Source of the DNA: Ekhidna lutea
GTDB taxonomy: Bacteria > Bacteroidota > Bacteroidia > Cytophagales > Cyclobacteriaceae
Direction: 5' to 3'
Assembly (NCBI RefSeq): GCF_900188325.1
Contig: NZ_FZPD01000002.1
Coordinates: 62,001-126,000, forward strand
DNA length: 64,000 nucleotides
A model generated the notes under the pieces. That model was not told where the DNA came from, made no database searches, and saw nothing but the letters and a program-made list of their open reading frames with translations. Both the position numbers and the translations under genes were made by a program. Positions 1 to 64,000 of this stretch are shown here, one piece after another (the first letter of the stretch is position 1; the number at the start of each line of letters is the position of its first letter).

Positions 1-1
1 G

Positions 2-208
2 TTTGTTGTTTCGGAAGGAAAGGCAGTTAAAACAGAAGTAAAAACGGGTATAAGTGACTTTGATCGAATCGAAATCATATCTGGAGTTGATGAAGGAACA
101 GATGTAGTTTCTGGTCCATTTTTGGCGGTTTCGAAGAGGCTAAAAGATGGAGACGATGTGGAAGAGAAAAAAGATGACAAATCTAAACGAGGAAAAGACT
201 CAGAATAA
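2..208 (+). CDS. RND efflux periplasmic adaptor (HlyD/MacA family), C-terminal fragment
   Basis: The reading frame is open from the left edge to a TAA stop, so only the last 68 residues are present. They contain the beta-barrel/membrane-proximal ending typical of periplasmic adaptors of RND or MacAB-type efflux systems: a strand pattern around EIISGVDEGTDVVSGPF followed by a highly charged Lys/Asp/Glu tail. Such adaptors link an inner-membrane pump or ABC permease to an outer-membrane channel in the periplasm. The rest of the gene and its pump partners lie left of the window. The family is inferred from this short tail only; another HlyD-like adaptor is possible. Confidence 0.65.
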   Translation, partial: FVVSEGKAVKTEVKTGISDFDRIEIISGVDEGTDVVSGPFLAVSKRLKDGDDVEEKKDDKSKRGKDSE

Positions 209-309
209 ACTGAACATTTCAGCTTTTCGAGTAAGGGATTTGATCTTTTGTGTTGCTAATAGCTAAGAACAGGCGTATATTAGATTTCTGTTCTATTAAC
301 ACGGAAAAT

Positions 310-840
310 ATGAAAAAAGTACTTTGTCTATTAGCAGCATCTATGATTCTCTTGTCCTGTGGTAAGGATGATGGACCTGTAATTACGCATGAAATGGGAA
401 GTTGGGATTTAGATAGTTTCATCTTGACAAACCTCCCGGCTGAATATTCAAACAATGAAGGTCGGATTTTTCTTGTCAACCAAATTTCTTTTGGCGGCCT
501 GGTTTTTGAATCTTATGAAATTACATTCAACTCTGATTTGACGTATGAGAGAAGTGTAGGAGTGCCAGGGCCTGATATCAAAGACAATGGAACGTGGGAG
601 TTAGATGGTGATGACTTGATCCTAATGTCTGAGGATGCTGATCAGGAGGAAGAGTATAGGGTAGAGCAAAATGAGGATGACCAGCTCTGGTGGAGTATAG
701 AATCTCAATTTTCGCTAGTAAAAGACGCAATAGCCGATACCATTACGCAAGAGTATATTGACACGCTAACAGATGAAGAGTTCTTTGATCTTTTCGATGC
801 AGTAAGTGTAGATCTTGTATACGCATTTGAAAGACAATAA
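310..840 (+). CDS. Small lipocalin-like lipoprotein
   Basis: A 176-residue protein. I chose the ATG at 310 because it gives a classical lipoprotein signal (MKK, hydrophobic stretch, lipobox LLSC with Cys at about residue 17). An upstream in-frame start at 250 would bury the signal inside the protein. The mature part starts with a low-complexity GKDD linker, then GSWDLDSF and a later NGTWELDGDDL, the two strand signatures of the Bacteroidota lipocalin-like lipoproteins. The tail is acidic. It ends ten bases before the SusC gene, so it is probably the first gene of that operon. The role is unknown; an accessory surface or periplasmic binding protein is a guess. Confidence 0.7.
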   Translation: MKKVLCLLAASMILLSCGKDDGPVITHEMGSWDLDSFILTNLPAEYSNNEGRIFLVNQISFGGLVFESYEITFNSDLTYERSVGVPGPDIKDNGTWELDGDDLILMSEDADQEEEYRVEQNEDDQLWWSIESQFSLVKDAIADTITQEYIDTLTDEEFFDLFDAVSVDLVYAFERQ

Positions 841-849
841 TAGATACTA

Positions 850-3800
850 GTGGTGCATACAAGGAGTATATCCTTTTTTTTAACACTGCTCATATCCACA
901 ATTACACTTTCTCAGAGGGTTATCAACGGGAAGGTTAATGACGCCAATGGAGAAGCCCTCATAGGAGTAACGGTTTTCAATGAAAATACAGAAAATGGAG
1001 CTGTCACTGATATAGATGGCAACTTTTCTATTGCTGCAAATCAATCCGATGTTTTAATTATTCGTATGCTGGGCATGAAAACTCAGCGAATAACTGTTGG
1101 ACAACAATCATCTATTGATGTTACTTTAGTTGAGGATATTCTTATTACAGATGAAGTTGTCATAACAGGCTTTCAAGAGGTCGACCGCAAGCTTTTCACT
1201 GGTGCTTCTGAAAGTTTAAAAATGGATGACATCCGTCCACAGGGAATGGTGGATGCCAGTAGAGTATTGGAAGGTCAGGTAGCTGGCGTCAATGTGGACA
1301 ATGTATCAGGTACTTTTGGCACCTCAGCCAGGATTCGAATAAGGGGAAATGCATCCATAAATGGAAATAACCAACCACTGTTCGTTGTTGATGGTGTAAT
1401 ACTGGAAGACCTTTCCAATATTGATACCGATGATTTGATTTCTGGTAATGCCAATACCCTGGTAAGCTCCTCCATCGCCAATCTAAATCCCAACGACATT
1501 GAAACGTTTCAGGTATTAAAAGATGCCTCGGCAACCGCTATCTATGGAGCACGTGCTGCCAATGGTGTGATCGTCATTACAACTAAAAAAGGAAAGAGCG
1601 GAAGATTACGCGTAAACTATAATGGAAACTACTCGGTAAAACTAAGACCAACTTATAATCAGTTTGACTTACTCAATTCGGCAGAAGAGCTATCTGTCTA
1701 TCGGGAATTGAGCAGGAAAGGAATTGTAGACATCAGCTCGTCGGTACGTGCCAGGAATTACGGAGCGCTTGGTAAGATGTACACGCTTATCGCCAACCAC
1801 GAATTAAACTGGGGGCCGGGAGGTGGACTTAATGAAACATTCCTCAACCAGTATGAAAATGCCAACACGGATTGGTTTGATGTCTTATTCAGAGATTTTG
1901 GATTGCAGCAACAGCATTCGCTGAGCTTCATGGCTGGAAGTGAAAAATCCAACAGTTATTATTCCATAAGCTATCTGCATGATCAGGGTCAAACACTTGC
2001 AGATCAGGTTAAGAGATTTACCGGAACCGCCAGAAATACCTACTTTATTTCAGACCAGTTCATATTTGGGTTGAAACTTGGAGCCAGCTACAGGGACCAA
2101 ACTGCACCCGGGACTAGAAACAGAGAATTAGACCCAATAACAGGTCAGTTTAACCGTGATTTTGACATTAACCCATACAGTTACAGCCTGAACACCGCAA
2201 GGTCAATTCGACCATTTGACGAAAATGGGAATCGCGAGTTCTTCAGAAGAAACTTTGCTCCGTTCAATATTCTACACGAGCTGGAAAACAATTTTATTGA
2301 TATACGAGTACTGGATGTATCCGCTCAAACGGATTTTGAATTTACTCCTCGAGATAATATTTCGCTGAAGGGCGTACTTCAGGTACGATATGCTAATACC
2401 GAAAGAGATCATACAATCACCGAAAACTCTAATCAGGCTGAAGCCTTTCGGGCAAATGGAACACAGTTTATCCAACAGTCGAATAACCTGCTGTTTAATG
2501 ATCCGGATAATCCGGGCCTGAACCCGGTCGTTGTGCTTCCGCAAGGAGGATTTAAATACTTTGATCGTAGCGACTTGCTTAACTTCTTTAGTCGAGTGAG
2601 TGGCACCTGGTCCAAAACATATAATGAAGTGCATGAAGTCAATGCCCTGGCTGGACAGGAGCTACGATTGACAAATAGGACAGAGTCATCAGCGACAGGT
2701 TTAGGAGTTGTGTATGAAAGTGGTGGAGTAGTGGTAACTGATCCAAACATCATTGAGTTTTTCAATCTTCAAAACATCGATTACTTCAGTCTTGATCAGG
2801 AAAAAGACCGATTTATAGGTTGGTTTTTGAATGGAGGTTATGCTTACAACTCTAAATATGTAGCCAATTTCACTTTCAGATATGACGGATCAAATCAGCT
2901 TGGAAAAAGTCAGGAAGCCCGCTTCTTACCAACATGGAATGTGAGTGGGGCCTGGAATATGTACAATGAATCGTTCATGGATCAGGTTCCGTTTATTTCT
3001 GATGTTCGCATTAGAGGTACTTATGGAATATCAGGAAACCTTCCACCACAAGCAAGCGCAAGGCTTAATCTGCAGTCTGACGTCACTATCCGTCCAACGG
3101 ACGTAGAACCATACTTGTTCATAGCTGCATTGACGAACGAAGACCTTACGTGGGAAAAGTTAAAAGAATTTAATGTAGGGGTTGATTTTGCTCTGTTTGA
3201 CCGAAAGATTGATGTGACTTTTGATCATTACATTCGAAATTCCTTTGACCTGATAGGAATAGTTCAAACCAGTGGTATTGGAGGTCAGGGGTTAAAAGTT
3301 GGCAACTTCGCAGATATGGAAATCATCGGTTATGAGTTTTCCATAAACACAACCAACTATGAGCGAAATAACTTTACCTGGAGGTCAAATATCAATATGG
3401 GCTATAGCAGGGATCGCATTACGAAACTAGACTTTGGTCCCAGGTATGTTGATGCGGTTGGCCAAAATGGAGCTGCCGTTTTAGGTAGACCAAGGAGGTC
3501 ATTATACTCAGCCAATTTCTCTGGATTAAATGATGAAGGGGTTCCTACATTTATTGATGGAAATGGTGAACAGGTACTACAGTTTGATTTGCAGAGCCGA
3601 GAAGGAATAGAAGACGCCCTGGTATTCGAAGGTTCAACTGAGCCTCGTGCTTCAGGTGGGTTTAGTAACATTGTTTCTTATAAAGGCTTCAGCCTCAATG
3701 TATTACTATCCTTCAAATGGGGGTATAAGATCAGACTGAATGATGCTTTTTTTGAAACATATACTGATTTTGATGCACTCCCTGGTCAGCTTGTTGACAG

Positions 3801-4161
3801 ATGGGCCGTTCCTGGTGATGAGGAACTCACAAACATTCCAACGATTGTTGATCGAAATGTAGCACAGGCAGACGGTAACATTGTTTTGGCTTATCGCTTA
3901 TATAATAAAAGCACAGAACGTGTTGCAAGTGGAGATTATATCCGTTTGAAAACGGTGAGATTAAGCTATCAGTTGCCTACTGTAATGATCAATAAAGTAG
4001 GATTTGACAATGCAAATATTTCGCTCGAAGCACAAAATCTGGCTTTGATCTATTCAGATAGAGAAAATCTTAGAGGACAGGATCCGGAGTTTTTTAGTAC
4101 TGGAGGTGTTTCATTGCCTCAACCAAAATTGATCACTTTTTCACTGAACGTTGGTTTTTAG
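850..4161 (+). CDS. SusC/RagA-type TonB-linked outer-membrane transporter
   Basis: About 1,100 residues, the usual SusC length. It begins at one of two consecutive GTG codons (850 or 853); no ATG lies nearby. In order: signal peptide (about 1-21, ending in SQ), a CarboxypepD_reg-like domain (about 23-98, with GKVNDANGEALIGVTV and TDIDGNF), a plug domain (about 100-240, containing the signature IRGNASINGNNQPLFVVDGV), and a large beta-barrel ending in Phe, as barrels recognised by BAM do. It is expected to take up an oligomeric substrate across the outer membrane using TonB energy, with the SusD protein as its lid. The SusD gene follows after one base. No ECF sigma/anti-sigma pair is adjacent in the window. 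Confidence 0.95.
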   Translation: MVHTRSISFFLTLLISTITLSQRVINGKVNDANGEALIGVTVFNENTENGAVTDIDGNFSIAANQSDVLIIRMLGMKTQRITVGQQSSIDVTLVEDILITDEVVITGFQEVDRKLFTGASESLKMDDIRPQGMVDASRVLEGQVAGVNVDNVSGTFGTSARIRIRGNASINGNNQPLFVVDGVILEDLSNIDTDDLISGNANTLVSSSIANLNPNDIETFQVLKDASATAIYGARAANGVIVITTKKGKSGRLRVNYNGNYSVKLRPTYNQFDLLNSAEELSVYRELSRKGIVDISSSVRARNYGALGKMYTLIANHELNWGPGGGLNETFLNQYENANTDWFDVLFRDFGLQQQHSLSFMAGSEKSNSYYSISYLHDQGQTLADQVKRFTGTARNTYFISDQFIFGLKLGASYRDQTAPGTRNRELDPITGQFNRDFDINPYSYSLNTARSIRPFDENGNREFFRRNFAPFNILHELENNFIDIRVLDVSAQTDFEFTPRDNISLKGVLQVRYANTERDHTITENSNQAEAFRANGTQFIQQSNNLLFNDPDNPGLNPVVVLPQGGFKYFDRSDLLNFFSRVSGTWSKTYNEVHEVNALAGQELRLTNRTESSATGLGVVYESGGVVVTDPNIIEFFNLQNIDYFSLDQEKDRFIGWFLNGGYAYNSKYVANFTFRYDGSNQLGKSQEARFLPTWNVSGAWNMYNESFMDQVPFISDVRIRGTYGISGNLPPQASARLNLQSDVTIRPTDVEPYLFIAALTNEDLTWEKLKEFNVGVDFALFDRKIDVTFDHYIRNSFDLIGIVQTSGIGGQGLKVGNFADMEIIGYEFSINTTNYERNNFTWRSNINMGYSRDRITKLDFGPRYVDAVGQNGAAVLGRPRRSLYSANFSGLNDEGVPTFIDGNGEQVLQFDLQSREGIEDALVFEGSTEPRASGGFSNIVSYKGFSLNVLLSFKWGYKIRLNDAFFETYTDFDALPGQLVDRWAVPGDEELTNIPTIVDRNVAQADGNIVLAYRLYNKSTERVASGDYIRLKTVRLSYQLPTVMINKVGFDNANISLEAQNLALIYSDRENLRGQDPEFFSTGGVSLPQPKLITFSLNVGF

Positions 4162-4162
4162 A

Positions 4163-5635
4163 ATGAAGGACCTCAAAACCATATTAAGATTTAAAAAGAT
4201 AGGGATTGTATTGCTGCTTCTCAGTTCATGCAATGCGTTTTTGGATGAAGATCCTGATAACCGGGTTACGTTGGACAACCTTGATAAAGCTGCCCAATTG
4301 CTTACTAATGCATACTCGATTGCGAGTCCAAACTTCACCGATTGGATGACCGACAATGTACAGTTCACTCAAGGAACGAACAAAAGACTCAGCCACCAGC
4401 AGATGTACAGCTGGCAGGATGTGACCACTGGGCCAACAGAGCAAGACACACCTAACTTCTACTGGTTTCAGACCTATTCAGCAATTTCACATGCAAACGA
4501 AGTATTGGCCATATTAGACGACCTTCCGGTAATGGAAGGCGAGGATCAAGCCAGGAAAGATGCCATAGAAGCAGAGGCACTACTCACTCGAGCCTATGGT
4601 CATTTTATGTTAGTAAACATGTTTGGGCAACATTTTGGTGAGTCCGGTGATGGCGTACCATACATTAAAGAGCCTGAAACAACATTCCTGGGTACCTATG
4701 AGCGAAAATCTGTTCGCAGGGTTTACGATGATATAGAAGATGACTTGTTGGATGGATTAGAGAAAGTGGATGATAGCTTTTATAGCAATTCTGGTAAGTA
4801 CCATTTCAACAGAAATGCTGCTTTAGCATTTGCTTCCAGGTTCTACCTCTTCAAAAGAGATTTTGTGCGATGCAAACAATATAGTGATGAGCTATTAGGC
4901 TCAAACCCCGGAGCTTTTGTAAGAGACTTGACTTCACAGCAATTCCAGCTGGCTAGTTCTTCTGTCACAGAATATCCCAGACAGTATACTTCACCAGAGC
5001 TGGCGGCAAACCTGCTGTTAATAAGAAAAATTTCACTGACTCAACGTCCGGACTTTGCTTATGGACCTGAATCTAATTTTTACAGTGCGCTTTTTGGCAC
5101 ATCTATTTTTGGCGGGTTAACGGATGAAAGGGAAAATCCGGCTTTTGTAAAAGGGTTGAACGCGGTTTTTCCTGCCAGGTATGAGAGTTTGTTTGAAAGA
5201 AGTAGCTTGAATTCATCAGTTGGATTTCCATACTACATCCATATGGCTTTTACGGGTGAAGAGGTGTTGCTTAATAGGGCAGAAGCAAATGCATTCTTAG
5301 GAAATCTGGATGAATCCATCGCTGACCTGCAGGTGCTTAGTGAAAAAAGGTTCAGTGGCGGCACACCAACCGTTACTCTTCAAGATTTACGAGACTTCTA
5401 TAATGATACGGATGATGTCAATAACGTACTCTCATACATCATTTTCTTGGAACGTAGAAAAGAGTTCATCATGCAGGGTTTGCGTTGGTTTGATATCAAA
5501 CGCTATTTTCTCCCGGTCGTTCATGACCTTGAAGATGGCTCCACTATTCTTTTAGAAGGTGATGATTTGAGAAAAGCACTTCAGATTCCAACATCTGCCA
5601 TTGAAGTGGGAGGTTTAGAACCAAATCCTAGATAG
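4163..5635 (+). CDS. SusD/RagB-family surface lipoprotein
   Basis: About 490 residues, starting at the ATG two bases after the SusC stop. It has a signal peptide with lipobox LLSSC near residue 23, followed by the acidic surface-export motif FLDEDPD seen in Bacteroidota surface lipoproteins. SusD features are visible: the TPR-like helix around EALLTRAYGHFMLVNMFG, a later LLNRAEANAFLGN, and the C-terminal RRKEFIMQGLRWFDIKRY block. SusD proteins bind substrate on the cell surface and cap the SusC barrel. Tight packing with SusC and with a predicted zinc protease downstream argues for a peptide or protein substrate rather than a glycan. Confidence 0.95.
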   Translation: MKDLKTILRFKKIGIVLLLLSSCNAFLDEDPDNRVTLDNLDKAAQLLTNAYSIASPNFTDWMTDNVQFTQGTNKRLSHQQMYSWQDVTTGPTEQDTPNFYWFQTYSAISHANEVLAILDDLPVMEGEDQARKDAIEAEALLTRAYGHFMLVNMFGQHFGESGDGVPYIKEPETTFLGTYERKSVRRVYDDIEDDLLDGLEKVDDSFYSNSGKYHFNRNAALAFASRFYLFKRDFVRCKQYSDELLGSNPGAFVRDLTSQQFQLASSSVTEYPRQYTSPELAANLLLIRKISLTQRPDFAYGPESNFYSALFGTSIFGGLTDERENPAFVKGLNAVFPARYESLFERSSLNSSVGFPYYIHMAFTGEEVLLNRAEANAFLGNLDESIADLQVLSEKRFSGGTPTVTLQDLRDFYNDTDDVNNVLSYIIFLERRKEFIMQGLRWFDIKRYFLPVVHDLEDGSTILLEGDDLRKALQIPTSAIEVGGLEPNPR

Positions 5636-5637
5636 TT

Positions 5638-6516
5638 ATGAGAAAAAGGACAACCTATCAGCATAGGAGCTTAAGTTTTATATTAATGATAGGCTTATTG
5701 ATAGGGTGCTACCCATCAGAGGAATTAAATGTGCCTGTCAAAGATCCGGAAATCGAACTTGAGTCAGATTTGGACATATATATAGAAGAGAATTTCACTC
5801 AAGAGTACGGCATGGCCATCAGGTACAAATTTGTAGACAATTATGTGCAACCTGATCAACGTGTTTCACCGCCAAGGCTTGAGGTGGTACGGCCCATGCT
5901 GGATTTTATTGAAGAATATTGGATCAATCCCTACAAAGAGGTAGAGAATGGAGAGCACTTCTTCAGGAATCACGTTCCGGCAGAGATTGTATTTCTGGGT
6001 GGCCTTATTTTCAATAACGACGGAACTGTCACGTTGGGAACTGCTGATGCGGGTGCTCAAATTACGTTTACCAATGTAAATGCTATTGATGTGGATGATG
6101 AAGACTGGCTGGCATTGCAGCTTCAAACAGTTTATCATGAGTTTGCCCACACCGTTCATCAGCGATACAAACTCCCAAATGCGTTTGAGACGATTGCTCC
6201 TGCTGGATATACAGGGCCGGGTTCGTGGTTTGTATTAACTGATGAAGAGGCACTACAACGCGGATTTGTCACGCCATATTCCACAAGTTCGCCCAATGAA
6301 GATTTTGCAGAGGTTGTTGCATTGTATCTATATGATCCGGATTTCCATGAAAATTTCATTGAACAGGAAAGTAATTGTGAAACGGATGACTGTGTAAGTA
6401 GAAATGAAGGAAAGATGAAGATTGCAGAAAAGTTATCAGCAATTTCTGATCATTATCAAAACGTAACTGGCGTTAGCCTTGAAGGTTTAAGGCAGGCTAT
6501 TCAAAGTAGGCTATGA
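5638..6516 (+). CDS. Substrate import-associated zinc metallohydrolase lipoprotein
   Basis: 292 residues with a lipoprotein signal (LLIGC, Cys near residue 24). The motif VYHEFAHTVHQRY supplies HExxH zinc ligands and the catalytic Glu. Downstream, SPNEDFAEVVALYL is a plausible source of a third ligand, as in gluzincins. It matches the family described as the SusC/SusD-associated LP_HExxH lipoprotein, which sits beside SusCD pairs. It would be surface- or periplasm-anchored and cleave substrate before or during import. It starts three bases after SusD and overlaps the next gene by four bases (ATGA), so translation is probably coupled. No true substrate can be read from the sequence. Confidence 0.88.
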   Translation: MRKRTTYQHRSLSFILMIGLLIGCYPSEELNVPVKDPEIELESDLDIYIEENFTQEYGMAIRYKFVDNYVQPDQRVSPPRLEVVRPMLDFIEEYWINPYKEVENGEHFFRNHVPAEIVFLGGLIFNNDGTVTLGTADAGAQITFTNVNAIDVDDEDWLALQLQTVYHEFAHTVHQRYKLPNAFETIAPAGYTGPGSWFVLTDEEALQRGFVTPYSTSSPNEDFAEVVALYLYDPDFHENFIEQESNCETDDCVSRNEGKMKIAEKLSAISDHYQNVTGVSLEGLRQAIQSRL

Positions 6517-7904
6517 AGTCATACAAACATATCGTCAGTCTAATTTTCCTTGTTATTACAATTGCTAGTTGTGTCAACGATGATAAAGCTAACCTGCCAT
6601 CTGTAGAAGATCGAATTGATGAAGCTGTTGGTGAGTTGAGGGAATCTTTACTCGCTCCTGCCGATGGGTGGAGGCTGGATTATCGCCCAACCAATCAGAC
6701 GGGGGCATTTCTGATTTTACTTAATTTCAACGATGATGGAACAGTAAGAGTCCAGTCAGATGTTTCCGCAAACAATGGTGAGTTCAGGGATCATGTTATT
6801 GCTTATCGAATTGATAGCTCACAGGGCTTAGAACTAATAATGGAGACCTATGGAGTTTTTCATTACCTGTTTGAACTGCAGCGTGCATCATTTGGTGGAG
6901 AGTTTGAGTTTGTGTTTGAAGGAGAAGAGGGGGAAAACTTGATTTTCAGTAGCAAAACAGATCCATCATCTGATGTGACAGAGCTACTATTTGTTCCAGC
7001 TTCTACTAGCGATGCTTCTCAAATTTCAACAGAAGCTACAAGTACGCTAAGTAAGGGACATTTTCAAACAGAGAACCTGGGTGGAATTGGAAATTTTGGA
7101 ACATTTAATTTTCACCTTCAGGATCAGGATTATTTACTCTCTGCAATATTTGATTTGGAAACAAGGAACATGAAAATTCTGGGAATAGCAGAAGGAGGTG
7201 ATATGTCAGCCGTGGTGGCTAATGACAACATAGTAGATATTGGTGCAGAATCGACCTTTAGTTTAAGAAGTGAAAAAGTTGTTCTCGACCAATCAATCAC
7301 AGCAACGCTAAATGGAAACTCAATTGAGATCAAAGAAATCCCTGTATCGAACGCCTCCATGTTTGTTGATAGTTTTTGTGACGGACAGCAGGATTCAGTG
7401 GTTAGGTTCAATGCCTCATCCGGTGATTTAGGCAATTTTGAAGCAAACGGATCACTCTTCCAGGTTGCCAATGGATTCAAACCGTCAGATGATGTCTATT
7501 CTATCAACCACGTCTTTTTATATGACGAAAATGACAACTCTATAGCAGATCAAATTGAAGCGGTATTTCCTGATGTAGTAGCTTTTCAATGGTATCACGG
7601 GATTGAAATTGCCGACACTTTATTTAATGGGATTGGTTTTGTGACGGTTGACGAATTCAACAATGCGGAGTTTTTTCTACGAGGATATGATTTCACACAA
7701 ACTGGAAATTTTCTTCAAATCACATTCAATGGAAACGACCTTATCACAGAGGATAATCCATCTCAGGAACAGCTCGACGGATTGTATCAATTAACTGATG
7801 AGATATATTCCGGAGGAGAGGTTTATATGCTCGAACTCCTGAACATTAACGGACTCTTTGAATTCTACAATCCCTGCAATAAATACAAGGGATTCCTCTT
7901 CTGA
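6513..7904 (+). CDS. DUF4302 domain lipoprotein of the SusCD operon
   Basis: 463 residues with a lipoprotein signal (IASC near residue 20). The N-terminal third contains LLAPADGWRLDYRPTNQTGAFLILLNFNDDGTV, the diagnostic opening of the DUF4302 family, followed by a beta-rich region without enzyme motifs. Members typically accompany SusCD and the HExxH lipoprotein, as here. The ATG overlaps the preceding stop, and no promoter lies between, so it is the last gene of the operon. It is likely a surface accessory protein, perhaps an extra substrate binder. I see no catalytic residues. Confidence 0.85.
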   Translation: MKSYKHIVSLIFLVITIASCVNDDKANLPSVEDRIDEAVGELRESLLAPADGWRLDYRPTNQTGAFLILLNFNDDGTVRVQSDVSANNGEFRDHVIAYRIDSSQGLELIMETYGVFHYLFELQRASFGGEFEFVFEGEEGENLIFSSKTDPSSDVTELLFVPASTSDASQISTEATSTLSKGHFQTENLGGIGNFGTFNFHLQDQDYLLSAIFDLETRNMKILGIAEGGDMSAVVANDNIVDIGAESTFSLRSEKVVLDQSITATLNGNSIEIKEIPVSNASMFVDSFCDGQQDSVVRFNASSGDLGNFEANGSLFQVANGFKPSDDVYSINHVFLYDENDNSIADQIEAVFPDVVAFQWYHGIEIADTLFNGIGFVTVDEFNNAEFFLRGYDFTQTGNFLQITFNGNDLITEDNPSQEQLDGLYQLTDEIYSGGEVYMLELLNINGLFEFYNPCNKYKGFLF

Positions 7905-7921
7905 TATTTCTCGAGAGGAGC

Positions 7922-7938
7922 AAAAGTTTACAACTTTT
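7922..7938. terminator. Weak hairpin after the SusCD operon
   Basis: A perfect 7-base inverted repeat (AAAAGTT / AACTTTT) with a 3-base loop, eighteen bases after the DUF4302 stop. It is AT-rich and has no clean T-run, so termination is only possible, not shown. Confidence 0.25.
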
Positions 7939-8021
7939 ATTCGTTTTCGGTGACCGATCATCACATCTGATTTTTCATTTTCATTTCATTGTTTCAAATT
8001 GTGAGACTAAATAATTTAAAA

Positions 8022-10847
8022 ATGAAACTCACACACATCTTATCACTATTTATTGCAGCAGCTGTATTTAGCTGCAGTGCACCAGGAAGTATGGAGAAAA
8101 AGGAATTTAAGATCGAGTATGAAAAATTTACACTCGATAATGGTCTTGAAGTAGTCTTACATGAAGATCATTCAGATCCTATTGTAGCGGTCGCTACCTT
8201 AATGCATGTAGGATCAAATAGAGAAAAGCCCGGAAGAACTGGCTTTGCTCACTTTTTTGAACACATGTCTTTCAATGATTCGGAAAACGTACCACGGGGA
8301 GCAAACAGAAAATTAATACCGGAGTGGGGTGGAAGTAGAAACGGTGGAACATGGTCTGATGGAACCATTTACTATGAGGTAGTACCAAAAGATGCCTTTG
8401 ATAAAATTTTGTGGATCGATTCAGACCGGTTTGGTTACATGATCAACACGGTTACAGATGATGCACTTGAGGCTGAAAAGCAGGTTGTTAAAAATGAAAA
8501 ACGCCAAAGAGTAGACAATGCTCCTTACGGATATACCGATGAGGTGATTCGTAAGAACCTCTACCCGGAGGGACATCCTTATAGCTGGACAGTGATTGGG
8601 TCACTTCCCGACCTTCAGGCGGCCACATTGGACGATGTAAAGGAATTCTATGAACAATATTATGGAGCTGGAAATGCCACGCTTGTAATTGCCGGAGATA
8701 TTGACCCGGTTGAGACAAAAGAAAAGGTTAAGCAATGGTTTGGTGAAATACGGAAAGGTCCTGAAGTCGAAAAGCCACAGCCAATGCCGGTAACGCTTGA
8801 AAGCACAAAATCATTGTACTTTGAAGATGAGTTCGCGAAGCTTCCTGAATTGAGAATGGTGTACCCAACTGTTGAAGATTACAATGAAGACATGTATGCG
8901 CTTAATGTGCTTGGTCAGCTACTCAGTGGAAGCAAAAAAGCTCCGCTCTATCAAATCATCGTAGAGGAAAGTAAACTCGCACCAAATGTGAGTACTTACC
9001 AATTTTCTAATGAAATGGCCGGGGAGTTTATTTTCAGAGTCAGAGCGAATGCTGGCGTTGATTTGGATAGCGTTAAACTTGCCATAGAGCAGGGACTGGA
9101 TAGGTTTGAGAATAATGGTATAGACGAGAACGATCTAAAGAGAATTAAGGCAGAACTGGAAACCAACCTTTATCAGGGGGTAAGCACCGTATTAAATAAA
9201 GCCTTTCAATTAGTAACCGACAATGAGTTTGGTGGAGATCCAAGCTATATAACTCAAACTGCACTTAAAACCCAGGCGGTTACATCTGATGATGTAATGC
9301 GCGTTTACAACAAATACATTAAGGGGCAGAATTTTGTAATGACAAGCTTTGTCCCAGCCGGACAAAGTGAGTTAATGGTTGATGGAGCAAAAGAAGCAGA
9401 GGTTTATATAGAAGAAATTGTGGCCAATGTAGAATCTGAAAATGTGACACGGGGTGAAGTTGCTGAATATGAAAAAACAGCTACGGAGTTTGATAGGTCT
9501 GAACCGGAATTTGGTGAATTACCGCTTCTGAAGTCTCCGGAAGTGTGGAGCAGCTATTTGGATAATGGCATGCAGGTTTTCGGAATTGAAAACAACGAAC
9601 TTCCACTGGTTTACTTTGACATTACATTAAAAGGTGGTCATTATCATGATTCAATTGACAAATCAGGAGTTGCTTTTTTGCTCTCAGATTTACTTACAGA
9701 GGGGACTCAGACAAAAACGCCTGCCGAATTGGAAGAAGCTATTGGACTTTTAGGTGCTTCCATCAATGTGAATGCAGGTCGTGAGGAGATTACGATTTCG
9801 GCATCTTGCCTGGCTAGAAACTTTGAAGAGACATTTGAGCTTGTCAAAGAAATTATTCTGGAGCCTCGATGGGATGAAAAGGAATATGACAGACTGAAAC
9901 AGTCATTAATTACAAGGCTGAAAGGTAGAGAAGCAAGCCCTACCGCCATTGCTTCTACAGTATTTGATAAACTCATGTATGGAGAAGATCATATTTTGGG
10001 ATACTCCACCCTGGGGACACTAGAGAGCGTAGAAAACATTTCAATGTCTGATTTGAAATCTTATTATGCAGCAAATTTTTCTCCATCAGTAGCCAGCTTT
10101 CATGTTGCGGGAAATGTGAGCCAGGATGAAGTGATGGATCAATTGGATGATTTTAATTGGGCTTCTACTGATGTTCAAATAGCGAGTTATGAAGCTCCTG
10201 AAATAGCAAATGCCGGTAATATATATTTCATTGACTTTCCAGGTGCAAAACAGTCTGTTATTTACATTGGCCAATTAGCAATTTCTGGTGTCAATTCGGA
10301 GTATAATGAAATGACGTACGCAAATGAAAAATTAGGTGGTGGTTCAAGCGGTGAGCTTTTCCAGACCCTTCGAATCGAAAAGGGATATACATATGGTGCC
10401 TATTCATTTGTTAGACAAACCACAGAGAAATCACCATTTGTGGCAACTTCAAGCGTTCGGGCCAACGCCACATTGCCATCGCTAGAGATTATGAAAAGTA
10501 TGATCGCTAATTATGCTGACAACTTCACTGAAGAAGATGTAGAGGTCACAAAAAATAAGGTTTTAAAAGCTAATACCCGTGCTTTTGAGAGTCTTGGCTC
10601 TAAGCTTAACATGCTTCATGAAATAACCAAGTTTGGGAAATCTCCAAAGTATATGGAAAAAGAGCAGGAGGAGCTTACTTCAATGAAGCTAGAAGATTAT
10701 AAAAAGATGATCAATAAATACATGGATGAAAGCCAGATGATATATCTGATAGTAGGGGATGGAGCTACCCAGCTGGAAGAAGTGAAAAAGTTGGGAATGG
10801 GAGATCCTATTTTACTTGATATAAATGGTGATCCTTTGACTCAATAA
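8022..10847 (+). CDS. M16-family (insulinase/pitrilysin) zinc protease, lipoprotein
   Basis: 941 residues, a two-lobed M16 protease. I chose the ATG at 8022 because it yields a lipoprotein signal with Cys at about residue 18; the frame opens further upstream without one. The inverted zinc motif HFFEH is at residues 77-81, and the third ligand Glu159 sits in EKQVVKNEK with the usual ExxxxxxE spacing. The second lobe (from about 510) lacks HxxEH and keeps the R/Y-type C-terminal region (EKGYTYGAYSF), as in normal catalytic/non-catalytic pairs. It is expected to degrade peptides in the periplasm or at the outer membrane. It is a monocistronic gene closed by a strong terminator. Confidence 0.93.
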   Translation: MKLTHILSLFIAAAVFSCSAPGSMEKKEFKIEYEKFTLDNGLEVVLHEDHSDPIVAVATLMHVGSNREKPGRTGFAHFFEHMSFNDSENVPRGANRKLIPEWGGSRNGGTWSDGTIYYEVVPKDAFDKILWIDSDRFGYMINTVTDDALEAEKQVVKNEKRQRVDNAPYGYTDEVIRKNLYPEGHPYSWTVIGSLPDLQAATLDDVKEFYEQYYGAGNATLVIAGDIDPVETKEKVKQWFGEIRKGPEVEKPQPMPVTLESTKSLYFEDEFAKLPELRMVYPTVEDYNEDMYALNVLGQLLSGSKKAPLYQIIVEESKLAPNVSTYQFSNEMAGEFIFRVRANAGVDLDSVKLAIEQGLDRFENNGIDENDLKRIKAELETNLYQGVSTVLNKAFQLVTDNEFGGDPSYITQTALKTQAVTSDDVMRVYNKYIKGQNFVMTSFVPAGQSELMVDGAKEAEVYIEEIVANVESENVTRGEVAEYEKTATEFDRSEPEFGELPLLKSPEVWSSYLDNGMQVFGIENNELPLVYFDITLKGGHYHDSIDKSGVAFLLSDLLTEGTQTKTPAELEEAIGLLGASINVNAGREEITISASCLARNFEETFELVKEIILEPRWDEKEYDRLKQSLITRLKGREASPTAIASTVFDKLMYGEDHILGYSTLGTLESVENISMSDLKSYYAANFSPSVASFHVAGNVSQDEVMDQLDDFNWASTDVQIASYEAPEIANAGNIYFIDFPGAKQSVIYIGQLAISGVNSEYNEMTYANEKLGGGSSGELFQTLRIEKGYTYGAYSFVRQTTEKSPFVATSSVRANATLPSLEIMKSMIANYADNFTEEDVEVTKNKVLKANTRAFESLGSKLNMLHEITKFGKSPKYMEKEQEELTSMKLEDYKKMINKYMDESQMIYLIVGDGATQLEEVKKLGMGDPILLDINGDPLTQ

Positions 10848-10866
10848 GTTGACAGCATAGTAAAAG

Positions 10867-10892
10867 AAAAGCCAGCATTATTGCTGGCTTTT
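10867..10892. terminator. Bidirectional rho-independent terminator
   Basis: Perfect 11-base inverted repeat (AAAAGCCAGCA / TGCTGGCTTTT) with a 4-base loop between the convergent M16 and 10894 genes. A-tracts and T-tracts on both sides make it usable in both directions. Confidence 0.9.
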
Positions 10893-10893
10893 C

Positions 10894-11577
10894 TTATTTA
10901 AACTCTTCAAAAACCTTTATCAGGTTTTCTTCATCATTAAACTTCCCTTTGATTTTGTTTAGGTAATTAGCAAGCTCGGGGTACTTATTTGATTTTAAGA
11001 TTATGCTCTTTTTGTTGACCTTCAGACCAAGAGGTTTGCTATTTTCTTCCACTTTTTTCACATAGTATTCAACATCCCATTTATACTCATCATTGGTGGC
11101 TTTTATTATGCCATTGGATGGTTTACCCCTGTTTACTCTGCAAATATGTTTCTTTAAGAAGATCACTTTATCTGTATCTACCAGCACTTCAAAAAAACCA
11201 AAATACCCTTGTCCAAAAGAACTGCCTAAAAATTTTCTGTCATCAATGTAGAAGTACTTAATCTGTCTTTTGTTGTCAACTAGAAATTGTGTGTCATCAA
11301 TTTTCGCAATTAAATCTTCGGATTCCACATGATATTTTGCTTCGGGTGCCAATAGATTTAATCCATCAACTCGCTCAATTTTCACTTCCTTCCATTCTTC
11401 AAATAGGAAAGGAGTTCCGTCGATATTTTTTTCATTTGGATTAAGGTTATAAGTGATGGTCATAGGAACACCCTGAATCTCATCCATCCGCACATAATTT
11501 CTTTGTGAGAAGCCAGAATTTATGAAGATGAGAAAGGTTAAAACGGTAAGCGCAAAAAGGTGTTTTTTATTATTCAT
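10894..11577 (-). CDS. Exported protein of unknown function
   Basis: 227 residues. I prefer the ATG at 11577 over an upstream start because it gives a clean signal peptide (MNNKKHLFALTVLTFLIF..., ending in FSQ). The mature protein is about 24 kDa, basic, rich in beta-strand and Lys, with no cysteine pair, metal motif or repeat that I recognise. It includes a segment FLVDNKRQIKYFYIDDRKF that suggests a small beta-sandwich or beta-barrel periplasmic protein. It lies downstream of the thioredoxin-fold gene on the same strand (55 bases apart), so the two may be co-transcribed. I do not recognise the family. Confidence 0.6.
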   Translation of the reverse strand: MNNKKHLFALTVLTFLIFINSGFSQRNYVRMDEIQGVPMTITYNLNPNEKNIDGTPFLFEEWKEVKIERVDGLNLLAPEAKYHVESEDLIAKIDDTQFLVDNKRQIKYFYIDDRKFLGSSFGQGYFGFFEVLVDTDKVIFLKKHICRVNRGKPSNGIIKATNDEYKWDVEYYVKKVEENSKPLGLKVNKKSIILKSNKYPELANYLNKIKGKFNDEENLIKVFEEFK

Positions 11578-11632
11578 AATAGGATATTTTGACAGCAATT
11601 CTAAGTTAGTGATTTATTAAGTAAACATCCAA

Positions 11633-12193
11633 TCAATCCATTTCCATTACTCTTTCCACTGCATCTGTGATTTCCTGCATTTTGGTTTTGGTGTATCTAC
11701 CGGAAGTTGCGTAAACAATCTTGCCCTCTGGATCTAATACATAGAAATAGGGCAAATCCTTTCCGTCAAAATTCAGTGCTTCTTTGTATTCCTTTAATGT
11801 GCCCTTATAAAACAAGACGTTAGGCTGTAATCGTTGATCTATTGTCTTTTTTAGCTTATTCATGACCTTCTTATATGCAGGTCGTTTAGCACCGGTAAAC
11901 ATAGGGACAAAGTAGGTGTGAACATCAAATGAGAAGTCGAAAGGACCAGGGTTTGGATTCTTATAAATAAACTGATTATAAACAGGCTCAAACCAGCCTT
12001 TCAAATAATCTTCAGCTTTCTTTGAGTACGCCAGACCGATTAGGCTGTATTTTCCTGAAATATCGGATGGGATATCGACAAATTCATTTGTTAAAGATTC
12101 TGCCTCCATCGTTGGAAATGAATTTCCTACTTGTGCAAAACTCAAACTTGATGTGAAAACAGTGAGGGTTATAAGTGTTAAAATCTTTTTCAT
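11633..12193 (-). CDS. Exported thioredoxin-fold protein lacking CxxC
   Basis: 186 residues with a signal peptide (MKKILTLITLTVFTSSLSFAQ). The body reads like a thioredoxin or ATP10-type fold: a strand with KYSLIGLAYSKKAEDYLKGW after the first helix, and near the end the cis-proline-like element DLPYFYVLDPEGKIVYATSGRYT. The active-site CxxC is absent, replaced in the equivalent place by YSKKAED, so it cannot be a disulfide oxidoreductase. It may be a structural or assembly factor in the periplasm. It is probably the first gene of a two-gene unit with the 10894 gene. Confidence 0.6.
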   Translation of the reverse strand: MKKILTLITLTVFTSSLSFAQVGNSFPTMEAESLTNEFVDIPSDISGKYSLIGLAYSKKAEDYLKGWFEPVYNQFIYKNPNPGPFDFSFDVHTYFVPMFTGAKRPAYKKVMNKLKKTIDQRLQPNVLFYKGTLKEYKEALNFDGKDLPYFYVLDPEGKIVYATSGRYTKTKMQEITDAVERVMEMD

Positions 12194-12302
12194 GGGGTTA
12201 CTTTTTAGTGAAATTACTACACTTAACTCTAACGGGAGAAACAGAATTCTATTAGATTTTACCTAATTTCATCCTTACATATTTTAACCTAAACAACCAC
12301 AC

Positions 12303-14219
12303 ATGCGTCAAATCAGCTACTCACTACTTTTTGTTCTATTTGTTTTTAGTTCCTATGGGCAAGCACACCGAGATGCTTATCGACAGGGATTACAGGCTAT
12401 TAAGTTTGAAAGCTACGAGACAGCAATTGAAAAATTTCAGGAAGCCGTTAAAATCAACCCACAATATGCGGATGCATGGTATTACCTGGGCAAAACGTAT
12501 GACCACCTTAATAGATATGAGGAGACAATTATGGCGTTCAGAAATCTCGAGAGTGTTGATTCTGACTATAATATCTCCATCTATTATGATATTGCCAAGA
12601 GCTATATCGAGTTGGAAAACTTAAGAAGTGCCCGTATTTATATAAAAAGATACCTTGAGAAGGCTTCTAAGGGACCTAAATCTCAGAAACTTATTCACCT
12701 GGCGATGAATCGACTGAATTACATTGATATCAGTCAGGAGTTGAGAGAGATGCCACCCAATACATCAGAGCCGGAACCCATTGCATCTGTGAATAGTGTC
12801 TCAGGAGATTATATGCCTTCTGTAAACCCAACAGGAACAAGGCTATACTTCACTAGTGTGAGACAGGGAGGATTTGATTTTAAAGATGAGAATAGCGCAG
12901 AGCTGGATTTTGGAGAAGATATCTACTTTTCAAAATTGATTGGAGAAGAGTGGAGTACACCTGAGCTATTGCCAAAACCAATCAATTCCATGTCCAATGA
13001 TTTTGGTTCAGCATTTACAGGAGATGGTCAGAATATGGTTTTTGTTCGTTGCGATGAAGATGGCGCGATCGGGAGCTGTGACTTGTATATAACTCAACTG
13101 AATGGAAGCACATGGAGTGTTCCGGTGAATATGGGAAACGTCGTTAATGATAAAGACTGGGATAGTCAGCCTACGATTAACTCTGATGGAAATAGGATCA
13201 TTTTTACTTCACGAAGATCTGGCGGCTATGGTGGCTCTGATCTTTACATGGTAGAAAAAAATCATCTTGGTCTCTGGGGTGTTGCTCAAAATCTGGGAAG
13301 TATTGTAAACACACCATTGACTGAAAATAGTCCGTTTCTGGCTGCAGATGGTAAAACACTATACTTCTCATCAACCGGGCATCCAGGCATGGGTGGAGCG
13401 GATGTTTTCTATACCGTTTTTGAAAATGGTAAATGGTCTACTCCCAAAAATTTAGGAAAGCCAATCAATTCCAAAGGAAACGATACCAACTTTAGTATTT
13501 CTGCTGCGGGTAATGCCTACCTGGCATCATCAAGACTTGATGAGAATAACTTTGATATTTTCAAAGCAGAATTACCGGATGAATTGAAGCCAAAGCCAAC
13601 TATTATTGTTCAGGGTATAGTTTCCAATTCAGAAGACAAAAAGCCGTTGAGTGCTTTGGTTTTGATTGAAGACCTGAATTCAGGAGAACTAATAGCAACA
13701 AACAAAAGCAATACAGAAACAGGAGAATACCTTGTAGTTCTTCCGGCAGGTAGAGACTATAGTGTTTCAGCAAATGCCGAAGGTTTCTTTTTCTACTCAC
13801 AGAGCTTTGAGCTACCAAAGGATACAGCCTATGTAGAAATCACGAATGATATTGCACTTGAACCTATTCGTAAGGGAACCAAGGTGGTACTCAATAATAT
13901 CTTCTTTGAGGTAGGAAAAGCAGAGCTAAAGCCCATTAGTTACGTTGAGCTAAATAAGGCGGTTACATTGATGAAGAACAACAAATCCATGAAGATAGAA
14001 GTAGGGGGACATACAGATAATGTGGGAGCAGATGCCAACAATCTGAGCTTATCCCAAAAAAGAGCTCAGTCAGTGGTAGAGTATATGGTGCTCGCAGGAA
14101 TAGAGCGTGAGCGTTTGATTGCGAAAGGGTACGGAGAAACCGTGCCAATCGCTGATAACAGTACCAAGGAGGGCAGAGCGAAGAACCGTCGGACAGAGTT
14201 TGTGATTGTAGAATTTTAA
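12303..14219 (+). CDS. PorE-like protein: TPR, PD40 propeller, CRD and OmpA domains
   Basis: 638 residues. Domains in order: signal peptide (1-19, ending YGQ); TPR repeats (about 22-130, e.g. AVKINPQYADAWYYLGKTY); a PD40/WD40-like propeller (about 160-430, with repeats of the type PTINSDGNRIIFTSRRSGGYGGSDLY); a carboxypeptidase-regulatory-like domain (about 435-520); and an OmpA peptidoglycan-binding domain (about 530-638, with GGHTDNVGADANN and the Arg in SLSQKRAQ). This is the architecture of PorE, which anchors the type IX secretion machinery to peptidoglycan. True PorE is a lipoprotein, whereas this one has a type I signal, and Bacteroidota carry several paralogues, so PorE-like is as far as I go. 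Confidence 0.82.
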   Translation: MRQISYSLLFVLFVFSSYGQAHRDAYRQGLQAIKFESYETAIEKFQEAVKINPQYADAWYYLGKTYDHLNRYEETIMAFRNLESVDSDYNISIYYDIAKSYIELENLRSARIYIKRYLEKASKGPKSQKLIHLAMNRLNYIDISQELREMPPNTSEPEPIASVNSVSGDYMPSVNPTGTRLYFTSVRQGGFDFKDENSAELDFGEDIYFSKLIGEEWSTPELLPKPINSMSNDFGSAFTGDGQNMVFVRCDEDGAIGSCDLYITQLNGSTWSVPVNMGNVVNDKDWDSQPTINSDGNRIIFTSRRSGGYGGSDLYMVEKNHLGLWGVAQNLGSIVNTPLTENSPFLAADGKTLYFSSTGHPGMGGADVFYTVFENGKWSTPKNLGKPINSKGNDTNFSISAAGNAYLASSRLDENNFDIFKAELPDELKPKPTIIVQGIVSNSEDKKPLSALVLIEDLNSGELIATNKSNTETGEYLVVLPAGRDYSVSANAEGFFFYSQSFELPKDTAYVEITNDIALEPIRKGTKVVLNNIFFEVGKAELKPISYVELNKAVTLMKNNKSMKIEVGGHTDNVGADANNLSLSQKRAQSVVEYMVLAGIERERLIAKGYGETVPIADNSTKEGRAKNRRTEFVIVEF

Positions 14220-14599
14220 TCAGCAAACGGAAACCTAACCTCATGGGCATTGATTTCAATGAAATCATGCTTTTCAAGAAGAGGAGTTAAATCTGGAATC
14301 ACTTCTTCCATGCGTGTGAGGAGTGATTCTTTTTGCTCCAGTCCATAAACAAATATCAGCTTTTCAGGAATCTTCCTACTTACGAATGATTTCACAAAAT
14401 CATCGTCTTTGGTGACAATAATGTATCCTTTATGGATGGTCAGGCTCCTGAGCTGATCATCTTTGACACGTTGCTTTTTGTTGGATTTCATTTCATTGAT
14501 GTGGTATGCATGCAATCCATGCGATCGGAAAATCACTGCTACCTGCGGAGAAATATTTTCGTCAATAATAAATTTCACTTTCAAAAAACACTTTGTCAA
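14216..14599 (-). CDS. DUF5615 PIN-like protein (putative toxin component)
   Basis: About 120 residues. The sequence shows the DUF5615 layout: FIIDENISP at the start (first acidic residue), a KDDQLRSL block in the middle, and the conserved strand IIVTKDDDFVKSF. These acidic residues resemble the metal-binding set of PIN-like nucleases. The start is uncertain: TTG at 14599, TTG at 14584 or GTG at 14578 are all possible; no ATG fits. DUF5615 proteins are usually paired with a DUF433 antitoxin, and none is adjacent here, so this is an orphan. Its stop overlaps the stop of the convergent PorE-like gene by four bases. Confidence 0.75.
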   Translation of the reverse strand: MTKCFLKVKFIIDENISPQVAVIFRSHGLHAYHINEMKSNKKQRVKDDQLRSLTIHKGYIIVTKDDDFVKSFVSRKIPEKLIFVYGLEQKESLLTRMEEVIPDLTPLLEKHDFIEINAHEVRFPFAD

Positions 14600-14642
14600 A
14601 GATGAAGTTACCTAACTAATCCAAATTAAACTTGTCAAGAAT

Positions 14643-16163
14643 ATGGCCTTATTAGGCAATCTCATAAAGACTGGAATAGAGCTAAATCAGAAACTAAGTT
14701 TTGATCTCAAATCAAGTGCTAAACAGCAGGAGGATCAGCTGATCTCCTTACTAAATAAGGCCAAAAGCACAGCTTTTGGCAAGTATTACGACTTCAACAC
14801 TATTCTCAAATCACCGGATCCCATCAAGGAGTATCAATACAAGGTTCCCATTCATAATTACAATCAAATCCATGAGAGGTGGTGGCATCAACAGCAATCA
14901 GTGGAAGATATTACCTGGCCTGGAAAGCCACCATTCTTTGCATTGAGTAGCGGAACAACGGGTAAGTCCAGCAAACGAATCCCCATAACGGATGATTTTC
15001 TTCAGAGTATGCGAGAGGTAGGATCGTCTATGATTAGATCACTTCCTAATTATGACTTTCCTGAAACACTTTTTGAAAGTGAAATGCTGATGCTCAGTAG
15101 TAGTGCCAATCTAAGTAAGAATGAGCAAGGGCATTTGGAAGGGGAGATAAGTGGAATTAACGTAAGTAACTTTCCGGGGTGGTACGATTTTTTTTATCGT
15201 CCCGGTAAGGAAATAGCAAGCATTTCCAATTGGGATGATCGAGTGAAAAGGATCGTAGAGGAAGCTCCGGGTTGGAATATTGGAGCCATTGCCGGAATTC
15301 CTTCCTGGGTACTCTTGATGCTTCAGGAGGTTATCAAAGTCCACAACCTTGAAACAATCCATGACATCTGGCCTAATCTCACAGTATATGCCAGCGGTGG
15401 GGTAGCTTTTGAAACCTACCGAAAAGATTTTGAGAAAATTTGTAAAAAGCCGCTGACCATAATGGACACTTATTTGGCATCTGAAGGCTTCTTCTCTTAT
15501 AGCACAGATCCAAAATCGATGAACATGAGACTCGCGCTTTCTCATGGCTATTTTTACGAGTTTATCCCATTTGATGAGCGGGGAGTTGATGATTTTGGAC
15601 AGGTGATCGATAATCCAATGACCCTAACAATTGATGAGGTAGAAATGGATCAGGATTATGTATTGATCATTAGCACATGTGCCGGGGCATGGAGGTATAT
15701 GATTGGTGATACGATCAAATTTACAAGTCTTGATCCTCCTGAAATTAAAATAAGCGGCCGGACAAAGTTTTTCTTGAATGTAGTGGGATCACAGTTATCT
15801 GAAGAAAAAATGGATGAGGCTATTCTTGCAGTTTCTGATGCGATGGGAATTACCGTAAATGAATACAGTGTTTCTGCTATAAAGGATGAAAAAGGAGCAT
15901 ATGTTCATCAATGGATTGTGGTCTCTGAAAATGAAATTGACGAAAAATCGTTTGCTGAGCAATTAGATGAAGCACTGAAAGATGCTAACAAAAATTACAA
16001 TGTTGCTAGAAATAAGGCTTTAAAAGAAATCAGGGTAAGGGCTATAGGTAAAGATCTGTACCACGAATTTTTAGAGGCGAATAAGAAAAAAGGAGGTCAG
16101 ATTAAAACACCTAAAGTGATGGGAGAAGATAGAATGAAGGAATTTCTTGACTATACCTCATGA
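14643..16163 (+). CDS. GH3 family acyl-adenylating enzyme
   Basis: 506 residues, typical for bacterial GH3-auxin-responsive-promoter-family proteins. Visible motifs are the phosphate-binding FALSSGTTGKSSKRIPIT (about residues 97-115), the YASGGVAFETY block, the second adenylate motif DTYLASEGFFSY, and YMIGDTIKF near the hinge. Plant GH3 enzymes adenylate a carboxylic acid and join it to an amino acid. The bacterial reaction is unknown, but an ATP-dependent acyl-amide or thioester ligation in the cytoplasm is the family expectation. It is a single gene; its 3' end overlaps the opposite-strand HExxH gene by 13 bases. Confidence 0.92.
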   Translation: MALLGNLIKTGIELNQKLSFDLKSSAKQQEDQLISLLNKAKSTAFGKYYDFNTILKSPDPIKEYQYKVPIHNYNQIHERWWHQQQSVEDITWPGKPPFFALSSGTTGKSSKRIPITDDFLQSMREVGSSMIRSLPNYDFPETLFESEMLMLSSSANLSKNEQGHLEGEISGINVSNFPGWYDFFYRPGKEIASISNWDDRVKRIVEEAPGWNIGAIAGIPSWVLLMLQEVIKVHNLETIHDIWPNLTVYASGGVAFETYRKDFEKICKKPLTIMDTYLASEGFFSYSTDPKSMNMRLALSHGYFYEFIPFDERGVDDFGQVIDNPMTLTIDEVEMDQDYVLIISTCAGAWRYMIGDTIKFTSLDPPEIKISGRTKFFLNVVGSQLSEEKMDEAILAVSDAMGITVNEYSVSAIKDEKGAYVHQWIVVSENEIDEKSFAEQLDEALKDANKNYNVARNKALKEIRVRAIGKDLYHEFLEANKKKGGQIKTPKVMGEDRMKEFLDYTS

Positions 16164-16726
16164 GCAACCGGTTGTAGTGGCGACTTATCACTTGCGCACA
16201 TTTCCACCTCTTCAATAGACATGTAGTATTTCCTCATCTGATTTTTATAGCCATCATCGATGAGGTCATGATCAAAAACAAATCGTTTCGTCGCAAGAAT
16301 TTCTTTATGAAATCCAGCTTCGATTGCAATTTCATCTGCTCTATGTTCGACCATCTTTCTAAATCTGTCTGAAACCAGATACTTAATCCCGTACCTGATC
16401 ATACCTAAGGTACTGTGCGGTGCATAGTCAACTACATGGCCCAGCTCATGCGCAAACCATCCTTTCAATACTGCTTCCGGCAATTCGGATACTTTGATGG
16501 ATTCACTATCCCTTACATACCTGGCAAGCTTAATTTTGTATCGATCAGGACCTCCAAATAGCTTGGTGAGATTGATTACAGGTTGAGCCTGCATAGTGGT
16601 CCCCTTTACTTTTCGCTGCTTTAAAATAAGTTTATAGCCGTCTAAGCTATCGTATTGATTTAGCACATTTAGAAAGGTTTTTCTTATATGCTCATGTTCT
16701 ACGTTTTGGAAAACTACTGTTGCCAT
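16151..16726 (-). CDS. Small cytoplasmic HExxH putative metalloprotease
   Basis: 191 residues without a signal peptide. Around residue 92 is GWFAHELGHVVDYAP (HExxH plus Asp), and about 40 residues later EHRADEIAIEAGF, a good gluzincin-type third ligand and helix. Two hydrophobic segments are too weak for clear membrane spans. The fold resembles the minimal zincin core found in M48-like and anti-sigma-linked proteases, but I cannot name a family. It follows no partner on the same strand. A stand-alone soluble metallopeptidase is inferred from motif spacing only. Confidence 0.68.
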   Translation of the reverse strand: MATVVFQNVEHEHIRKTFLNVLNQYDSLDGYKLILKQRKVKGTTMQAQPVINLTKLFGGPDRYKIKLARYVRDSESIKVSELPEAVLKGWFAHELGHVVDYAPHSTLGMIRYGIKYLVSDRFRKMVEHRADEIAIEAGFHKEILATKRFVFDHDLIDDGYKNQMRKYYMSIEEVEMCASDKSPLQPVAHEV

Positions 16727-16765
16727 GTTGGGTCAACAAGCAAATGGCAAATGAGTTTCGAAAAA

Positions 16766-17338
16766 TTAAAAATCTTCCTTGAGTACGGTATAGACCTGAT
16801 CTACCGGTAGGCCAACAACATTATAAAATGAGCCTTTGATCCATTCTACTCCAATCTTGCCAATCCAATCCTGAATACCGTAACTACCGGCCTTATCCAA
16901 TGGAGGCTCAGCTTCTATGAAGTAGTCAATTTCCCCTTCGGTGAGCTCTCTAAACATCACTTCAGTGAGGTTGGAGAAAGAAACCTGCTTTTCACCTTTG
17001 CTGATACAAACCCCGGACATCACCTGATGGATTTTCCCTGATAGTATCTGAAGAATCTTTTTTGCCTCTTCTTTGCTTTTTGGCTTACCCAGAATTTTGT
17101 CAGTAAAAATCACTACTGTATCTGCAGTAATAATGGTGCTATCATCTCCGAATGCTTCTCTATGCGCTTTGTTTTTCTCAATAGCCAGATATTCGGCTAC
17201 TTTATCGGAAGCCAGGTCCTCAGGAAAGGTTTCTTCGAAAGGGATCGTTTTCACTTCAAATTGTAACCCAATCTCTTCTAAGAGTTGCTTTCGTCTAGGG
17301 GAGTTAGAGGCCAGAATTAGGTTATTGAAATGCTTCAT
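16766..17338 (-). CDS. maf: Maf-family nucleotide pyrophosphatase
   Basis: 190 residues starting at ATG 17338 (MKHFNNLILASNSPRRKQLL). An upstream start would only add a non-conserved leader that overlaps the preceding gene. The Maf signature ASNSPRRKQLLEEIG opens the protein; the catalytic/metal region ITADTVVIF and the following GKPKSKEEA are conserved; the C-terminal YGIQDWIGKIGVEWIKGSFYNVVGLP is the second signature. Maf proteins hydrolyse nucleoside triphosphates, including modified ones (dTTP/UTP or m7GTP), to monophosphates. Its start lies inside the end of the upstream DUF1015 gene (17-base overlap), so the two are probably translated together. Confidence 0.93.
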   Translation of the reverse strand: MKHFNNLILASNSPRRKQLLEEIGLQFEVKTIPFEETFPEDLASDKVAEYLAIEKNKAHREAFGDDSTIITADTVVIFTDKILGKPKSKEEAKKILQILSGKIHQVMSGVCISKGEKQVSFSNLTEVMFRELTEGEIDYFIEAEPPLDKAGSYGIQDWIGKIGVEWIKGSFYNVVGLPVDQVYTVLKEDF

Positions 17339-18623
17339 CAAAAAAGGAGTTGAATTCGTTTTCTTCAATAGACCCAAAGAGGAAGCCACATATAACCTTT
17401 GGGTAAAAGTATGTGCTCTTTTGAGGTAAAGTATAGCCGCTGTAACATACCTCTTTCACGGTCTCAATGGAGATGTCCTTGGTGATAATCGCACATTGTG
17501 ATTCTCTTTTAGTTACAGAGGTAAGGCACTTGGTGAAGTTTCGCTCGAACGTTAGATTTTTACTTCCACGCTGATCTTTTCCTTTGATACCCAGGCATTT
17601 TTCAAAGATGAAATAATGCATCACGGTAAGATCAAGTTCCTTTATTGTGCGTGGAAATTCCCATTCAATAGTGTCGATTAATTCGGGCTTTAGACGAATT
17701 TTATAAGCTTCATCACCAATTAATAATCCAAATGCCCATTGTTTACCCAGAATTACTTCATTTACGTCAGTAGCTTCTTCAATGGGTTTAATAAAGAAGT
17801 ATTTATCAATCTTTTGGAGTAAGTCTTCCTTAGAGAAGCCTTCAATGCCCTGAATAACCCGATGTGTGGGCAAAATTCGCAAGTCATCTGACTCAGTATT
17901 GGTAAAATACATCAAATGATAATTGTAGCCCTCTTTCCCTGTATGTTCAGGGTTTTTTGCCTGCGCTTTTTGGTACAACAGTGAGCCTTCATATCGATGA
18001 TGACCATCAGCCAAAATGATTTGTTTATCCTCGATGATTTCCATGATACGCTTAATGATTTTCGCATCATGAATCACACTAAAAACATCTCTTACCCCTT
18101 GATAATCCTCAGTTTCATACAGTGGATCCAGCATTGCTTCATCAAGGTATCTCTCAATCTCATGGGTTGGGTCAGTATACAGCCCATGTGTCGGGCTGAC
18201 GTTTAGTTGGGTTTTGTCCAGGATTTCCATTCGGTCATTCACTGAAAAAGGCATGGTATTTTCGTGTCTTAAAAGCACTTTCTCATGCCAATCATATACT
18301 CGTAAATTGGCTATAAACCCCTTTCGGATGCGTTCCTTGTCCGAACCAGGAAGAGTAAAGTATTGATAGTAGACGTAAATAGCAGGAAGGTCGTCCTGCT
18401 GAATAATTCCATCACTTTTCCACTGTTTGAGTCTTTCTGCAGCTCCATCGGCAGAATCTTCTCCACGAGGTACAGATAGATGAATGCTGTTGAGTTCTTC
18501 TTCATACAGGGCTTCCCTTTGACTTTCCGAAACAACATCAAAAAGGGGAGAAACTAACTTATCTATATCCTTAATTAAGTCAGCATTGTATCTCCAGGCC
18601 CTAAGGGGTTTTATTTCTGCCAT
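17322..18623 (-). CDS. DUF1015 family protein
   Basis: 433 residues, normal for DUF1015. Conserved family elements: the N-terminal IKPLRAWRYN, LSPFD-like LVSPLFDVVS, the Asn/His-rich NSIHLSVPRG, YVYYQYF, and the strongly conserved ILADGHHRYEGSLLYQ centre. The family is widespread and uncharacterised; a phosphotransfer or nucleotide-binding role has been suggested only from context. Soluble, cytoplasmic. It sits between accC upstream (24 bases) and maf downstream (overlap), so accC-DUF1015-maf probably form one transcription unit. Confidence 0.93.
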   Translation of the reverse strand: MAEIKPLRAWRYNADLIKDIDKLVSPLFDVVSESQREALYEEELNSIHLSVPRGEDSADGAAERLKQWKSDGIIQQDDLPAIYVYYQYFTLPGSDKERIRKGFIANLRVYDWHEKVLLRHENTMPFSVNDRMEILDKTQLNVSPTHGLYTDPTHEIERYLDEAMLDPLYETEDYQGVRDVFSVIHDAKIIKRIMEIIEDKQIILADGHHRYEGSLLYQKAQAKNPEHTGKEGYNYHLMYFTNTESDDLRILPTHRVIQGIEGFSKEDLLQKIDKYFFIKPIEEATDVNEVILGKQWAFGLLIGDEAYKIRLKPELIDTIEWEFPRTIKELDLTVMHYFIFEKCLGIKGKDQRGSKNLTFERNFTKCLTSVTKRESQCAIITKDISIETVKEVCYSGYTLPQKSTYFYPKVICGFLFGSIEENEFNSFFDEAFQ

Positions 18624-18647
18624 TCAGTTCTTTTTTAGCAATGTTGA

Positions 18648-20141
18648 TCAGGATTTCAACATTCGCTCTTTCCATTTACTTTTAGTCTGACGGTTAGATT
18701 GTGGTATCGCCTTCTTCGCTGATTTATAGGCGATTTCATTAGCTACAAGTGCAGCAACCTCAGCAACCTCCGATGTAGGCTGTTTTTTCAAGATTTCAGG
18801 GTCATAATGAGATTCCACAAACTTGGTGGTAAATGAACCATCCACAAATTCTTTATGACCAAGCACAAAATCACAAAACGGGAGAGTAGTTTTTACACCA
18901 GTAATTTGATATTCAGCTATGGCTCGTCTCATCCGATCGATTGCTTCAGTCCGATCTTTGCCATACGTAATTAGTTTGGCTATCATAGGATCGTAGTAGA
19001 TTGAAACATCCTGACCCTGCTCATAGCCATCATCTACTCGAATACCAGCTCCCTGTGGCCGAATGTATGTTTTTAGCTTACCAGTATCAGGCAGGAAGTT
19101 ATTCTCCGGATCTTCCGCATAGACACGTACTTCCAAACTGTGTCCATTGATTGAAAGGTCTTCCTGCTTGAAGCTAAGTTCCTTACCATTTGCGATTGCA
19201 ATCTGCTCCTTCACCAGGTCAATTCCTGTTATAAGCTCTGTGACAGGGTGCTCTACCTGCAAACGAGTGTTCATCTCCAAAAAGTAGAAGTCCATGTTTT
19301 CATCAGCAATAAACTCTACTGTTCCAGCCCCAAAATAGCTACATGATTTAGCAACATTTACAGCTGCTTCACCAATTTGCTTCCTCCGCTCTTCAGTCAG
19401 TAGGGCAGAGGGCGCTTCTTCTATTACTTTCTGATGTCTTCGTTGAATACTGCACTCACGCTCGAAAAGGTGAATAATGTTACCATGCTGATCCCCAAGG
19501 ATTTGTACTTCAATATGCTTAGGCGAGGAAATGAATTTCTCAATGAATACTTCATCGTTACCAAATGAGTTTCGTGCTTCACTCATAGCCCGATCCATTT
19601 GTTCTTCAAAATCTTTGGGATCATTCACAATCCGCATCCCTTTTCCACCTCCTCCGGCACTTGCTTTGATCATGACAGGATAGCCAATGTCATTGGCCAC
19701 CTTTTTCGCCTTAGGCACATCATTAATCGGTTCATCCATCCCAGGGACCAATGGAACATTGAATTTCTGTACCGTCTGCTTAGATGTAAGCTTGTCACCC
19801 ATGATTCGGATGGCTTCTGGAGAAGGACCGATAAATATGAGCCCTTCTTTCTCTACTCTTTCTGCGAATGAGGCATTTTCGGACAAAAATCCATAGCCTG
19901 GATGAATAGCATCAGCTCCTGTTTGCTTACAGGCATCAATGATTTTGTCTTGAACTAAATAAGATTCAGATGCAGCAGCCGGACCAATATTCACAGCTTC
20001 GTCTGCATATGAAGCATGTGGAAGCAGTTTATCTGCATCACTGTAGACAGCTACCGTCTTGATTCCCAGCTCTTTGGCTGATCTCATGACTCGAATGGCG
20101 ATTTCGCCTCTGTTGGCGACTAATATTTTCTTTATAGACAT
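18648..20141 (-). CDS. accC: Biotin carboxylase subunit of an acyl-CoA carboxylase
   Basis: 497 residues. N-terminal domain KILVANRGEIAIRVMRSAKELG and HPGYGFLSENASFA; ATP-grasp glycine loop KASAGGGGKGMR at about 159-170; substrate-site FIEKFISSPKHIEVQ and ECSIQRRHQKVIEEAPS; metal-binding EMNTRLQVEHPVTE. It carboxylates biotin on a carrier protein using ATP and bicarbonate. It is about 50 residues longer than the E. coli AccC, with a Lys/Arg-rich tail. No biotin carrier or transcarboxylase gene is adjacent, so whether it serves acetyl-CoA or propionyl/methylcrotonyl-CoA carboxylase is open. Confidence 0.9.
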   Translation of the reverse strand: MSIKKILVANRGEIAIRVMRSAKELGIKTVAVYSDADKLLPHASYADEAVNIGPAAASESYLVQDKIIDACKQTGADAIHPGYGFLSENASFAERVEKEGLIFIGPSPEAIRIMGDKLTSKQTVQKFNVPLVPGMDEPINDVPKAKKVANDIGYPVMIKASAGGGGKGMRIVNDPKDFEEQMDRAMSEARNSFGNDEVFIEKFISSPKHIEVQILGDQHGNIIHLFERECSIQRRHQKVIEEAPSALLTEERRKQIGEAAVNVAKSCSYFGAGTVEFIADENMDFYFLEMNTRLQVEHPVTELITGIDLVKEQIAIANGKELSFKQEDLSINGHSLEVRVYAEDPENNFLPDTGKLKTYIRPQGAGIRVDDGYEQGQDVSIYYDPMIAKLITYGKDRTEAIDRMRRAIAEYQITGVKTTLPFCDFVLGHKEFVDGSFTTKFVESHYDPEILKKQPTSEVAEVAALVANEIAYKSAKKAIPQSNRQTKSKWKERMLKS

Positions 20142-20202
20142 AATTTCAATCGTTAGCGCAAGTTTATTGAAAAGGCGACACTCATTATATGCACATTCCT
20201 AC

Positions 20203-20210
20203 TAAATTTG
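20203..20210 (+). promoter_or_regulatory. Bacteroidota -7 promoter element (TAnnTTTG)
   Basis: TAAATTTG lies 32 bases before the ATG of the alpha-oxoamine synthase gene, with a GGAG-like Shine-Dalgarno sequence downstream of it. A good -33 TTG is not obvious at the right spacing. Confidence 0.45.
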
Positions 20211-20242
20211 CAACTTGTTTGAAAAAAGGAGAACACAAGTAA

Positions 20243-21505
20243 ATGGATTTATTTGAGAAATTACTCAGTGACAAGGGAGCGTTAGGCCAGTATTCGTATT
20301 TGGATCAGGATGTAAACTATTACTTCTTTCCAAAACTAGAAGGTGAAATACAGCCTAGAATGAAATTCAAGGGGAAAGAGGTTCTGGCCTGGAGTTTAAA
20401 CAACTACCTGGGACTAGCCAATCACCCTGAAGTACGAAAAGCTGACACTGAAGCCACTGAGAAGTGGGGACTGGGCTATCCGATGGGTGCCCGAATGATG
20501 ACTGGAAATTCTGATTATCATGACCAATTGGAGCAGGAGCTTGCGGATCACGTAAGCAAACCTACCGGGATGTTACTAAACTACGGTTACCAGGGTATTA
20601 TGTCCGTAATCGATGCTTTAGTAGACAGAAAAGATGTTGTTGTTTATGATGCTGAGTGCCACGCATGTATCATTGATGCGTTGAGAATGCACATTGGGAA
20701 ACGATACGTTTTTCCTCACAATGACATTGAAAGTTGCGAAACGCAGCTAAAAAGAGCTACTAAACTTGCTAACGAGCAAGGTGGTGGTGTGCTCTTGATT
20801 ACTGAAGGAGTCTTTGGTATGAGTGGAAACACCGGAAAACTTGATGAGATTGTCAAACTAAAAGAAAACTATGAGTTTAAGCTTTTGGTGGATGACGCAC
20901 ATGGTTTCGGTACGATGGGTGAAACTGGAGCAGGAACTGGTGAGCATCTTGGATGCCAGGACGGAATAGATATCTATTTCTCCACGTTTGCTAAGTCTAT
21001 GGCCAGCATCGGTGCTTTCATAGCAGGACCTACAGACATCATTAATCACTTAAGATATAAAGTAAGATCTCAGATTTATGCTAAGTCACTTCCAATGCCA
21101 TTGGTAGTGGGAGGATTGAAGCGATTGGAAATGCTAAGAACCATGCCGGAGCTGAGAGAAAAGCTTTGGACGATCGTAAATGCAATCCAAAATGGGTTCA
21201 AAGAGCGTGGATTTAACATTGGATCAACAAATTCTCCGGTAACACCTGTAGTGCTCAAAGGAGACGTTATGGAAGGCTGCAATATGGTAGTAGACCTTAG
21301 AGAAAACTATCACATTTTCTGTTCAATGGTTGTTTATCCTGTAGTACCTAAAGGTACTGTTATTCTGAGGATTATACCTACAGCCATGCACACCATGGAT
21401 GACGTTAAACAGACCCTGGATGCATTTGATGAAATCAAGGAAAAGTTGGATAGTGGGGTCTACAAAGAAGCAGGTGTGGAAGGAGCATTGGTAGCGAAAT
21501 CTTAA
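20243..21505 (+). CDS. Alpha-oxoamine synthase (serine palmitoyltransferase / cysteate acyltransferase type)
   Basis: 420 residues, a fold-type I PLP enzyme. Key features: NNYLGLANHPEV, DAECHACIID (His140 stacks on PLP), LLVDDAHGFGTMG (Asp217/218, His220), and the PLP lysine at residue 251 in FSTFAKSMASIGAF. These enzymes condense an acyl-CoA/ACP with an amino acid and release CO2. Without a neighbouring biotin or threonine-degradation gene, and given the lineage, the best candidates are serine palmitoyltransferase (sphingolipids) or the cysteate-using enzyme that makes sulfonolipid bases in gliding Cytophagales. BioF and Kbl are less likely: the N-terminus (about 45 residues before NNYLGL) is longer than theirs. 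Confidence 0.82.
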   Translation: MDLFEKLLSDKGALGQYSYLDQDVNYYFFPKLEGEIQPRMKFKGKEVLAWSLNNYLGLANHPEVRKADTEATEKWGLGYPMGARMMTGNSDYHDQLEQELADHVSKPTGMLLNYGYQGIMSVIDALVDRKDVVVYDAECHACIIDALRMHIGKRYVFPHNDIESCETQLKRATKLANEQGGGVLLITEGVFGMSGNTGKLDEIVKLKENYEFKLLVDDAHGFGTMGETGAGTGEHLGCQDGIDIYFSTFAKSMASIGAFIAGPTDIINHLRYKVRSQIYAKSLPMPLVVGGLKRLEMLRTMPELREKLWTIVNAIQNGFKERGFNIGSTNSPVTPVVLKGDVMEGCNMVVDLRENYHIFCSMVVYPVVPKGTVILRIIPTAMHTMDDVKQTLDAFDEIKEKLDSGVYKEAGVEGALVAKS

Positions 21506-21594
21506 AATTAACCCTGAGAAAGCTGGATATTAACGATTTTGGGCTATATTGCCTCAACTTTAAAATTTATCGATAACCTTAATTACCTTATAAC

Positions 21595-21771
21595 ATGAAA
21601 AGATTTGAACAACTAAAGTCAATGGTTGAATCTCTAGAAGCAGATTTCGAAAAGTTCTACGATAAAAACAACAATGCCGCTGGTACGAGAGTTAGAAAAG
21701 GTATGCAAGATATGAAGAACCTTGCTCAAGAAATCAGACTAGAAGTTCAAGACATTAAGAACAAAGGATAA
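21595..21771 (+). CDS. Histone H1-like (Hc1-type) small protein
   Basis: A 58-residue protein, helical and rich in Lys, Arg and Glu: it begins MKRFEQLKSMVESLEADFEK and contains NNAAGTRVRKGMQDMKNLAQEI. This is the short Bacteroidota protein annotated as histone H1 (Hc1 family), thought to bind DNA or coat the nucleoid. It has its own 90-base leader and a strong terminator, consistent with a separate, probably abundant transcript. The DNA-binding role is by family name; the net charge of this sequence is nearly balanced, so it may not bind DNA like a true histone. Confidence 0.8.
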   Translation: MKRFEQLKSMVESLEADFEKFYDKNNNAAGTRVRKGMQDMKNLAQEIRLEVQDIKNKG

Positions 21772-21801
21772 TCGATTTTTGATCGAACCGATAAAGAAAT
21801 T

Positions 21802-21827
21802 AGGGAGCCATTTGGCTCCCTTTTTTT
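21802..21827. terminator. Bidirectional terminator after the H1-like gene
   Basis: 8-base inverted repeat AGGGAGCC / GGCTCCCT with a 4-base loop, followed by seven Ts on the + strand. On the reverse strand it immediately follows the stop codon of the gene remnant at 21826-21915, so it once served both genes. Confidence 0.9.
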
Positions 21828-21915
21828 ATGCGTTAGGTTTTGTTTGTTTAGCGATATAATACATAGATCCGTGATGATGGTTTTTGTTCATTTCCCACCC
21901 ATTTACTTTTAGTTT
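21826..21915 (-). pseudogene. 3' remnant of a reverse-strand gene, possibly a SAM methyltransferase
   Basis: On the reverse strand, 29 codons stay open up to a TAA that abuts the terminator. The peptide (KLKVNGWEMNKNHHHGSMYY..., then IAKQTKPNA) reads like a real protein C-terminus. The ending of class I SAM-dependent methyltransferases often looks similar, but the match is from memory and weak. Upstream, the frame is cut at about 21911-21918, exactly where the forward RHS sequence begins. I interpret it as an ancestral gene whose 5' part was replaced by the RHS fragment. Confidence 0.4.
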
Positions 21916-23012
21916 TTAATCAGGGTAATCGAGTAAAACTTGAACAGGACAATATAAAGACTTACGCTTCTGTGACGGGTAATTTTGATTCAAACGAGAA
22001 TGGCTTTGAAAAGCTAACACTTGAACTAGATGTTCCTGAAGATGGCTACATTTATGCATATATTGTAAATGAAAGCGATAAAGTCATTCACTGGGATGAT
22101 TTCACATTTTCAGTCATGGGAACCAGAGCCATTAGAAAAACAGATTACTATCCCTTTGGCGCTGTAGCGAAAGTGTGGAACAACCCCGATCAGACCCAAC
22201 AAGAGACTTACAGGTTTGGATATCAGGGAGCTTACTCCGAAGCTGACTCTACGACTGGTTGGAATGCGTTTGAGTTGAGGATGTATGACCCGCTGATTGG
22301 GAGGTGGCTGCAGGTGGATCCGATGAGGCAGCATTCTAGTCCATATTTAGCTATGGGAAATAATCCTATGAAAAGAGTTGATCCAGATGGAGGAATGGAT
22401 GGAGGTTGTTGTAAGCCATTGAAGACAGTAATTGCGCCTTTTGATCGTACTGTAGCTAATGCAGAATCAGGTTGGGTATGGGAGCTTGGTGATGATCAAA
22501 GTCAATTTTATATTGATGGTGAAGGAATGTATGGTGGGTATTTGTGGAACTATGATGACTATTTCTCACAAAATAACACGAGTGGTATGGTGGATCAAAA
22601 GGGAGGTATCGTGTTTCTAACAGATGGAGATTTAGGTGGAAGTGGAATTGGGGCTGTGGCAAATTTCGCAAGCTCAGTTGTTGATATTTCTACTGGAGGG
22701 TTGCCTGGGAGAACTCCTGGAAATGGATTAAAAGGGTTTATGGAACACCTAAGTGATTTAGTTAATGCAGCGAACTTATTGGGCGATGGACCTGGTCAAC
22801 TTAAAGACGAGGTGATTTTAACACTAAATGCTCCACCAATGCCAGAAAGAAAGGAATGGATAAGCACTGATACAATACCTGGTCCGGAACATTTAAATCT
22901 GGCAGATGGTAACTTTTATAAAGTTGATACAATTAAAGAGAATTATTCAAATGGTAGCCAGAATATTTATATACGCAACTTACAGTATGGTATTCATTAT
23001 CATAAAAAATAG
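21912..23012 (+). pseudogene. 5'-truncated RHS gene: core domain plus variable C-terminal tail
   Basis: An in-frame coding stretch without a proper start. It contains the end of an RHS/YD-type protein: beta-sandwich text with YIYAYIVNESDKVIHWDDF, then the hallmark DYYPFGAVAKVW, the RHS core ELRMYDPLIGRWLQVDP, and NPMKRVDPDGG. After the core is a roughly 210-residue tail (from GGMDGGCCKP) that I cannot assign, the position where polymorphic toxin domains occur. The many thousand bases of YD repeats and the secretion signal are missing. A GTG at 21972 could start a 346-residue product, but I regard the locus as a displaced fragment. Confidence 0.75.
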
Positions 23013-23015
23013 TTT

Positions 23016-23609
23016 ATGAGAACAATTCAAATTATTTTAATTATTAGCTTATTTTTTGGATGCAGCAATTCTAAAGATGAAAATATTCATAATGAAATCG
23101 TCGAGAAAGTAAGCTCTGACCTATTTCGTTATAGACTTGATTCTCTTAAAAAATACTCAAGCGAAGAATTCATCTTAGAAAAAGAGGGCAGAGTATACAA
23201 TTACAATGATGGATTTTATACGATAGAAGAAGGTCTCTCCAATTATAAAAAGATGGAGACTCAATTTGATTCAATACAGTACGTAGATGATGGGGTTGGA
23301 GGAAGCATAAAGGTCATGTATACTTTATCTAATTGGATTATGGAATGTTTCGGCAATCAGAAACTGTTAAGAATCGACACTTATTATTTATTGGATAAAG
23401 AAATAGTCAAAATAGAACAATCAGTTTTAAATAGAGAAATTGTTGATTCTGTGTCTATCTCAAATCAAAGAAATTTTTTTAGTTGGGCACAGTCAAAAGG
23501 CTTAGATGATCTTTACTTGGATGATGGGACTTTAGATCAAGACAATTTCTTTTCCTACTTAAGAAAATATTGTGATCAAAAGAATGAGGAGTCTGCTTTT
23601 ATTGATTAG
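23016..23609 (+). CDS. Small lipoprotein downstream of the RHS tail
   Basis: 197 residues with a lipoprotein signal (LFFGC near residue 16). The mature protein is acidic, with an N-terminal helix pair and a beta-rich part (SIKVMYTLSNWIMECFG, LLRIDTYYLLDKEIVKIEQ) that resembles an NTF2/SnoaL-like cone fold. It starts three bases after the RHS tail stop. By position it could be an immunity protein for the RHS C-terminal domain, or simply an orphan surface lipoprotein. Base composition is clearly more AT-rich than the housekeeping genes on both sides, which suggests acquired DNA. Confidence 0.6.
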   Translation: MRTIQIILIISLFFGCSNSKDENIHNEIVEKVSSDLFRYRLDSLKKYSSEEFILEKEGRVYNYNDGFYTIEEGLSNYKKMETQFDSIQYVDDGVGGSIKVMYTLSNWIMECFGNQKLLRIDTYYLLDKEIVKIEQSVLNREIVDSVSISNQRNFFSWAQSKGLDDLYLDDGTLDQDNFFSYLRKYCDQKNEESAFID

Positions 23610-23617
23610 CTCCCCCT

Positions 23618-23689
23618 AACTAAGCGTAGTTTATAAAAATAAGAACACTAAGCATAGCTTGTAGCTATGCTTTTTTTATTTTGTTGCTT
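23618..23689. repeat. REP-like direct repeat, copy 1
   Basis: A 72-base unit that starts AACTAAGCGTAGT and contains a terminator hairpin. It is identical to copy 2 (23727-23798) apart from one base (T/C in the run after TTATAAAAA). A third, short copy of the 13-base head lies at 23692-23704. The head is also echoed in reverse downstream of the transposase (24388-24410). Confidence 0.85.
23651..23677 (+). terminator. Terminator hairpin inside repeat copy 1
   Basis: AGCATAGC / GCTATGCT with a TTGTA loop and a run of seven Ts; a good rho-independent terminator for the lipoprotein gene. Confidence 0.8.
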
Positions 23690-23726
23690 CCAACTAAGCG
23701 TAGTAGCACCCCCTCAGAGTCACCCC

Positions 23727-23798
23727 AACTAAGCGTAGTTTATAAAAACAAGAACACTAAGCATAGCTTGTAGCTATGCTTTTTTTATTTTGTTGCTT
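23727..23798. repeat. REP-like direct repeat, copy 2
   Basis: Second copy of the 72-base unit, 109 bases after the first, directly upstream of the RAYT transposase gene. The near identity indicates a recent duplication or active copying. Confidence 0.85.
23760..23786 (+). terminator. Terminator hairpin inside repeat copy 2
   Basis: The same AGCATAGC / GCTATGCT hairpin with a T-run as in copy 1. It would insulate the transposase gene from upstream transcription. Confidence 0.75.
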
Positions 23799-23841
23799 TC
23801 ATAGCAACATAAAACATTGTAAACATAACAATACCAGAGCC

Positions 23842-24387
23842 ATGTCTGACAGCTATCAAATCAAAGATCAGGAAGGTACGTATTTTCTAACCTGTCAGGT
23901 GGTTGGGTGGGTAGACGTATTTAGTCGTCAAGTTTATCGGGACATAATCATTGACAGTTTGAAGTATTGCATTAAAGAGAAAGAGTTGATTGTATATGCC
24001 TATGTGATAATGACTAATCATGTGCATTTAATAGTACGATCAAATTCGGGAAGACTTTCAGATACAATTCGAGATTTTAAGCGATTCACATCAAATCAAA
24101 TAATGAAGAGCATAGATGAAAATGGAGCAGAGAGCAGAAAGGATTGGATGAATATTGTTTTTGAGTATCATGCCAAGTTCAACAAGCGAGTGAAGGATAA
24201 ACAATTCTGGACGCATGAGAATCATGCAGTTGAATTGAGTAGTAATGACATGCTTGATAGTAAGTTGCATTATATCCATGAAAATCCGGTAAGAGCCGGT
24301 TGGGTGGAAAATGCGGAAGACTATTTGTATAGTAGCGCAAGGAATTATGCAGGATTGAATAATCTATTGGATATAGAAATGATATGA
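23842..24387 (+). CDS. REP-associated tyrosine transposase (RAYT, Y1 HUH family)
   Basis: 181 residues from the ATG at 23842 (MSDSYQIKDQEGTYFLT); an upstream start inside the repeat is unlikely. The metal-binding HUH motif is in MTNHVHLIVR. The C-terminal helix LHYIHENPVRAGWVENAEDYLYSSARNY carries the RAYT signature and candidate catalytic tyrosines. RAYTs are single-copy relatives of IS200/IS605 TnpA that cut single-stranded DNA at REP hairpins. Here the gene is bracketed by hairpin repeats sharing the CTAAGCGTAG sequence, which fits a RAYT and its target repeats. It appears intact. Confidence 0.88.
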   Translation: MSDSYQIKDQEGTYFLTCQVVGWVDVFSRQVYRDIIIDSLKYCIKEKELIVYAYVIMTNHVHLIVRSNSGRLSDTIRDFKRFTSNQIMKSIDENGAESRKDWMNIVFEYHAKFNKRVKDKQFWTHENHAVELSSNDMLDSKLHYIHENPVRAGWVENAEDYLYSSARNYAGLNNLLDIEMI

Positions 24388-24410
24388 AAGCGTAGGTACA
24401 ACCTACGCTT
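24388..24410. repeat. Palindrome at the right end of the RAYT element
   Basis: A perfect 10-base inverted repeat (AAGCGTAGGT / ACCTACGCTT) with a 3-base loop, starting right after the transposase stop codon. It shares the AAGCGTAG core with the upstream repeats and has no T-run, so it looks like a transposase recognition hairpin, not a terminator. Confidence 0.75.
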
Positions 24411-24411
24411 A

Positions 24412-24522
24412 GGTAGGTTTGAAAATTCGGAAGGTGTTCCAATCATGCTTCATAAACCGCATCCAAGCGGAATAATGAAGCGTTATCAAATGAAACAAGT
24501 GAAAGAAATATTAGACTTATGA
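24412..24522 (+). pseudogene. hicA: 3' remnant of a HicA toxin gene
   Basis: The frame reads RFENSEGVPIMLHKPHPSG, then IMKRYQMKQVKEILDL and stop. This is the C-terminal half of the HicA subfamily whose members end in (S)R.RF...I.LHKPHP..ILK.YQ.KQV...L. Its TGA overlaps the hicB ATG as ATGA, the normal hicAB junction. The N-terminal half, including the catalytic His region, is missing: the sequence switches to the RAYT palindrome at about 24411. Toxin activity should be lost. Confidence 0.7.
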
Positions 24523-24854
24523 AAAACCTAGAATACAAAGGATACACTGGAAGTATTGAGTACAGTCCAGAGGATAGTTTGCTTTTTGGAAAGGTGCTTG
24601 GAATACAAGGACTGATCTCTTATGAAGGAGAAACAGGAAGTGATTTAGAAAAAGATTTTCATGAAGCGGTTGACACTTACTTAGCTGATTGTGACGCTAA
24701 TGGGGTTAAACCTGAGAAACCATTTAAAGGAAGTTTTAATGTCAGGGTTTCACCATCACTTCATCAAAAGGCTGCTTTACTAGCTAAAGAGGCAAAAGTG
24801 TCACTGAATAATTTTGTTGCAGAAGCCATCCGATTAAGGGTTCAGAAATCATAA
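24519..24854 (+). CDS. hicB: HicB-family antitoxin
   Basis: 111 residues. The N-terminal half has the HicB partial-RNase-H-like fold (EYKGYTGSIEYSPEDSLLFGKVLGI, then LISYEGETGSDLEKDFHEAVDTYL). The C-terminal half is a ribbon-helix-helix DNA-binding domain (GSFNVRVSPSLHQKAALLAKEAKVSLNNFVAEAI). HicB neutralises HicA mRNA interferase and represses its operon. Its toxin partner upstream is reduced to a 3' remnant, so this is probably an orphaned antitoxin. Expression would now depend on readthrough or a promoter within the RAYT element. Confidence 0.88.
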   Translation: MKNLEYKGYTGSIEYSPEDSLLFGKVLGIQGLISYEGETGSDLEKDFHEAVDTYLADCDANGVKPEKPFKGSFNVRVSPSLHQKAALLAKEAKVSLNNFVAEAIRLRVQKS

Positions 24855-24994
24855 AAAGTTTAGATTTCTTCGCCTCTCTGTTTAAGGAGCAACATTGAAG
24901 TTTTTTAACCATAAATCTGTATTTTTCTGTTGTATTTAGTCACCACCAATTATTGCAGATTGCTGGATTTGTAATAATTGTAGCCAACACGTAA

Positions 24995-26095
24995 ATGAAG
25001 AAAATTGCTAGTGTTTCTGCCGCTCTGTGTTTACTTCTGGTTATCCAATCGAATGCTCAGAATGATACGACCATAATTGAGCTTACCGGATACATTGACA
25101 CCTACTATGCATCCTATAGCAATAAGCTGGCAACTGGCGAGATGCAACCATACATCACTGTAGCACCAAGAGACAACCAGTTTGGGCTAAATATTGCAGA
25201 AATTGGAGCTACCTACAATACAGGGGAGGTGAGGGGCACCTTCGTGATACAGTATGGTGATATTGCTGAAGCGACCTGGTCAGAGCGGTTTAAAACCATA
25301 CAGGAAGCTTGGGTTGGAGTGGAAATAACAGAGGGTGTCTGGCTCGATGGCGGCTTTTTCACCACTCATATTGGAGCAGAAAGCTTTCTGCCGAAAAATA
25401 ATTATTTAAGCTCAACGGATATTGGGACTTACAACGAGCCATTCTACCAAAGCGGAGCACGGGTCTCTTATGAGCGTTCGGAAAAGTTCGATGCTCAATT
25501 TCACCTTGTAAGTGGTTACAACCTCTTTCTTGATAATAATGATGCTAAATCAGTTGGGATGCTATTCTCCTATAAATTCAACGAAGATATCTCCTTAGCA
25601 TATACCAACCTTTATGGTAGAGAATCTCCGGAAGATTCCGATAAACAAAATCGATTTTATCACAATATTTATCTTACCTGGGACCCGAATGATAAGGTGT
25701 CGACAATCATAGGGGGAGATATGAGTACCCAGACCAATTCCAAGTTGAATGAACCCACTGAAACGGCTGTTATGTTCAATGCAGTAGCTATCGCCAGGTA
25801 TCGATTTACAGATCGTTATAGTACAACAGGTCGTTTAGAGTTTTTCAACGATAAAGATGGCTTTATTTCAGGCGTACTTGTCAATCAGGACGGGGAGAGG
25901 CAAGGACTCAAAGCTTCTGCCTTTACTCTAGGACTAGAATATGCTCCTACACGTCAATCTTACCTCAGAGCGGAAACCAGGTGGACCTGGGCAGACAAAG
26001 ACCTGTTAATATTCAATAAAGGTGGAAATGCTTCCAACACACGAACAGAGTTTGTTATCAATATGGGGTTCTATTTTGATAAGAGGTTGAAGTAG
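24995..26095 (+). CDS. Outer-membrane beta-barrel porin
   Basis: 366 residues with a signal peptide (ending QSNAQ at about residue 22). The remainder alternates short amphipathic strands with charged turns (LTGYIDTYYASY, LNIAEIGATYNTGEVRGTFVIQYGD, LGLEYAPTRQSYLRAETRW) and ends INMGFYFDKRLK, as expected of a 14-16-stranded outer-membrane barrel. It matches the beta-barrel porin-2 (OmpL-like) family of Bacteroidota. The substrate is unknown. It is a single gene with a 140-base leader region. Confidence 0.82.
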   Translation: MKKIASVSAALCLLLVIQSNAQNDTTIIELTGYIDTYYASYSNKLATGEMQPYITVAPRDNQFGLNIAEIGATYNTGEVRGTFVIQYGDIAEATWSERFKTIQEAWVGVEITEGVWLDGGFFTTHIGAESFLPKNNYLSSTDIGTYNEPFYQSGARVSYERSEKFDAQFHLVSGYNLFLDNNDAKSVGMLFSYKFNEDISLAYTNLYGRESPEDSDKQNRFYHNIYLTWDPNDKVSTIIGGDMSTQTNSKLNEPTETAVMFNAVAIARYRFTDRYSTTGRLEFFNDKDGFISGVLVNQDGERQGLKASAFTLGLEYAPTRQSYLRAETRWTWADKDLLIFNKGGNASNTRTEFVINMGFYFDKRLK

Positions 26096-26121
26096 CTTGA
26101 ATGTATGTCTACAATTGGAAA

Positions 26122-26553
26122 TTAATTGATAAGTTCCTGATAAAGCTCAAAGGCACTTCGCTCAACCCAACACGCACTCAATAGGTCACCGCGTACCTGC
26201 CAAATGGCAATCCCAGTAAAGCTCACATGCTCTCCATCACCGGGTATCCCGAAAATACCATTGTTTTTACCAGAGCAAATCCACCTTGAAACAATCATGT
26301 CGTTCTTATGGTTGGTGAAAATGTCTTGACTTATGGTAGCCGCATTAGTGAGTTTGGTTTGAAAGTCAGCAACCCAGGCTTTAAAGTTTTCTCTTCCTTT
26401 GATGATTTTACCACCAGTAGTAATGACGTAATCTTCGGTCATCAATTCATCTATGGCGTCCAGATCATGTTCGGTCCCCCAAACCCTGCTGAGAAACTCA
26501 AGCACCAGTTTTTCAGCTATGTTTTGAGATTGTGCTGATGTGTTCATTTGCAT
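26122..26553 (-). CDS. SnoaL-like / NTF2-fold ester-cyclase family protein
   Basis: About 143 residues. ATG codons at 26553 and 26547 both fit; an upstream TTG at 26565 is less likely. Sequence features of the SnoaL group: an N-terminal helix, then AIDELMTEDYVITTGGKIIKGRENFKAWV, and the C-terminal strands IVSRWICSGKNNGIFGIPGDGEHVSFTGIAIWQV. The fold is a small cone that binds hydrophobic ligands. The natural substrate cannot be deduced, and many members are not cyclases. Monocistronic. Confidence 0.78.
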   Translation of the reverse strand: MQMNTSAQSQNIAEKLVLEFLSRVWGTEHDLDAIDELMTEDYVITTGGKIIKGRENFKAWVADFQTKLTNAATISQDIFTNHKNDMIVSRWICSGKNNGIFGIPGDGEHVSFTGIAIWQVRGDLLSACWVERSAFELYQELIN

Positions 26554-26627
26554 TTTGTCGTGCAATGAAACACACCACAGTGTATTTTAGTTCTTAACTA
26601 AATAGCAGGATTTCGATTCAAACAACT

Positions 26628-27497
26628 TCATTTGAATACCCTTTTCCATTTTGCAACCAAAGCATCAGACGCATCAAATAACGGTGGTTTCACTGTTCGT
26701 TTGCAGAGATCAATCGCCTCCAGTCCGGCCTTTAAAGAACTGGGGTTTCCTTCTTCTGAAAGCATTTTATAAACGATCCTCAGATCCTCATTCATGCGAT
26801 TAGCTGATGTGAAGTCACCCTTAATAGTGGTGTTGACCATTTCAGTGAATGCTTTAGGCATGATATTTCCAATTACCGAAATCACTCCTTCACCACCCAT
26901 TTTTATAATTTCATAGGCCAGGCCATCATCGCCTGAGAGTAATATAAAATCAGCAGGTCTGTTTTTATTTATCTCCTCGCATTGCGATAGATCACCGGAC
27001 GCTTCTTTTACAGCAACGATATTCGGATGTTTAGCCAGCTCCAGAGTTGAGCCTGCGGCAATATTGGAAGCTGTTCTGGATGGCACATTGTATAAAATAA
27101 TAGGATGAGGAAATGCATCAGCTAAAAGCTGATAGTGCCTTATGATTCCCGCTTGTGAAGGCTTGTTATAATAAGGGCTGGCAGAAAGGATTGCAGCGAT
27201 TTTGAAGTCCTTTAATTCTCTGGATTTTTCAATAAGATCGAAAGTGTTATTTCCACCCAGGCCAAAGACTACAGGCTTGCTTCCATTGAGGTGGTCAATG
27301 ACGAACTGAAGTATTTCTAACTTTTCATTCCATGAAAAGACTGGAGATTCACCTGTTGTGCCCTGAACAACAATATAGTCCGCATTCCCTCCTGTAATAT
27401 GATCCAGGAGCTTACCCAATGATGGGTAGTCAATGGTATAATCTTCATTCATAGGAGTGGCAAGTGCCACACCGGTTCCTTTCAATTCTGCTTTCAT
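26628..27497 (-). CDS. dapA: 4-Hydroxy-tetrahydrodipicolinate synthase
   Basis: 289 residues from the ATG at 27497 (MKAELKGTGVALATPM). It condenses pyruvate with aspartate semialdehyde, the first committed step of lysine and diaminopimelate synthesis. Visible residues: Thr47-Thr48 in GTTGES, catalytic Tyr136 in ILYNVPSRT, and Schiff-base Lys164 in VAVKEASGD. Full length and intact. It lies downstream of ligA and DUF6913 on the same strand, with a gap of about 150 bases, so it may have its own promoter. Confidence 0.96.
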   Translation of the reverse strand: MKAELKGTGVALATPMNEDYTIDYPSLGKLLDHITGGNADYIVVQGTTGESPVFSWNEKLEILQFVIDHLNGSKPVVFGLGGNNTFDLIEKSRELKDFKIAAILSASPYYNKPSQAGIIRHYQLLADAFPHPIILYNVPSRTASNIAAGSTLELAKHPNIVAVKEASGDLSQCEEINKNRPADFILLSGDDGLAYEIIKMGGEGVISVIGNIMPKAFTEMVNTTIKGDFTSANRMNEDLRIVYKMLSEEGNPSSLKAGLEAIDLCKRTVKPPLFDASDALVAKWKRVFK

Positions 27498-27651
27498 TGA
27501 GCGTAAATTTACAATTGGTTCGATACACTTCAGTCTAAGGGCAAACAAAAAGCCAAGAATGTAACTTCGAATGCTGTGAGAAGTTCCTTATTTAATTAAC
27601 TCTGTGAAACAGGAGACCTCTTTATGTTGTGGGATGACGTTGAAAAAACCC

Positions 27652-30945
<3,294 letters not shown>

Positions 30946-30953
30946 TTGAAAAC

Positions 30954-30961
30954 TATCTTTG
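30954..30961 (+). promoter_or_regulatory. Bacteroidota -7 element next to a start codon
   Basis: TATCTTTG ends four bases before the ATG at 30966. Transcription from it would begin at or just before the start codon, implying a leaderless mRNA. The -33 element is not clear. Confidence 0.35.
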
Positions 30962-30965
30962 CGTA

Positions 30966-32417
30966 ATGCAGAAGAATTTTTCAGCACATTTCAAATCAAA
31001 TCCCGTTTTTGACCATGTTTCAGCAGCAGGCAAGGAGTTGAAAGTACCTGTTTATGTTGTAGGTGGATATGTTCGGGATCTCATTCTTAAAAGACCCTCA
31101 AAAGACATTGATTTTGTATGTGTTGGTAGTGGAATCGCCCTTGCTAAGGAAGTTGCAAAGCATTTGGGAAATGACGCGAAGCTTACTGTATTTAAAAACT
31201 TTGGCACTGCTGCTATCCATCACAAAGGATTTGAATATGAGTTTGTCGGCGCAAGAAAAGAGTCTTATAGGGAAAATTCAAGGAATCCTGTTGTTGAGGA
31301 TGGGACACTGGAGGATGATCAAAACAGAAGAGATTTTACCATTAATGCCATGGCAATCAGTCTGGATGAAGAATCCTACGGAGAGCTGTTGGATCCATTT
31401 AATGGTATGGAAGATTTAAGGAATATGCTCATACGAACGCCATTAGAGCCTGGCGTGACCTTTTCTGATGACCCATTACGCATGTTGCGTGCTATTCGTT
31501 TTGCAACTCAACTAAAATTTGACATTGAGCCGGATACTTTTCAGGGAATCATCGATCATGTAGATCGGATTAAAATCATTTCGCAAGAGCGCATCACCGA
31601 TGAGCTTAACAAGATTATAATGACAGATAAGCCATCCTATGGCTTTCAGCTATTGTTTCACTCCGGTTTGCTAAAGCTTATTTTTCCTGAGATGACAGAC
31701 CTGCAAGGGGTGGAGAAAATCCACGGCAAAGGACATAAGGATAATTTCTATCACACATTACAGGTTCTGGATAATATCTGTGAAATGACAAATAACCTGT
31801 GGCTGAGATGGGCCGCTATTCTCCATGACATAGCCAAACCGGCAACTCAGCGATTCCATGAAAAGGCGGGCTGGACGTTTCATGGCCATGAAGATCTGGG
31901 CGCCAAATGGGTTCCGAATATCTTCAAGAAGTTTAAGCTTCCGTTGGATGAGCGCATGAAATATGTTCAGAAGCTAGTTAGACTCCACCTAAGACCCATT
32001 GCGTTGGTAAACGATCGAGTGACAGATTCTGCTGTAAGAAGAATGGTATTTGAAGCAGGGGAGGACGTAGGTGATCTCATGACTCTTTGTAAAGCAGATG
32101 TGACCTCAAAGAATCCTGAACGGGTGAAAAAATATCGTTCAAATTTCAAAAAAGTAGAAAAGAGGATAAGGGAGGTGGAAGAAAGAGATCATGTGATGAA
32201 CTTTAATCCTCCAGTATCAGGGGAGCAAATCATTGAAGTGTTTGATATCAAACCATCAAAGGTAATTGGAGATATAAAAACAGAAATCAAAGAGGCAATA
32301 TTGGATGGAAGGATCAAAAATGATGAGAAAGAGGCATTTGAATTAATGATTAAACTTGGTCAAAAGCACGGATTAACTCCTGTCGAAAAATACCTTTCGA
32401 CCTCTTCAGACAAATAG
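30966..32417 (+). CDS. cca: CCA tRNA nucleotidyltransferase with HD domain
   Basis: 483 residues. Nucleotidyltransferase signature VVGGYVRDLIL (Gly33-Gly34) with catalytic Asp47/Asp49 in KDIDFV; template region RRDFTINAMA; the DDPLRMLRAIRFATQL motif for RNA binding; and an HD phosphohydrolase domain (about 270-400) with LHDIAKPATQ. It adds or repairs the 3' CCA of tRNAs; the HD part probably removes 2',3'-cyclic phosphates. Full length. Poly(A) polymerase is an alternative reading of the same fold, but the HD domain favours CCA. Confidence 0.94.
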   Translation: MQKNFSAHFKSNPVFDHVSAAGKELKVPVYVVGGYVRDLILKRPSKDIDFVCVGSGIALAKEVAKHLGNDAKLTVFKNFGTAAIHHKGFEYEFVGARKESYRENSRNPVVEDGTLEDDQNRRDFTINAMAISLDEESYGELLDPFNGMEDLRNMLIRTPLEPGVTFSDDPLRMLRAIRFATQLKFDIEPDTFQGIIDHVDRIKIISQERITDELNKIIMTDKPSYGFQLLFHSGLLKLIFPEMTDLQGVEKIHGKGHKDNFYHTLQVLDNICEMTNNLWLRWAAILHDIAKPATQRFHEKAGWTFHGHEDLGAKWVPNIFKKFKLPLDERMKYVQKLVRLHLRPIALVNDRVTDSAVRRMVFEAGEDVGDLMTLCKADVTSKNPERVKKYRSNFKKVEKRIREVEERDHVMNFNPPVSGEQIIEVFDIKPSKVIGDIKTEIKEAILDGRIKNDEKEAFELMIKLGQKHGLTPVEKYLSTSSDK

Positions 32418-32418
32418 T

Positions 32419-32426
32419 TATGTTTG
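32419..32426 (+). promoter_or_regulatory. Bacteroidota -7 element (TAnnTTTG)
   Basis: TATGTTTG sits 26 bases before the TPR gene ATG at 32452, in the short gap after cca. A recognisable -33 element is weak. Confidence 0.45.
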
Positions 32427-32451
32427 CACGCTTATTGCTAATAGAAAAATT

Positions 32452-33171
32452 ATGAAAAAGATATTTTTTGCATTAATGATTGTTGGAGCAACTTATGTAA
32501 GTGCTCAAAGCCTGGAAAAAGCCCCTGGTGACTCCATTCCATGGGAGCTTAGAAAGCAGTCATTCATATACAATACTGCCAAGATGTTTAACGATCCCGT
32601 GGTGGCAAGAACAGCTCTATATAACCTGCTTGCTGAAAACCCTGGAAACGTTGCATTATACGATTCACTTGCTATTATTTATCTTCAGTACAATCAGAAT
32701 GCTTCCGCCGCATTGGTTGCACAGCAAGCACTTAAAATCAATCCACAAGATCAGTTTGCTATGGAAGTAGCTGCTACAGGACTGGATAATCTTGGTGCAA
32801 AGGACAAGGCACTTAACCATTATGAAAAACTTTACCTTGCAAACGGAGACATTAACACGTTGTATAAAGTGTCATTCTTACAGTTTGAATTAGGTAGATA
32901 TGCTGAGTCGAACACCTCCCTGGATATCATTATTGGCAACCCAAAGGCAGACGAAAGAACAGTCCGTTTTCCAACTACAGATGGAAGAGGGCAGGACATC
33001 AAACTAAAGATTGCGGCTCACAGGGTAAAAGCGATGATCCTTGAAGATAAGGGGGATACTGAAGGAGCCAAAGCGAAGTATCTGGAAGTACTGGAGATGC
33101 AACCAGGCTTTCAACTGGTTCAGCAGCAGCTTCGCGAATTAACAAAACCAAAAACTGAAGGTGGGGAGTAG
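32452..33171 (+). CDS. Exported tetratricopeptide-repeat protein
   Basis: 239 residues with a signal peptide (MKKIFFALMIVGATYVSAQ). Three to five TPR units are visible, e.g. NVALYDSLAIIYLQYNQNASAAL, LKINPQDQFAMEVAATGLDNLG, and AMILEDKGDTEGAKAKYLEVLEMQPG. It is a periplasmic scaffold of unknown partner. It has its own promoter-like element and ends three bases before the convergent SRPBCC gene. Confidence 0.82.
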   Translation: MKKIFFALMIVGATYVSAQSLEKAPGDSIPWELRKQSFIYNTAKMFNDPVVARTALYNLLAENPGNVALYDSLAIIYLQYNQNASAALVAQQALKINPQDQFAMEVAATGLDNLGAKDKALNHYEKLYLANGDINTLYKVSFLQFELGRYAESNTSLDIIIGNPKADERTVRFPTTDGRGQDIKLKIAAHRVKAMILEDKGDTEGAKAKYLEVLEMQPGFQLVQQQLRELTKPKTEGGE

Positions 33172-33173
33172 TT

Positions 33174-33629
33174 TTACTCCTCAGCTTTGTTTTTTAGGCA
33201 CTCAAGCCAGCTTAATAACTCATCATAGACTTTCTGGTGGTTCTGGGCCAGGACCACCATGAAGCCTTGAAACGATGCACTCACGGTAGCAATCGTTTGC
33301 CCTTCATCTGATTCCAGCGTCCAAACATAAATTCTTTTTACCATGCTTGCTTTGCTGGTCCATGTTAGCAGATTTGGTTTACTCAGTGCCTGAATTTGAG
33401 AAACTCCGTGCGTTCTACCCTGAACCCACTTAAATACAGTCCCCTCTGCAAGCTCGCCTTCTTTAGTTACCTTTTTTACTTCAGGGTTCCATTTTGGCCA
33501 ATCCTCCATATTGACTAGGATTTTCCACACCTTATCAATATCAGCATTAATGATAATGGAGTGCATGTCCCTAATACTGGCATTTTCGTTTATCTGTCCT
33601 TTCTGTGCGAGTGCATTCAGTCGTTTCAT
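33174..33629 (-). CDS. SRPBCC-fold (START-like) protein
   Basis: 151 residues. The helix-grip fold opening is visible: SIIINADIDKVWKILVNMEDWPKWNPEVKKV, followed by strands (GTVFKWVQGRTHGVSQIQ, LLTWTSKAS) and a long C-terminal helix. Such proteins bind a hydrophobic ligand or act as small cyclase-like enzymes. No specific function can be read. It lies downstream of the cation antiporter on the same strand, about 30 bases apart. Confidence 0.85.
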   Translation of the reverse strand: MKRLNALAQKGQINENASIRDMHSIIINADIDKVWKILVNMEDWPKWNPEVKKVTKEGELAEGTVFKWVQGRTHGVSQIQALSKPNLLTWTSKASMVKRIYVWTLESDEGQTIATVSASFQGFMVVLAQNHQKVYDELLSWLECLKNKAEE

Positions 33630-33660
33630 CTAATAGTTATTGTAGGCTGTGTCAGCTAAG

Positions 33661-34881
33661 TTATTCAACTTCGGAAATTTCTTCGTCATTTTTTTTATCC
33701 TTCTTCACTAATCCGGATGTCATGACCAAACTTGTTACAATTATGATAAATAATAGAATTCCCGACTTAAATCCTTCGAATATAAATTCATCTGGGATTG
33801 AATAGAAAAGCAGTAGGGTGATTAGCCCTCTGGGGGCAATGGATATTGCTCTTCTGAGATTTTCATGCTTATATGGTAAAAAGGAAACAACGCGAGTTAC
33901 ATAAATGACGATAAGTATAGCCGCACTGATTATGGCCACTTTAATGTCCAATAGCGTTGATAGAGCAATGGAAAATCCAAAAATCACAAAAAAGAATGTT
34001 CGGACTACAAAAGCTGATTCAATGGTGATCATCAAGAAGGTTTCTCTAATATTTTCAATAGCCATTGGGCGTAGATACTTTTTCAGTCTGCCCACGAAGA
34101 AAAGCTTATAATTATTCAGGATAAGTCCGAAAACCAAGATGATCAATAGCGAAGAAAGATGCATCAGCTTACCTATACTGAATAGAAGAAACAGAACTCC
34201 AATCATTAAGAATAGCTTTACTTTCGTTTCCAGGTTTTGGAATACATAGATTAGCACATATGAGAGGATGATTGATAAAACAATCGTTACGACAAGTCCA
34301 AAGGTGAAGTCACCCAGCACCATTACATTACTAGTAGAGCTACCTAATTCTACCAAAAAATAGAAAATCATGATTCCCAGGATATCGGAGAATGTACTCT
34401 CATAAATATGAAACTCTTCGTCCTTTTCATTCAAATTAACAACGGAGGGGATTACGATTGCACTACTCAAAATGGATAACGGTGTGGCATAAATCAATGC
34501 GGTAGACCAATCCATCTCTTTGAAAGAAAATATTAAGATAGTAGCTATAGCAAACATGCAAAGAATTAGCCCTGATAAGGCTATGATGAATGATTTAGAA
34601 ATCAACTTGAGCTTGTCCTTTGCAATCTTCAACTCAAGAGCGGCCTCCAGAACAATGAGAATCAATCCAAGCGTACCCAGTACCTCAAGAATTCGTATTC
34701 GTGAAAATATTTCAAGAATCCGTTCTTTTTCAACTCCCAGTAATCCTATCAACTCCCTTCCAACAACTCCAAGCAGGATTAACAACAAGACAGAAGGAAT
34801 ACTTGATTTATCCGATACCATATTGAACAGGTAGGATAAGATGATTATTAGAGAGGCAGCTATGATTATGTAGTACTCCAT
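33661..34881 (-). CDS. Cation:proton antiporter (CPA superfamily)
   Basis: 406 residues, nearly all membrane helices, with about 11-13 spans. Core motifs of the CPA fold are present: TPLSILSSAIVIPSVVNL in place of the usual TDPV segment, and ESTFSDILGIMIFYF, equivalent to the ESLxND helix that carries the ion-binding Asp. An Arg-containing helix (ISIAPRGLITLLLFY) matches the typical APRG motif of CPA1/CPA2 antiporters. It exchanges Na+ or K+ for H+ at the inner membrane. It is not fused to a TrkA-like regulatory domain. Confidence 0.88.
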   Translation of the reverse strand: MEYYIIIAASLIIILSYLFNMVSDKSSIPSVLLLILLGVVGRELIGLLGVEKERILEIFSRIRILEVLGTLGLILIVLEAALELKIAKDKLKLISKSFIIALSGLILCMFAIATILIFSFKEMDWSTALIYATPLSILSSAIVIPSVVNLNEKDEEFHIYESTFSDILGIMIFYFLVELGSSTSNVMVLGDFTFGLVVTIVLSIILSYVLIYVFQNLETKVKLFLMIGVLFLLFSIGKLMHLSSLLIILVFGLILNNYKLFFVGRLKKYLRPMAIENIRETFLMITIESAFVVRTFFFVIFGFSIALSTLLDIKVAIISAAILIVIYVTRVVSFLPYKHENLRRAISIAPRGLITLLLFYSIPDEFIFEGFKSGILLFIIIVTSLVMTSGLVKKDKKNDEEISEVE

Positions 34882-34959
34882 TCTTGATGATTAGGGTGAC
34901 TAAATTAATAATTCAAAACATGTGAATGGAAAGAGGAACTAAATGATTCCACAAGAAGT

Positions 34960-34967
34960 TAGATTTG
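34960..34967 (+). promoter_or_regulatory. Bacteroidota -7 element upstream of msrA
   Basis: TAGATTTG, 22 bases before the msrA ATG at 34990. No convincing -33 element. Confidence 0.4.
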
Positions 34968-34989
34968 CCAAATTATTTTTACAACTAGT

Positions 34990-35517
34990 ATGGAAAAGGC
35001 CACATTTGGATCCGGTTGCTTTTGGTGTACAGAAGCTATGTTTCAGCGACTTAAAGGAGTTTCTAATGTTAAATCCGGATATACAGGGGGTAACTTAGTA
35101 AACCCAACCTATAAAGATATATGTTCAGGTCAATCAGGTCATGCAGAAGTAATTCAATTCGAATTTGACCCATCTATTATCTCATTTGATGAATTGTTGG
35201 AAGTTTTTTGGAATACCCATGATCCAACCACACTTAATCGTCAGGGAAATGATGTTGGTTCTCAATACAGGTCAGCCATATTCTATCACAATGAAAAACA
35301 AAAAGAACTTGCTGAGGCTTACAAAATGAAACTGGATGAGTCTGATATTTGGAATGATCCAATCGTTACTGAAATCAGCCCACTGGGTGTGTTTTATCCG
35401 GCTGAGGTAGATCATGACGACTATTACAATCAAAATAGAAGCCAACCTTATTGCAATTTTGTAGTTGCGCCTAAGGTTGAAAAGTTCAAGATGGTCTTTT
35501 CAGATAAGCTTGCTTAG
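34990..35517 (+). CDS. msrA: Peptide-methionine (S)-S-oxide reductase MsrA
   Basis: 175 residues, cytoplasmic (no signal). The active site is GCFWCTEAMF, with catalytic Cys10; the remaining family blocks GYTGGNLVNPTYKDICSGQSGHAEVIQ and QGNDVGSQYRSAIF are intact. It reduces the S-form of methionine sulfoxide, repairing oxidised proteins. There is no MsrB domain or gene next to it. Its stop overlaps the stop of the convergent 35514 gene by four bases. Confidence 0.97.
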   Translation: MEKATFGSGCFWCTEAMFQRLKGVSNVKSGYTGGNLVNPTYKDICSGQSGHAEVIQFEFDPSIISFDELLEVFWNTHDPTTLNRQGNDVGSQYRSAIFYHNEKQKELAEAYKMKLDESDIWNDPIVTEISPLGVFYPAEVDHDDYYNQNRSQPYCNFVVAPKVEKFKMVFSDKLA

Positions 35518-36044
35518 TTGTAGTGCTTGCTTAAGTGATGTACATGTAATCGTATTTTATCTACTCTTGCAGTAACATGTTTGACGTATTTAAACAGCTC
35601 TGTTTCAAGTATATATACCTGGCCAGAATATGAATTAATTCCTACATCATTTGAAGTTACCTCAGATTCGCGTTCAATTTCACGCATGGCCTTGCATTCT
35701 TCGTTCATAAAGTGAACAAAGCTCTTAGTGTCATATTCTTCCTCGAATTTCTTAATGTCCTTTAAAGTTTTCTTAATCTCCTTGTCCTTAGATTTTTTCG
35801 AAAGCTTTACCAGAACATCATACAAAACAGAGTCGTAATGATGTATCTCATTAAGCAAGTGAAGAATTTTACCTCGATAGGCTTCATCTGTACATAGTTG
35901 CTGCAATCCGGAATAATTAGAAAGCTTGTCTGCTTCAAGATCCCAATCGTAGGTAATCTGATCAATTTTCTCATCCAGACGCTCGTCTTGAGCCCATGAG
36001 CAAAGAGAAAGAAGGAATAATGTGCTAATAAAAAGGGTTTTCAT
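35514..36044 (-). CDS. Exported helical protein of unknown function
   Basis: 176 residues with a signal peptide (ending CSWAQ). The mature protein is strongly helical and charged: repeated Lys/Glu/Asp-rich helices (VKLSKKSKDKEIKKTLKDIKKFEEEY) and a histidine-rich end (HVHHLSKHYN). I see no recognisable domain. The His-rich C-terminus may bind metal, but this is speculation. It stands alone, upstream of the divergent rhodanese gene. Confidence 0.6.
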   Translation of the reverse strand: MKTLFISTLFLLSLCSWAQDERLDEKIDQITYDWDLEADKLSNYSGLQQLCTDEAYRGKILHLLNEIHHYDSVLYDVLVKLSKKSKDKEIKKTLKDIKKFEEEYDTKSFVHFMNEECKAMREIERESEVTSNDVGINSYSGQVYILETELFKYVKHVTARVDKIRLHVHHLSKHYN

Positions 36045-36191
36045 TATTTATGCCTTAGTATAACTGGTTTTAATCAATTTTCGATCCAAACTGGTTGATT
36101 CAGGCTAAATTAAGTAGCGTTTGGTATACCAACACTACGTAAAAAGACTGATTTTTGGATAGTTGTTACAACAACATACATAATTATTACG

Positions 36192-36566
36192 ATGATAAGA
36201 ACATTATATTTTTTATTTGTCCTCTTTGGATGTTCAGTAAATGAACAAAATACTATTGAAGTAGTTCAATCAGAAAGAGTAGTTGAACTCCAAAAAGAAG
36301 GGGTGATTATTGTAGATATTCGCACACCGGAGGAGTATAGCAAAGGACATATTCCCGGAGTTAAGCATATTAATTTCTTTGAATCAGATTTTTTGGAGCA
36401 AATGAAAGGACTGGGCCTTGATAATCCTATGATTATTCATTGTGCAAGCGGTGGTAGAAGTGGAAAAGCTTCAAAGTTGTTGAAAGAACAAGGATTCAAG
36501 AAGGTCTATGATTATTCTGGAGGGTTTTCAGATTGGAATTCAAAAGGTTTGAAAGTTGAGCGATAA
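36192..36566 (+). CDS. Rhodanese-domain lipoprotein
   Basis: 124 residues. It has a short lipoprotein-like signal (LFGC, Cys14) and a single rhodanese domain: VDIRTPEEYSKGHIPGVKHI and the active-site loop IIHCASGGRSGKA with catalytic Cys84. It would transfer sulfane sulfur or act as a redox or thiol sensor in the periplasm. The next small gene starts inside its 3' end, so the two are coupled. Confidence 0.88.
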   Translation: MIRTLYFLFVLFGCSVNEQNTIEVVQSERVVELQKEGVIIVDIRTPEEYSKGHIPGVKHINFFESDFLEQMKGLGLDNPMIIHCASGGRSGKASKLLKEQGFKKVYDYSGGFSDWNSKGLKVER

Positions 36567-36810
36567 ATGTATTTCTGGTAAAAAATGTTTTGAAAGCGAA
36601 GAACTCGCGGAGGAAGCTTTAATCCAGAATCACATTCGAAATAACTATAGAGGAGGTGAGGGACCAGTTAATGTGTATCAATGTGACAATTGTGGATATT
36701 GGCACTTTACCTCAAAGGGAGACAAAAGTGAAAAACTAAGAGATCCCGAAGTATTGGAATTTATTGAGAGAGAACGAAGAGCATTTGATTGGGAGCGCAA
36801 ATTAAGATAA
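36556..36810 (+). CDS. Small zinc-ribbon-like protein
   Basis: 84 residues, starting at TTG 36556, which overlaps the rhodanese gene by 11 bases; no ATG fits. Two cysteine pairs (KCISGKKC and YQCDNCGYWHF) with a nearby His suggest a small zinc-binding ribbon. The C-terminal half is charged helix. I do not know the family. Coupling to a sulfur-transfer protein hints at a shared role, but that is inference only. Confidence 0.6.
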   Translation: MSDKCISGKKCFESEELAEEALIQNHIRNNYRGGEGPVNVYQCDNCGYWHFTSKGDKSEKLRDPEVLEFIERERRAFDWERKLR

Positions 36811-36814
36811 AAAA

Positions 36815-36841
36815 GAACCGCTTCGTTGGACGAAGCGGTTC
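36815..36841. terminator. Strong hairpin after the zinc-ribbon gene
   Basis: Perfect 11-base stem (GAACCGCTTCG / CGAAGCGGTTC) with a 5-base loop, four bases after the stop codon. A six-A run precedes it, but no T-run follows on the + strand, so it is a likely but untypical terminator. Confidence 0.6.
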
Positions 36842-36962
36842 GGATTCAACCGTTTTATTATGAGAAGATTAATAATTAGTGATGAATCCTGATACAAATA
36901 GAACGAATTTTATTGAAATAGTTATATTATTTTACATTAACGGTTATTAAATAATTGTAAAC

Positions 36963-37526
36963 ATGAATCAAGATCAAGTATTACAACGCTTAAAAGATGG
37001 AAATGCCCGATTTGTGGCTAATAATTTAAATGGTGAACTAGCAGATGATAGTAGACGGTCTGAATTAGTGAGCGGTCAGGCTCCATGGGCTATTGTACTA
37101 AGTTGTGCAGACAGTAGAGTTGTTCCTGAGTTGGCTTTTGATACTGGGCTGGGAGAGCTTTTTGTTCTTCGTGTAGCTGGAAATATCGCCAACACAGACA
37201 CCATTGCAAGTATTGAGTACGCTGTAGCCCATTTGGGAACAGGCGTAATAGTAGTCATGGGGCATGAAAGCTGTGGAGCCGTAGGAGCAGCATTAGCTGG
37301 TGGCGACAATGGCTATAACCTTAATCATTTGCTTGCACAAATAGAACCTGCAAAAGCTCAGGCTGGCAGTGATGATGTTAATGTAGTTGTTAAGAAAAAT
37401 GCAGAACTGTCTGCCAAAGATTTAGTCGACCGCTCAGATATAATAAAAAATGCTGTGGACGGAGGTAAACTTAAAATCGTTTCGGCTTTCTATAATTTAG
37501 GAAGTGGCCAGGTTGACTTCCTCTAA
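36963..37526 (+). CDS. Beta-class carbonic anhydrase
   Basis: 187 residues, no signal peptide. Zinc ligands are Cys48 in LSCADSR, His101 and Cys104 in GHESCGA, with the Asp50-Arg52 dyad of the beta class. It interconverts CO2 and bicarbonate in the cytoplasm. It could supply bicarbonate to carboxylases such as the biotin carboxylase in this window, although the two genes are not linked. It is a single gene with a strong terminator. Confidence 0.95.
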   Translation: MNQDQVLQRLKDGNARFVANNLNGELADDSRRSELVSGQAPWAIVLSCADSRVVPELAFDTGLGELFVLRVAGNIANTDTIASIEYAVAHLGTGVIVVMGHESCGAVGAALAGGDNGYNLNHLLAQIEPAKAQAGSDDVNVVVKKNAELSAKDLVDRSDIIKNAVDGGKLKIVSAFYNLGSGQVDFL

Positions 37527-37554
37527 TTAATTTAATAAACAGAATTAGAAATTG

Positions 37555-37587
37555 AAAAGTCCGCTGTGAAGCGGACTTTTTTCTTTT
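37555..37587 (+). terminator. Rho-independent terminator of the carbonic anhydrase gene
   Basis: 10-base stem AAAAGTCCGC / GCGGACTTTT, 6-base loop, and a T-rich tail (TTTTTTCTTTT). Confidence 0.9.
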
Positions 37588-37756
37588 GAGGTTGTGAAAA
37601 CAGCATTTAAATAAGGATAATTAGCACAAAACTTTTATCAGGGGTGTGTATGTTTTACTTTTGCATCTCAATTTTAAACAAAGCGACAAGAAGTTATCTT
37701 CTTTTTAAAAGACCAAAAGACCAAAGATCAGCAATTTTCACCCAGCGCCGGTAAAG

Positions 37757-37763
37757 AAAGGAG
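37757..37763 (+). promoter_or_regulatory. Shine-Dalgarno deciding a GTG start
   Basis: AAAGGAG ends six bases before GTG 37770. Such a clear site is uncommon in this window and supports GTG as the true start of the symporter. Confidence 0.65.
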
Positions 37764-37769
37764 TGGTCT

Positions 37770-39203
37770 GTGATCTTAGACATAGCAATCTTTGCTACTT
37801 ACGTCGTTTTAGTTTTCCTCGTAGGCCTTTATTTCTACAGAAAAAACAAAACCAGTGATGACTATTATGTGGCTGGAAGAAATGTATCCAGCTGGCACAT
37901 TGGTTTATCAGTAGTAGCCACAGATGTTGGTGGAGGTTTTTCTATAGGACTTGGTGGACTCGGGTTTACCATGGGACTATCTGGCTCATGGTTATTATTT
38001 ACAGGTCTGATAGGCGCATGGATGGCTGCTGTTTGGCTGATCCCCAAAGTGTATCAGCTTCCGGGTATTCAAAAACTTACGACACTGCCACAAATCTTTG
38101 AATTCTTCTATGGGAAAAGGGTAGCTATTCTTGCCGGTATCATTACCACTATTGGTTATCTGGGATTTACCAGTTCTCAGATTATTGCCGGCGCAAAATT
38201 AGCCTCCGGGACGTTCGTAGATTTTTCATTTACCCACGCAGTTCTTGTCATGGGCATTGTAGCTGTAGGTTATACCATCCTAGGCGGCTTAAAAGCGGTG
38301 ATTTACACAGACACCTTTCAGTGGATCATTTTGATGGCAGGGCTACTTTTCGCAGGCATTCCTTTTGCATATGAAGCCATTGGCGGATGGGAAGCTGTAA
38401 ACGCCATTGTTAATAAAGACTACCTCACATTGACCAACCTGACATGGAAGGACCTGGTCAACTGGTCGGTGACTATTATTCCTATCTGGTTTGTAGGGAT
38501 GACCCTCTACCAGCGAATATTTGCCAGTAGAGGTGAAAAACAAGCAAAGAAAGCCTGGTTCATTGCCGGATTGTTTGAGTGGCCTTTAATGGCATTTCTA
38601 GGTGTTATTCTAGGTCTTTTTGGTAGAGTGGCTTACGAACAAGGTCTCTTTGAAGTAGTTGGATTTGCAGCAACTGCTGATATGGATCCGGAATTAGGTC
38701 TTCCGGTATTGTTGAGAACGGTTTTGCCTCATGGCCTCATGGGACTTGTTTTAGCAGCCTATTTCTCAGCGGTTATGTCAACAGCAGATAGTTGCCTGAT
38801 GGCTTCTTCAGGCTCATTCCTTACCGATATTCTGCGATTTAAGGATCGTGGTGCTGAGGATATGGACAAGAAATCGCTACGGGCATCACAGCTGGCAACT
38901 CTGGTCCTTGGAGTGATCGCCTTGATTATTGCGCTATCCCTTGAAAATGTGTTAGAGGCTATGCTATTTTCGTATGCCTTCATGGTTTCCGGTTTATTCG
39001 TACCCATTGTTGGTGCTTTCTATTGGAAAAAGGCGAATAAAGTAGGTGCTTTTGTCGCGATGATACTGGGAGGTCTAACAACTACGACCCTGACCTTGTT
39101 AGAAATACAATGGTTTGGGCTTGACCCCAATCTTTATGGAATAATTATCGCCTTAATCGTGTTTATTAGCATAGGATTAATTAAAAATCATACAAACAAA
39201 TGA
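37770..39203 (+). CDS. Sodium:solute symporter (SSS family)
   Basis: 477 residues with about 13 hydrophobic spans. SSS features are clear: RKNKTSDDYYVAGRNVSSW near the N-terminus, the glycine-rich GGGFSIGLGGLGFT, GYLGFTSSQIIAGAKLASG, and YFSAVMSTADSCLMASSGSF with the Na2-site Ser/Thr. It carries solutes with Na+ into the cell. The substrate is not readable from sequence, but the ATGA overlap with the acetyltransferase and the racemases and amidohydrolase downstream suggest an amino acid or N-acyl amino acid. Starts at GTG. Confidence 0.93.
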   Translation: MILDIAIFATYVVLVFLVGLYFYRKNKTSDDYYVAGRNVSSWHIGLSVVATDVGGGFSIGLGGLGFTMGLSGSWLLFTGLIGAWMAAVWLIPKVYQLPGIQKLTTLPQIFEFFYGKRVAILAGIITTIGYLGFTSSQIIAGAKLASGTFVDFSFTHAVLVMGIVAVGYTILGGLKAVIYTDTFQWIILMAGLLFAGIPFAYEAIGGWEAVNAIVNKDYLTLTNLTWKDLVNWSVTIIPIWFVGMTLYQRIFASRGEKQAKKAWFIAGLFEWPLMAFLGVILGLFGRVAYEQGLFEVVGFAATADMDPELGLPVLLRTVLPHGLMGLVLAAYFSAVMSTADSCLMASSGSFLTDILRFKDRGAEDMDKKSLRASQLATLVLGVIALIIALSLENVLEAMLFSYAFMVSGLFVPIVGAFYWKKANKVGAFVAMILGGLTTTTLTLLEIQWFGLDPNLYGIIIALIVFISIGLIKNHTNK

Positions 39204-39649
39204 ATATAACCTTTAAGAAATACTTCCCTGCTCAAACAGTAGGGCTATACGAAAAAGAAGAGATTGTTAGTTTCTTACATCGTTTCCTGGATGAATTTGG
39301 AGATCCGAAAGAAGACATCAGAAAGTGCATAGAATACGCATTAAATGCTGGTAAGCATCCTGGAGGTTTGATTTTATCCGCCTGGGATGGTGATACCATT
39401 GTAGGAGCTACTATTATCAATAAGACAGGAATGGAAGGCTATATTCCTGAAAATATTCTAGTCTATATAGCTACTCATTCAGAATATCGTGGAAAAGGTA
39501 TTGGTGGACAATTAATAGAGCGAGCTTTCAAGGAAACAGAGGGCGACATTGCATTACATGTTGAGCCAGAAAATCCGGCTAAAAAGCTTTATGAAAAACT
39601 TGGTTTCACCAATAAATACCTTGAGATGCGATGGAAGAGGGAACAATAA
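39200..39649 (+). CDS. GNAT-family N-acetyltransferase
   Basis: 149 residues. The acetyl-CoA-binding signature is EYRGKGIGGQLIERAFKE, preceded by the strand GATIINKTGMEGYIPENILVYIATH and followed by HVEPENPAKKLYEKLGFTNKY. It transfers an acetyl group to an amine; the acceptor is unknown. Its ATG overlaps the symporter stop (ATGA), and its end overlaps the M20 gene by 19 bases. The pairing with an N-acyl amino acid hydrolase suggests an amino acid or related amine. Confidence 0.9.
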   Translation: MNITFKKYFPAQTVGLYEKEEIVSFLHRFLDEFGDPKEDIRKCIEYALNAGKHPGGLILSAWDGDTIVGATIINKTGMEGYIPENILVYIATHSEYRGKGIGGQLIERAFKETEGDIALHVEPENPAKKLYEKLGFTNKYLEMRWKREQ

Positions 39650-40767
39650 AAGACCTTATTGATTTTCGTCTAGACTTACATAAACACCCTGAAGTATCAC
39701 AGAAAGAATTTGAAACGCAAAAGCGGATCATAAACTATCTGGACAGCAAAGGGATTAAAGCCTTAAAAGCAGGTGGAACAGGAGCCATGGTCATTATGGA
39801 TTCAGGGAAGGCAGGTAAAACCATCATGTTGCGTTCTGATCATGATGCTTTACCCATTCAGGAGATAAATGATTTCGATCATAAATCAAGTGTGGATGGC
39901 GTTTCACATAAGTGTGGCCATGACGGACATACGGCTATTATGTGTGGTGTGGCACAATACTTTCAATCTAACCCAATAAAGAAGGGCAAGCTTGTACTGG
40001 TATTTCAGCCTGCCGAAGAAAATGGTGAAGGAGCTAAGGCAATTCTAGCCGATGACAATTTCAACTTTGAGCCTGATCTTGTTTTTGCTTTGCATAATTT
40101 ACCTGGATATCCATTACATCAGATTGTGATTAAGGACAAAAACTTCACCACAGCGGCAAAAAGTATCATCATTAAATTGTCAGGCAAGACTTCTCATGCA
40201 GCAGAGCCTGAATTAGGTATAAATCCAGCCAGAGCTATTGCTGAATTGATCAATATGTTTGAGGCAGAAAGTCAGCCTGATTTGACTCGGGATGATTTTG
40301 CATTAGGATCGCCCGTCCACATCAATATGGGTGAAAAATCCTACGGAATCACCGCCGGATATGGAGAGGTACACTATACCCTCAGGACCTGGAATGGAAA
40401 GATGATGAAGGATTTTGCAGAGCGAGTAGTACGCCAAACGGAAGAAACAGCAAAAAATCATCAATTGAAGTTAGACATTAGCTGGACGGAGGAATTCGAC
40501 TCTAATAACAACCACCCTGATTCAATGAAGGAGATAAGAGCGGCTATTGAAGTGAATGGGTTTGATTCTACAGAACGAGAGCGACCGTTCAAGTGGGGGG
40601 AAGATTTCGGATTGTTCACACAAAAGTATCCGGGAGCAATGTTTGGAATTGGATCAGGAGATGATTGTCCGGCGCTTCATAATCCGGACTATGATTTCCC
40701 TGACGAAATCATTCCCACAGGTATTAAAATGTTTACCACGATCGTAGAAAAAGCGATTAATGAATAG
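39631..40767 (+). CDS. M20-family amidohydrolase (aminoacylase-like)
   Basis: 378 residues. M20D features are visible: LHKHPEVSQKEFETQ, RSDHDALPIQE, CGHDGHTAIMCG with the first metal ligands, FQPAEENGEGAK with catalytic Glu, and SHAAEPELGINP in the lid domain. These enzymes remove acyl groups from amino acids or related amides such as N-acetyl-L-amino acids and indole-acetyl conjugates. Whether it takes D- or L-substrates cannot be told. It lies between an acetyltransferase and a racemase. It starts with ATG 39631 inside the preceding gene. Confidence 0.92.
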   Translation: MEEGTIKDLIDFRLDLHKHPEVSQKEFETQKRIINYLDSKGIKALKAGGTGAMVIMDSGKAGKTIMLRSDHDALPIQEINDFDHKSSVDGVSHKCGHDGHTAIMCGVAQYFQSNPIKKGKLVLVFQPAEENGEGAKAILADDNFNFEPDLVFALHNLPGYPLHQIVIKDKNFTTAAKSIIIKLSGKTSHAAEPELGINPARAIAELINMFEAESQPDLTRDDFALGSPVHINMGEKSYGITAGYGEVHYTLRTWNGKMMKDFAERVVRQTEETAKNHQLKLDISWTEEFDSNNNHPDSMKEIRAAIEVNGFDSTERERPFKWGEDFGLFTQKYPGAMFGIGSGDDCPALHNPDYDFPDEIIPTGIKMFTTIVEKAINE

Positions 40768-41911
40768 TACATCATATATTGAGCTGAGCCGTGAGGCCTA
40801 TCAAAATAATCTTGATTTTTTGCGATCCTACATTAAAAAAGGAACCCGTATCTCTTCTGTTGTAAAAGGTAATGCTTATGGCCATGGGATTGATGATTTT
40901 GTCCCCATGGCTGAATCTATGGGGATAGACCATTTTTCTGTTAACAGTGCTGATGAGGCACTGGAAGTCTTAAAGGCAAGAACAAATCCTAAAACAGAAA
41001 TTATGATTATGGGATTTATTGCCAATGAAGACCTTTCATGGGCTATTGAAAATGAAATTTCATTTTTTGTATTTGAATTTGATAGAGTGCGAACGGCCAT
41101 TGAAATAGCCAGGTCGACCGGCAAAAAGGCACGTATTCATATTGAGCTGGAAACCGGAATGAATCGAACCGGGTTTGATCAGGAAGAAATTACACGTTTA
41201 ATCCCTTTGATTAAAGAAAATAGAGATAAGCTTGAAATTGAGGGGCTATGCACCCACTATGCAGGGGCAGAAAGTATAGCCAACTATCTCAGAGTGGAGG
41301 AACAAAAACGGGACTTTAAGCAGATGGCTGAACTACTGGCAGAGCATGACATAATTCCTAAAATGAAGCATACATGTTGTTCTGCGGCATCTATTCGCTT
41401 ACCAGATATGCATGAAGATATGGTAAGAATAGGAATACTTCAGTATGGTTTCTGGCCTAGCCGAGAAATATTTATAGAATACCTGAAAGGCAAAAAAGAC
41501 AAAACTGAACCCTTGCGAAGGCTAATTTCCTGGAAAAGTAGTGTTATGAGTGTAAAAAAGGTGGAAATGGGTGAGTTTGTCGGGTATGGAACCACATATC
41601 TGGCACAGCGAGACATGAAGATTGCAATTGTGCCGATCGGCTATTCGCACGGTTTTAGTCGGTCTCTTAGCAATACAGGTAGGGTGTTAATTAATGGATT
41701 CAGAGTACCTGTTGTTGGTATGGTCAATATGAACAATATGGCTATAGATGTTTCCGAGCTGGAACAAGTAAAAAAAGGAGATGAAGTAACTTTAATAGGG
41801 AAAAGCGGTGATGTAGAAATTAGTGTGGCATCTTTTGGCGAACTTAGTGATCAACTAAATTATGAGTTGCTCACACGTTTACCAACCAAAATCCCGAGAA
41901 TAATAAACTAG
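40760..41911 (+). CDS. Alanine racemase family protein, copy 1
   Basis: 383 residues. PLP lysine at residue 36 (SVVKGNAYGHG), catalytic Tyr276 in GEFVGYGTTY, and Arg136 in TGMNRTGF are all present, so the fold and centre are intact. Compared with common Alr, it has TCCSAASIRLP instead of NSAG and the motif ILQYGFWPS, features it shares with copy 2 at 53858. It interconverts L- and D-amino acids; alanine is the default, but the context (an ornithine-type racemase next to it) leaves broader specificity open. It overlaps the amidohydrolase by eight bases. Confidence 0.88.
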   Translation: MNSTSYIELSREAYQNNLDFLRSYIKKGTRISSVVKGNAYGHGIDDFVPMAESMGIDHFSVNSADEALEVLKARTNPKTEIMIMGFIANEDLSWAIENEISFFVFEFDRVRTAIEIARSTGKKARIHIELETGMNRTGFDQEEITRLIPLIKENRDKLEIEGLCTHYAGAESIANYLRVEEQKRDFKQMAELLAEHDIIPKMKHTCCSAASIRLPDMHEDMVRIGILQYGFWPSREIFIEYLKGKKDKTEPLRRLISWKSSVMSVKKVEMGEFVGYGTTYLAQRDMKIAIVPIGYSHGFSRSLSNTGRVLINGFRVPVVGMVNMNNMAIDVSELEQVKKGDEVTLIGKSGDVEISVASFGELSDQLNYELLTRLPTKIPRIIN

Positions 41912-41912
41912 C

Positions 41913-42983
41913 ATGGCTTACGTAGAATTATATAAAGACAAACTCAAAAAGAATTATCAATTCCTGGATAACGTATTTAAGGAAAATGATATCGCCTGGG
42001 CTGTTGTATCTAAGCTTTTGTGTGGTAACGAAAAGTTCTTAAAAGAAGTTATTGATCTGGGCACCAAGGAAATTTGTGATTCACGAATAAGTAACCTGGA
42101 GACGATAAAGAAACTTGATGAATCTGTTCAAACAGTATACATTAAACCACCGGCTAAAAGGAGTATTCCCAGGTTAGTCAAATATGCAGATGCAAGCTTT
42201 AATACTGAGTATAAAACCATCAAGTGGATCTCGGATGAAGCAGTAAAGCAAAACAAGAAACATAAGGTCATCATTATGATCGAGTTAGGTGATTTGCGCG
42301 AAGGAGTGATGGGTGATCATTTGATGGATTTCTATGAGTCAGTCTTTAATCTTCCAAACATTGAGGTGACAGGAATTGGTGCAAACCTGAACTGCCTGTA
42401 CGGGGTGATGCCTTCCGAAGATAAACTTGTTCAACTATCTCTATATGAGCAGCTTATAGAGGCTAAGTTCAACAGAAAAATCCCGTGGGTAACTGGTGGA
42501 ACTTCAGTGGTAATTCCACTGATTTTTAGAAAGCAAATCCCCGATGGAATCAATCATTTTAGAGTAGGTGAAACCCTGTTTTTCGGATTGGATTTGTTTA
42601 CCCAGGAAGTTGTTCCAGGAATGGAAGGAGATGTATTCAAGCTCTACTCAGAGATTATTGAAATCACAGAAAAACCAAAAATTCCAAGTGGGTATATGGA
42701 AACCAATCCATCAGGAGAAACTTTTGAAATCAATGAGGATGATTACGGCAAAACATCTTACAGAGCTATTCTGGATATTGGACTTTTGGATGTATCAGAA
42801 GACTTCCTGATACCGGAAGATGATTCAATAGAGATAACTGGTGCTAGCTCGGATATGCTTATTGTAGACCTTGGGGGATCCAGTGAAAAATACAAGGTAG
42901 GAGACCTTGTTTCATTTAAGCTCAAGTATATGGGGGCTCTTGGCATTTTCAACTCGGACTACATTGAGAAGCGCGTGGTTTAA
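41913..42983 (+). CDS. Alanine/ornithine racemase family PLP enzyme
   Basis: 356 residues, one base after the preceding racemase. PLP lysine at residue 34 (AWAVVSKLLCGN); EICDSRISNLETIKKL; IGANLNCLYGVMPSEDKL; VTGGTSVVIPL; and FRVGETLFFGLD are typical of the alanine/ornithine-racemase group (ORR-like), not of Alr. These enzymes racemise ornithine, lysine, arginine or alanine using a fold-III PLP domain. Adjacent paralogues in one operon imply two different substrates or a two-step use. Confidence 0.85.
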   Translation: MAYVELYKDKLKKNYQFLDNVFKENDIAWAVVSKLLCGNEKFLKEVIDLGTKEICDSRISNLETIKKLDESVQTVYIKPPAKRSIPRLVKYADASFNTEYKTIKWISDEAVKQNKKHKVIIMIELGDLREGVMGDHLMDFYESVFNLPNIEVTGIGANLNCLYGVMPSEDKLVQLSLYEQLIEAKFNRKIPWVTGGTSVVIPLIFRKQIPDGINHFRVGETLFFGLDLFTQEVVPGMEGDVFKLYSEIIEITEKPKIPSGYMETNPSGETFEINEDDYGKTSYRAILDIGLLDVSEDFLIPEDDSIEITGASSDMLIVDLGGSSEKYKVGDLVSFKLKYMGALGIFNSDYIEKRVV

Positions 42984-42999
42984 AATTCTAAATAGTTTC

Positions 43000-43007
43000 T
43001 ACTTTTG
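43000..43007 (+). promoter_or_regulatory. Bacteroidota -7 element upstream of the EF-hand gene
   Basis: TACTTTTG, 18 bases before the ATG at 43026. It suggests the EF-hand gene may also be transcribed on its own. Confidence 0.4.
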
Positions 43008-43025
43008 TGACTAAATCACACGCCA

Positions 43026-43604
43026 ATGTCAGCAGAATTTCAACGTAAAAAGCTCGGGTACTTCTTTCGTATTCTAGACCTAAATAGCAATAGCAGTCTT
43101 CAAATGGATGACTTCACTGAAATGGTGGAGAAAGTCCGTGTCACGATGGGGTATGATCCCGGTGACAAGGGTCACCAAAGAATCACAGATAAAGCTGTCA
43201 GGTTATTTAACTCCTTGGTAGATGATATTAAGCCCTTTAGTTTCAACCAGGTGACGGAAGATGAGTGGGTTGATTTCTTTCTGAAAAAAGTAATATTATC
43301 TAAAGACGAGGATATTCTGGACGAGTATAAAGAGCTGATTTTCAACTTCATGTTTGACTTCTTCGATCAAAACCGTGATGGATATATCTCTAAGAAGGAG
43401 TACGAAGATTTTTATGAAATTTTTGGTATAAACAAAGAATACTGTGACAAGGCATATCACTTGCTTGACAAGTCACAGAGTGGTAAGCTATCACGGTACG
43501 ACCTGATGGGAGCCGTTGAAGACTTTTTTGCTGCCAGTGACACCACATTACCAGGAAACTGGATTTTTGGTAATTGGGAATCAGAGCCGCATGCTGTTTT
43601 GTAA
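43026..43604 (+). CDS. EF-hand calcium-binding protein (calerythrin-like)
   Basis: 192 residues, no signal, so cytoplasmic. One canonical EF-hand is clear at about residues 117-128 (DQNRDGYISKKE). Others are degenerate: near residue 18 (DLNSNSSLQMDD) and near residue 151 (DKSQSGKLSRYD). The layout resembles the four-EF-hand sarcoplasmic/calerythrin group. It probably binds calcium as a buffer or sensor. It sits 42 bases after the racemases, so it may belong to the operon, but it also has its own promoter-like element. Confidence 0.82.
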   Translation: MSAEFQRKKLGYFFRILDLNSNSSLQMDDFTEMVEKVRVTMGYDPGDKGHQRITDKAVRLFNSLVDDIKPFSFNQVTEDEWVDFFLKKVILSKDEDILDEYKELIFNFMFDFFDQNRDGYISKKEYEDFYEIFGINKEYCDKAYHLLDKSQSGKLSRYDLMGAVEDFFAASDTTLPGNWIFGNWESEPHAVL

Positions 43605-45605
43605 TTAAGCTAAATCATCCAGGTACGCGTCATCTACCAAGTTGGGTAGCGTCACTTTAAGCTCTGGGGTTCGCTCCATTTCCCTTTTGATGGCGAATAA
43701 AGCTTCGTCATTTCTGGCCCAGCTACGTCTTGCTATTCCATTATTTACATCGTAAAAAAGCATGGATTTTAGCCTTCTATCTGCTTCATCAGAACCATCC
43801 AATAACATACCAAAGCCACCATTGATCACTTCGCCCCAGCCTACGCCACCGCCATTGTGGATAGAAACCCAGGTAGCACCTCTGAAGCTATCACCAATCA
43901 CATTTTGGATCGCCATGTCTGCAGTATATCGACTGCCATCATAGATGTTGCTTGTTTCTCTGAATGGTGAATCAGTACCGCTAACATCGTGGTGGTCACG
44001 ACCCAGCACGATAGGCGCAGAAATATCGCCTGACTTGATTGCTTGATTGAATGCCTCAGCTATTTTGGATCGGCCTTCTGCATCAGCGTACAGAATTCTG
44101 GCTTGTGAGCCAACCACCAGTCTGTTCTTTTCTGCTTCCTCAATCCATCGGATATTGTCCTGCATTTGCTGCTGGATTTCTGCCGGTGATTGAGATTTGA
44201 TCTCTCGCATGACCTCTACGGCAATCTGATCTGACTTTCTCAAATCTTCTGCTTTTCCGGATGTGCACACCCATCGGAATGGTCCAAACCCATAATCGAA
44301 ACACATAGGTCCAAGGATATCCTGAACATAAGAGGGATACTTGAAGTCGATTCCATTTTCAGCCATCACTTCACCACCAGCTCGTGAAGCTTCTAGCAAG
44401 AAAGCATTGCCATAGTCAAAGAAGTACGTTCCTCTTTCGGCATGCTTATTTACTGCAGCAGCATGTCTCCTCAGCGTTTCTTGCACATGCTCTTTGAATT
44501 TCTCAGGGTTGTTACGGATCAGGTCATTCGATTCTTCAAAGCTTAATCCGGCAGGGTAGTAGCCTCCTGACCATGGATTGTGAAGGGAAGTCTGATCTGA
44601 CCCTAGTTCAATAAGGATGTTTTCATCATAAAAACGTTCCCAAACGTCCACCACATTACCAACGAAAGCAATGGACACAACTTCCTCATTTTCCTTCGCC
44701 TTTTTTACACGATTTACTAGTTGGCTGATATCCTCGATAATCTCATCTACCCAACCTTGTTCATGACGTTTACGAGCAGCATTTGGATTGACTTCAGCAC
44801 ACACAGTGACACATCCAGCAATGTTTCCGGCTTTTGGTTGAGCGCCGCTCATGCCGCCAAGACCAGCCGTAAGGAAGATTTTACCGGCAGGAGAGACGCC
44901 TGAACCTAGTTTCTTGCGAAAGGCGTTCATCACGGTAATCGTTGTACCATGTACGATTCCTTGTGGCCCGATATACATATAAGAGCCTGCGGTCATTTGA
45001 CCATACTGTGTGACTCCAAGTGCGTTGAACTTCTCCCAATCATCCGGTTGTGAGTAATTTGGAATCATCATTCCATTAGTTACTACTACTCTTGGAGCTT
45101 CTTTATGCGACGGAAATAAACCCATCGGATGACCGGAGTACATGTGTAAGGTTTGCTCATCTGTCATTGTGGCTAAATACTGCATGGTGAGCAGGTACTG
45201 GGCCCAGTTTTGAAACACAGCCCCATTTCCACCATAGGTAATAAGTTCTTCTGGATGTTGGGCAACAGCCGGGTCCAGGTTGTTCTGGATCATTAACATG
45301 ATGGATGCTGCCTGTTTTGATTGAGCCGGGTACTCTTCGATCGGACGGGCATACATGTCATATTCAGGCATAAATCTGTACATATAGATCCTACCGAAAT
45401 CGTTGAGCTCTTGCCAGAATTCTTCTGCTAACTCTTTATGCCAGGTTGAAGGAAAGTATCTAAGCGCATTTCTTACCGCCAGCTTCTTCTCATCTGGAGA
45501 GAGTATGTCTTTTCTTTTAGGAGCCCTGTTTACTCCATCCTTTAATTTTTTTTTAGGTGGTAAGCTGTCAGGTATACCTTGAAGTATGTGTTCTTGAAAT
45601 GTCAT
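43605..45605 (-). CDS. hutU: Urocanate hydratase
   Basis: 666 residues, complete. NAD+-binding GLGGMSGAQ at 248-256, catalytic Cys447 in GPFRWVCTSG, and the surrounding YGNAFLLEASRAGG are conserved. It converts urocanate to imidazolonepropionate in histidine breakdown. Its stop is immediately adjacent to the stop of the convergent EF-hand gene (no spacer). hutH lies 79 bases upstream on the same strand. The next genes of the pathway (hutI, hutG) are not in the window. Confidence 0.97.
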   Translation of the reverse strand: MTFQEHILQGIPDSLPPKKKLKDGVNRAPKRKDILSPDEKKLAVRNALRYFPSTWHKELAEEFWQELNDFGRIYMYRFMPEYDMYARPIEEYPAQSKQAASIMLMIQNNLDPAVAQHPEELITYGGNGAVFQNWAQYLLTMQYLATMTDEQTLHMYSGHPMGLFPSHKEAPRVVVTNGMMIPNYSQPDDWEKFNALGVTQYGQMTAGSYMYIGPQGIVHGTTITVMNAFRKKLGSGVSPAGKIFLTAGLGGMSGAQPKAGNIAGCVTVCAEVNPNAARKRHEQGWVDEIIEDISQLVNRVKKAKENEEVVSIAFVGNVVDVWERFYDENILIELGSDQTSLHNPWSGGYYPAGLSFEESNDLIRNNPEKFKEHVQETLRRHAAAVNKHAERGTYFFDYGNAFLLEASRAGGEVMAENGIDFKYPSYVQDILGPMCFDYGFGPFRWVCTSGKAEDLRKSDQIAVEVMREIKSQSPAEIQQQMQDNIRWIEEAEKNRLVVGSQARILYADAEGRSKIAEAFNQAIKSGDISAPIVLGRDHHDVSGTDSPFRETSNIYDGSRYTADMAIQNVIGDSFRGATWVSIHNGGGVGWGEVINGGFGMLLDGSDEADRRLKSMLFYDVNNGIARRSWARNDEALFAIKREMERTPELKVTLPNLVDDAYLDDLA

Positions 45606-45684
45606 ATTCTTATCCTTTTAACCTCTGAGTAAACTGAGATGCTCACAGAGTTTTCAGAAGACTCTCAGCTATCTCTTGGTTATT

Positions 45685-47265
45685 TTAATAATTATCAAAC
45701 TCGTCACTAAATGATGTTTCCAGCGAAACACCTTCCGTTTTTGCAGTTTCGGTTGCAACAGTAATCAACTCCTTATTTTTCACCATCTCAATGGCAGTCT
45801 CCATGATTTCATTCATCACGCCATCTTTTGTAATGTGATCAATTTTAGATCTCACATGGTCGTGGATAGCAGCCATCACTTTGCTTGACTTTAACGGGCG
45901 ATGGAAATCCAAGGCCTGTGCAGCACAGAATATCTCCACACCAATGATCTTCTCTACGTTTTCAACAACTCTCAATGCTTTTCTTCCTCCTATGGACCCC
46001 ATACTCACATGATCTTCTTGTCCGAGTGAAGTAGGAATACTGTCTGCACTGGCAGGGAAACAAAGCCCTTTGTTTTCGCTTACCAGACCAGCAGTGGTAT
46101 ACTGAGGAATCATAAACCCGGAATTCGTTCCCGTTTCTTTAAGCAATAGTTTAGGCACTCCTGGTGTATCTCCTTCCAATGAAAGGTAGATTCTCCGGTC
46201 TGAGATGTTACCAACTTCCGCAGCTGCCAGACATGCATAATCAATAGGTAGCGCCATTGGTTGCCCGTGAAAATTCCCACCGCTAATGGTATGCTCAGCA
46301 CTGAACACGATAGGGTTATCGGTGACAGAGTTGATTTCCACCTCCAGCATTTCCTTGACGTGAAGCCATGCATTTCGCGAAGCTCCATGAACCTGCGGCA
46401 TACATCGAAGCGAGTACGGGTCCTGCACTCGTGCACAATTGGCGTGGGAGTGGACTACCTCAGAACCGTTTAGTAAATTGCTAATAAAGGCTGCAACATG
46501 TCTGTTTCCTTTAAAAGCTCTTACTTCATGCAGCTCTGGTGAGAATGGTTTGACAGAAGCTAAAAGCCCTTCAACCATCATTGACCCGGCAATGTCGGCA
46601 TGTACTAATACATTTTGTAATCGCTCAACAACCTTGACCGCATGCGCTGCGATGAACTGGGTGCCATTGATCAGACCCAACCCTTCTTTTGCTCCTAGTT
46701 CGATTGGTTCCAGCTTTTCAGCTTTCATCCATTCAGACGTTTTCACAAAAGCTCCTTTATGTCTCACCTTGCCTAATCCAATAAGCGGGAGAAAGAGATG
46801 TGAGAGAGGAGCAAGATCACCTGACGCGCCAACCGAACCCTGCTCCGGAACCAACGGTATAATATCATTATCAATGTGGAAGATGATGCGATCGATGGTT
46901 TGCTCTTGCACGCCCGAAAATCCTTTCGCTAACGCATGCACTTTCAGGATCATCATCAGTTTAGCCAGTACATCGGCAATTGGATCACCCAGGCCGACAG
47001 CATGACTCATCAGTAGATTTTTTTGAAGAGTACCGGTTTCTTCCTTTGAAATTTGTGTTGTGCACAGAGGACCAAAGCCAGTATTGATACCATAAACTGC
47101 CTTTTCGCCATCGGCAATGGTTTTTACATCATTTGCGCTTTTATTAACTGCGTCACGTGCCTTTGATGATAATATACCCTTGATTTTCCCCTCTGCTATC
47201 GCGATTGCAATACCAGCTGTAAGGTAATCTTCTCCGTAATGAAATGAATCAGGAAATGCTGCCAT
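45685..47265 (-). CDS. hutH: Histidine ammonia-lyase
   Basis: 526 residues, complete. The self-generated MIO cofactor arises from Ala147-Ser148-Gly149 in QGSVGASGDLAPLSHL; other conserved parts are YGINTGFGPL and GGNFHGQPMALPIDY. It removes ammonia from histidine to give urocanate, for hutU downstream. A tyrosine/phenylalanine-type specificity is possible in the family, but pairing with hutU settles it. The leader has a good -7 element. Confidence 0.96.
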   Translation of the reverse strand: MAAFPDSFHYGEDYLTAGIAIAIAEGKIKGILSSKARDAVNKSANDVKTIADGEKAVYGINTGFGPLCTTQISKEETGTLQKNLLMSHAVGLGDPIADVLAKLMMILKVHALAKGFSGVQEQTIDRIIFHIDNDIIPLVPEQGSVGASGDLAPLSHLFLPLIGLGKVRHKGAFVKTSEWMKAEKLEPIELGAKEGLGLINGTQFIAAHAVKVVERLQNVLVHADIAGSMMVEGLLASVKPFSPELHEVRAFKGNRHVAAFISNLLNGSEVVHSHANCARVQDPYSLRCMPQVHGASRNAWLHVKEMLEVEINSVTDNPIVFSAEHTISGGNFHGQPMALPIDYACLAAAEVGNISDRRIYLSLEGDTPGVPKLLLKETGTNSGFMIPQYTTAGLVSENKGLCFPASADSIPTSLGQEDHVSMGSIGGRKALRVVENVEKIIGVEIFCAAQALDFHRPLKSSKVMAAIHDHVRSKIDHITKDGVMNEIMETAIEMVKNKELITVATETAKTEGVSLETSFSDEFDNY

Positions 47266-47286
47266 AATAAAAGGTTGTTATGGCAA

Positions 47287-47294
47287 CAAAGTTA
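47287..47294 (-). promoter_or_regulatory. Bacteroidota -7 element upstream of hutH
   Basis: TAACTTTG on the reverse strand, about 20 bases before the hutH start codon. The -33 region is AT-rich without a clear TTG. Confidence 0.4.
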
Positions 47295-47328
47295 AATTAT
47301 GAAGTTTTTATAATAGAATGATAAATGA

Positions 47329-50300
47329 TTAATTAACTATGAGCCTAAAATCATAAACCTTTCCCTTAATAGTACATTTTAATATGTAAAGGCCGCTTTT
47401 TAAATCACTAAAATCAAGTAATTCACCGTTATTTTTCTCAATAGTTCGACCATTTATTGATTGCAGCTGCATTTCAGATATATTTTCTTGAGTTGAAATA
47501 TTGACTCTTCCTGATGTTGGATTTGGATATATGATTACATTAGGTTGATCCTGCAGGCTCAAAATTTCTATAATCACTTCTGTGAAATTAGAATACTCAG
47601 TATGGCCACTTTTCGAAAATCCTCGTACCCGATACCTAATGTTTTGCTCAAGCTCATCAGTAAGCTCTGCATATTGTTGGATATTGCCTCCTATTGTATC
47701 TATTACTACAAAATCATTAGAATCAACAGATCTTTCGATTTCAATATGCTCATATTCTGTCGAATTATTTAGCCAATTAAGATTAACGGTAAAATCAACT
47801 AAGTTTGATTGCAATTCTGATGGTCCCGCTGGTATTCCAGGTATAGTTGTATTTGAATATGAGTAGCTTGATGATCCGTGAACATTAAAAGTCCGTAACC
47901 TGTAAAAATACTGCTCACCAGGAACAAGAAGTGTGTCTGTAAATGAATTAATTGAATTGTCAACTTTCAAGAAGGGTTCAAAATTTTGATCATTTTCTGT
48001 CGATTTATCAATAATAATCGTATCTCCAATTGTGTATATACTATTATCCCACTCAAGTTGAATTGAAGCAACTTTTTTAAATGAGGTAAGAAAATCATCC
48101 TGCTTCAATGGTATTAAAGTGTAAGACCACATACTCCCACCTTCATCTAAAGCATAGATAATATTACTGTTTTGAAATACAATCGATGGTTTTTCCAGAG
48201 TTGGAAAATTTTCTAAACTTATAAGTTGATTTGATTTTAAATCAAAGCGTGATAATGTACCTGACTCGTCCATTTCAATGGTGTAGAGTGTGCCATCAAC
48301 GACAACAAAATTGAGGAAATCGTGATGTAGGTCATTATCAATTATTAGTTCCCATTTGTCACTGTTTGAATTATAACTCCAAAGAGTAGAATTAACATTT
48401 TGCCCAAGTCCTATATAGGTTATGCTATCGTTTAATGAAGCTACATTTGGCCTGAACCCTATAGTCCCTGGAAAACTTTCAACTTGATCCCATGAATCAT
48501 TCGTGTCATTATATTTCCATAAATCTTTTAGGATGTCACCATTTCCTGGATACGGCTCATAGCCTAGCCCAACATATCCGGTGTTATTAGACTCGAATCC
48601 AATTCCAGCTCTTCGATGATTTCCAGGGAAGTCGTTTAACTGAGTCCAACTATTATTACTAGGGTCAAATTTCCATACATCATTTATGATTGAGTCACCC
48701 GCCGGGCTATCTCCACTTACAACGTAGGCATAGCCATTAACTGTAAATATGGAAGGCTGTGACCGAGCCGGACCGGGGAAGTTAGCAGCCCTGGACCAAC
48801 TGCCATCATTGAGTTCGTATGACCACACCATTCGCACACTTCCTGTACCATTTCCTTGAAAGAAGTAATAGGTATCATTTATACGAAAAGGGATTAAGTC
48901 ATTTGAATAATCATCATACTTCCAAGGCATTGAGTTCTCCAAGTGCCAATTAGGACCACTATTATAAATGGCGATATTGCTTTTCAAAGTATCGGTTTGA
49001 CTTATTGACTTAATCCTAAAAAAGTAGCTAACATTTTCTTTTTCTGGGATGAATTGATATGATTTTATACTGCTGACTAATGTATCTAAAGAATGAAAGC
49101 TGTTTGAATTATTTTCCGAAACTTCAACAATAAAGCTATTTCCAATATTACTATAATATTCCCACGACAGATTTAGTAAATTATTTTCGGGTTCTGCCAC
49201 TAGAAATATATCGGTTTTATGAGGATCGCTAGGGTCAAAAATGTAAATATTATCGTAAGCAGAACTGCGTCCATTGCCTAGGAAGATTGCTTTCGATTGA
49301 GATGCGAAGGCCAATGAGTAATAAAGATTATAGTTTTGGTTGATCTTGTTCCATTGCATTAATTCCAAATCAAATTTCCATAATTCCTCGTTAACACCGG
49401 AACCAAGGGTTGAATAGTAATAAAAGTCTTTGTCAATATTGAAATAAAGTGGACCATTACGTTTTAAGGGAAGTGAATCTATCGCGTAGTTGAACTCTTC
49501 ATTGAGGAGATCATAACTGTGAATAAACTCCAAATGTGAGACAAGAAAAACAGTCTTATCATGTACAAAAATATGATTGATGTACTCATCAGCAAGCTCA
49601 TTAGAGAAGTTGCCAATCTGAGTCCATTGGTTGTTTAATATATCATAGCTCCATAGGTCATGAGTTGGCATTTGTGAGTTTTGTACTCCAAAACCATAAT
49701 AAAGTTTGTTACCTACTACTTCAAATTCAGAAGAGTTATTGAGGGTAGGGCCGCCAGTATAATTTATGACGGACCAGGAATTATTAACTAAGTCGTATTT
49801 GTGAGTTTGTGATGATTTAAAATTATAATAGACAGAATCATGTACAAAACCTCCTCTTTCTAAAGAAACAGGATAATTGGAGCTCAAAGTCCACTTTTTA
49901 TCCTGCAAGTTGTATTTGTAGAAAATAGTAGAACTATCGTTCGGGACTCCATAGTACATGTCGTCACCCAGAAGAAAAGTAATTGGTGCTAAATGATAAA
50001 TCGAATCTGGGCGCGCATTGTGGATTGTACTAAATACCCCTGGGGATTGGGCTAAAATAGTATCTGAAATCACTTTATTATCTAATCCTTTTAGCCTGAA
50101 GTAGTTCGCTTCTGGTATTGATATCCCCTTCACCAAAACTTCAGAGGCAAACGTTGTTATAGTGTCGTATGGTTGGAATGAAGCCGTATTACCATTAGAA
50201 ACTTCGATTATAACCTGATCATAGGTTTGATTGTCATCAAGATATTTCCATTCCAGCAGAATAGAATTACTACTTTCGGAAACTGCTTTTAAAAGATCGA

Positions 50301-50373
50301 TTTTTTTATTTTGGGATGTAATGGAATTGATAAATGACAGATTAATCAATAACAATAAGATGGTTCTAAGCAT
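47329..50373 (-). CDS. Secreted kelch/fibronectin protein with T9SS sorting domain
   Basis: 1,014 residues: signal peptide (to about 21), a fibronectin-III-like domain (30-110), a first set of kelch-like repeats (110-390), an FnIII-like domain (about 390-470), a second kelch set (480-770, e.g. NDVWKFDPSNNSWTQLNDFPG), two more FnIII-like domains (775-945), and a C-terminal T9SS type A domain (about 945-1014, NVIIYPNPTSGRVNIST ... LKSGLYILKCTIKGKVYDF). It is exported by type IX secretion and probably attached to the surface, with an adhesive or scaffolding role. No enzyme motif. It lies between hutH and the ATP-grasp operon without co-directional partners. Confidence 0.85.
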   Translation of the reverse strand: MLRTILLLLINLSFINSITSQNKKIDLLKAVSESSNSILLEWKYLDDNQTYDQVIIEVSNGNTASFQPYDTITTFASEVLVKGISIPEANYFRLKGLDNKVISDTILAQSPGVFSTIHNARPDSIYHLAPITFLLGDDMYYGVPNDSSTIFYKYNLQDKKWTLSSNYPVSLERGGFVHDSVYYNFKSSQTHKYDLVNNSWSVINYTGGPTLNNSSEFEVVGNKLYYGFGVQNSQMPTHDLWSYDILNNQWTQIGNFSNELADEYINHIFVHDKTVFLVSHLEFIHSYDLLNEEFNYAIDSLPLKRNGPLYFNIDKDFYYYSTLGSGVNEELWKFDLELMQWNKINQNYNLYYSLAFASQSKAIFLGNGRSSAYDNIYIFDPSDPHKTDIFLVAEPENNLLNLSWEYYSNIGNSFIVEVSENNSNSFHSLDTLVSSIKSYQFIPEKENVSYFFRIKSISQTDTLKSNIAIYNSGPNWHLENSMPWKYDDYSNDLIPFRINDTYYFFQGNGTGSVRMVWSYELNDGSWSRAANFPGPARSQPSIFTVNGYAYVVSGDSPAGDSIINDVWKFDPSNNSWTQLNDFPGNHRRAGIGFESNNTGYVGLGYEPYPGNGDILKDLWKYNDTNDSWDQVESFPGTIGFRPNVASLNDSITYIGLGQNVNSTLWSYNSNSDKWELIIDNDLHHDFLNFVVVDGTLYTIEMDESGTLSRFDLKSNQLISLENFPTLEKPSIVFQNSNIIYALDEGGSMWSYTLIPLKQDDFLTSFKKVASIQLEWDNSIYTIGDTIIIDKSTENDQNFEPFLKVDNSINSFTDTLLVPGEQYFYRLRTFNVHGSSSYSYSNTTIPGIPAGPSELQSNLVDFTVNLNWLNNSTEYEHIEIERSVDSNDFVVIDTIGGNIQQYAELTDELEQNIRYRVRGFSKSGHTEYSNFTEVIIEILSLQDQPNVIIYPNPTSGRVNISTQENISEMQLQSINGRTIEKNNGELLDFSDLKSGLYILKCTIKGKVYDFRLIVN

Positions 50374-50628
50374 GAAATACTAATTTGATCGAAATGCAAC
50401 CGCAAACCTGTGAATTTTGCTTAGAAAAATAAAACTATATTTCATTTTTCCTGGATCTTAATCATAAGAATCCAGTACGTGTTTAAATATTAAAAAGGTA
50501 AGAATCCTTTGCACTATTCTTATGAATGCAAATTAGTTTGAACTTTATGATCAAAGACCATTTATACTGTTAAGACTATTGAATATTAACTAGTAGATTT
50601 AGAATCTTAGAACCTAAAAAAACTAAAC
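50374..50628. other. AT-rich divergent intergenic region
   Basis: 255 bases between the reverse kelch gene and the forward ATP-grasp operon; promoters for both should be here. I see two weak imperfect inverted repeats (near 50453-50473 and a TTTGCA / TGCAAA pair near 50509-50533) but no clean -7/-33 pair, ORF or RNA structure. Confidence 0.4.
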
Positions 50629-51852
50629 ATGGCTAAATGTTTCGCACTCATGGGATGGAGTCTTCCCGTCATAGAAAGTATGCAAAAGACCGGAAAACCA
50701 TTTGTGGTGGTTTCCTTTCCCGACTTTGAACCATACGCCAAGGAGAATGACATTCCCTTTGTTCCTTATCAACTTGATGAGTGGAGCGATACCTCCAACT
50801 CACTGGATTTGGTAGAAAAATTAAATGCATATAATGCGGATGTTGCGGTCCCTTTATTTGAAGAAACTGTAGAGTGGGCAGGAGCACTAAATTCCATTTA
50901 CCGAAATGATCCTCGGGTACTTAACCGTGCCTTTTTGTTTAGAAATAAAGCCATGATGAAGCGAAAAGCTTTGATTGGTGGCTTGCGAGTTGGGTTGTTT
51001 GAAGAGGTTCACAATAAAGAAGGTGTCAAAGCTTTCATGAAACGATTGAATGAAGCCAACCTCCAGTTGGATGGTGAAGAAGATAGCTGGGTACATATAA
51101 AGCCTTTTGCTTCTGCTGGTACAGTAGGGCATAGACTATTAAAATCCATGAATCAAATTGATGAAGAGTGTGAGGATGGTGATTTTCCATGTCTTGCTGA
51201 AAGCCATCTTTCCGGAAGAGAGTTTTCATGTGAAGCATTTATACACGGTGGAAAAATCAAGTTCCTGAATATCACCGAGTATGTAAAACTGGGTTATTCA
51301 AACTTCATTCCGGAAGGGCATTACCTTGAATCCAAGCGTGATTTGATTTATAAGCATGTGCAGAAACTGGTAGACATCTTTGGTATTGAGTACGGGATGG
51401 TTCATCCGGAATGGTTTCTTACCGAAAATGATGAATTGAATTTTGGGGAGACAGCCTGTAGAATACCGGGAGGTCATATCCTGGAGCTTTGTGGCAAATC
51501 GTATGAATTTGATGCGCTGGCTGCCTTTGTCCAAATCCATGATCCTAGCCTGACCGATGAGGAATTAGCAGAAATCTTGCCTCCTGAAGGGTTTAAGCCT
51601 AAAAACTATCATGGAAATGTCATGATCTACCCTCATAAGAAGCAGTTTTCAAAACTTGAAATCCCTGAGGAGCTGAATAATGAATCATACTTTGTTGATC
51701 ATACGCTGGTACCTCCATTAAGCACTCAAAAGATCAGTGACGAGCGTGCAGGATTTGGAAACCACTTCGGTACAATCAATTTTAAAGGCGAAGATCCCGA
51801 CCGAATGACGGAGTTGCTTAAATACTACCAAAAGGTTGATTTTTACGTCTGA
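50629..51852 (+). CDS. Stand-alone ATP-grasp ligase, first gene of an uncharacterised operon
   Basis: 407 residues, no signal. An ATP-grasp fold is visible: an N-terminal Rossmann-like domain with VAVPLFEETVEWAG, an ATP-binding lysine in WVHIKPFASAGTVGH (Lys158), the acidic strand CLAESHLSGREFSCEAF (Glu191), and the metal site ELNFGETACRIPGG (Glu274, Arg278). Such enzymes couple ATP hydrolysis to amide or peptide bond formation between a carboxylate and an amine. The acceptor is unknown; with an alanine racemase and a papain-like protein in the same operon, a D-amino-acid-containing product is plausible. It is 23 bases from the next gene. Confidence 0.8.
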   Translation: MAKCFALMGWSLPVIESMQKTGKPFVVVSFPDFEPYAKENDIPFVPYQLDEWSDTSNSLDLVEKLNAYNADVAVPLFEETVEWAGALNSIYRNDPRVLNRAFLFRNKAMMKRKALIGGLRVGLFEEVHNKEGVKAFMKRLNEANLQLDGEEDSWVHIKPFASAGTVGHRLLKSMNQIDEECEDGDFPCLAESHLSGREFSCEAFIHGGKIKFLNITEYVKLGYSNFIPEGHYLESKRDLIYKHVQKLVDIFGIEYGMVHPEWFLTENDELNFGETACRIPGGHILELCGKSYEFDALAAFVQIHDPSLTDEELAEILPPEGFKPKNYHGNVMIYPHKKQFSKLEIPEELNNESYFVDHTLVPPLSTQKISDERAGFGNHFGTINFKGEDPDRMTELLKYYQKVDFYV

Positions 51853-51875
51853 ATATGTGTTATTAACGACCATTC

Positions 51876-53864
51876 ATGGAGATAACCAAAAATCAGACAT
51901 TCGAAAAATTTGAAGAAAGTTTCAAGGCTTTTCAAGAGGCATCTGATCTCACCAAAAGAGAGCATGCTTCAAAGCTTGCGAGCCAGATAGATATCCTGTC
52001 TTTAAGTGAAGATGGGATTTCCTATTTGTATAAAAGAAGTGTTGAATTAGATGAGCAGGGCCTGTTTTCCGGCACCTCCTGGGCTGAACCAACGAAGTTG
52101 ATACCAACTCTGGTAAAAGGTACTTTGCTTGCAGGTCATCCATCTTCCAGCTTTGAAATCGTTTCTGATCTTCGCTTGCTGGCATATGCCAAAGGAGCAG
52201 AATCTAATATGATTTCTCAGCCGGTAGCAAAGACACTTCTGGAGGAAGTATTGGTACACAACCTTGAATTTGCGCTCAATGATCTATCGGAAGATACCCG
52301 GCAAACCATGAGTGAGCGTGAGGTGAAGAAAGCTATCAACCTGTTTAGCTTCCTGCTATCAGAAACACCAATTGAAGGTATTTATGAAAAGTTGGCTCTG
52401 GAAGTAGATCTCATTTGTAGTCAGCGACCGGTGGAGACTCGAAAAGCACGAGAATTGATTCGACTTATAGATCAAAGATTCCAACCATCTGGTGAATCAA
52501 AGCATGATCAGTTGGTTCGTACATTTATTAATGCGCTCAAAGCACCAACGACCTTCATTGCCAAAGAACGATCTACGCCTGAGGCTTATATTGATTTTAT
52601 CCAGTCTTGCTCAGCTGATGAGTTGAAGTCAGAGGCTATTGAGATGGGCGAATCGATGGTCAGAACGGGGCTCGTTAGTCAATACCATGCGTACCTGCTT
52701 CTCTATCTGGTAAAGGACAATCACGCTTTGGTGCCAGCATGTCTCGGACTAAATGAACGGGGGAGTGCTGAATGGGAAAAGTTTAAAGACATTATTGTTT
52801 CATTGATCAGTGAAATTGTAACTCCGAACAATTATCAATGTATCTACGGACTAAGCTGGGTTTTGGGTCGAAACCTCTTGTCCAGACGTCCGGTCAGAGC
52901 CGGTTTGGAAAACTTAAGAAGAGCCAAAATAAACCCACAGGTTGAAAAAAGGATTCTAAAGTCTATTGATGATCCGGACAGCTCGGTGACAGCACTTCAA
53001 TATTTGCTTGGAGGTACATTGAAAGTTTTAGGTCAACCATTGGGTGTTGGGCAAGGAAACAATCCAACCTGCCAATCAGCACGAGGGATAAGCATGTGGA
53101 GTCAACATGCACCGGCTAAGCTGATCGATATGATTATTACGGTAGCCACTCAGAATAATTTGATCATGCGTTTTGAGAATCAGGATCTTGAATCGATCAA
53201 ATTGGGGAAAGGGCTTGTTGAAAAGCTGGATTTTAACCTGGATGTTGTTTCTGCAATTCTGGTTCCTCACCTGGATCGTATTTACAATGAGATGATGAAA
53301 CGATCCATGGGCCGTGCTGATGATCCACATCGATGGGTAAACCCTGCCATGTATGGACATTGGATTCCAGTCGGGTTTGCCTCCTGCTACGATTATACCT
53401 CGAATTCAATCCTTGATTTTGAAGGATTTATTCGGATTTTCTATGCAGCATTTCACCCACTTTATAATGATAATAATCAGGTGCTATACCCGATACCTGT
53501 TGGGATATATGTAACAAGCAATCATGGAGATATGCTTGGCTTTCACGCTATTTCTTTACTGCGGGTAGATAAGGACCCTTCAGGGGATTACCGAGCTTAT
53601 TTTTTAAACCCTAACAATGAAGGGCGTCAGGATTGGGGACAGGACATCAAACCTTCAGTTCATGAGAATGGAGAAAAGGCAGGTGAGTCATCCCTTCCAT
53701 TTCATCAATTTGCCGCCCGGATATATGCATTCCATTATAATTCGTTGGAAGCCACGGCTCACTTGCACCTTGTTGAAGATGAGTCCATTCAGGAAGTGAA
53801 AAAATTGGCACAGGAGAGCTGGGGTAAATCATACAACTGGATCGAACAACCTAAACTATGGTAA
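51876..53864 (+). CDS. Large protein with a papain-like Cys/His/Asn centre
   Basis: 662 residues, cytoplasmic by lack of a signal. The N-terminal 370 residues are helical (HEAT/armadillo-like, e.g. SEREVKKAINLFSFLL). The C-terminal 290 hold a possible cysteine-protease core: Gln393 and Cys399 in GQGNNPTCQSARG (six residues apart, as Gln19/Cys25 in papain), His557 in DMLGFHAISLLRV, and Asn578 or Asn580 in YFLNPNNEGRQDWG. I cannot name a family. By context it may cleave, transfer or form an amide involving the product of the ATP-grasp ligase. Its end overlaps the racemase start by seven bases. Confidence 0.62.
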   Translation: MEITKNQTFEKFEESFKAFQEASDLTKREHASKLASQIDILSLSEDGISYLYKRSVELDEQGLFSGTSWAEPTKLIPTLVKGTLLAGHPSSSFEIVSDLRLLAYAKGAESNMISQPVAKTLLEEVLVHNLEFALNDLSEDTRQTMSEREVKKAINLFSFLLSETPIEGIYEKLALEVDLICSQRPVETRKARELIRLIDQRFQPSGESKHDQLVRTFINALKAPTTFIAKERSTPEAYIDFIQSCSADELKSEAIEMGESMVRTGLVSQYHAYLLLYLVKDNHALVPACLGLNERGSAEWEKFKDIIVSLISEIVTPNNYQCIYGLSWVLGRNLLSRRPVRAGLENLRRAKINPQVEKRILKSIDDPDSSVTALQYLLGGTLKVLGQPLGVGQGNNPTCQSARGISMWSQHAPAKLIDMIITVATQNNLIMRFENQDLESIKLGKGLVEKLDFNLDVVSAILVPHLDRIYNEMMKRSMGRADDPHRWVNPAMYGHWIPVGFASCYDYTSNSILDFEGFIRIFYAAFHPLYNDNNQVLYPIPVGIYVTSNHGDMLGFHAISLLRVDKDPSGDYRAYFLNPNNEGRQDWGQDIKPSVHENGEKAGESSLPFHQFAARIYAFHYNSLEATAHLHLVEDESIQEVKKLAQESWGKSYNWIEQPKLW

Positions 53865-55012
53865 GACACTCATCCCGAATTGAACTCAGCCAGTCCTCGC
53901 TGACCAGCAACATCAATTTCATCAAAAAGAAGGTTGGAAAAGGGGTACGGATATCGTCCGTCGTAAAAGCCAATGCTTATGGTCATGGCATTGAAGAGTT
54001 TGTGAAAATGGCAGAGAAAGCTGGGGTGAACCATTTTTCAACAGCTTCTGCTTTTGAGGCTGAGACAGTATTAGAGGCTAAGTCCGATTCCAGTGACGTT
54101 ATGATCATGGGGATCCTGTATAGTGAAGACATAGGCTGGGCGATTGAAAACGAAATAGAATTTTATGTTTTTAATTATGATCGTTTATCGCTCGTCTTGA
54201 AAGAAGCACAAAAACTTGGGAAGAAGGCGAAAGTTCATTTAGAAGTAGAAACCGGCGCAAACCGAACAGGGTTGCCCGAAAGAGAGCTATCACCCTCATT
54301 GAGCTTTCTTAAAAAGTATCAGAATCACATTGAGTTCACAGGATTATGTACCCATTTTGGAGGGGCTGAAAGCTTTTCAAATCAATTCAAAATAGATAAA
54401 CAACACAAGAAATATAAAGAGTACTTAAAGCTGTGCAAGAAGAAAAGCCTGATGCCAAAGACTCGGCATATTGCATGCTCGGCTGCTGCACTTGCTTATC
54501 CAGACACAGTGTATGATATGGTCAGGATTGGCGTGTCTCAATATGGTTTTTGGCCCAGTCCGGATATCTACTACAAACACATACAGGATGCCAATAAATC
54601 AAACGGTGCTTTGAAAAGAATTTTTTCCTGGAAAACCGATGTAATGGATGTTCGGGATGTGGTCACAGGTGAGTTTATCGGATACGGTACCGCGTATCAG
54701 GCTACTCATGATATGAAGGTGGCGGTCATGCCGCTTGGCTACTCCAATGGATACCCACGTGCGCAATCCAACCGTGGGCATGTATTGATTAAAGGAAAGA
54801 AAGCACCAATTGTTGGACTGATAAATATGAACTTGTTTATGGTAGATGTTAGTCATATTGATGGAGTTGAGGTAGGAGAGGAAGTGGTGCTTGTGGGTAG
54901 GCAAAAAAATAATACCATCAATATTAGCTCATTTACCCAGGTAACTCAGTTGCTAAACGCTGAAATGCTAAGCAGACTTCCTGCTGCAATCCCAAGAAAG
55001 GTGGTGAAATGA
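53858..55012 (+). CDS. Alanine racemase family protein, copy 2
   Basis: 384 residues. PLP lysine at residue 37 (SSVVKANAYGHG), catalytic Tyr in GEFIGYGTAY, and Arg in TGANRTGL are intact. It is clearly paralogous to copy 1 (40760): the same WAIENEI block, YDMVRIG, QYGFWPS, and CSAA in place of the common NSAG. The two are therefore a subgroup apart from the cell-wall Alr. It overlaps the papain-like gene by seven bases and the coiled-coil gene by four (ATGA), so it is locked into this operon and probably supplies D-alanine or another D-amino acid to it. Confidence 0.88.
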   Translation: MVRHSSRIELSQSSLTSNINFIKKKVGKGVRISSVVKANAYGHGIEEFVKMAEKAGVNHFSTASAFEAETVLEAKSDSSDVMIMGILYSEDIGWAIENEIEFYVFNYDRLSLVLKEAQKLGKKAKVHLEVETGANRTGLPERELSPSLSFLKKYQNHIEFTGLCTHFGGAESFSNQFKIDKQHKKYKEYLKLCKKKSLMPKTRHIACSAAALAYPDTVYDMVRIGVSQYGFWPSPDIYYKHIQDANKSNGALKRIFSWKTDVMDVRDVVTGEFIGYGTAYQATHDMKVAVMPLGYSNGYPRAQSNRGHVLIKGKKAPIVGLINMNLFMVDVSHIDGVEVGEEVVLVGRQKNNTINISSFTQVTQLLNAEMLSRLPAAIPRKVVK

Positions 55013-55809
55013 GGCGATTGAGTAAAAACGAAAAACGACTACTAAAGCAATTGATTCGGAACCGAAGCGGAGCTACTTTCATTGATTTTCTGGAGGCTGA
55101 TTGGCCTGTCGGAAAATTTGATGTAAGCACATTTCAGCAAACCTTAAGTATTAAGGTTACGGATGATGAGCTACCTATAGCTATGCACCATATAGTGGAG
55201 CGGCTCAATCTGGTGAAACAACTTGAGGAAGAAGGATATATTACTCTCTGGGGTAAAATCAGAACCTCAGATAATACGAGAACTTGTGGTACTGCTTCGG
55301 AGGGATCTAACACTGTTTTTCTGCCTGATATTTCTGTTGCAACTGAGGTTTTAAAGTATGCCAATTATGAGATTGGGTTTGGAGCCTCACTGAAAGAATG
55401 GTCGAAACAAAACTTTCGAAGCAAGCCGCTCATGTCGTTTCGTGTCTTAGTTTTCATTTTGATAGCCATGCTGGCAGCAAATCTCATCTATCAAGCCAGA
55501 CTGATCCGTACCAGAGTGAGTCACGAGCATGAGCAGATTGTTGACAATAACAAAGAAGTACTTGAAAATCAGTTGTTAAGCAATCAGATTATTGACTCTC
55601 TTCAGCGGCAAAATAATGATCTAATGATTGTGACGGAACAGGTACGACAAAACACAGAGAATCTACAGGATATTGAAATGTTCTTACGTGAGCAGCAAGG
55701 GGCGTTTAGAAATATTGATGCGCAGACCCGTTATTTGAGGGAGCAAATGCATTTGAATCAAAAACTGCTTAAAAGATCAGATAGCTTATTGAATCGAATG
55801 ATTGAATAG
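55009..55809 (+). CDS. Membrane-anchored coiled-coil protein, last gene of the operon
   Basis: 266 residues. An N-terminal cytoplasmic part of about 140 residues, basic at the start, includes two cysteines and a short beta region. It is followed by one transmembrane helix (about 142-161, LMSFRVLVFILIAMLAANLI) and a long heptad-rich coiled coil (about 165-262) rich in Gln, Glu and Leu. The likely topology is N-in, coiled coil in the periplasm. It could anchor the system to the inner membrane or to the cell wall. No known family recognised. Confidence 0.65.
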   Translation: MRRLSKNEKRLLKQLIRNRSGATFIDFLEADWPVGKFDVSTFQQTLSIKVTDDELPIAMHHIVERLNLVKQLEEEGYITLWGKIRTSDNTRTCGTASEGSNTVFLPDISVATEVLKYANYEIGFGASLKEWSKQNFRSKPLMSFRVLVFILIAMLAANLIYQARLIRTRVSHEHEQIVDNNKEVLENQLLSNQIIDSLQRQNNDLMIVTEQVRQNTENLQDIEMFLREQQGAFRNIDAQTRYLREQMHLNQKLLKRSDSLLNRMIE

Positions 55810-56013
55810 CTAAAAACCTGAGTTTATAAATCACTATAAATATCCCCTTGAGGGGATTATAGGCGTGTTTTATAGATAGATATGTAAATCTTACTGCAAA
55901 GTATCACCCTCTAGCCTCCGAAATGTCGGACCATCTGAAGGGAGAAATCCCCAGGAAGCAGTGTCTGAGTACCTTGAAACGAGTATTATGTTCTTTCTTT
56001 ACGTCGACTCAGG
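55810..56013. other. Structured intergenic region between convergent genes
   Basis: 204 bases. A palindrome ATCCCCTTGAGGGGAT (55842-55857) could terminate the operon, though without a T-run. Further on, TCCGA / TCGGA (55917-55930) forms a second small hairpin, followed by a GGGAGAAATCCCC segment. The purine-rich text CCATCTGAAGGGAGAAATC reads like a dispersed intergenic repeat, but I cannot confirm other copies. Confidence 0.4.
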
Positions 56014-56925
56014 TTAAAAGTAAATCTCTTGCGCTACGCGATAGGTATTTGCATGCGCTTCCAGAATGTGTTTGATGTTTTCAGAATAGCCACCACCCAT
56101 AGAAGCAACCAGCGGAATATTGTGCTCTTTAGCCAGACTAATCACATTATAATCTCGTTCCCTGCAACCATTTATTGTCAAACCCAGTCTTCCTAATTTG
56201 TCTGTTTTCAATACATCCACACCAGATTGAAAAAAGATGAAATCCGGATTCACTTGATCCATTAATTTCTTTAAATGATAATCCAGCGTTTTTAAATAGA
56301 TGCGATCTTCTGTGCCATCAGCTAAAGAAATGTCCAAATCTGACTTTTCCTTTTTAAGCGGATAGTTATGCTCTCCATGCATGCTGAAAGTGAATACCCG
56401 ATCTTCATTTTGAAATATTTCTGCTGTTCCATTGCCCTGATGGACGTCTAAATCAACCACCAGTATTTTTTGTGCTTTTTTCAGGTCTAACAAATACCGT
56501 GATGCAATAGCTATATCGTTCAATAAACAAAATCCCTCAGCTCGATCGGTAAACGCATGATGTGTACCACCAGCAATATTCATTGCAATCCCATATTGCA
56601 GGGCATATTCTGCACATTGAATGGTACCCGCATTGATGGTGACCTCTCTTTTCACAAGTCCTTGGGATATCGGAAACCCACTTCTTCGTTCTTCCTGACG
56701 AGTAAAATCCAGGGCTTGAAGCTTTTTCCAGTAATTGGCTGAATGCACAGCCAGGATTTCATTGGGTGTGAGTTTTCTGGGGGCAAAAAGATTTGATTCA
56801 TGGATTGTTCCTTCATGGATCAATTGCTTGGGTAGGAGGTCATATTTCTCCATCGGAAACCGGTGTTTTGGAGGGAGGGGATGATTGTAAATAGGAGACC
56901 AGGCAACTTTTAACATGGCAATCAT
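56014..56925 (-). CDS. Histone deacetylase family protein (acetyl-polyamine amidohydrolase/acetoin-utilisation type)
   Basis: 303 residues. Catalytic features are His122-His123 in GGTHHAF, zinc ligands Asp160 and His162 in VVDLDVHQGNGT and Asp237 in FQSGVDVL, and the conserved GGGYS at the end. Bacterial members deacetylate small amides such as acetyl-polyamines, or proteins; no neighbour points to a substrate. It starts at ATG 56925, overlapping the Omp85-like gene stop by four bases; ATG 56916 is an alternative. Cytoplasmic. Confidence 0.93.
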   Translation of the reverse strand: MIAMLKVAWSPIYNHPLPPKHRFPMEKYDLLPKQLIHEGTIHESNLFAPRKLTPNEILAVHSANYWKKLQALDFTRQEERRSGFPISQGLVKREVTINAGTIQCAEYALQYGIAMNIAGGTHHAFTDRAEGFCLLNDIAIASRYLLDLKKAQKILVVDLDVHQGNGTAEIFQNEDRVFTFSMHGEHNYPLKKEKSDLDISLADGTEDRIYLKTLDYHLKKLMDQVNPDFIFFQSGVDVLKTDKLGRLGLTINGCRERDYNVISLAKEHNIPLVASMGGGYSENIKHILEAHANTYRVAQEIYF

Positions 56926-58829
56926 TTTAATCCAACTACTTGTGGCTTGGCAATGTTTGGACTTCTAAAGAATTGAGGAGCGGATAATGATACTTTGAAG
57001 TGAAAAGACTGTCCATCAGCTGGGGTGGTTGGTAGGAATGCGACCCTAAACTCGAAGGTGTCGAAGACCAAACTTTCATTCCTAATTCTCACCCCGCCTC
57101 CATAAGTGTAATAGGTTATATCATATGGATCAAAGTTGCGACTTTCACTTACACTGCCTATGCCTGCATGAACATAAGTTGCAAATCGAAAGCCATAGAA
57201 ATACCAGGGTTGAAAAACCACATATTCGGTTGTAAGCGTGAATAAGTTGTTGCCACTAATCTGACTGCCTTCAATGTTACGGATCCTGTTTTCTCCTAAT
57301 AGGCTTTGGGCTAGAGGAATAGAAAGATTGTTACTATTGAAATAATGAAACCGAGTAAATACTCTTGAATGAGCAGTGCCCAAGTCTATCAAAGGAGTGA
57401 AGTGACGTCCATTAAACTGGATAACCTGATCTACTTTTTGTTTGTTCAATGTGAAATATCCCGACTCCAGATTTAGCAAAAAATAACCAATTCTTTTGTT
57501 ATAGTTTGCGTAAATGGTGCGAATACCCCGATAATTGCGCGTTCCAAATTCCGTCCAATCCCGTCCATATATAGCTGAGTAAATGAATCCGACCGGTACA
57601 TCCTCAGTAATATTGAAAGACAGAATGTTTTTGGTTTTCAGGTAGTTGATTTTGCTATAGGATAGGCCGCTAACAAGGAAGTGATGATCCTGATAAATAT
57701 TGTTGCTGTCAGCCCTTACCTCAGGTCTGTTTGTGTAATTGTCATGCTTGATTCTTAGTGCAGCACTTATGTTTTTCCTTTTCTCGCCCAGCTGAAATGC
57801 TCGGGCACTCCACAAGTCGTAGCTTCTGCGATCAATTTGAAATCCTTCCTCATAAACTGAGTCAGCAAAGGTCAAATCTACAATCGGTTGCACATGCTCG
57901 ATTGTTGCCTCACCATAATACTTAATTGCGGGGGAAATGAAACCCCTTCTGAAAGATATTCCTTTACTCTTCCCAAGGTAATTGTCTGAGAAATAGACTG
58001 TCCCATCTATAAATGAATCATCAATGTTTCTTATGGTGTAGTGCGCATCATATCCATGGCTAGGTGGAATGTTTTTACTATAGAGATAATCTATTCCAAA
58101 TTCATTTCCGGTTCCTACAATGTTTTGATTGATGAACCCGACCCTAAGCGTACTACTGTTATCAACTGCTGCATCCAGAGACCATGGAAACCGATCTTTG
58201 ATCACCACTGTAGCTTTGACCGTGTTGAGGTCATTCGTGTTTACTTTTAAAATAATCCTGGCATCTTCTATGTATTTTAATGATCGGATTATCCGCTCTG
58301 TATCTGCCATTTCAAATGCATCAACCTCATCACCCACGTCAAAAAGTAATTGCTTGAAGATTACATGTTTCTTAGAATCAATATGAATCTTGTTGCTAAT
58401 CCTGCCAATTCTAGAATTGGCTTTTAATGTAGTGTCATTCACAGAACCACCAAACAGATCTACAGAGACATAATCAATGGAAGTGATGGTTTTACCTTCA
58501 AATGCCTTAAAGAAATCTTCACTATTCACAGGATCAGTATTTTGAAAAGTGTTGTCTGGTGGACGATTAACTATCAATAGATTGTATAATTCTTTGGTAA
58601 TCCGACTCTTTTGAGCGGAGGTGTAGACTGAATCATAAAATCCTTCAGATAATACGTATTTGTTATCATACACCTCATATTCTGTTCCTCTTGCAAGTTG
58701 AACCGTAGTATCTCTTTTTGCTATAACCAGTGAGTCATCGACAACAAGGACCTGATTCTTCCTCAGGTGAATTGTGGTTAATCTTTGCGCTAAAGAAACT
58801 ATAGTGCTGGCAAAAAGAAGCGATATCAA
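56922..58829 (-). CDS. Omp85-superfamily outer-membrane protein (POTRA plus barrel)
   Basis: About 635 residues. It shows a POTRA-like domain (near 155-200, VIFKQLLFDVGDEVDAFEMADTER), then strands of a BamA/TamA-like barrel ending in GLK. The likely role is outer-membrane protein insertion or secretion. The first ordinary start codon is TTG 58829, but this leaves the signal peptide (MISLLFASTIVSLAQ) without basic residues; an upstream in-frame stretch reads RLYKFIL from an ATT at 58850. It is coupled to the deacetylase gene downstream by an ATGA overlap. Confidence 0.8.
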   Translation of the reverse strand: MISLLFASTIVSLAQRLTTIHLRKNQVLVVDDSLVIAKRDTTVQLARGTEYEVYDNKYVLSEGFYDSVYTSAQKSRITKELYNLLIVNRPPDNTFQNTDPVNSEDFFKAFEGKTITSIDYVSVDLFGGSVNDTTLKANSRIGRISNKIHIDSKKHVIFKQLLFDVGDEVDAFEMADTERIIRSLKYIEDARIILKVNTNDLNTVKATVVIKDRFPWSLDAAVDNSSTLRVGFINQNIVGTGNEFGIDYLYSKNIPPSHGYDAHYTIRNIDDSFIDGTVYFSDNYLGKSKGISFRRGFISPAIKYYGEATIEHVQPIVDLTFADSVYEEGFQIDRRSYDLWSARAFQLGEKRKNISAALRIKHDNYTNRPEVRADSNNIYQDHHFLVSGLSYSKINYLKTKNILSFNITEDVPVGFIYSAIYGRDWTEFGTRNYRGIRTIYANYNKRIGYFLLNLESGYFTLNKQKVDQVIQFNGRHFTPLIDLGTAHSRVFTRFHYFNSNNLSIPLAQSLLGENRIRNIEGSQISGNNLFTLTTEYVVFQPWYFYGFRFATYVHAGIGSVSESRNFDPYDITYYTYGGGVRIRNESLVFDTFEFRVAFLPTTPADGQSFHFKVSLSAPQFFRSPNIAKPQVVGLK

Positions 58830-58932
58830 TATGAATTTATACAGACGAATGACTTTTGCATGTAATCAGGCAGACAAGTATATACAATACGATTTTCTTA
58901 AATAGTCTAAAGGCCAATTGGTTTAATCGCTT

Positions 58933-58984
58933 ATTACTTTCACTTTTTATACAACTAATTGATTACTTTCACGTATTGTACAAC
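58933..58984 (+). promoter_or_regulatory. Two direct repeats upstream of padR (candidate operator)
   Basis: ATTACTTTCAC plus 12 more bases ending TACAAC occurs at 58933-58955 and again at 58962-58984 with three mismatches. The period is 29 bases, close to three helical turns. The second copy ends 19 bases before the padR ATG, a good position for a repressor site. Confidence 0.6.
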
Positions 58985-59003
58985 AAATAAAAATTGGATT
59001 TTT

Positions 59004-59339
59004 ATGAAAGGGAATCATCTTGGGGAGCTTGAAGAGCTTGTTTTGCTAACAGTTGGGTCACTCTACAATGAAGCCTACGGAGTAGCTGTAATGGATGAAA
59101 TACGGGAGAATGCCGGACGAGACATGAACATTAGCGCCATACATGCGGTACTCAGGAGACTTGAAGAAAAAGGACTACTTAAGTCTCACATGGGAGGATC
59201 TACCAACGAAAGAGGTGGTCGAAGAAAAAGACTGTTTACACTTACAAAGGCTGGTAAGCTGGCCTTAGATCAAAGTATCTCCTTACGCCAATCACTGTAC
59301 GAGCGTATACCCAACATCACTTATAGTTTTTCAATATGA
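59004..59339 (+). CDS. PadR family transcriptional regulator
   Basis: 111 residues from ATG 59004. The winged helix-turn-helix is clear (LGELEELVLLTVGSLYNEAYGVAVMDEI, then the wing region ISAIHAVLRRLEEKGLLKS, RKRLFTLTKAGKLAL). It represses genes in response to a ligand or stress. It is short (PadR-s1-like, with no C-terminal dimerisation extension). The end overlaps the start of the permease gene (ATGA), and two direct repeats lie upstream, so autoregulation of padR-permease is likely. Confidence 0.93.
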   Translation: MKGNHLGELEELVLLTVGSLYNEAYGVAVMDEIRENAGRDMNISAIHAVLRRLEEKGLLKSHMGGSTNERGGRRKRLFTLTKAGKLALDQSISLRQSLYERIPNITYSFSI

Positions 59340-61930
59340 ATTATGAGCCACCCAAATGGGCCGATCGGTTTTTAAGGTGGTATTGCAATCCACGATTCCT
59401 TGAGGAAATAGAAGGGGACATCTATGAACTCTTTGATCGTCGTGTTGAGCAGCAAAACCCAAAGGTGGCGAGGCTCAAATTTATCTGGGATGTTTTTCGA
59501 TTTTTCAGATGGTCAAATATTAACAGGACAAACTCAAAATATACTACTATGAACCACTTTATGCTACTCAGGAATTACCTGAAGCTTGGGATGCGAAATA
59601 TTCGTAAAAACCTGGTTTCTTCTTCCATCAACATTTTTGGAATGGCGATCGCTATTTGCTTCGCCATATCCATTTTCATTTTCACAGACGCTCAGCTAAG
59701 TATGGATAATTTCCATTCTAATGCTGATCGTATCTATCAGATTACAAATTATGTGGACCAGGATGGGAATGATAATTTATGGAGTGACTCACCCATGATG
59801 CTGGGGCCGGCTCTTAAGACCGATCATCCTTCAGTTGAAGAATTTGCAAGGTTTGAGTTTAGAAGTACAGTGGCAAAATATAAATCCGAAGTTTTTGATG
59901 AGCTGGCAGTTTTTACCGATCCTTCCTTTTTCAAGATGTTTGATTATGAAATGATCGCCGGAAATCGTGATGTGCTTTACAATAAAAGCAATGTGGTTAT
60001 CAGCAAAGAAATGGCCATTAAGTACTTTAATGATGAAGATCCGATCGGCAAGGAGCTTTCCTTCAAGTTTATGAATGGAAAAGTTAAGCGCCTCGTAGTA
60101 GGAGCTGTTTTAGAAAAGTACCCTTACAATACCAGCATTGGATTCGATTTCTATTTACCAATGGAAAACTTCTATGATCTGGAATTTGAAAATGCCAATG
60201 ATTGGGCGTTCATGACTGACGCGAATTTCATTCTATTGAAGGAAGGAGAATCGATCAGTTCTATCTATGATTCGTTTGACAAATACAAAGAATTGCAACA
60301 TGGAAGCAATCCGGAATGGAAGGTTAGATCATTCGAACCACTTGTTTTAACGGACCTTTCCACCACGTCTTATATGATTGAAGGATCTGTTTCTGGCGGT
60401 GGACACCCTGCCGGGAGAGTTGCATTGATTGTCATTGCGACCTTTTTGTTAGGAATGGCTTGTTTCAATTTTATGAATATCTCAGTGGTGAGCGCGTCAA
60501 AACGATTGAAAGAGATAGCCTTACGTAAAGTGATGGGTAGTGTAAGAAGGGAGATCATCTATCAGTTTATGGTTGAAAATTTACTTACCTGCTTTTTCGC
60601 GTTGTTGGTAGGGGCAGCATTATCGTATTTTCTACTAATTCCATGGTTTGATATAATGATTCCTGAAATGGATATCCAGTTTAGAACAAACGATCCATTT
60701 ACACTCATTTACCTAATGCTTGGTTTATTAATTGGTGTTGGCATTATATCCGGAGCGTATCCGGCATTCTATATCTCCAAATTTGACACCATCACCATCT
60801 TTAAAGGCAATGAAAAGTTTGGGTCTAAGAATTTGTTTTCGAAGATCATGCTTGGGATTCAGTTCTTTCTGGCGGTCATGACCATTGTGGGGTGCTTTAT
60901 TATGACTGAACAAAGTATTTACCTGGGAGAAAAAGATTGGGGCTATGATCCTGAGGGTACCATGTCTGTCTATGTAAATGGGCAGGAGCAATATGATCTG
61001 CTAAAGAATCAAGTGGTCAATCACCCGGCAGTCATTAATCATACTTCTTCTGATTTACTCATTGGACGAGGTATAACTAAGGTCTCATTCGAAATGGGAG
61101 ATAAGCAAATTGGCGTGAGGCGGATAGGAGCATCAGAGGGATACTTTGATACGTTCAGATTGAGAATGAAAGAAGGCAGACCTTTGACCGATAGAGCTGA
61201 GGACAAAAACGGAAATGTGGTTGTTAATGAAAAGTTTGTAAATGCTATGGGCTGGGAGAGTGGACTCGGACAGACATTTACCTACGATAGCACACGATAT
61301 AAGGTAGTTGGGATCGTCGAAGACTTTCATTACTATGATTTTTTTTCACCTATAGATCCGGTGATGATACACGGTTTAGCTCCGGAAAAAGTAAGATACC
61401 TGACTGTTCAGGCCGATCCTGAAAAGCTGGTTGATCTGGAACAACATACAAGAGAAGCCTGGTTGGCTATTGCCCCAAATGATCCGTTTGATCGTGTGTT
61501 TCAGGAAGATGCATTTGATGGGTTTTATCAAGAGAATGAGAGTAACATTAACATTTTAATGCTGATCACAGGGATAGCAATTGTACTGGCGTGTCTGGGG
61601 CTTTATGGCCTGCTATCGTTTAATGTTCAGGGAAAACTCAAAGAATTTAGCGTTCGGAAAGTGCTAGGCGCTGAACCAAAAGTACTTGTTAAAATTATCA
61701 GTAAGCAATATTTCTGGGTACTACTCATTTCATTTTTGATTGGCGCCCCATTAGGGACGTTTGGAATGATGAATCTGGTTGTATCTGTTTTTCCAGATAC
61801 TAAACCTGTAACGGCGCTTCCATTCATTATTGCTGTTTCCATTATTTTGATCACTTTAATCGTAACTGTTGCCGGGCAGATTAAAAAAGCGATAAATGTC
61901 AACCCGGCTGATTTGCTTAGAACCGAATAA
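59336..61930 (+). CDS. MacB/FtsX-type ABC permease with N-terminal prefix domain
   Basis: 864 residues. An N-terminal prefix (1-75, PPKWADRFLRWYCNPRFLEEIEGDIYELFDRR) is the 'permease prefix' domain seen in Bacteroidota permeases coupled to PadR. Two FtsX units follow, each with periplasmic MacB_PCD-like parts and four spans in all (first near 95-120, last near 790-860), plus SASKRLKEIALRKVMGSVRR and ELKEFSVRKVLGAEPK, the cytoplasmic motifs that dock with an ATPase. No ATPase gene is next to it. It probably exports a lipid, peptide or toxic compound, or signals cell-envelope stress. Confidence 0.92.
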   Translation: MNYEPPKWADRFLRWYCNPRFLEEIEGDIYELFDRRVEQQNPKVARLKFIWDVFRFFRWSNINRTNSKYTTMNHFMLLRNYLKLGMRNIRKNLVSSSINIFGMAIAICFAISIFIFTDAQLSMDNFHSNADRIYQITNYVDQDGNDNLWSDSPMMLGPALKTDHPSVEEFARFEFRSTVAKYKSEVFDELAVFTDPSFFKMFDYEMIAGNRDVLYNKSNVVISKEMAIKYFNDEDPIGKELSFKFMNGKVKRLVVGAVLEKYPYNTSIGFDFYLPMENFYDLEFENANDWAFMTDANFILLKEGESISSIYDSFDKYKELQHGSNPEWKVRSFEPLVLTDLSTTSYMIEGSVSGGGHPAGRVALIVIATFLLGMACFNFMNISVVSASKRLKEIALRKVMGSVRREIIYQFMVENLLTCFFALLVGAALSYFLLIPWFDIMIPEMDIQFRTNDPFTLIYLMLGLLIGVGIISGAYPAFYISKFDTITIFKGNEKFGSKNLFSKIMLGIQFFLAVMTIVGCFIMTEQSIYLGEKDWGYDPEGTMSVYVNGQEQYDLLKNQVVNHPAVINHTSSDLLIGRGITKVSFEMGDKQIGVRRIGASEGYFDTFRLRMKEGRPLTDRAEDKNGNVVVNEKFVNAMGWESGLGQTFTYDSTRYKVVGIVEDFHYYDFFSPIDPVMIHGLAPEKVRYLTVQADPEKLVDLEQHTREAWLAIAPNDPFDRVFQEDAFDGFYQENESNINILMLITGIAIVLACLGLYGLLSFNVQGKLKEFSVRKVLGAEPKVLVKIISKQYFWVLLISFLIGAPLGTFGMMNLVVSVFPDTKPVTALPFIIAVSIILITLIVTVAGQIKKAINVNPADLLRTE

Positions 61931-61939
61931 AAACGGATT

Positions 61940-61979
61940 GATTGTGAGGAGAAGCTAAAACCAGATTCTCCTCACAATC
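61940..61979. repeat. 14-base inverted repeat between convergent genes
   Basis: GATTGTGAGGAGAA at 61940-61953 and its complement at 61966-61979, loop 12 bases. The right arm lies in the last codons of the TauE/SafE gene. It could terminate both genes, though no T-run follows. Confidence 0.6.
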
Positions 61980-62722
61980 ATGATCAATCCACTTACTACC
62001 ATCATGACAACCACAAGAAACCTGAATTGCTCACTTTTCATTTTCTTTAGGAAGCCTTTCCCGATGATGCTGCCTAGTGTAGCTCCTAATCCCAAAGTAA
62101 TCCCAAACACCCAATTTTCAGTAGTTAGCAATCCGAAAAACGTATAGCTACCGATCTGAGCAAGACCTGTAAAAAAAGAATTAGCCGTTTTGGTGGCGAT
62201 GAGTTCCTCCTTATCTAATCCGGCATTGAGGTAAAAGGGGTTAAGTACAGGCCCGAGCGCTCCAATCATGGTGCCTAGGATGGATACTACAAATCCAAGT
62301 GGAATGAAATACCATTCTTTGAATGAAAATGACTGCTTTACCTTTCCCAAGCGAAACTGAAAAATAGTACTGACCAAAAACAAACCCACAAATAATTGTA
62401 GAAAGGAAAGATCAGCGCGCTTGAAAATCAATGCACCTATCCATGCTCCGGCTATGGCAGCTGGTGCATAAAAGAGACATAGCCTCCAGTGGATATGTTT
62501 CCAGAAAATGATTAGACGGGCCGGCCTCCCCAGAAATGTACCCAGGTTTAATACGGGGGCGGTATTGGTTACACCAATAAGCCAGTTGAGGACAGGTACT
62601 AACACCAGTGCCCCTCCACCTCCGGAAACAGTGGATAAAATAAAAGCCAATACTCCGACGATAAAGAGAACAATCAAAGTTGTGAATTCGATAGGTGAAA
62701 GCCATTCTAAAAGTGCACCCAT
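61955..62722 (-). CDS. TauE/SafE-family membrane permease
   Basis: 255 residues with about eight hydrophobic spans. The N-terminal half shows STVSGGGGALVLVPVLNWLIG and NLGTFLGRPARLIIFW; the second half has IGALGPVLNPFYLNAGLDKEELIATKTANSFF, features of the sulfite exporter TauE/SafE family. Substrates in the family are sulfite, sulfoacetate or other anions. Which one applies here is not readable. Starts at ATG 62722. Confidence 0.92.
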   Translation of the reverse strand: MGALLEWLSPIEFTTLIVLFIVGVLAFILSTVSGGGGALVLVPVLNWLIGVTNTAPVLNLGTFLGRPARLIIFWKHIHWRLCLFYAPAAIAGAWIGALIFKRADLSFLQLFVGLFLVSTIFQFRLGKVKQSFSFKEWYFIPLGFVVSILGTMIGALGPVLNPFYLNAGLDKEELIATKTANSFFTGLAQIGSYTFFGLLTTENWVFGITLGLGATLGSIIGKGFLKKMKSEQFRFLVVVMMVVSGLIMIVRRIWF

Positions 62723-62806
62723 GGCTCGAAAATAGGGAATATAGTGTTGATAAATTGAACAGCAAGACCAATTAGCCTTGCTTCAATCCAGGTTTTACGA
62801 TTTACG

Positions 62807-63274
62807 CTATGCCTTTGATGTTCGTGAAACAGGAAATGTTTTATCCCTTTTGAGATACTGCATGCTTATAAATGAAAACAGAAATCCTGACCCCATCGCC
62901 TCAATAAATATGACCATGGTAAGGGTTAACTCATTTAAGAAGGCATTATTTGGATAATTTGAAATAATCCCCTGGGTGAATGCGGGATTTAAAAACAAGT
63001 ATGCTACTACAAATAATGAAAACAAAAACGCTGTGATCATGCCAACAGCAAAACCAGTTCCTATTCCCATCAGGTAATTGAAGGAATAGTTGAATTCCGT
63101 GTCTCTAAATTTTTTGATTGCGAGAAAAGCGCCTGAAAACATGATGAATGCGTTGAGCGCCCGAAGCTCTGTTATGTGTGTGAGTCCCAATAACTCCATA
63201 ACAAAGAAAAATGCAATGAGGCCTATGGTTGTCATTACCCCATACCGTACAATGTGTTTTTCTAAGCTTTCCAT
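62807..63274 (-). CDS. DUF4199 four-helix membrane protein
   Basis: 155 residues with four clear membrane spans (roughly 12-30, 38-55, 70-92, 115-140). The opening LEKHIVRYGVMTTIGLIAFFF and AFLAIKKFRDTEFN match the DUF4199 family of Bacteroidota. No function is known. Adjacent on the same strand as the TauE/SafE gene (about 85 bases) and the DUF4382 gene, but a terminator separates it from the latter. Confidence 0.75.
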   Translation of the reverse strand: MESLEKHIVRYGVMTTIGLIAFFFVMELLGLTHITELRALNAFIMFSGAFLAIKKFRDTEFNYSFNYLMGIGTGFAVGMITAFLFSLFVVAYLFLNPAFTQGIISNYPNNAFLNELTLTMVIFIEAMGSGFLFSFISMQYLKRDKTFPVSRTSKA

Positions 63275-63341
63275 ACCTGTATTAACAGGAAATACCGATG
63301 ATAGTTCTGTTATGGGTGTTTTAATCGAAATTGGGAGTAAT

Positions 63342-63372
63342 AAAAACCCCGAAGAAAATATTCCCCCGGGGT
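63342..63372 (-). terminator. Reverse-strand terminator of the DUF4382 gene
   Basis: ACCCCG / CGGGGT stem with a 15-base loop, followed on the reverse strand by TTTTTATTA. It lies about 40 bases after the stop of the DUF4382 gene. Confidence 0.7.
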
Positions 63373-63409
63373 ATAGCTGGCAATCCGTTAGATCTGTGGA
63401 TTGATATAT

Positions 63410-64000
63410 TTATTGATTAAATTTTAATGTGTCCAATTCTGTTGTTTCACCTGCTACAACAACCACACCTTCTTTGCTGGCAGCATTGAAACCACTGTCT
63501 TCAGCCGGTATTGCAATTACATGATAAGAATCTGCTTCTAGCATAGTAACTAAAAAGCTTCCATCTGCTTCTGGAATAGTTGAAACGGTATCTTCATCGT
63601 CAGGCTCAATTACATAGACTACTGATGAGATTGAGTCGGGTGAAACTACGCCAGAAATTGATCCAAATTCACTTTCATCGGTTTCCTCAAGAAATACACG
63701 GATCACAGGTTTTAAAATAAACTTACCATTACCTGTTTCATGAATAGATTTCGCAGCATCAAAATCAAGTGTAAGCTTATAAGATTCGTTTGCTTCAATA
63801 TCTGCATCCACTTTCAACTTTAATCCTGAAGATGAACCGGAAGGTATCGTAAGGTCAAGTGTATCATTTTCAATGACTACTTGATTTTGATCACCTAGTA
63901 TCAGACGGATTTCTTTTAGTTCTCCTTCAGGAATGTCAGTGTCTGCTAATAAAGCTTCTTCACCATTATTCAACTCAAGGATATCATAGACTCGTGGCTC
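63410..64000 (-). CDS. DUF4382-type exported protein, N-terminus outside the window
   Basis: The frame stays open to the right edge (EPRVYDILELNNGEEALLADTDIP upstream of the first in-window start), so the N-terminus and signal are missing. Visible are a DUF4382-like beta-sandwich (LKEIRLILGDQNQVVIENDTLDLTIPSGSSSGLKL and DFDAAKSIHETGNGKFILKPVIRVF), then a CarboxypepD_reg-like domain (ISGVVSPDSISSVVYVIEPDDED). It is probably a periplasmic or surface lipoprotein. Unknown role. Confidence 0.78.
   Translation of the reverse strand, partial: EPRVYDILELNNGEEALLADTDIPEGELKEIRLILGDQNQVVIENDTLDLTIPSGSSSGLKLKVDADIEANESYKLTLDFDAAKSIHETGNGKFILKPVIRVFLEETDESEFGSISGVVSPDSISSVVYVIEPDDEDTVSTIPEADGSFLVTMLEADSYHVIAIPAEDSGFNAASKEGVVVVAGETTELDTLKFNQ

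Follow-up and report, generated by a model that had tools for sequence, protein, structure and literature searches.

What is made by a bacterial operon that joins an ATP-grasp ligase to a papain-like protein, and to which molecule is the bond formed? This question is raised by four open reading frames in the window, the stretch of 64,000 nucleotides of Ekhidna lutea DNA analysed here. All of them lie on the forward strand, separated by +23, -7 and -4 bases, values that were recomputed and agree with those of the first-pass annotation. They encode an ATP-grasp amino-acid-ligase-like enzyme (50629..51852, 407 aa), a papain-like protein (51876..53864, 662 aa), a fold-type III PLP racemase with an altered substrate pocket, hereafter Alr1 (53858..55012, 384 aa), and a single-pass membrane protein, likely a coiled coil (55009..55809, 266 aa). 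The operon core consists of two of these four genes, those for the ligase and the 662-aa protein. The first-pass annotation knew the combination from no described pathway, and the libraries searched gave no named pathway either.

The ligase lies at the margin of the described families. Its match to Pfam PF13535 (E=3.9e-4, 20.5 bits) is below the gathering score of 27, and no curated NCBIfam ligase model was matched over its cut-off (BacD, 15.2 bits vs 850). The top NCBIfam matches, both far under cut-off, were PRK02186 (36.9 bits, in the ATP-grasp part) and PRK07206 (31.8 bits), neither of which is named as a peptide ligase. Against the PDB, the single sequence matched the L-amino acid ligase 4wd3 (E=8.3e-8), which we take to be RizA, and the ligase profile (A1) gave the same best match (E=8.9e-11), followed by the weaker 3vot (E=8.1e-5). 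The L-amino acid ligases RizA and BacD (ATP-grasp, EC 6.3.2.28) are thereby its best PDB sequence matches and its probable kin, although the ligase aligns only in part, the profile alignment with 4wd3 being weak and covering ~250 of 404 ligase profile positions, and although, unlike them, it consistently adjoins a papain-like gene. Residues K158, E191, E198, E261, E274, A276 and R278 were identical in all 23 ligases compared, and the metal/ATP motif ends in E-x-A-x-R in the ligase as in 4wd3. The nearest solved family is thus one of small-molecule amino-acid ligases, and not a known family with an unrelated substrate, an outcome that the first-pass annotation had considered adverse to its reading. 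No Ddl model was matched in Pfam or NCBIfam scans at E up to 1, in agreement with the earlier statement that Ddl is not in the operon. The product of RizA is given as Arg-X dipeptides in PMC9321006.

By sequence, the second core protein matched nothing in Pfam, NCBIfam or the PDB that would place it in a named family, its sole Pfam match (MbeD_MobD, E 0.12) being at chance level. Nevertheless, Q393, C399, H557 and N578 were identical in 25/25 aligned sequences, one further row having been left out owing to stops. The Gln stands six residues ahead of the Cys and is followed by the His and the Asn, which is the order and spacing of the Gln-Cys-His-Asn set in papain. Judged by residue conservation, these proteins form a papain-like family with putative papain-type catalytic residues, outside every Pfam and NCBIfam model. 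The predicted fold, a helical N-terminal part of ~380 residues followed by a C-terminal papain-like domain, backs this reading weakly. Indeed, the models of the whole protein (pLDDT 87.9) and of the C-terminal domain (86.4) are least certain in the active-site loop (391-397, beside the Cys, pLDDT <50 in the whole-protein model). The best 16 Foldseek matches of the C-terminal domain were calpains (highest probability 0.97, best E 1.8e-3, TM at most 0.42), and a viral structure library yielded nothing beyond weak papain-type and unrelated matches. The protein shares the Cys-His-Asn order and the position of the Gln with clan CA enzymes (calpain, staphopain, bleomycin hydrolase) and may share their fold, but it differs from them in being cytosolic by hydropathy, in its big helical N-terminal part and in the lack of a sequence match.

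Ligase and papain-like protein were found to be tightly associated. Scattered homologues would have spoken against a functional unit; instead, the two genes adjoin in 36/40 related loci, the other four being either cut by contig ends (three) or decayed (one). In a sample of 296 genomes of the phylum, the papain-like protein occurred in 4, the same 4 being the only genomes with a full-length ligase match. Pairwise distances of both proteins across 22 loci were correlated (r=0.87), with none of 2000 Mantel permutations as high. The earlier grouping of an amide ligase, a papain-like enzyme and a PLP racemase as a conserved unit is likewise borne out by adjacency across related loci. The pair, present in Bacteroidota, Gemmatimonadota, Bacillota and one Halomonas record, would define a pathway of its own, and the open-access literature gave no description of it among the matches listed. 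Neither a DAO-family D-amino acid oxidase, near the pair in just 2/6 Gemmatimonadota loci, nor a glutamine cyclotransferase, also in 2/6 (L029 by Pfam, L033 by clustering), qualifies as a general partner.

The explanation that we favour, though tentatively, is that two cytosolic enzymes together make a small amide or dipeptide from ornithine or a similar basic amino acid, and that this product includes a D-residue in Bacteroidota. This reading rests on the ligase/papain pairing, the conserved catalytic residues in both enzymes, the altered racemase pocket and the repeated adjacency of ornithine genes. By homology, the ATP-grasp enzyme would convert the carboxylate of an amino acid to an acyl phosphate and couple it to an amine, like the Arg-specific RizA. 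The papain-like enzyme would then form an acyl-enzyme with this product and transfer or cyclise it, and in Bacteroidota only, the racemase would provide a non-alanine D-amino acid, either D-ornithine or D-serine. We infer transfer, not hydrolysis, for the papain-like protein. A precedent exists in butirosin biosynthesis, in which the ATP-grasp ligase BtrJ and the papain-fold acyltransferase BtrH work as a pair. The same two enzyme types would act in succession here, but the 662-aa protein lacks a BtrH-family match in the Pfam scan, and among the neighbours of the operon, mostly compared only with one another, none was recognised as an acyl carrier protein. The papain fold of BtrH is documented in PMC2922099.

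Among the alternatives, the one that survives best, although we consider it unlikely, is a module of synthesis and recycling, in which the dipeptide or amide is the work of the ATP-grasp enzyme by itself, while the papain-like protein in the cytosol breaks it down once the need has passed, like the peptidase of an osmolyte or storage-peptide cycle. The NAGGN osmolyte operon of salt-tolerant bacteria comprises genes for an amidotransferase, a fused acetyltransferase-ligase and a peptidase. An ATP-grasp dipeptide synthetase stands there beside a peptidase-like gene, as in the pair described here, which differs in having a papain-like protein rather than a metallopeptidase and in its linkage to ornithine genes. 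The consistent pairing would suit recycling, and so would the fact that papain-fold structural relatives are mostly peptidases, a trend that was weaker in another structure search; however, in a peptidase with no task beyond recycling, a conserved helical N-terminal part of ~380 residues and so close a pairing would be unexpected.

As for the role of the product of the favoured two-enzyme route, a compatible solute or a nitrogen reserve in saline habitats is a guess. In its most far-reaching form, which as a whole we hold to be rather improbable, the system would be previously undescribed and spread by horizontal transfer among Bacteroidota, Gemmatimonadota, Bacilli and Halomonas adapted to salt. 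The ligase and a new papain-like transferase would turn ornithine into a compatible solute of peptide type, which in Bacteroidota would owe its resistance to proteases to a racemase dedicated to ornithine (or serine). Should the product prove to be a solute, the few known peptide osmolytes would gain an ornithine-based D-peptide.

The contribution of a D-amino acid depends on Alr1. This protein exceeds the cut-off of TIGR00492 (282 bits vs 168) and carries both the PLP-Lys and the catalytic-Tyr motifs, as do alanine racemases and VanT serine racemases. However, the specificity-gate Tyr of alanine racemase is replaced in 22/22 Alr1 sequences (N in 19, Q in 2, A in 1), and the substrate loop reads NMN in place of CMD; the gate Tyr is retained in the MurF-Alr of the same genome and in 5/5 sequences of a second racemase, Alr2. 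This Tyr (Tyr354 of G. stearothermophilus) confers alanine specificity according to PMC4517790, and alanine, the substrate assumed in the first-pass annotation, is therefore not upheld. The same annotation was right that a racemase is present, but its extension of a D-amino acid role to the whole system was not confirmed: the racemase follows the pair in 23/40 related loci, in Bacteroidota loci only, and 17/40 loci have no adjacent racemase (one, L031, being cut exactly there), so that the core function need not involve a D-amino acid.

In the solved serine racemase 4ecl, our reading of the alignment places Asn at the gate position, as in most Alr1, and D-Ser therefore fits as well as D-Orn. 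This opens a second alternative, in which the racemase makes D-serine, the product is a D-Ser dipeptide unrelated to ornithine and the Arg neighbours are incidental. The vanT-G serine racemase model also gave 233.6 bits on Alr1, though under its cut-off of 460. We regard this explanation as distinctly doubtful, since 4ecl keeps the CMD loop and Arg genes stand beside the operon in three separate arrangements.

These neighbours, found next to the operon in some relatives and hence beyond the window, escaped the first-pass annotation. A complete ornithine set, ArgB-ArgD-ArgC-ArgJ (named by curated models in L072 and elsewhere by similarity to the L072 genes), adjoins the operon in 5/24 Bacteroidota loci from approximately four lineages, on the operon strand in L071, L072 and L088 and divergently in L018 and L032, which are ~80% identical in DNA. 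In 4 Cyclobacterium loci, a longer arginine operon lies divergently one gene away. Two ArgC over cut-off were found in 8/17 operon-bearing Bacteroidota genomes, and among the relatives ArgJ occurred in 6/8 genomes with the operon vs 1/51 others, associations for which the Fisher values ignore phylogeny. No Arg gene of the set was present in the stretch compared in 15/24 Bacteroidota loci, some with short flanks, and none of the 17 other loci has the set. Across the phylum, ArgJ was rejected as a marker for the operon (2/4 genomes with it vs 118/292 without; a third operon genome holds only a contig-edge ArgJ fragment). Neither ArgJ nor an ArgC over cut-off was found in the genome that contains the window, and ornithine would therefore need another source. 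This genome has three PF00491 ureohydrolase-family matches; the arginase family, present in 17/17 genomes, was discarded as that source, as the family includes other ureohydrolases. Together, the ornithine linkage and the racemase pocket narrow the product question to a short substrate list.

A possible companion cluster lies upstream on the same strand (37770..42983, +), encoding a Na+/solute symporter, a GNAT protein, an M20 amidohydrolase, Alr2 and an Orr-like ornithine racemase (41913-42983; 315.5 bits with the Orr model NF040742, under its cut-off of 480). Strong Orr-like matches occur in 8/8 operon-bearing relatives and in 15/59 overall, which speaks for the favoured ornithine route. A link between a GNAT gene near the Bacilli loci and the companion one was rejected (best match E=6e-4 over 53 residues).

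The reading first proposed for this DNA, that a D-amino acid is put on or taken off a protein, peptidoglycan or another polymer at the membrane, now appears quite improbable. The racemase within the operon and the fourth gene fit it, the 266-aa product having one hydrophobic segment near residue 142 and a coiled coil suggested by the earlier reader and by a sub-threshold Laminin_I match in Pfam. This gene, however, is not the defining member it was taken for but accessory and sporadic, most loci lacking it and relatives following Alr1 only in L071, L017, L020 and L024 (4/40 loci). Moreover, none of the three enzymes has a signal-peptide-like start or a membrane helix by hydropathy, which tells against a membrane-held acceptor, as do the match to a free-amino-acid ligase and the missing Ddl model.

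A peptide-like antibiotic or inhibitor from a mobile mini-cluster, which would suit the patchy spread (8/59 relatives, counting the window's genome, and 0/9 other genomes of its genus), a 47-kb contig within a four-contig genome, the Halomonas record named as a plasmid and the BtrH-type papain-fold transacylases mentioned in PMC2922099 for other biosynthetic neighbourhoods, is very doubtful, as the flanks, whose genes were mostly compared only with each other, showed no shared gene for tailoring, export or self-resistance.

No riboswitch naming an amino acid was detected at the operon in 8 Bacilli loci or in window positions 36000-58000. A c-di-AMP riboswitch was found in L038, ahead of a downstream gene that presumably serves potassium uptake.

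The operon consists of four forward-strand ORFs encoding an ATP-grasp ligase (50629-51852), a papain-like protein of 662 residues (51876-53864), the Alr-type racemase Alr1 (53858-55012) and a membrane protein (55009-55809). The coordinates in the first-pass annotation, with gaps of +23, -7 and -4 bases, were recovered from these ORFs. The proposed identities of the first and third genes held up in Pfam and PDB sequence searches and against NCBIfam, respectively, and the single hydrophobic segment of the fourth protein agrees with its membrane assignment.

Forty related loci were compared: 9 from same-phylum genomes, 26 named genome contigs from a pattern scan, 4 from genomes of the class holding locus L036, and a Halomonas record, the sole match among 72,556 plasmid records. 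The ligase and papain-like genes are adjacent on one strand in 36 loci, two of which (L030 and L032) carry a broken papain-like gene; in the remaining four, L024, L028 and L041 are truncated at contig ends and L092 (9718-11413) is a decayed copy in which only ligase fragments and a shortened papain-like gene persist. Distances among the ligases and among the papain-like proteins correlate (r=0.87, 22 shared loci). The papain-like protein was found, the window's genome counted, in 8 of 59 relatives and in 4 of 296 phylum genomes, and was absent from all nine other genomes of the genus within the 59. Ligase matches above 740 bits were exclusive to the same 4 of 296, and the other 55 phylum genomes with any ligase match reached at most 64 bits. 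Among 200 genomes of L036's class, five encode the papain-like protein (centre genome counted, one copy shortened). A racemase gene directly follows the pair in 23/40 loci, all from Bacteroidota taken broadly, so as to cover a Balneolia MAG; none was seen next to the pair in the other 17, one of which, L031, is cut off where the papain-like gene stops. Relatives of the membrane protein occur in four of the 40 (L071, L017, L020 and L024). The literature matches listed contain no description of the pair, which the 2009 amidoligase survey, outside the search, could include. BtrH-type and new papain-fold transacylases are mentioned for other peptide-synthesis neighbourhoods in the available text of PMC2922099, and the text of a graspetide paper (PMC8939145) has no term beginning 'papain'.

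In a profile search against PDB, the ligase matched the L-amino acid ligase 4wd3 (E 8.9e-11), followed by 4dim (1.4e-5) and 3vot (8.1e-5); the best NCBIfam matches, PRK02186 and PRK07206, were both far under cut-off. All 23 ligases have Ala two residues past E274, where many ATP-grasp enzymes carry Asn. The profile alignment places Ala at the same position in 4wd3, which we take to be RizA. The available part of PMC9321006 describes RizA as specific for Arg-X dipeptides.

The papain-like protein had no match in NCBIfam or PDB sequences, a single chance-level Pfam match (E 0.12) and a best E of 0.14 in the PDB profile search. Q393, C399, H557 and N578 are identical in 25/25 sequences, three second Bacilli copies included, and Q393 lies six residues ahead of C399, as in papain. 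The AlphaFold model is two-part and confident (pLDDT 87.9), though it drops below 50 in the Cys-flanking loop 391-397. With the whole model, Foldseek gave only weak matches, mixing papain-type peptidases with unrelated proteins; with the C-terminal domain (pLDDT 86.4), the best 16 matches were calpains, again weak (probability at most 0.97, E at least 1.8e-3, TM at most 0.42). A papain fold is likely. The protein starts without signal-peptide-like features. Of the six named Bacilli loci, L035, L038 and L040 encode a second, diverged copy that retains the catalytic residues, and in L038 the downstream genes presumably resemble an amino-acid ABC transporter.

Alr1 retains the PLP-lysine and catalytic-Tyr motifs. 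According to the available text of PMC4517790, a Tyr at the inner gate (Tyr354 of the G. stearothermophilus enzyme) governs the specificity of alanine racemases. The gate position, assigned from alignment to solved racemases and a further alignment of our own, holds Asn in 19, Gln in two and Ala in one (the window) of 22 Alr1, a count that omits L016 (broken frame) and L041 (outside the set). The gate Tyr is present in the genome's own MurF-Alr fusion and in 5/5 Alr2, the second Alr-type racemase; a Cys-Met-Asp loop is replaced by Asn-Met-Asn in all 22 Alr1 and all five Alr2. Since Alr1 has lost the gate Tyr and its loop is altered, alanine is, from sequence, unlikely to be its main substrate. 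In our reading of the alignment, the serine racemase 4ecl also has Asn at the gate, so D-Ser is still a candidate product.

In locus L072, the operon's neighbours include ArgB, ArgC and ArgJ above curated cut-offs and ArgD above its subfamily cut-off. By similarity to these genes, this ornithine set (ArgB-ArgD-ArgC-ArgJ) adjoins the operon in 5/24 Bacteroidota loci (window counted), downstream on the same strand in L071 and L072, upstream on the same strand in L088 and divergently in L018 and L032. These three arrangements represent about four lineages, given that L018 and L032 share about 80% DNA identity. Four Cyclobacterium loci have a longer arginine operon, divergent and one gene off. Its ArgG is above cut-off, its ArgC, ArgD and ArgB were assigned from similarity, and a further protein narrowly misses the acetylornithine carbamoyltransferase cut-off (282.9 vs 288). 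The other 15 Bacteroidota loci showed no Arg gene in the stretch covered, the window's proteins did not match the four ornithine-set proteins, and the set is absent from all 17 loci outside Bacteroidota; the ArgD-like aminotransferase of L091 is one that we take to resemble RocD. ArgC above cut-off is present twice in 8, once in 6 and not in 3 of 17 operon-bearing Bacteroidota genomes, the window's being among the three. ArgJ was found in 7/59 relatives, six of them among the eight with the operon. At phylum scale ArgJ (above cut-off in 120/296 genomes) showed no association with the operon (2/4 with vs 118/292 without), a third operon-bearing genome having only a contig-edge fragment.

A possible companion cluster (37770-43604) encodes a sodium/solute symporter, a GNAT protein, an M20 amidohydrolase, Alr2 and a protein resembling the ornithine racemase Orr (these five, 37770-42983), then an EF-hand protein. 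The Orr-like protein scores 315 bits, under the Orr cut-off of 480. Orr matches at E <=1e-10 occur in 19/59 relatives and strong ones (>450 bits) in 15, including 8/8 with the operon (Fisher 2.9e-6, a value that ignores phylogeny). Symporter and GNAT genes adjoin Orr in all nine relatives examined, of 14 with strong matches. On the minus strand, two genes at 43605-47265 presumably resemble urocanate hydratase and histidine ammonia-lyase.

The combined results favour a cytosolic pathway in which ornithine, or a basic amino acid like it, would be converted into an amide or dipeptide. Acyl-phosphate chemistry would come first, followed by a Cys acyl-enzyme, and in Bacteroidota only, a D-amino acid other than alanine is probably among the building blocks; we infer this step order, the product and the role of the pathway. 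Organism names hint at a salt connection: the carriers include Marivirga, Cyclobacterium, Indibacter, soda-lake MAGs and Halomonas, presumably from saline habitats, with at least one likely exception, Lysinibacillus endophyticus. The available text of PMC1224877 counts an acetylated, neutral dipeptide of glutamine among osmolytes and has no term beginning 'ornithine', and that of PMC12838360 includes an ornithine racemase among those predicted for a hypersaline-sediment strain of the Flavobacteriales.

Two Gemmatimonadota loci have a FAD-dependent oxidase (DAO family) near the core pair (L031, 207-1343; L027, 5722-6849). In the Halomonas locus L097 (14631-18323), genes that we take to resemble mechanosensitive channels adjoin the pair. 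Finally, in L094 (13264-17878) the operon lies on a 47-kb contig (C4) of the four-contig genome G022, possibly a plasmid.
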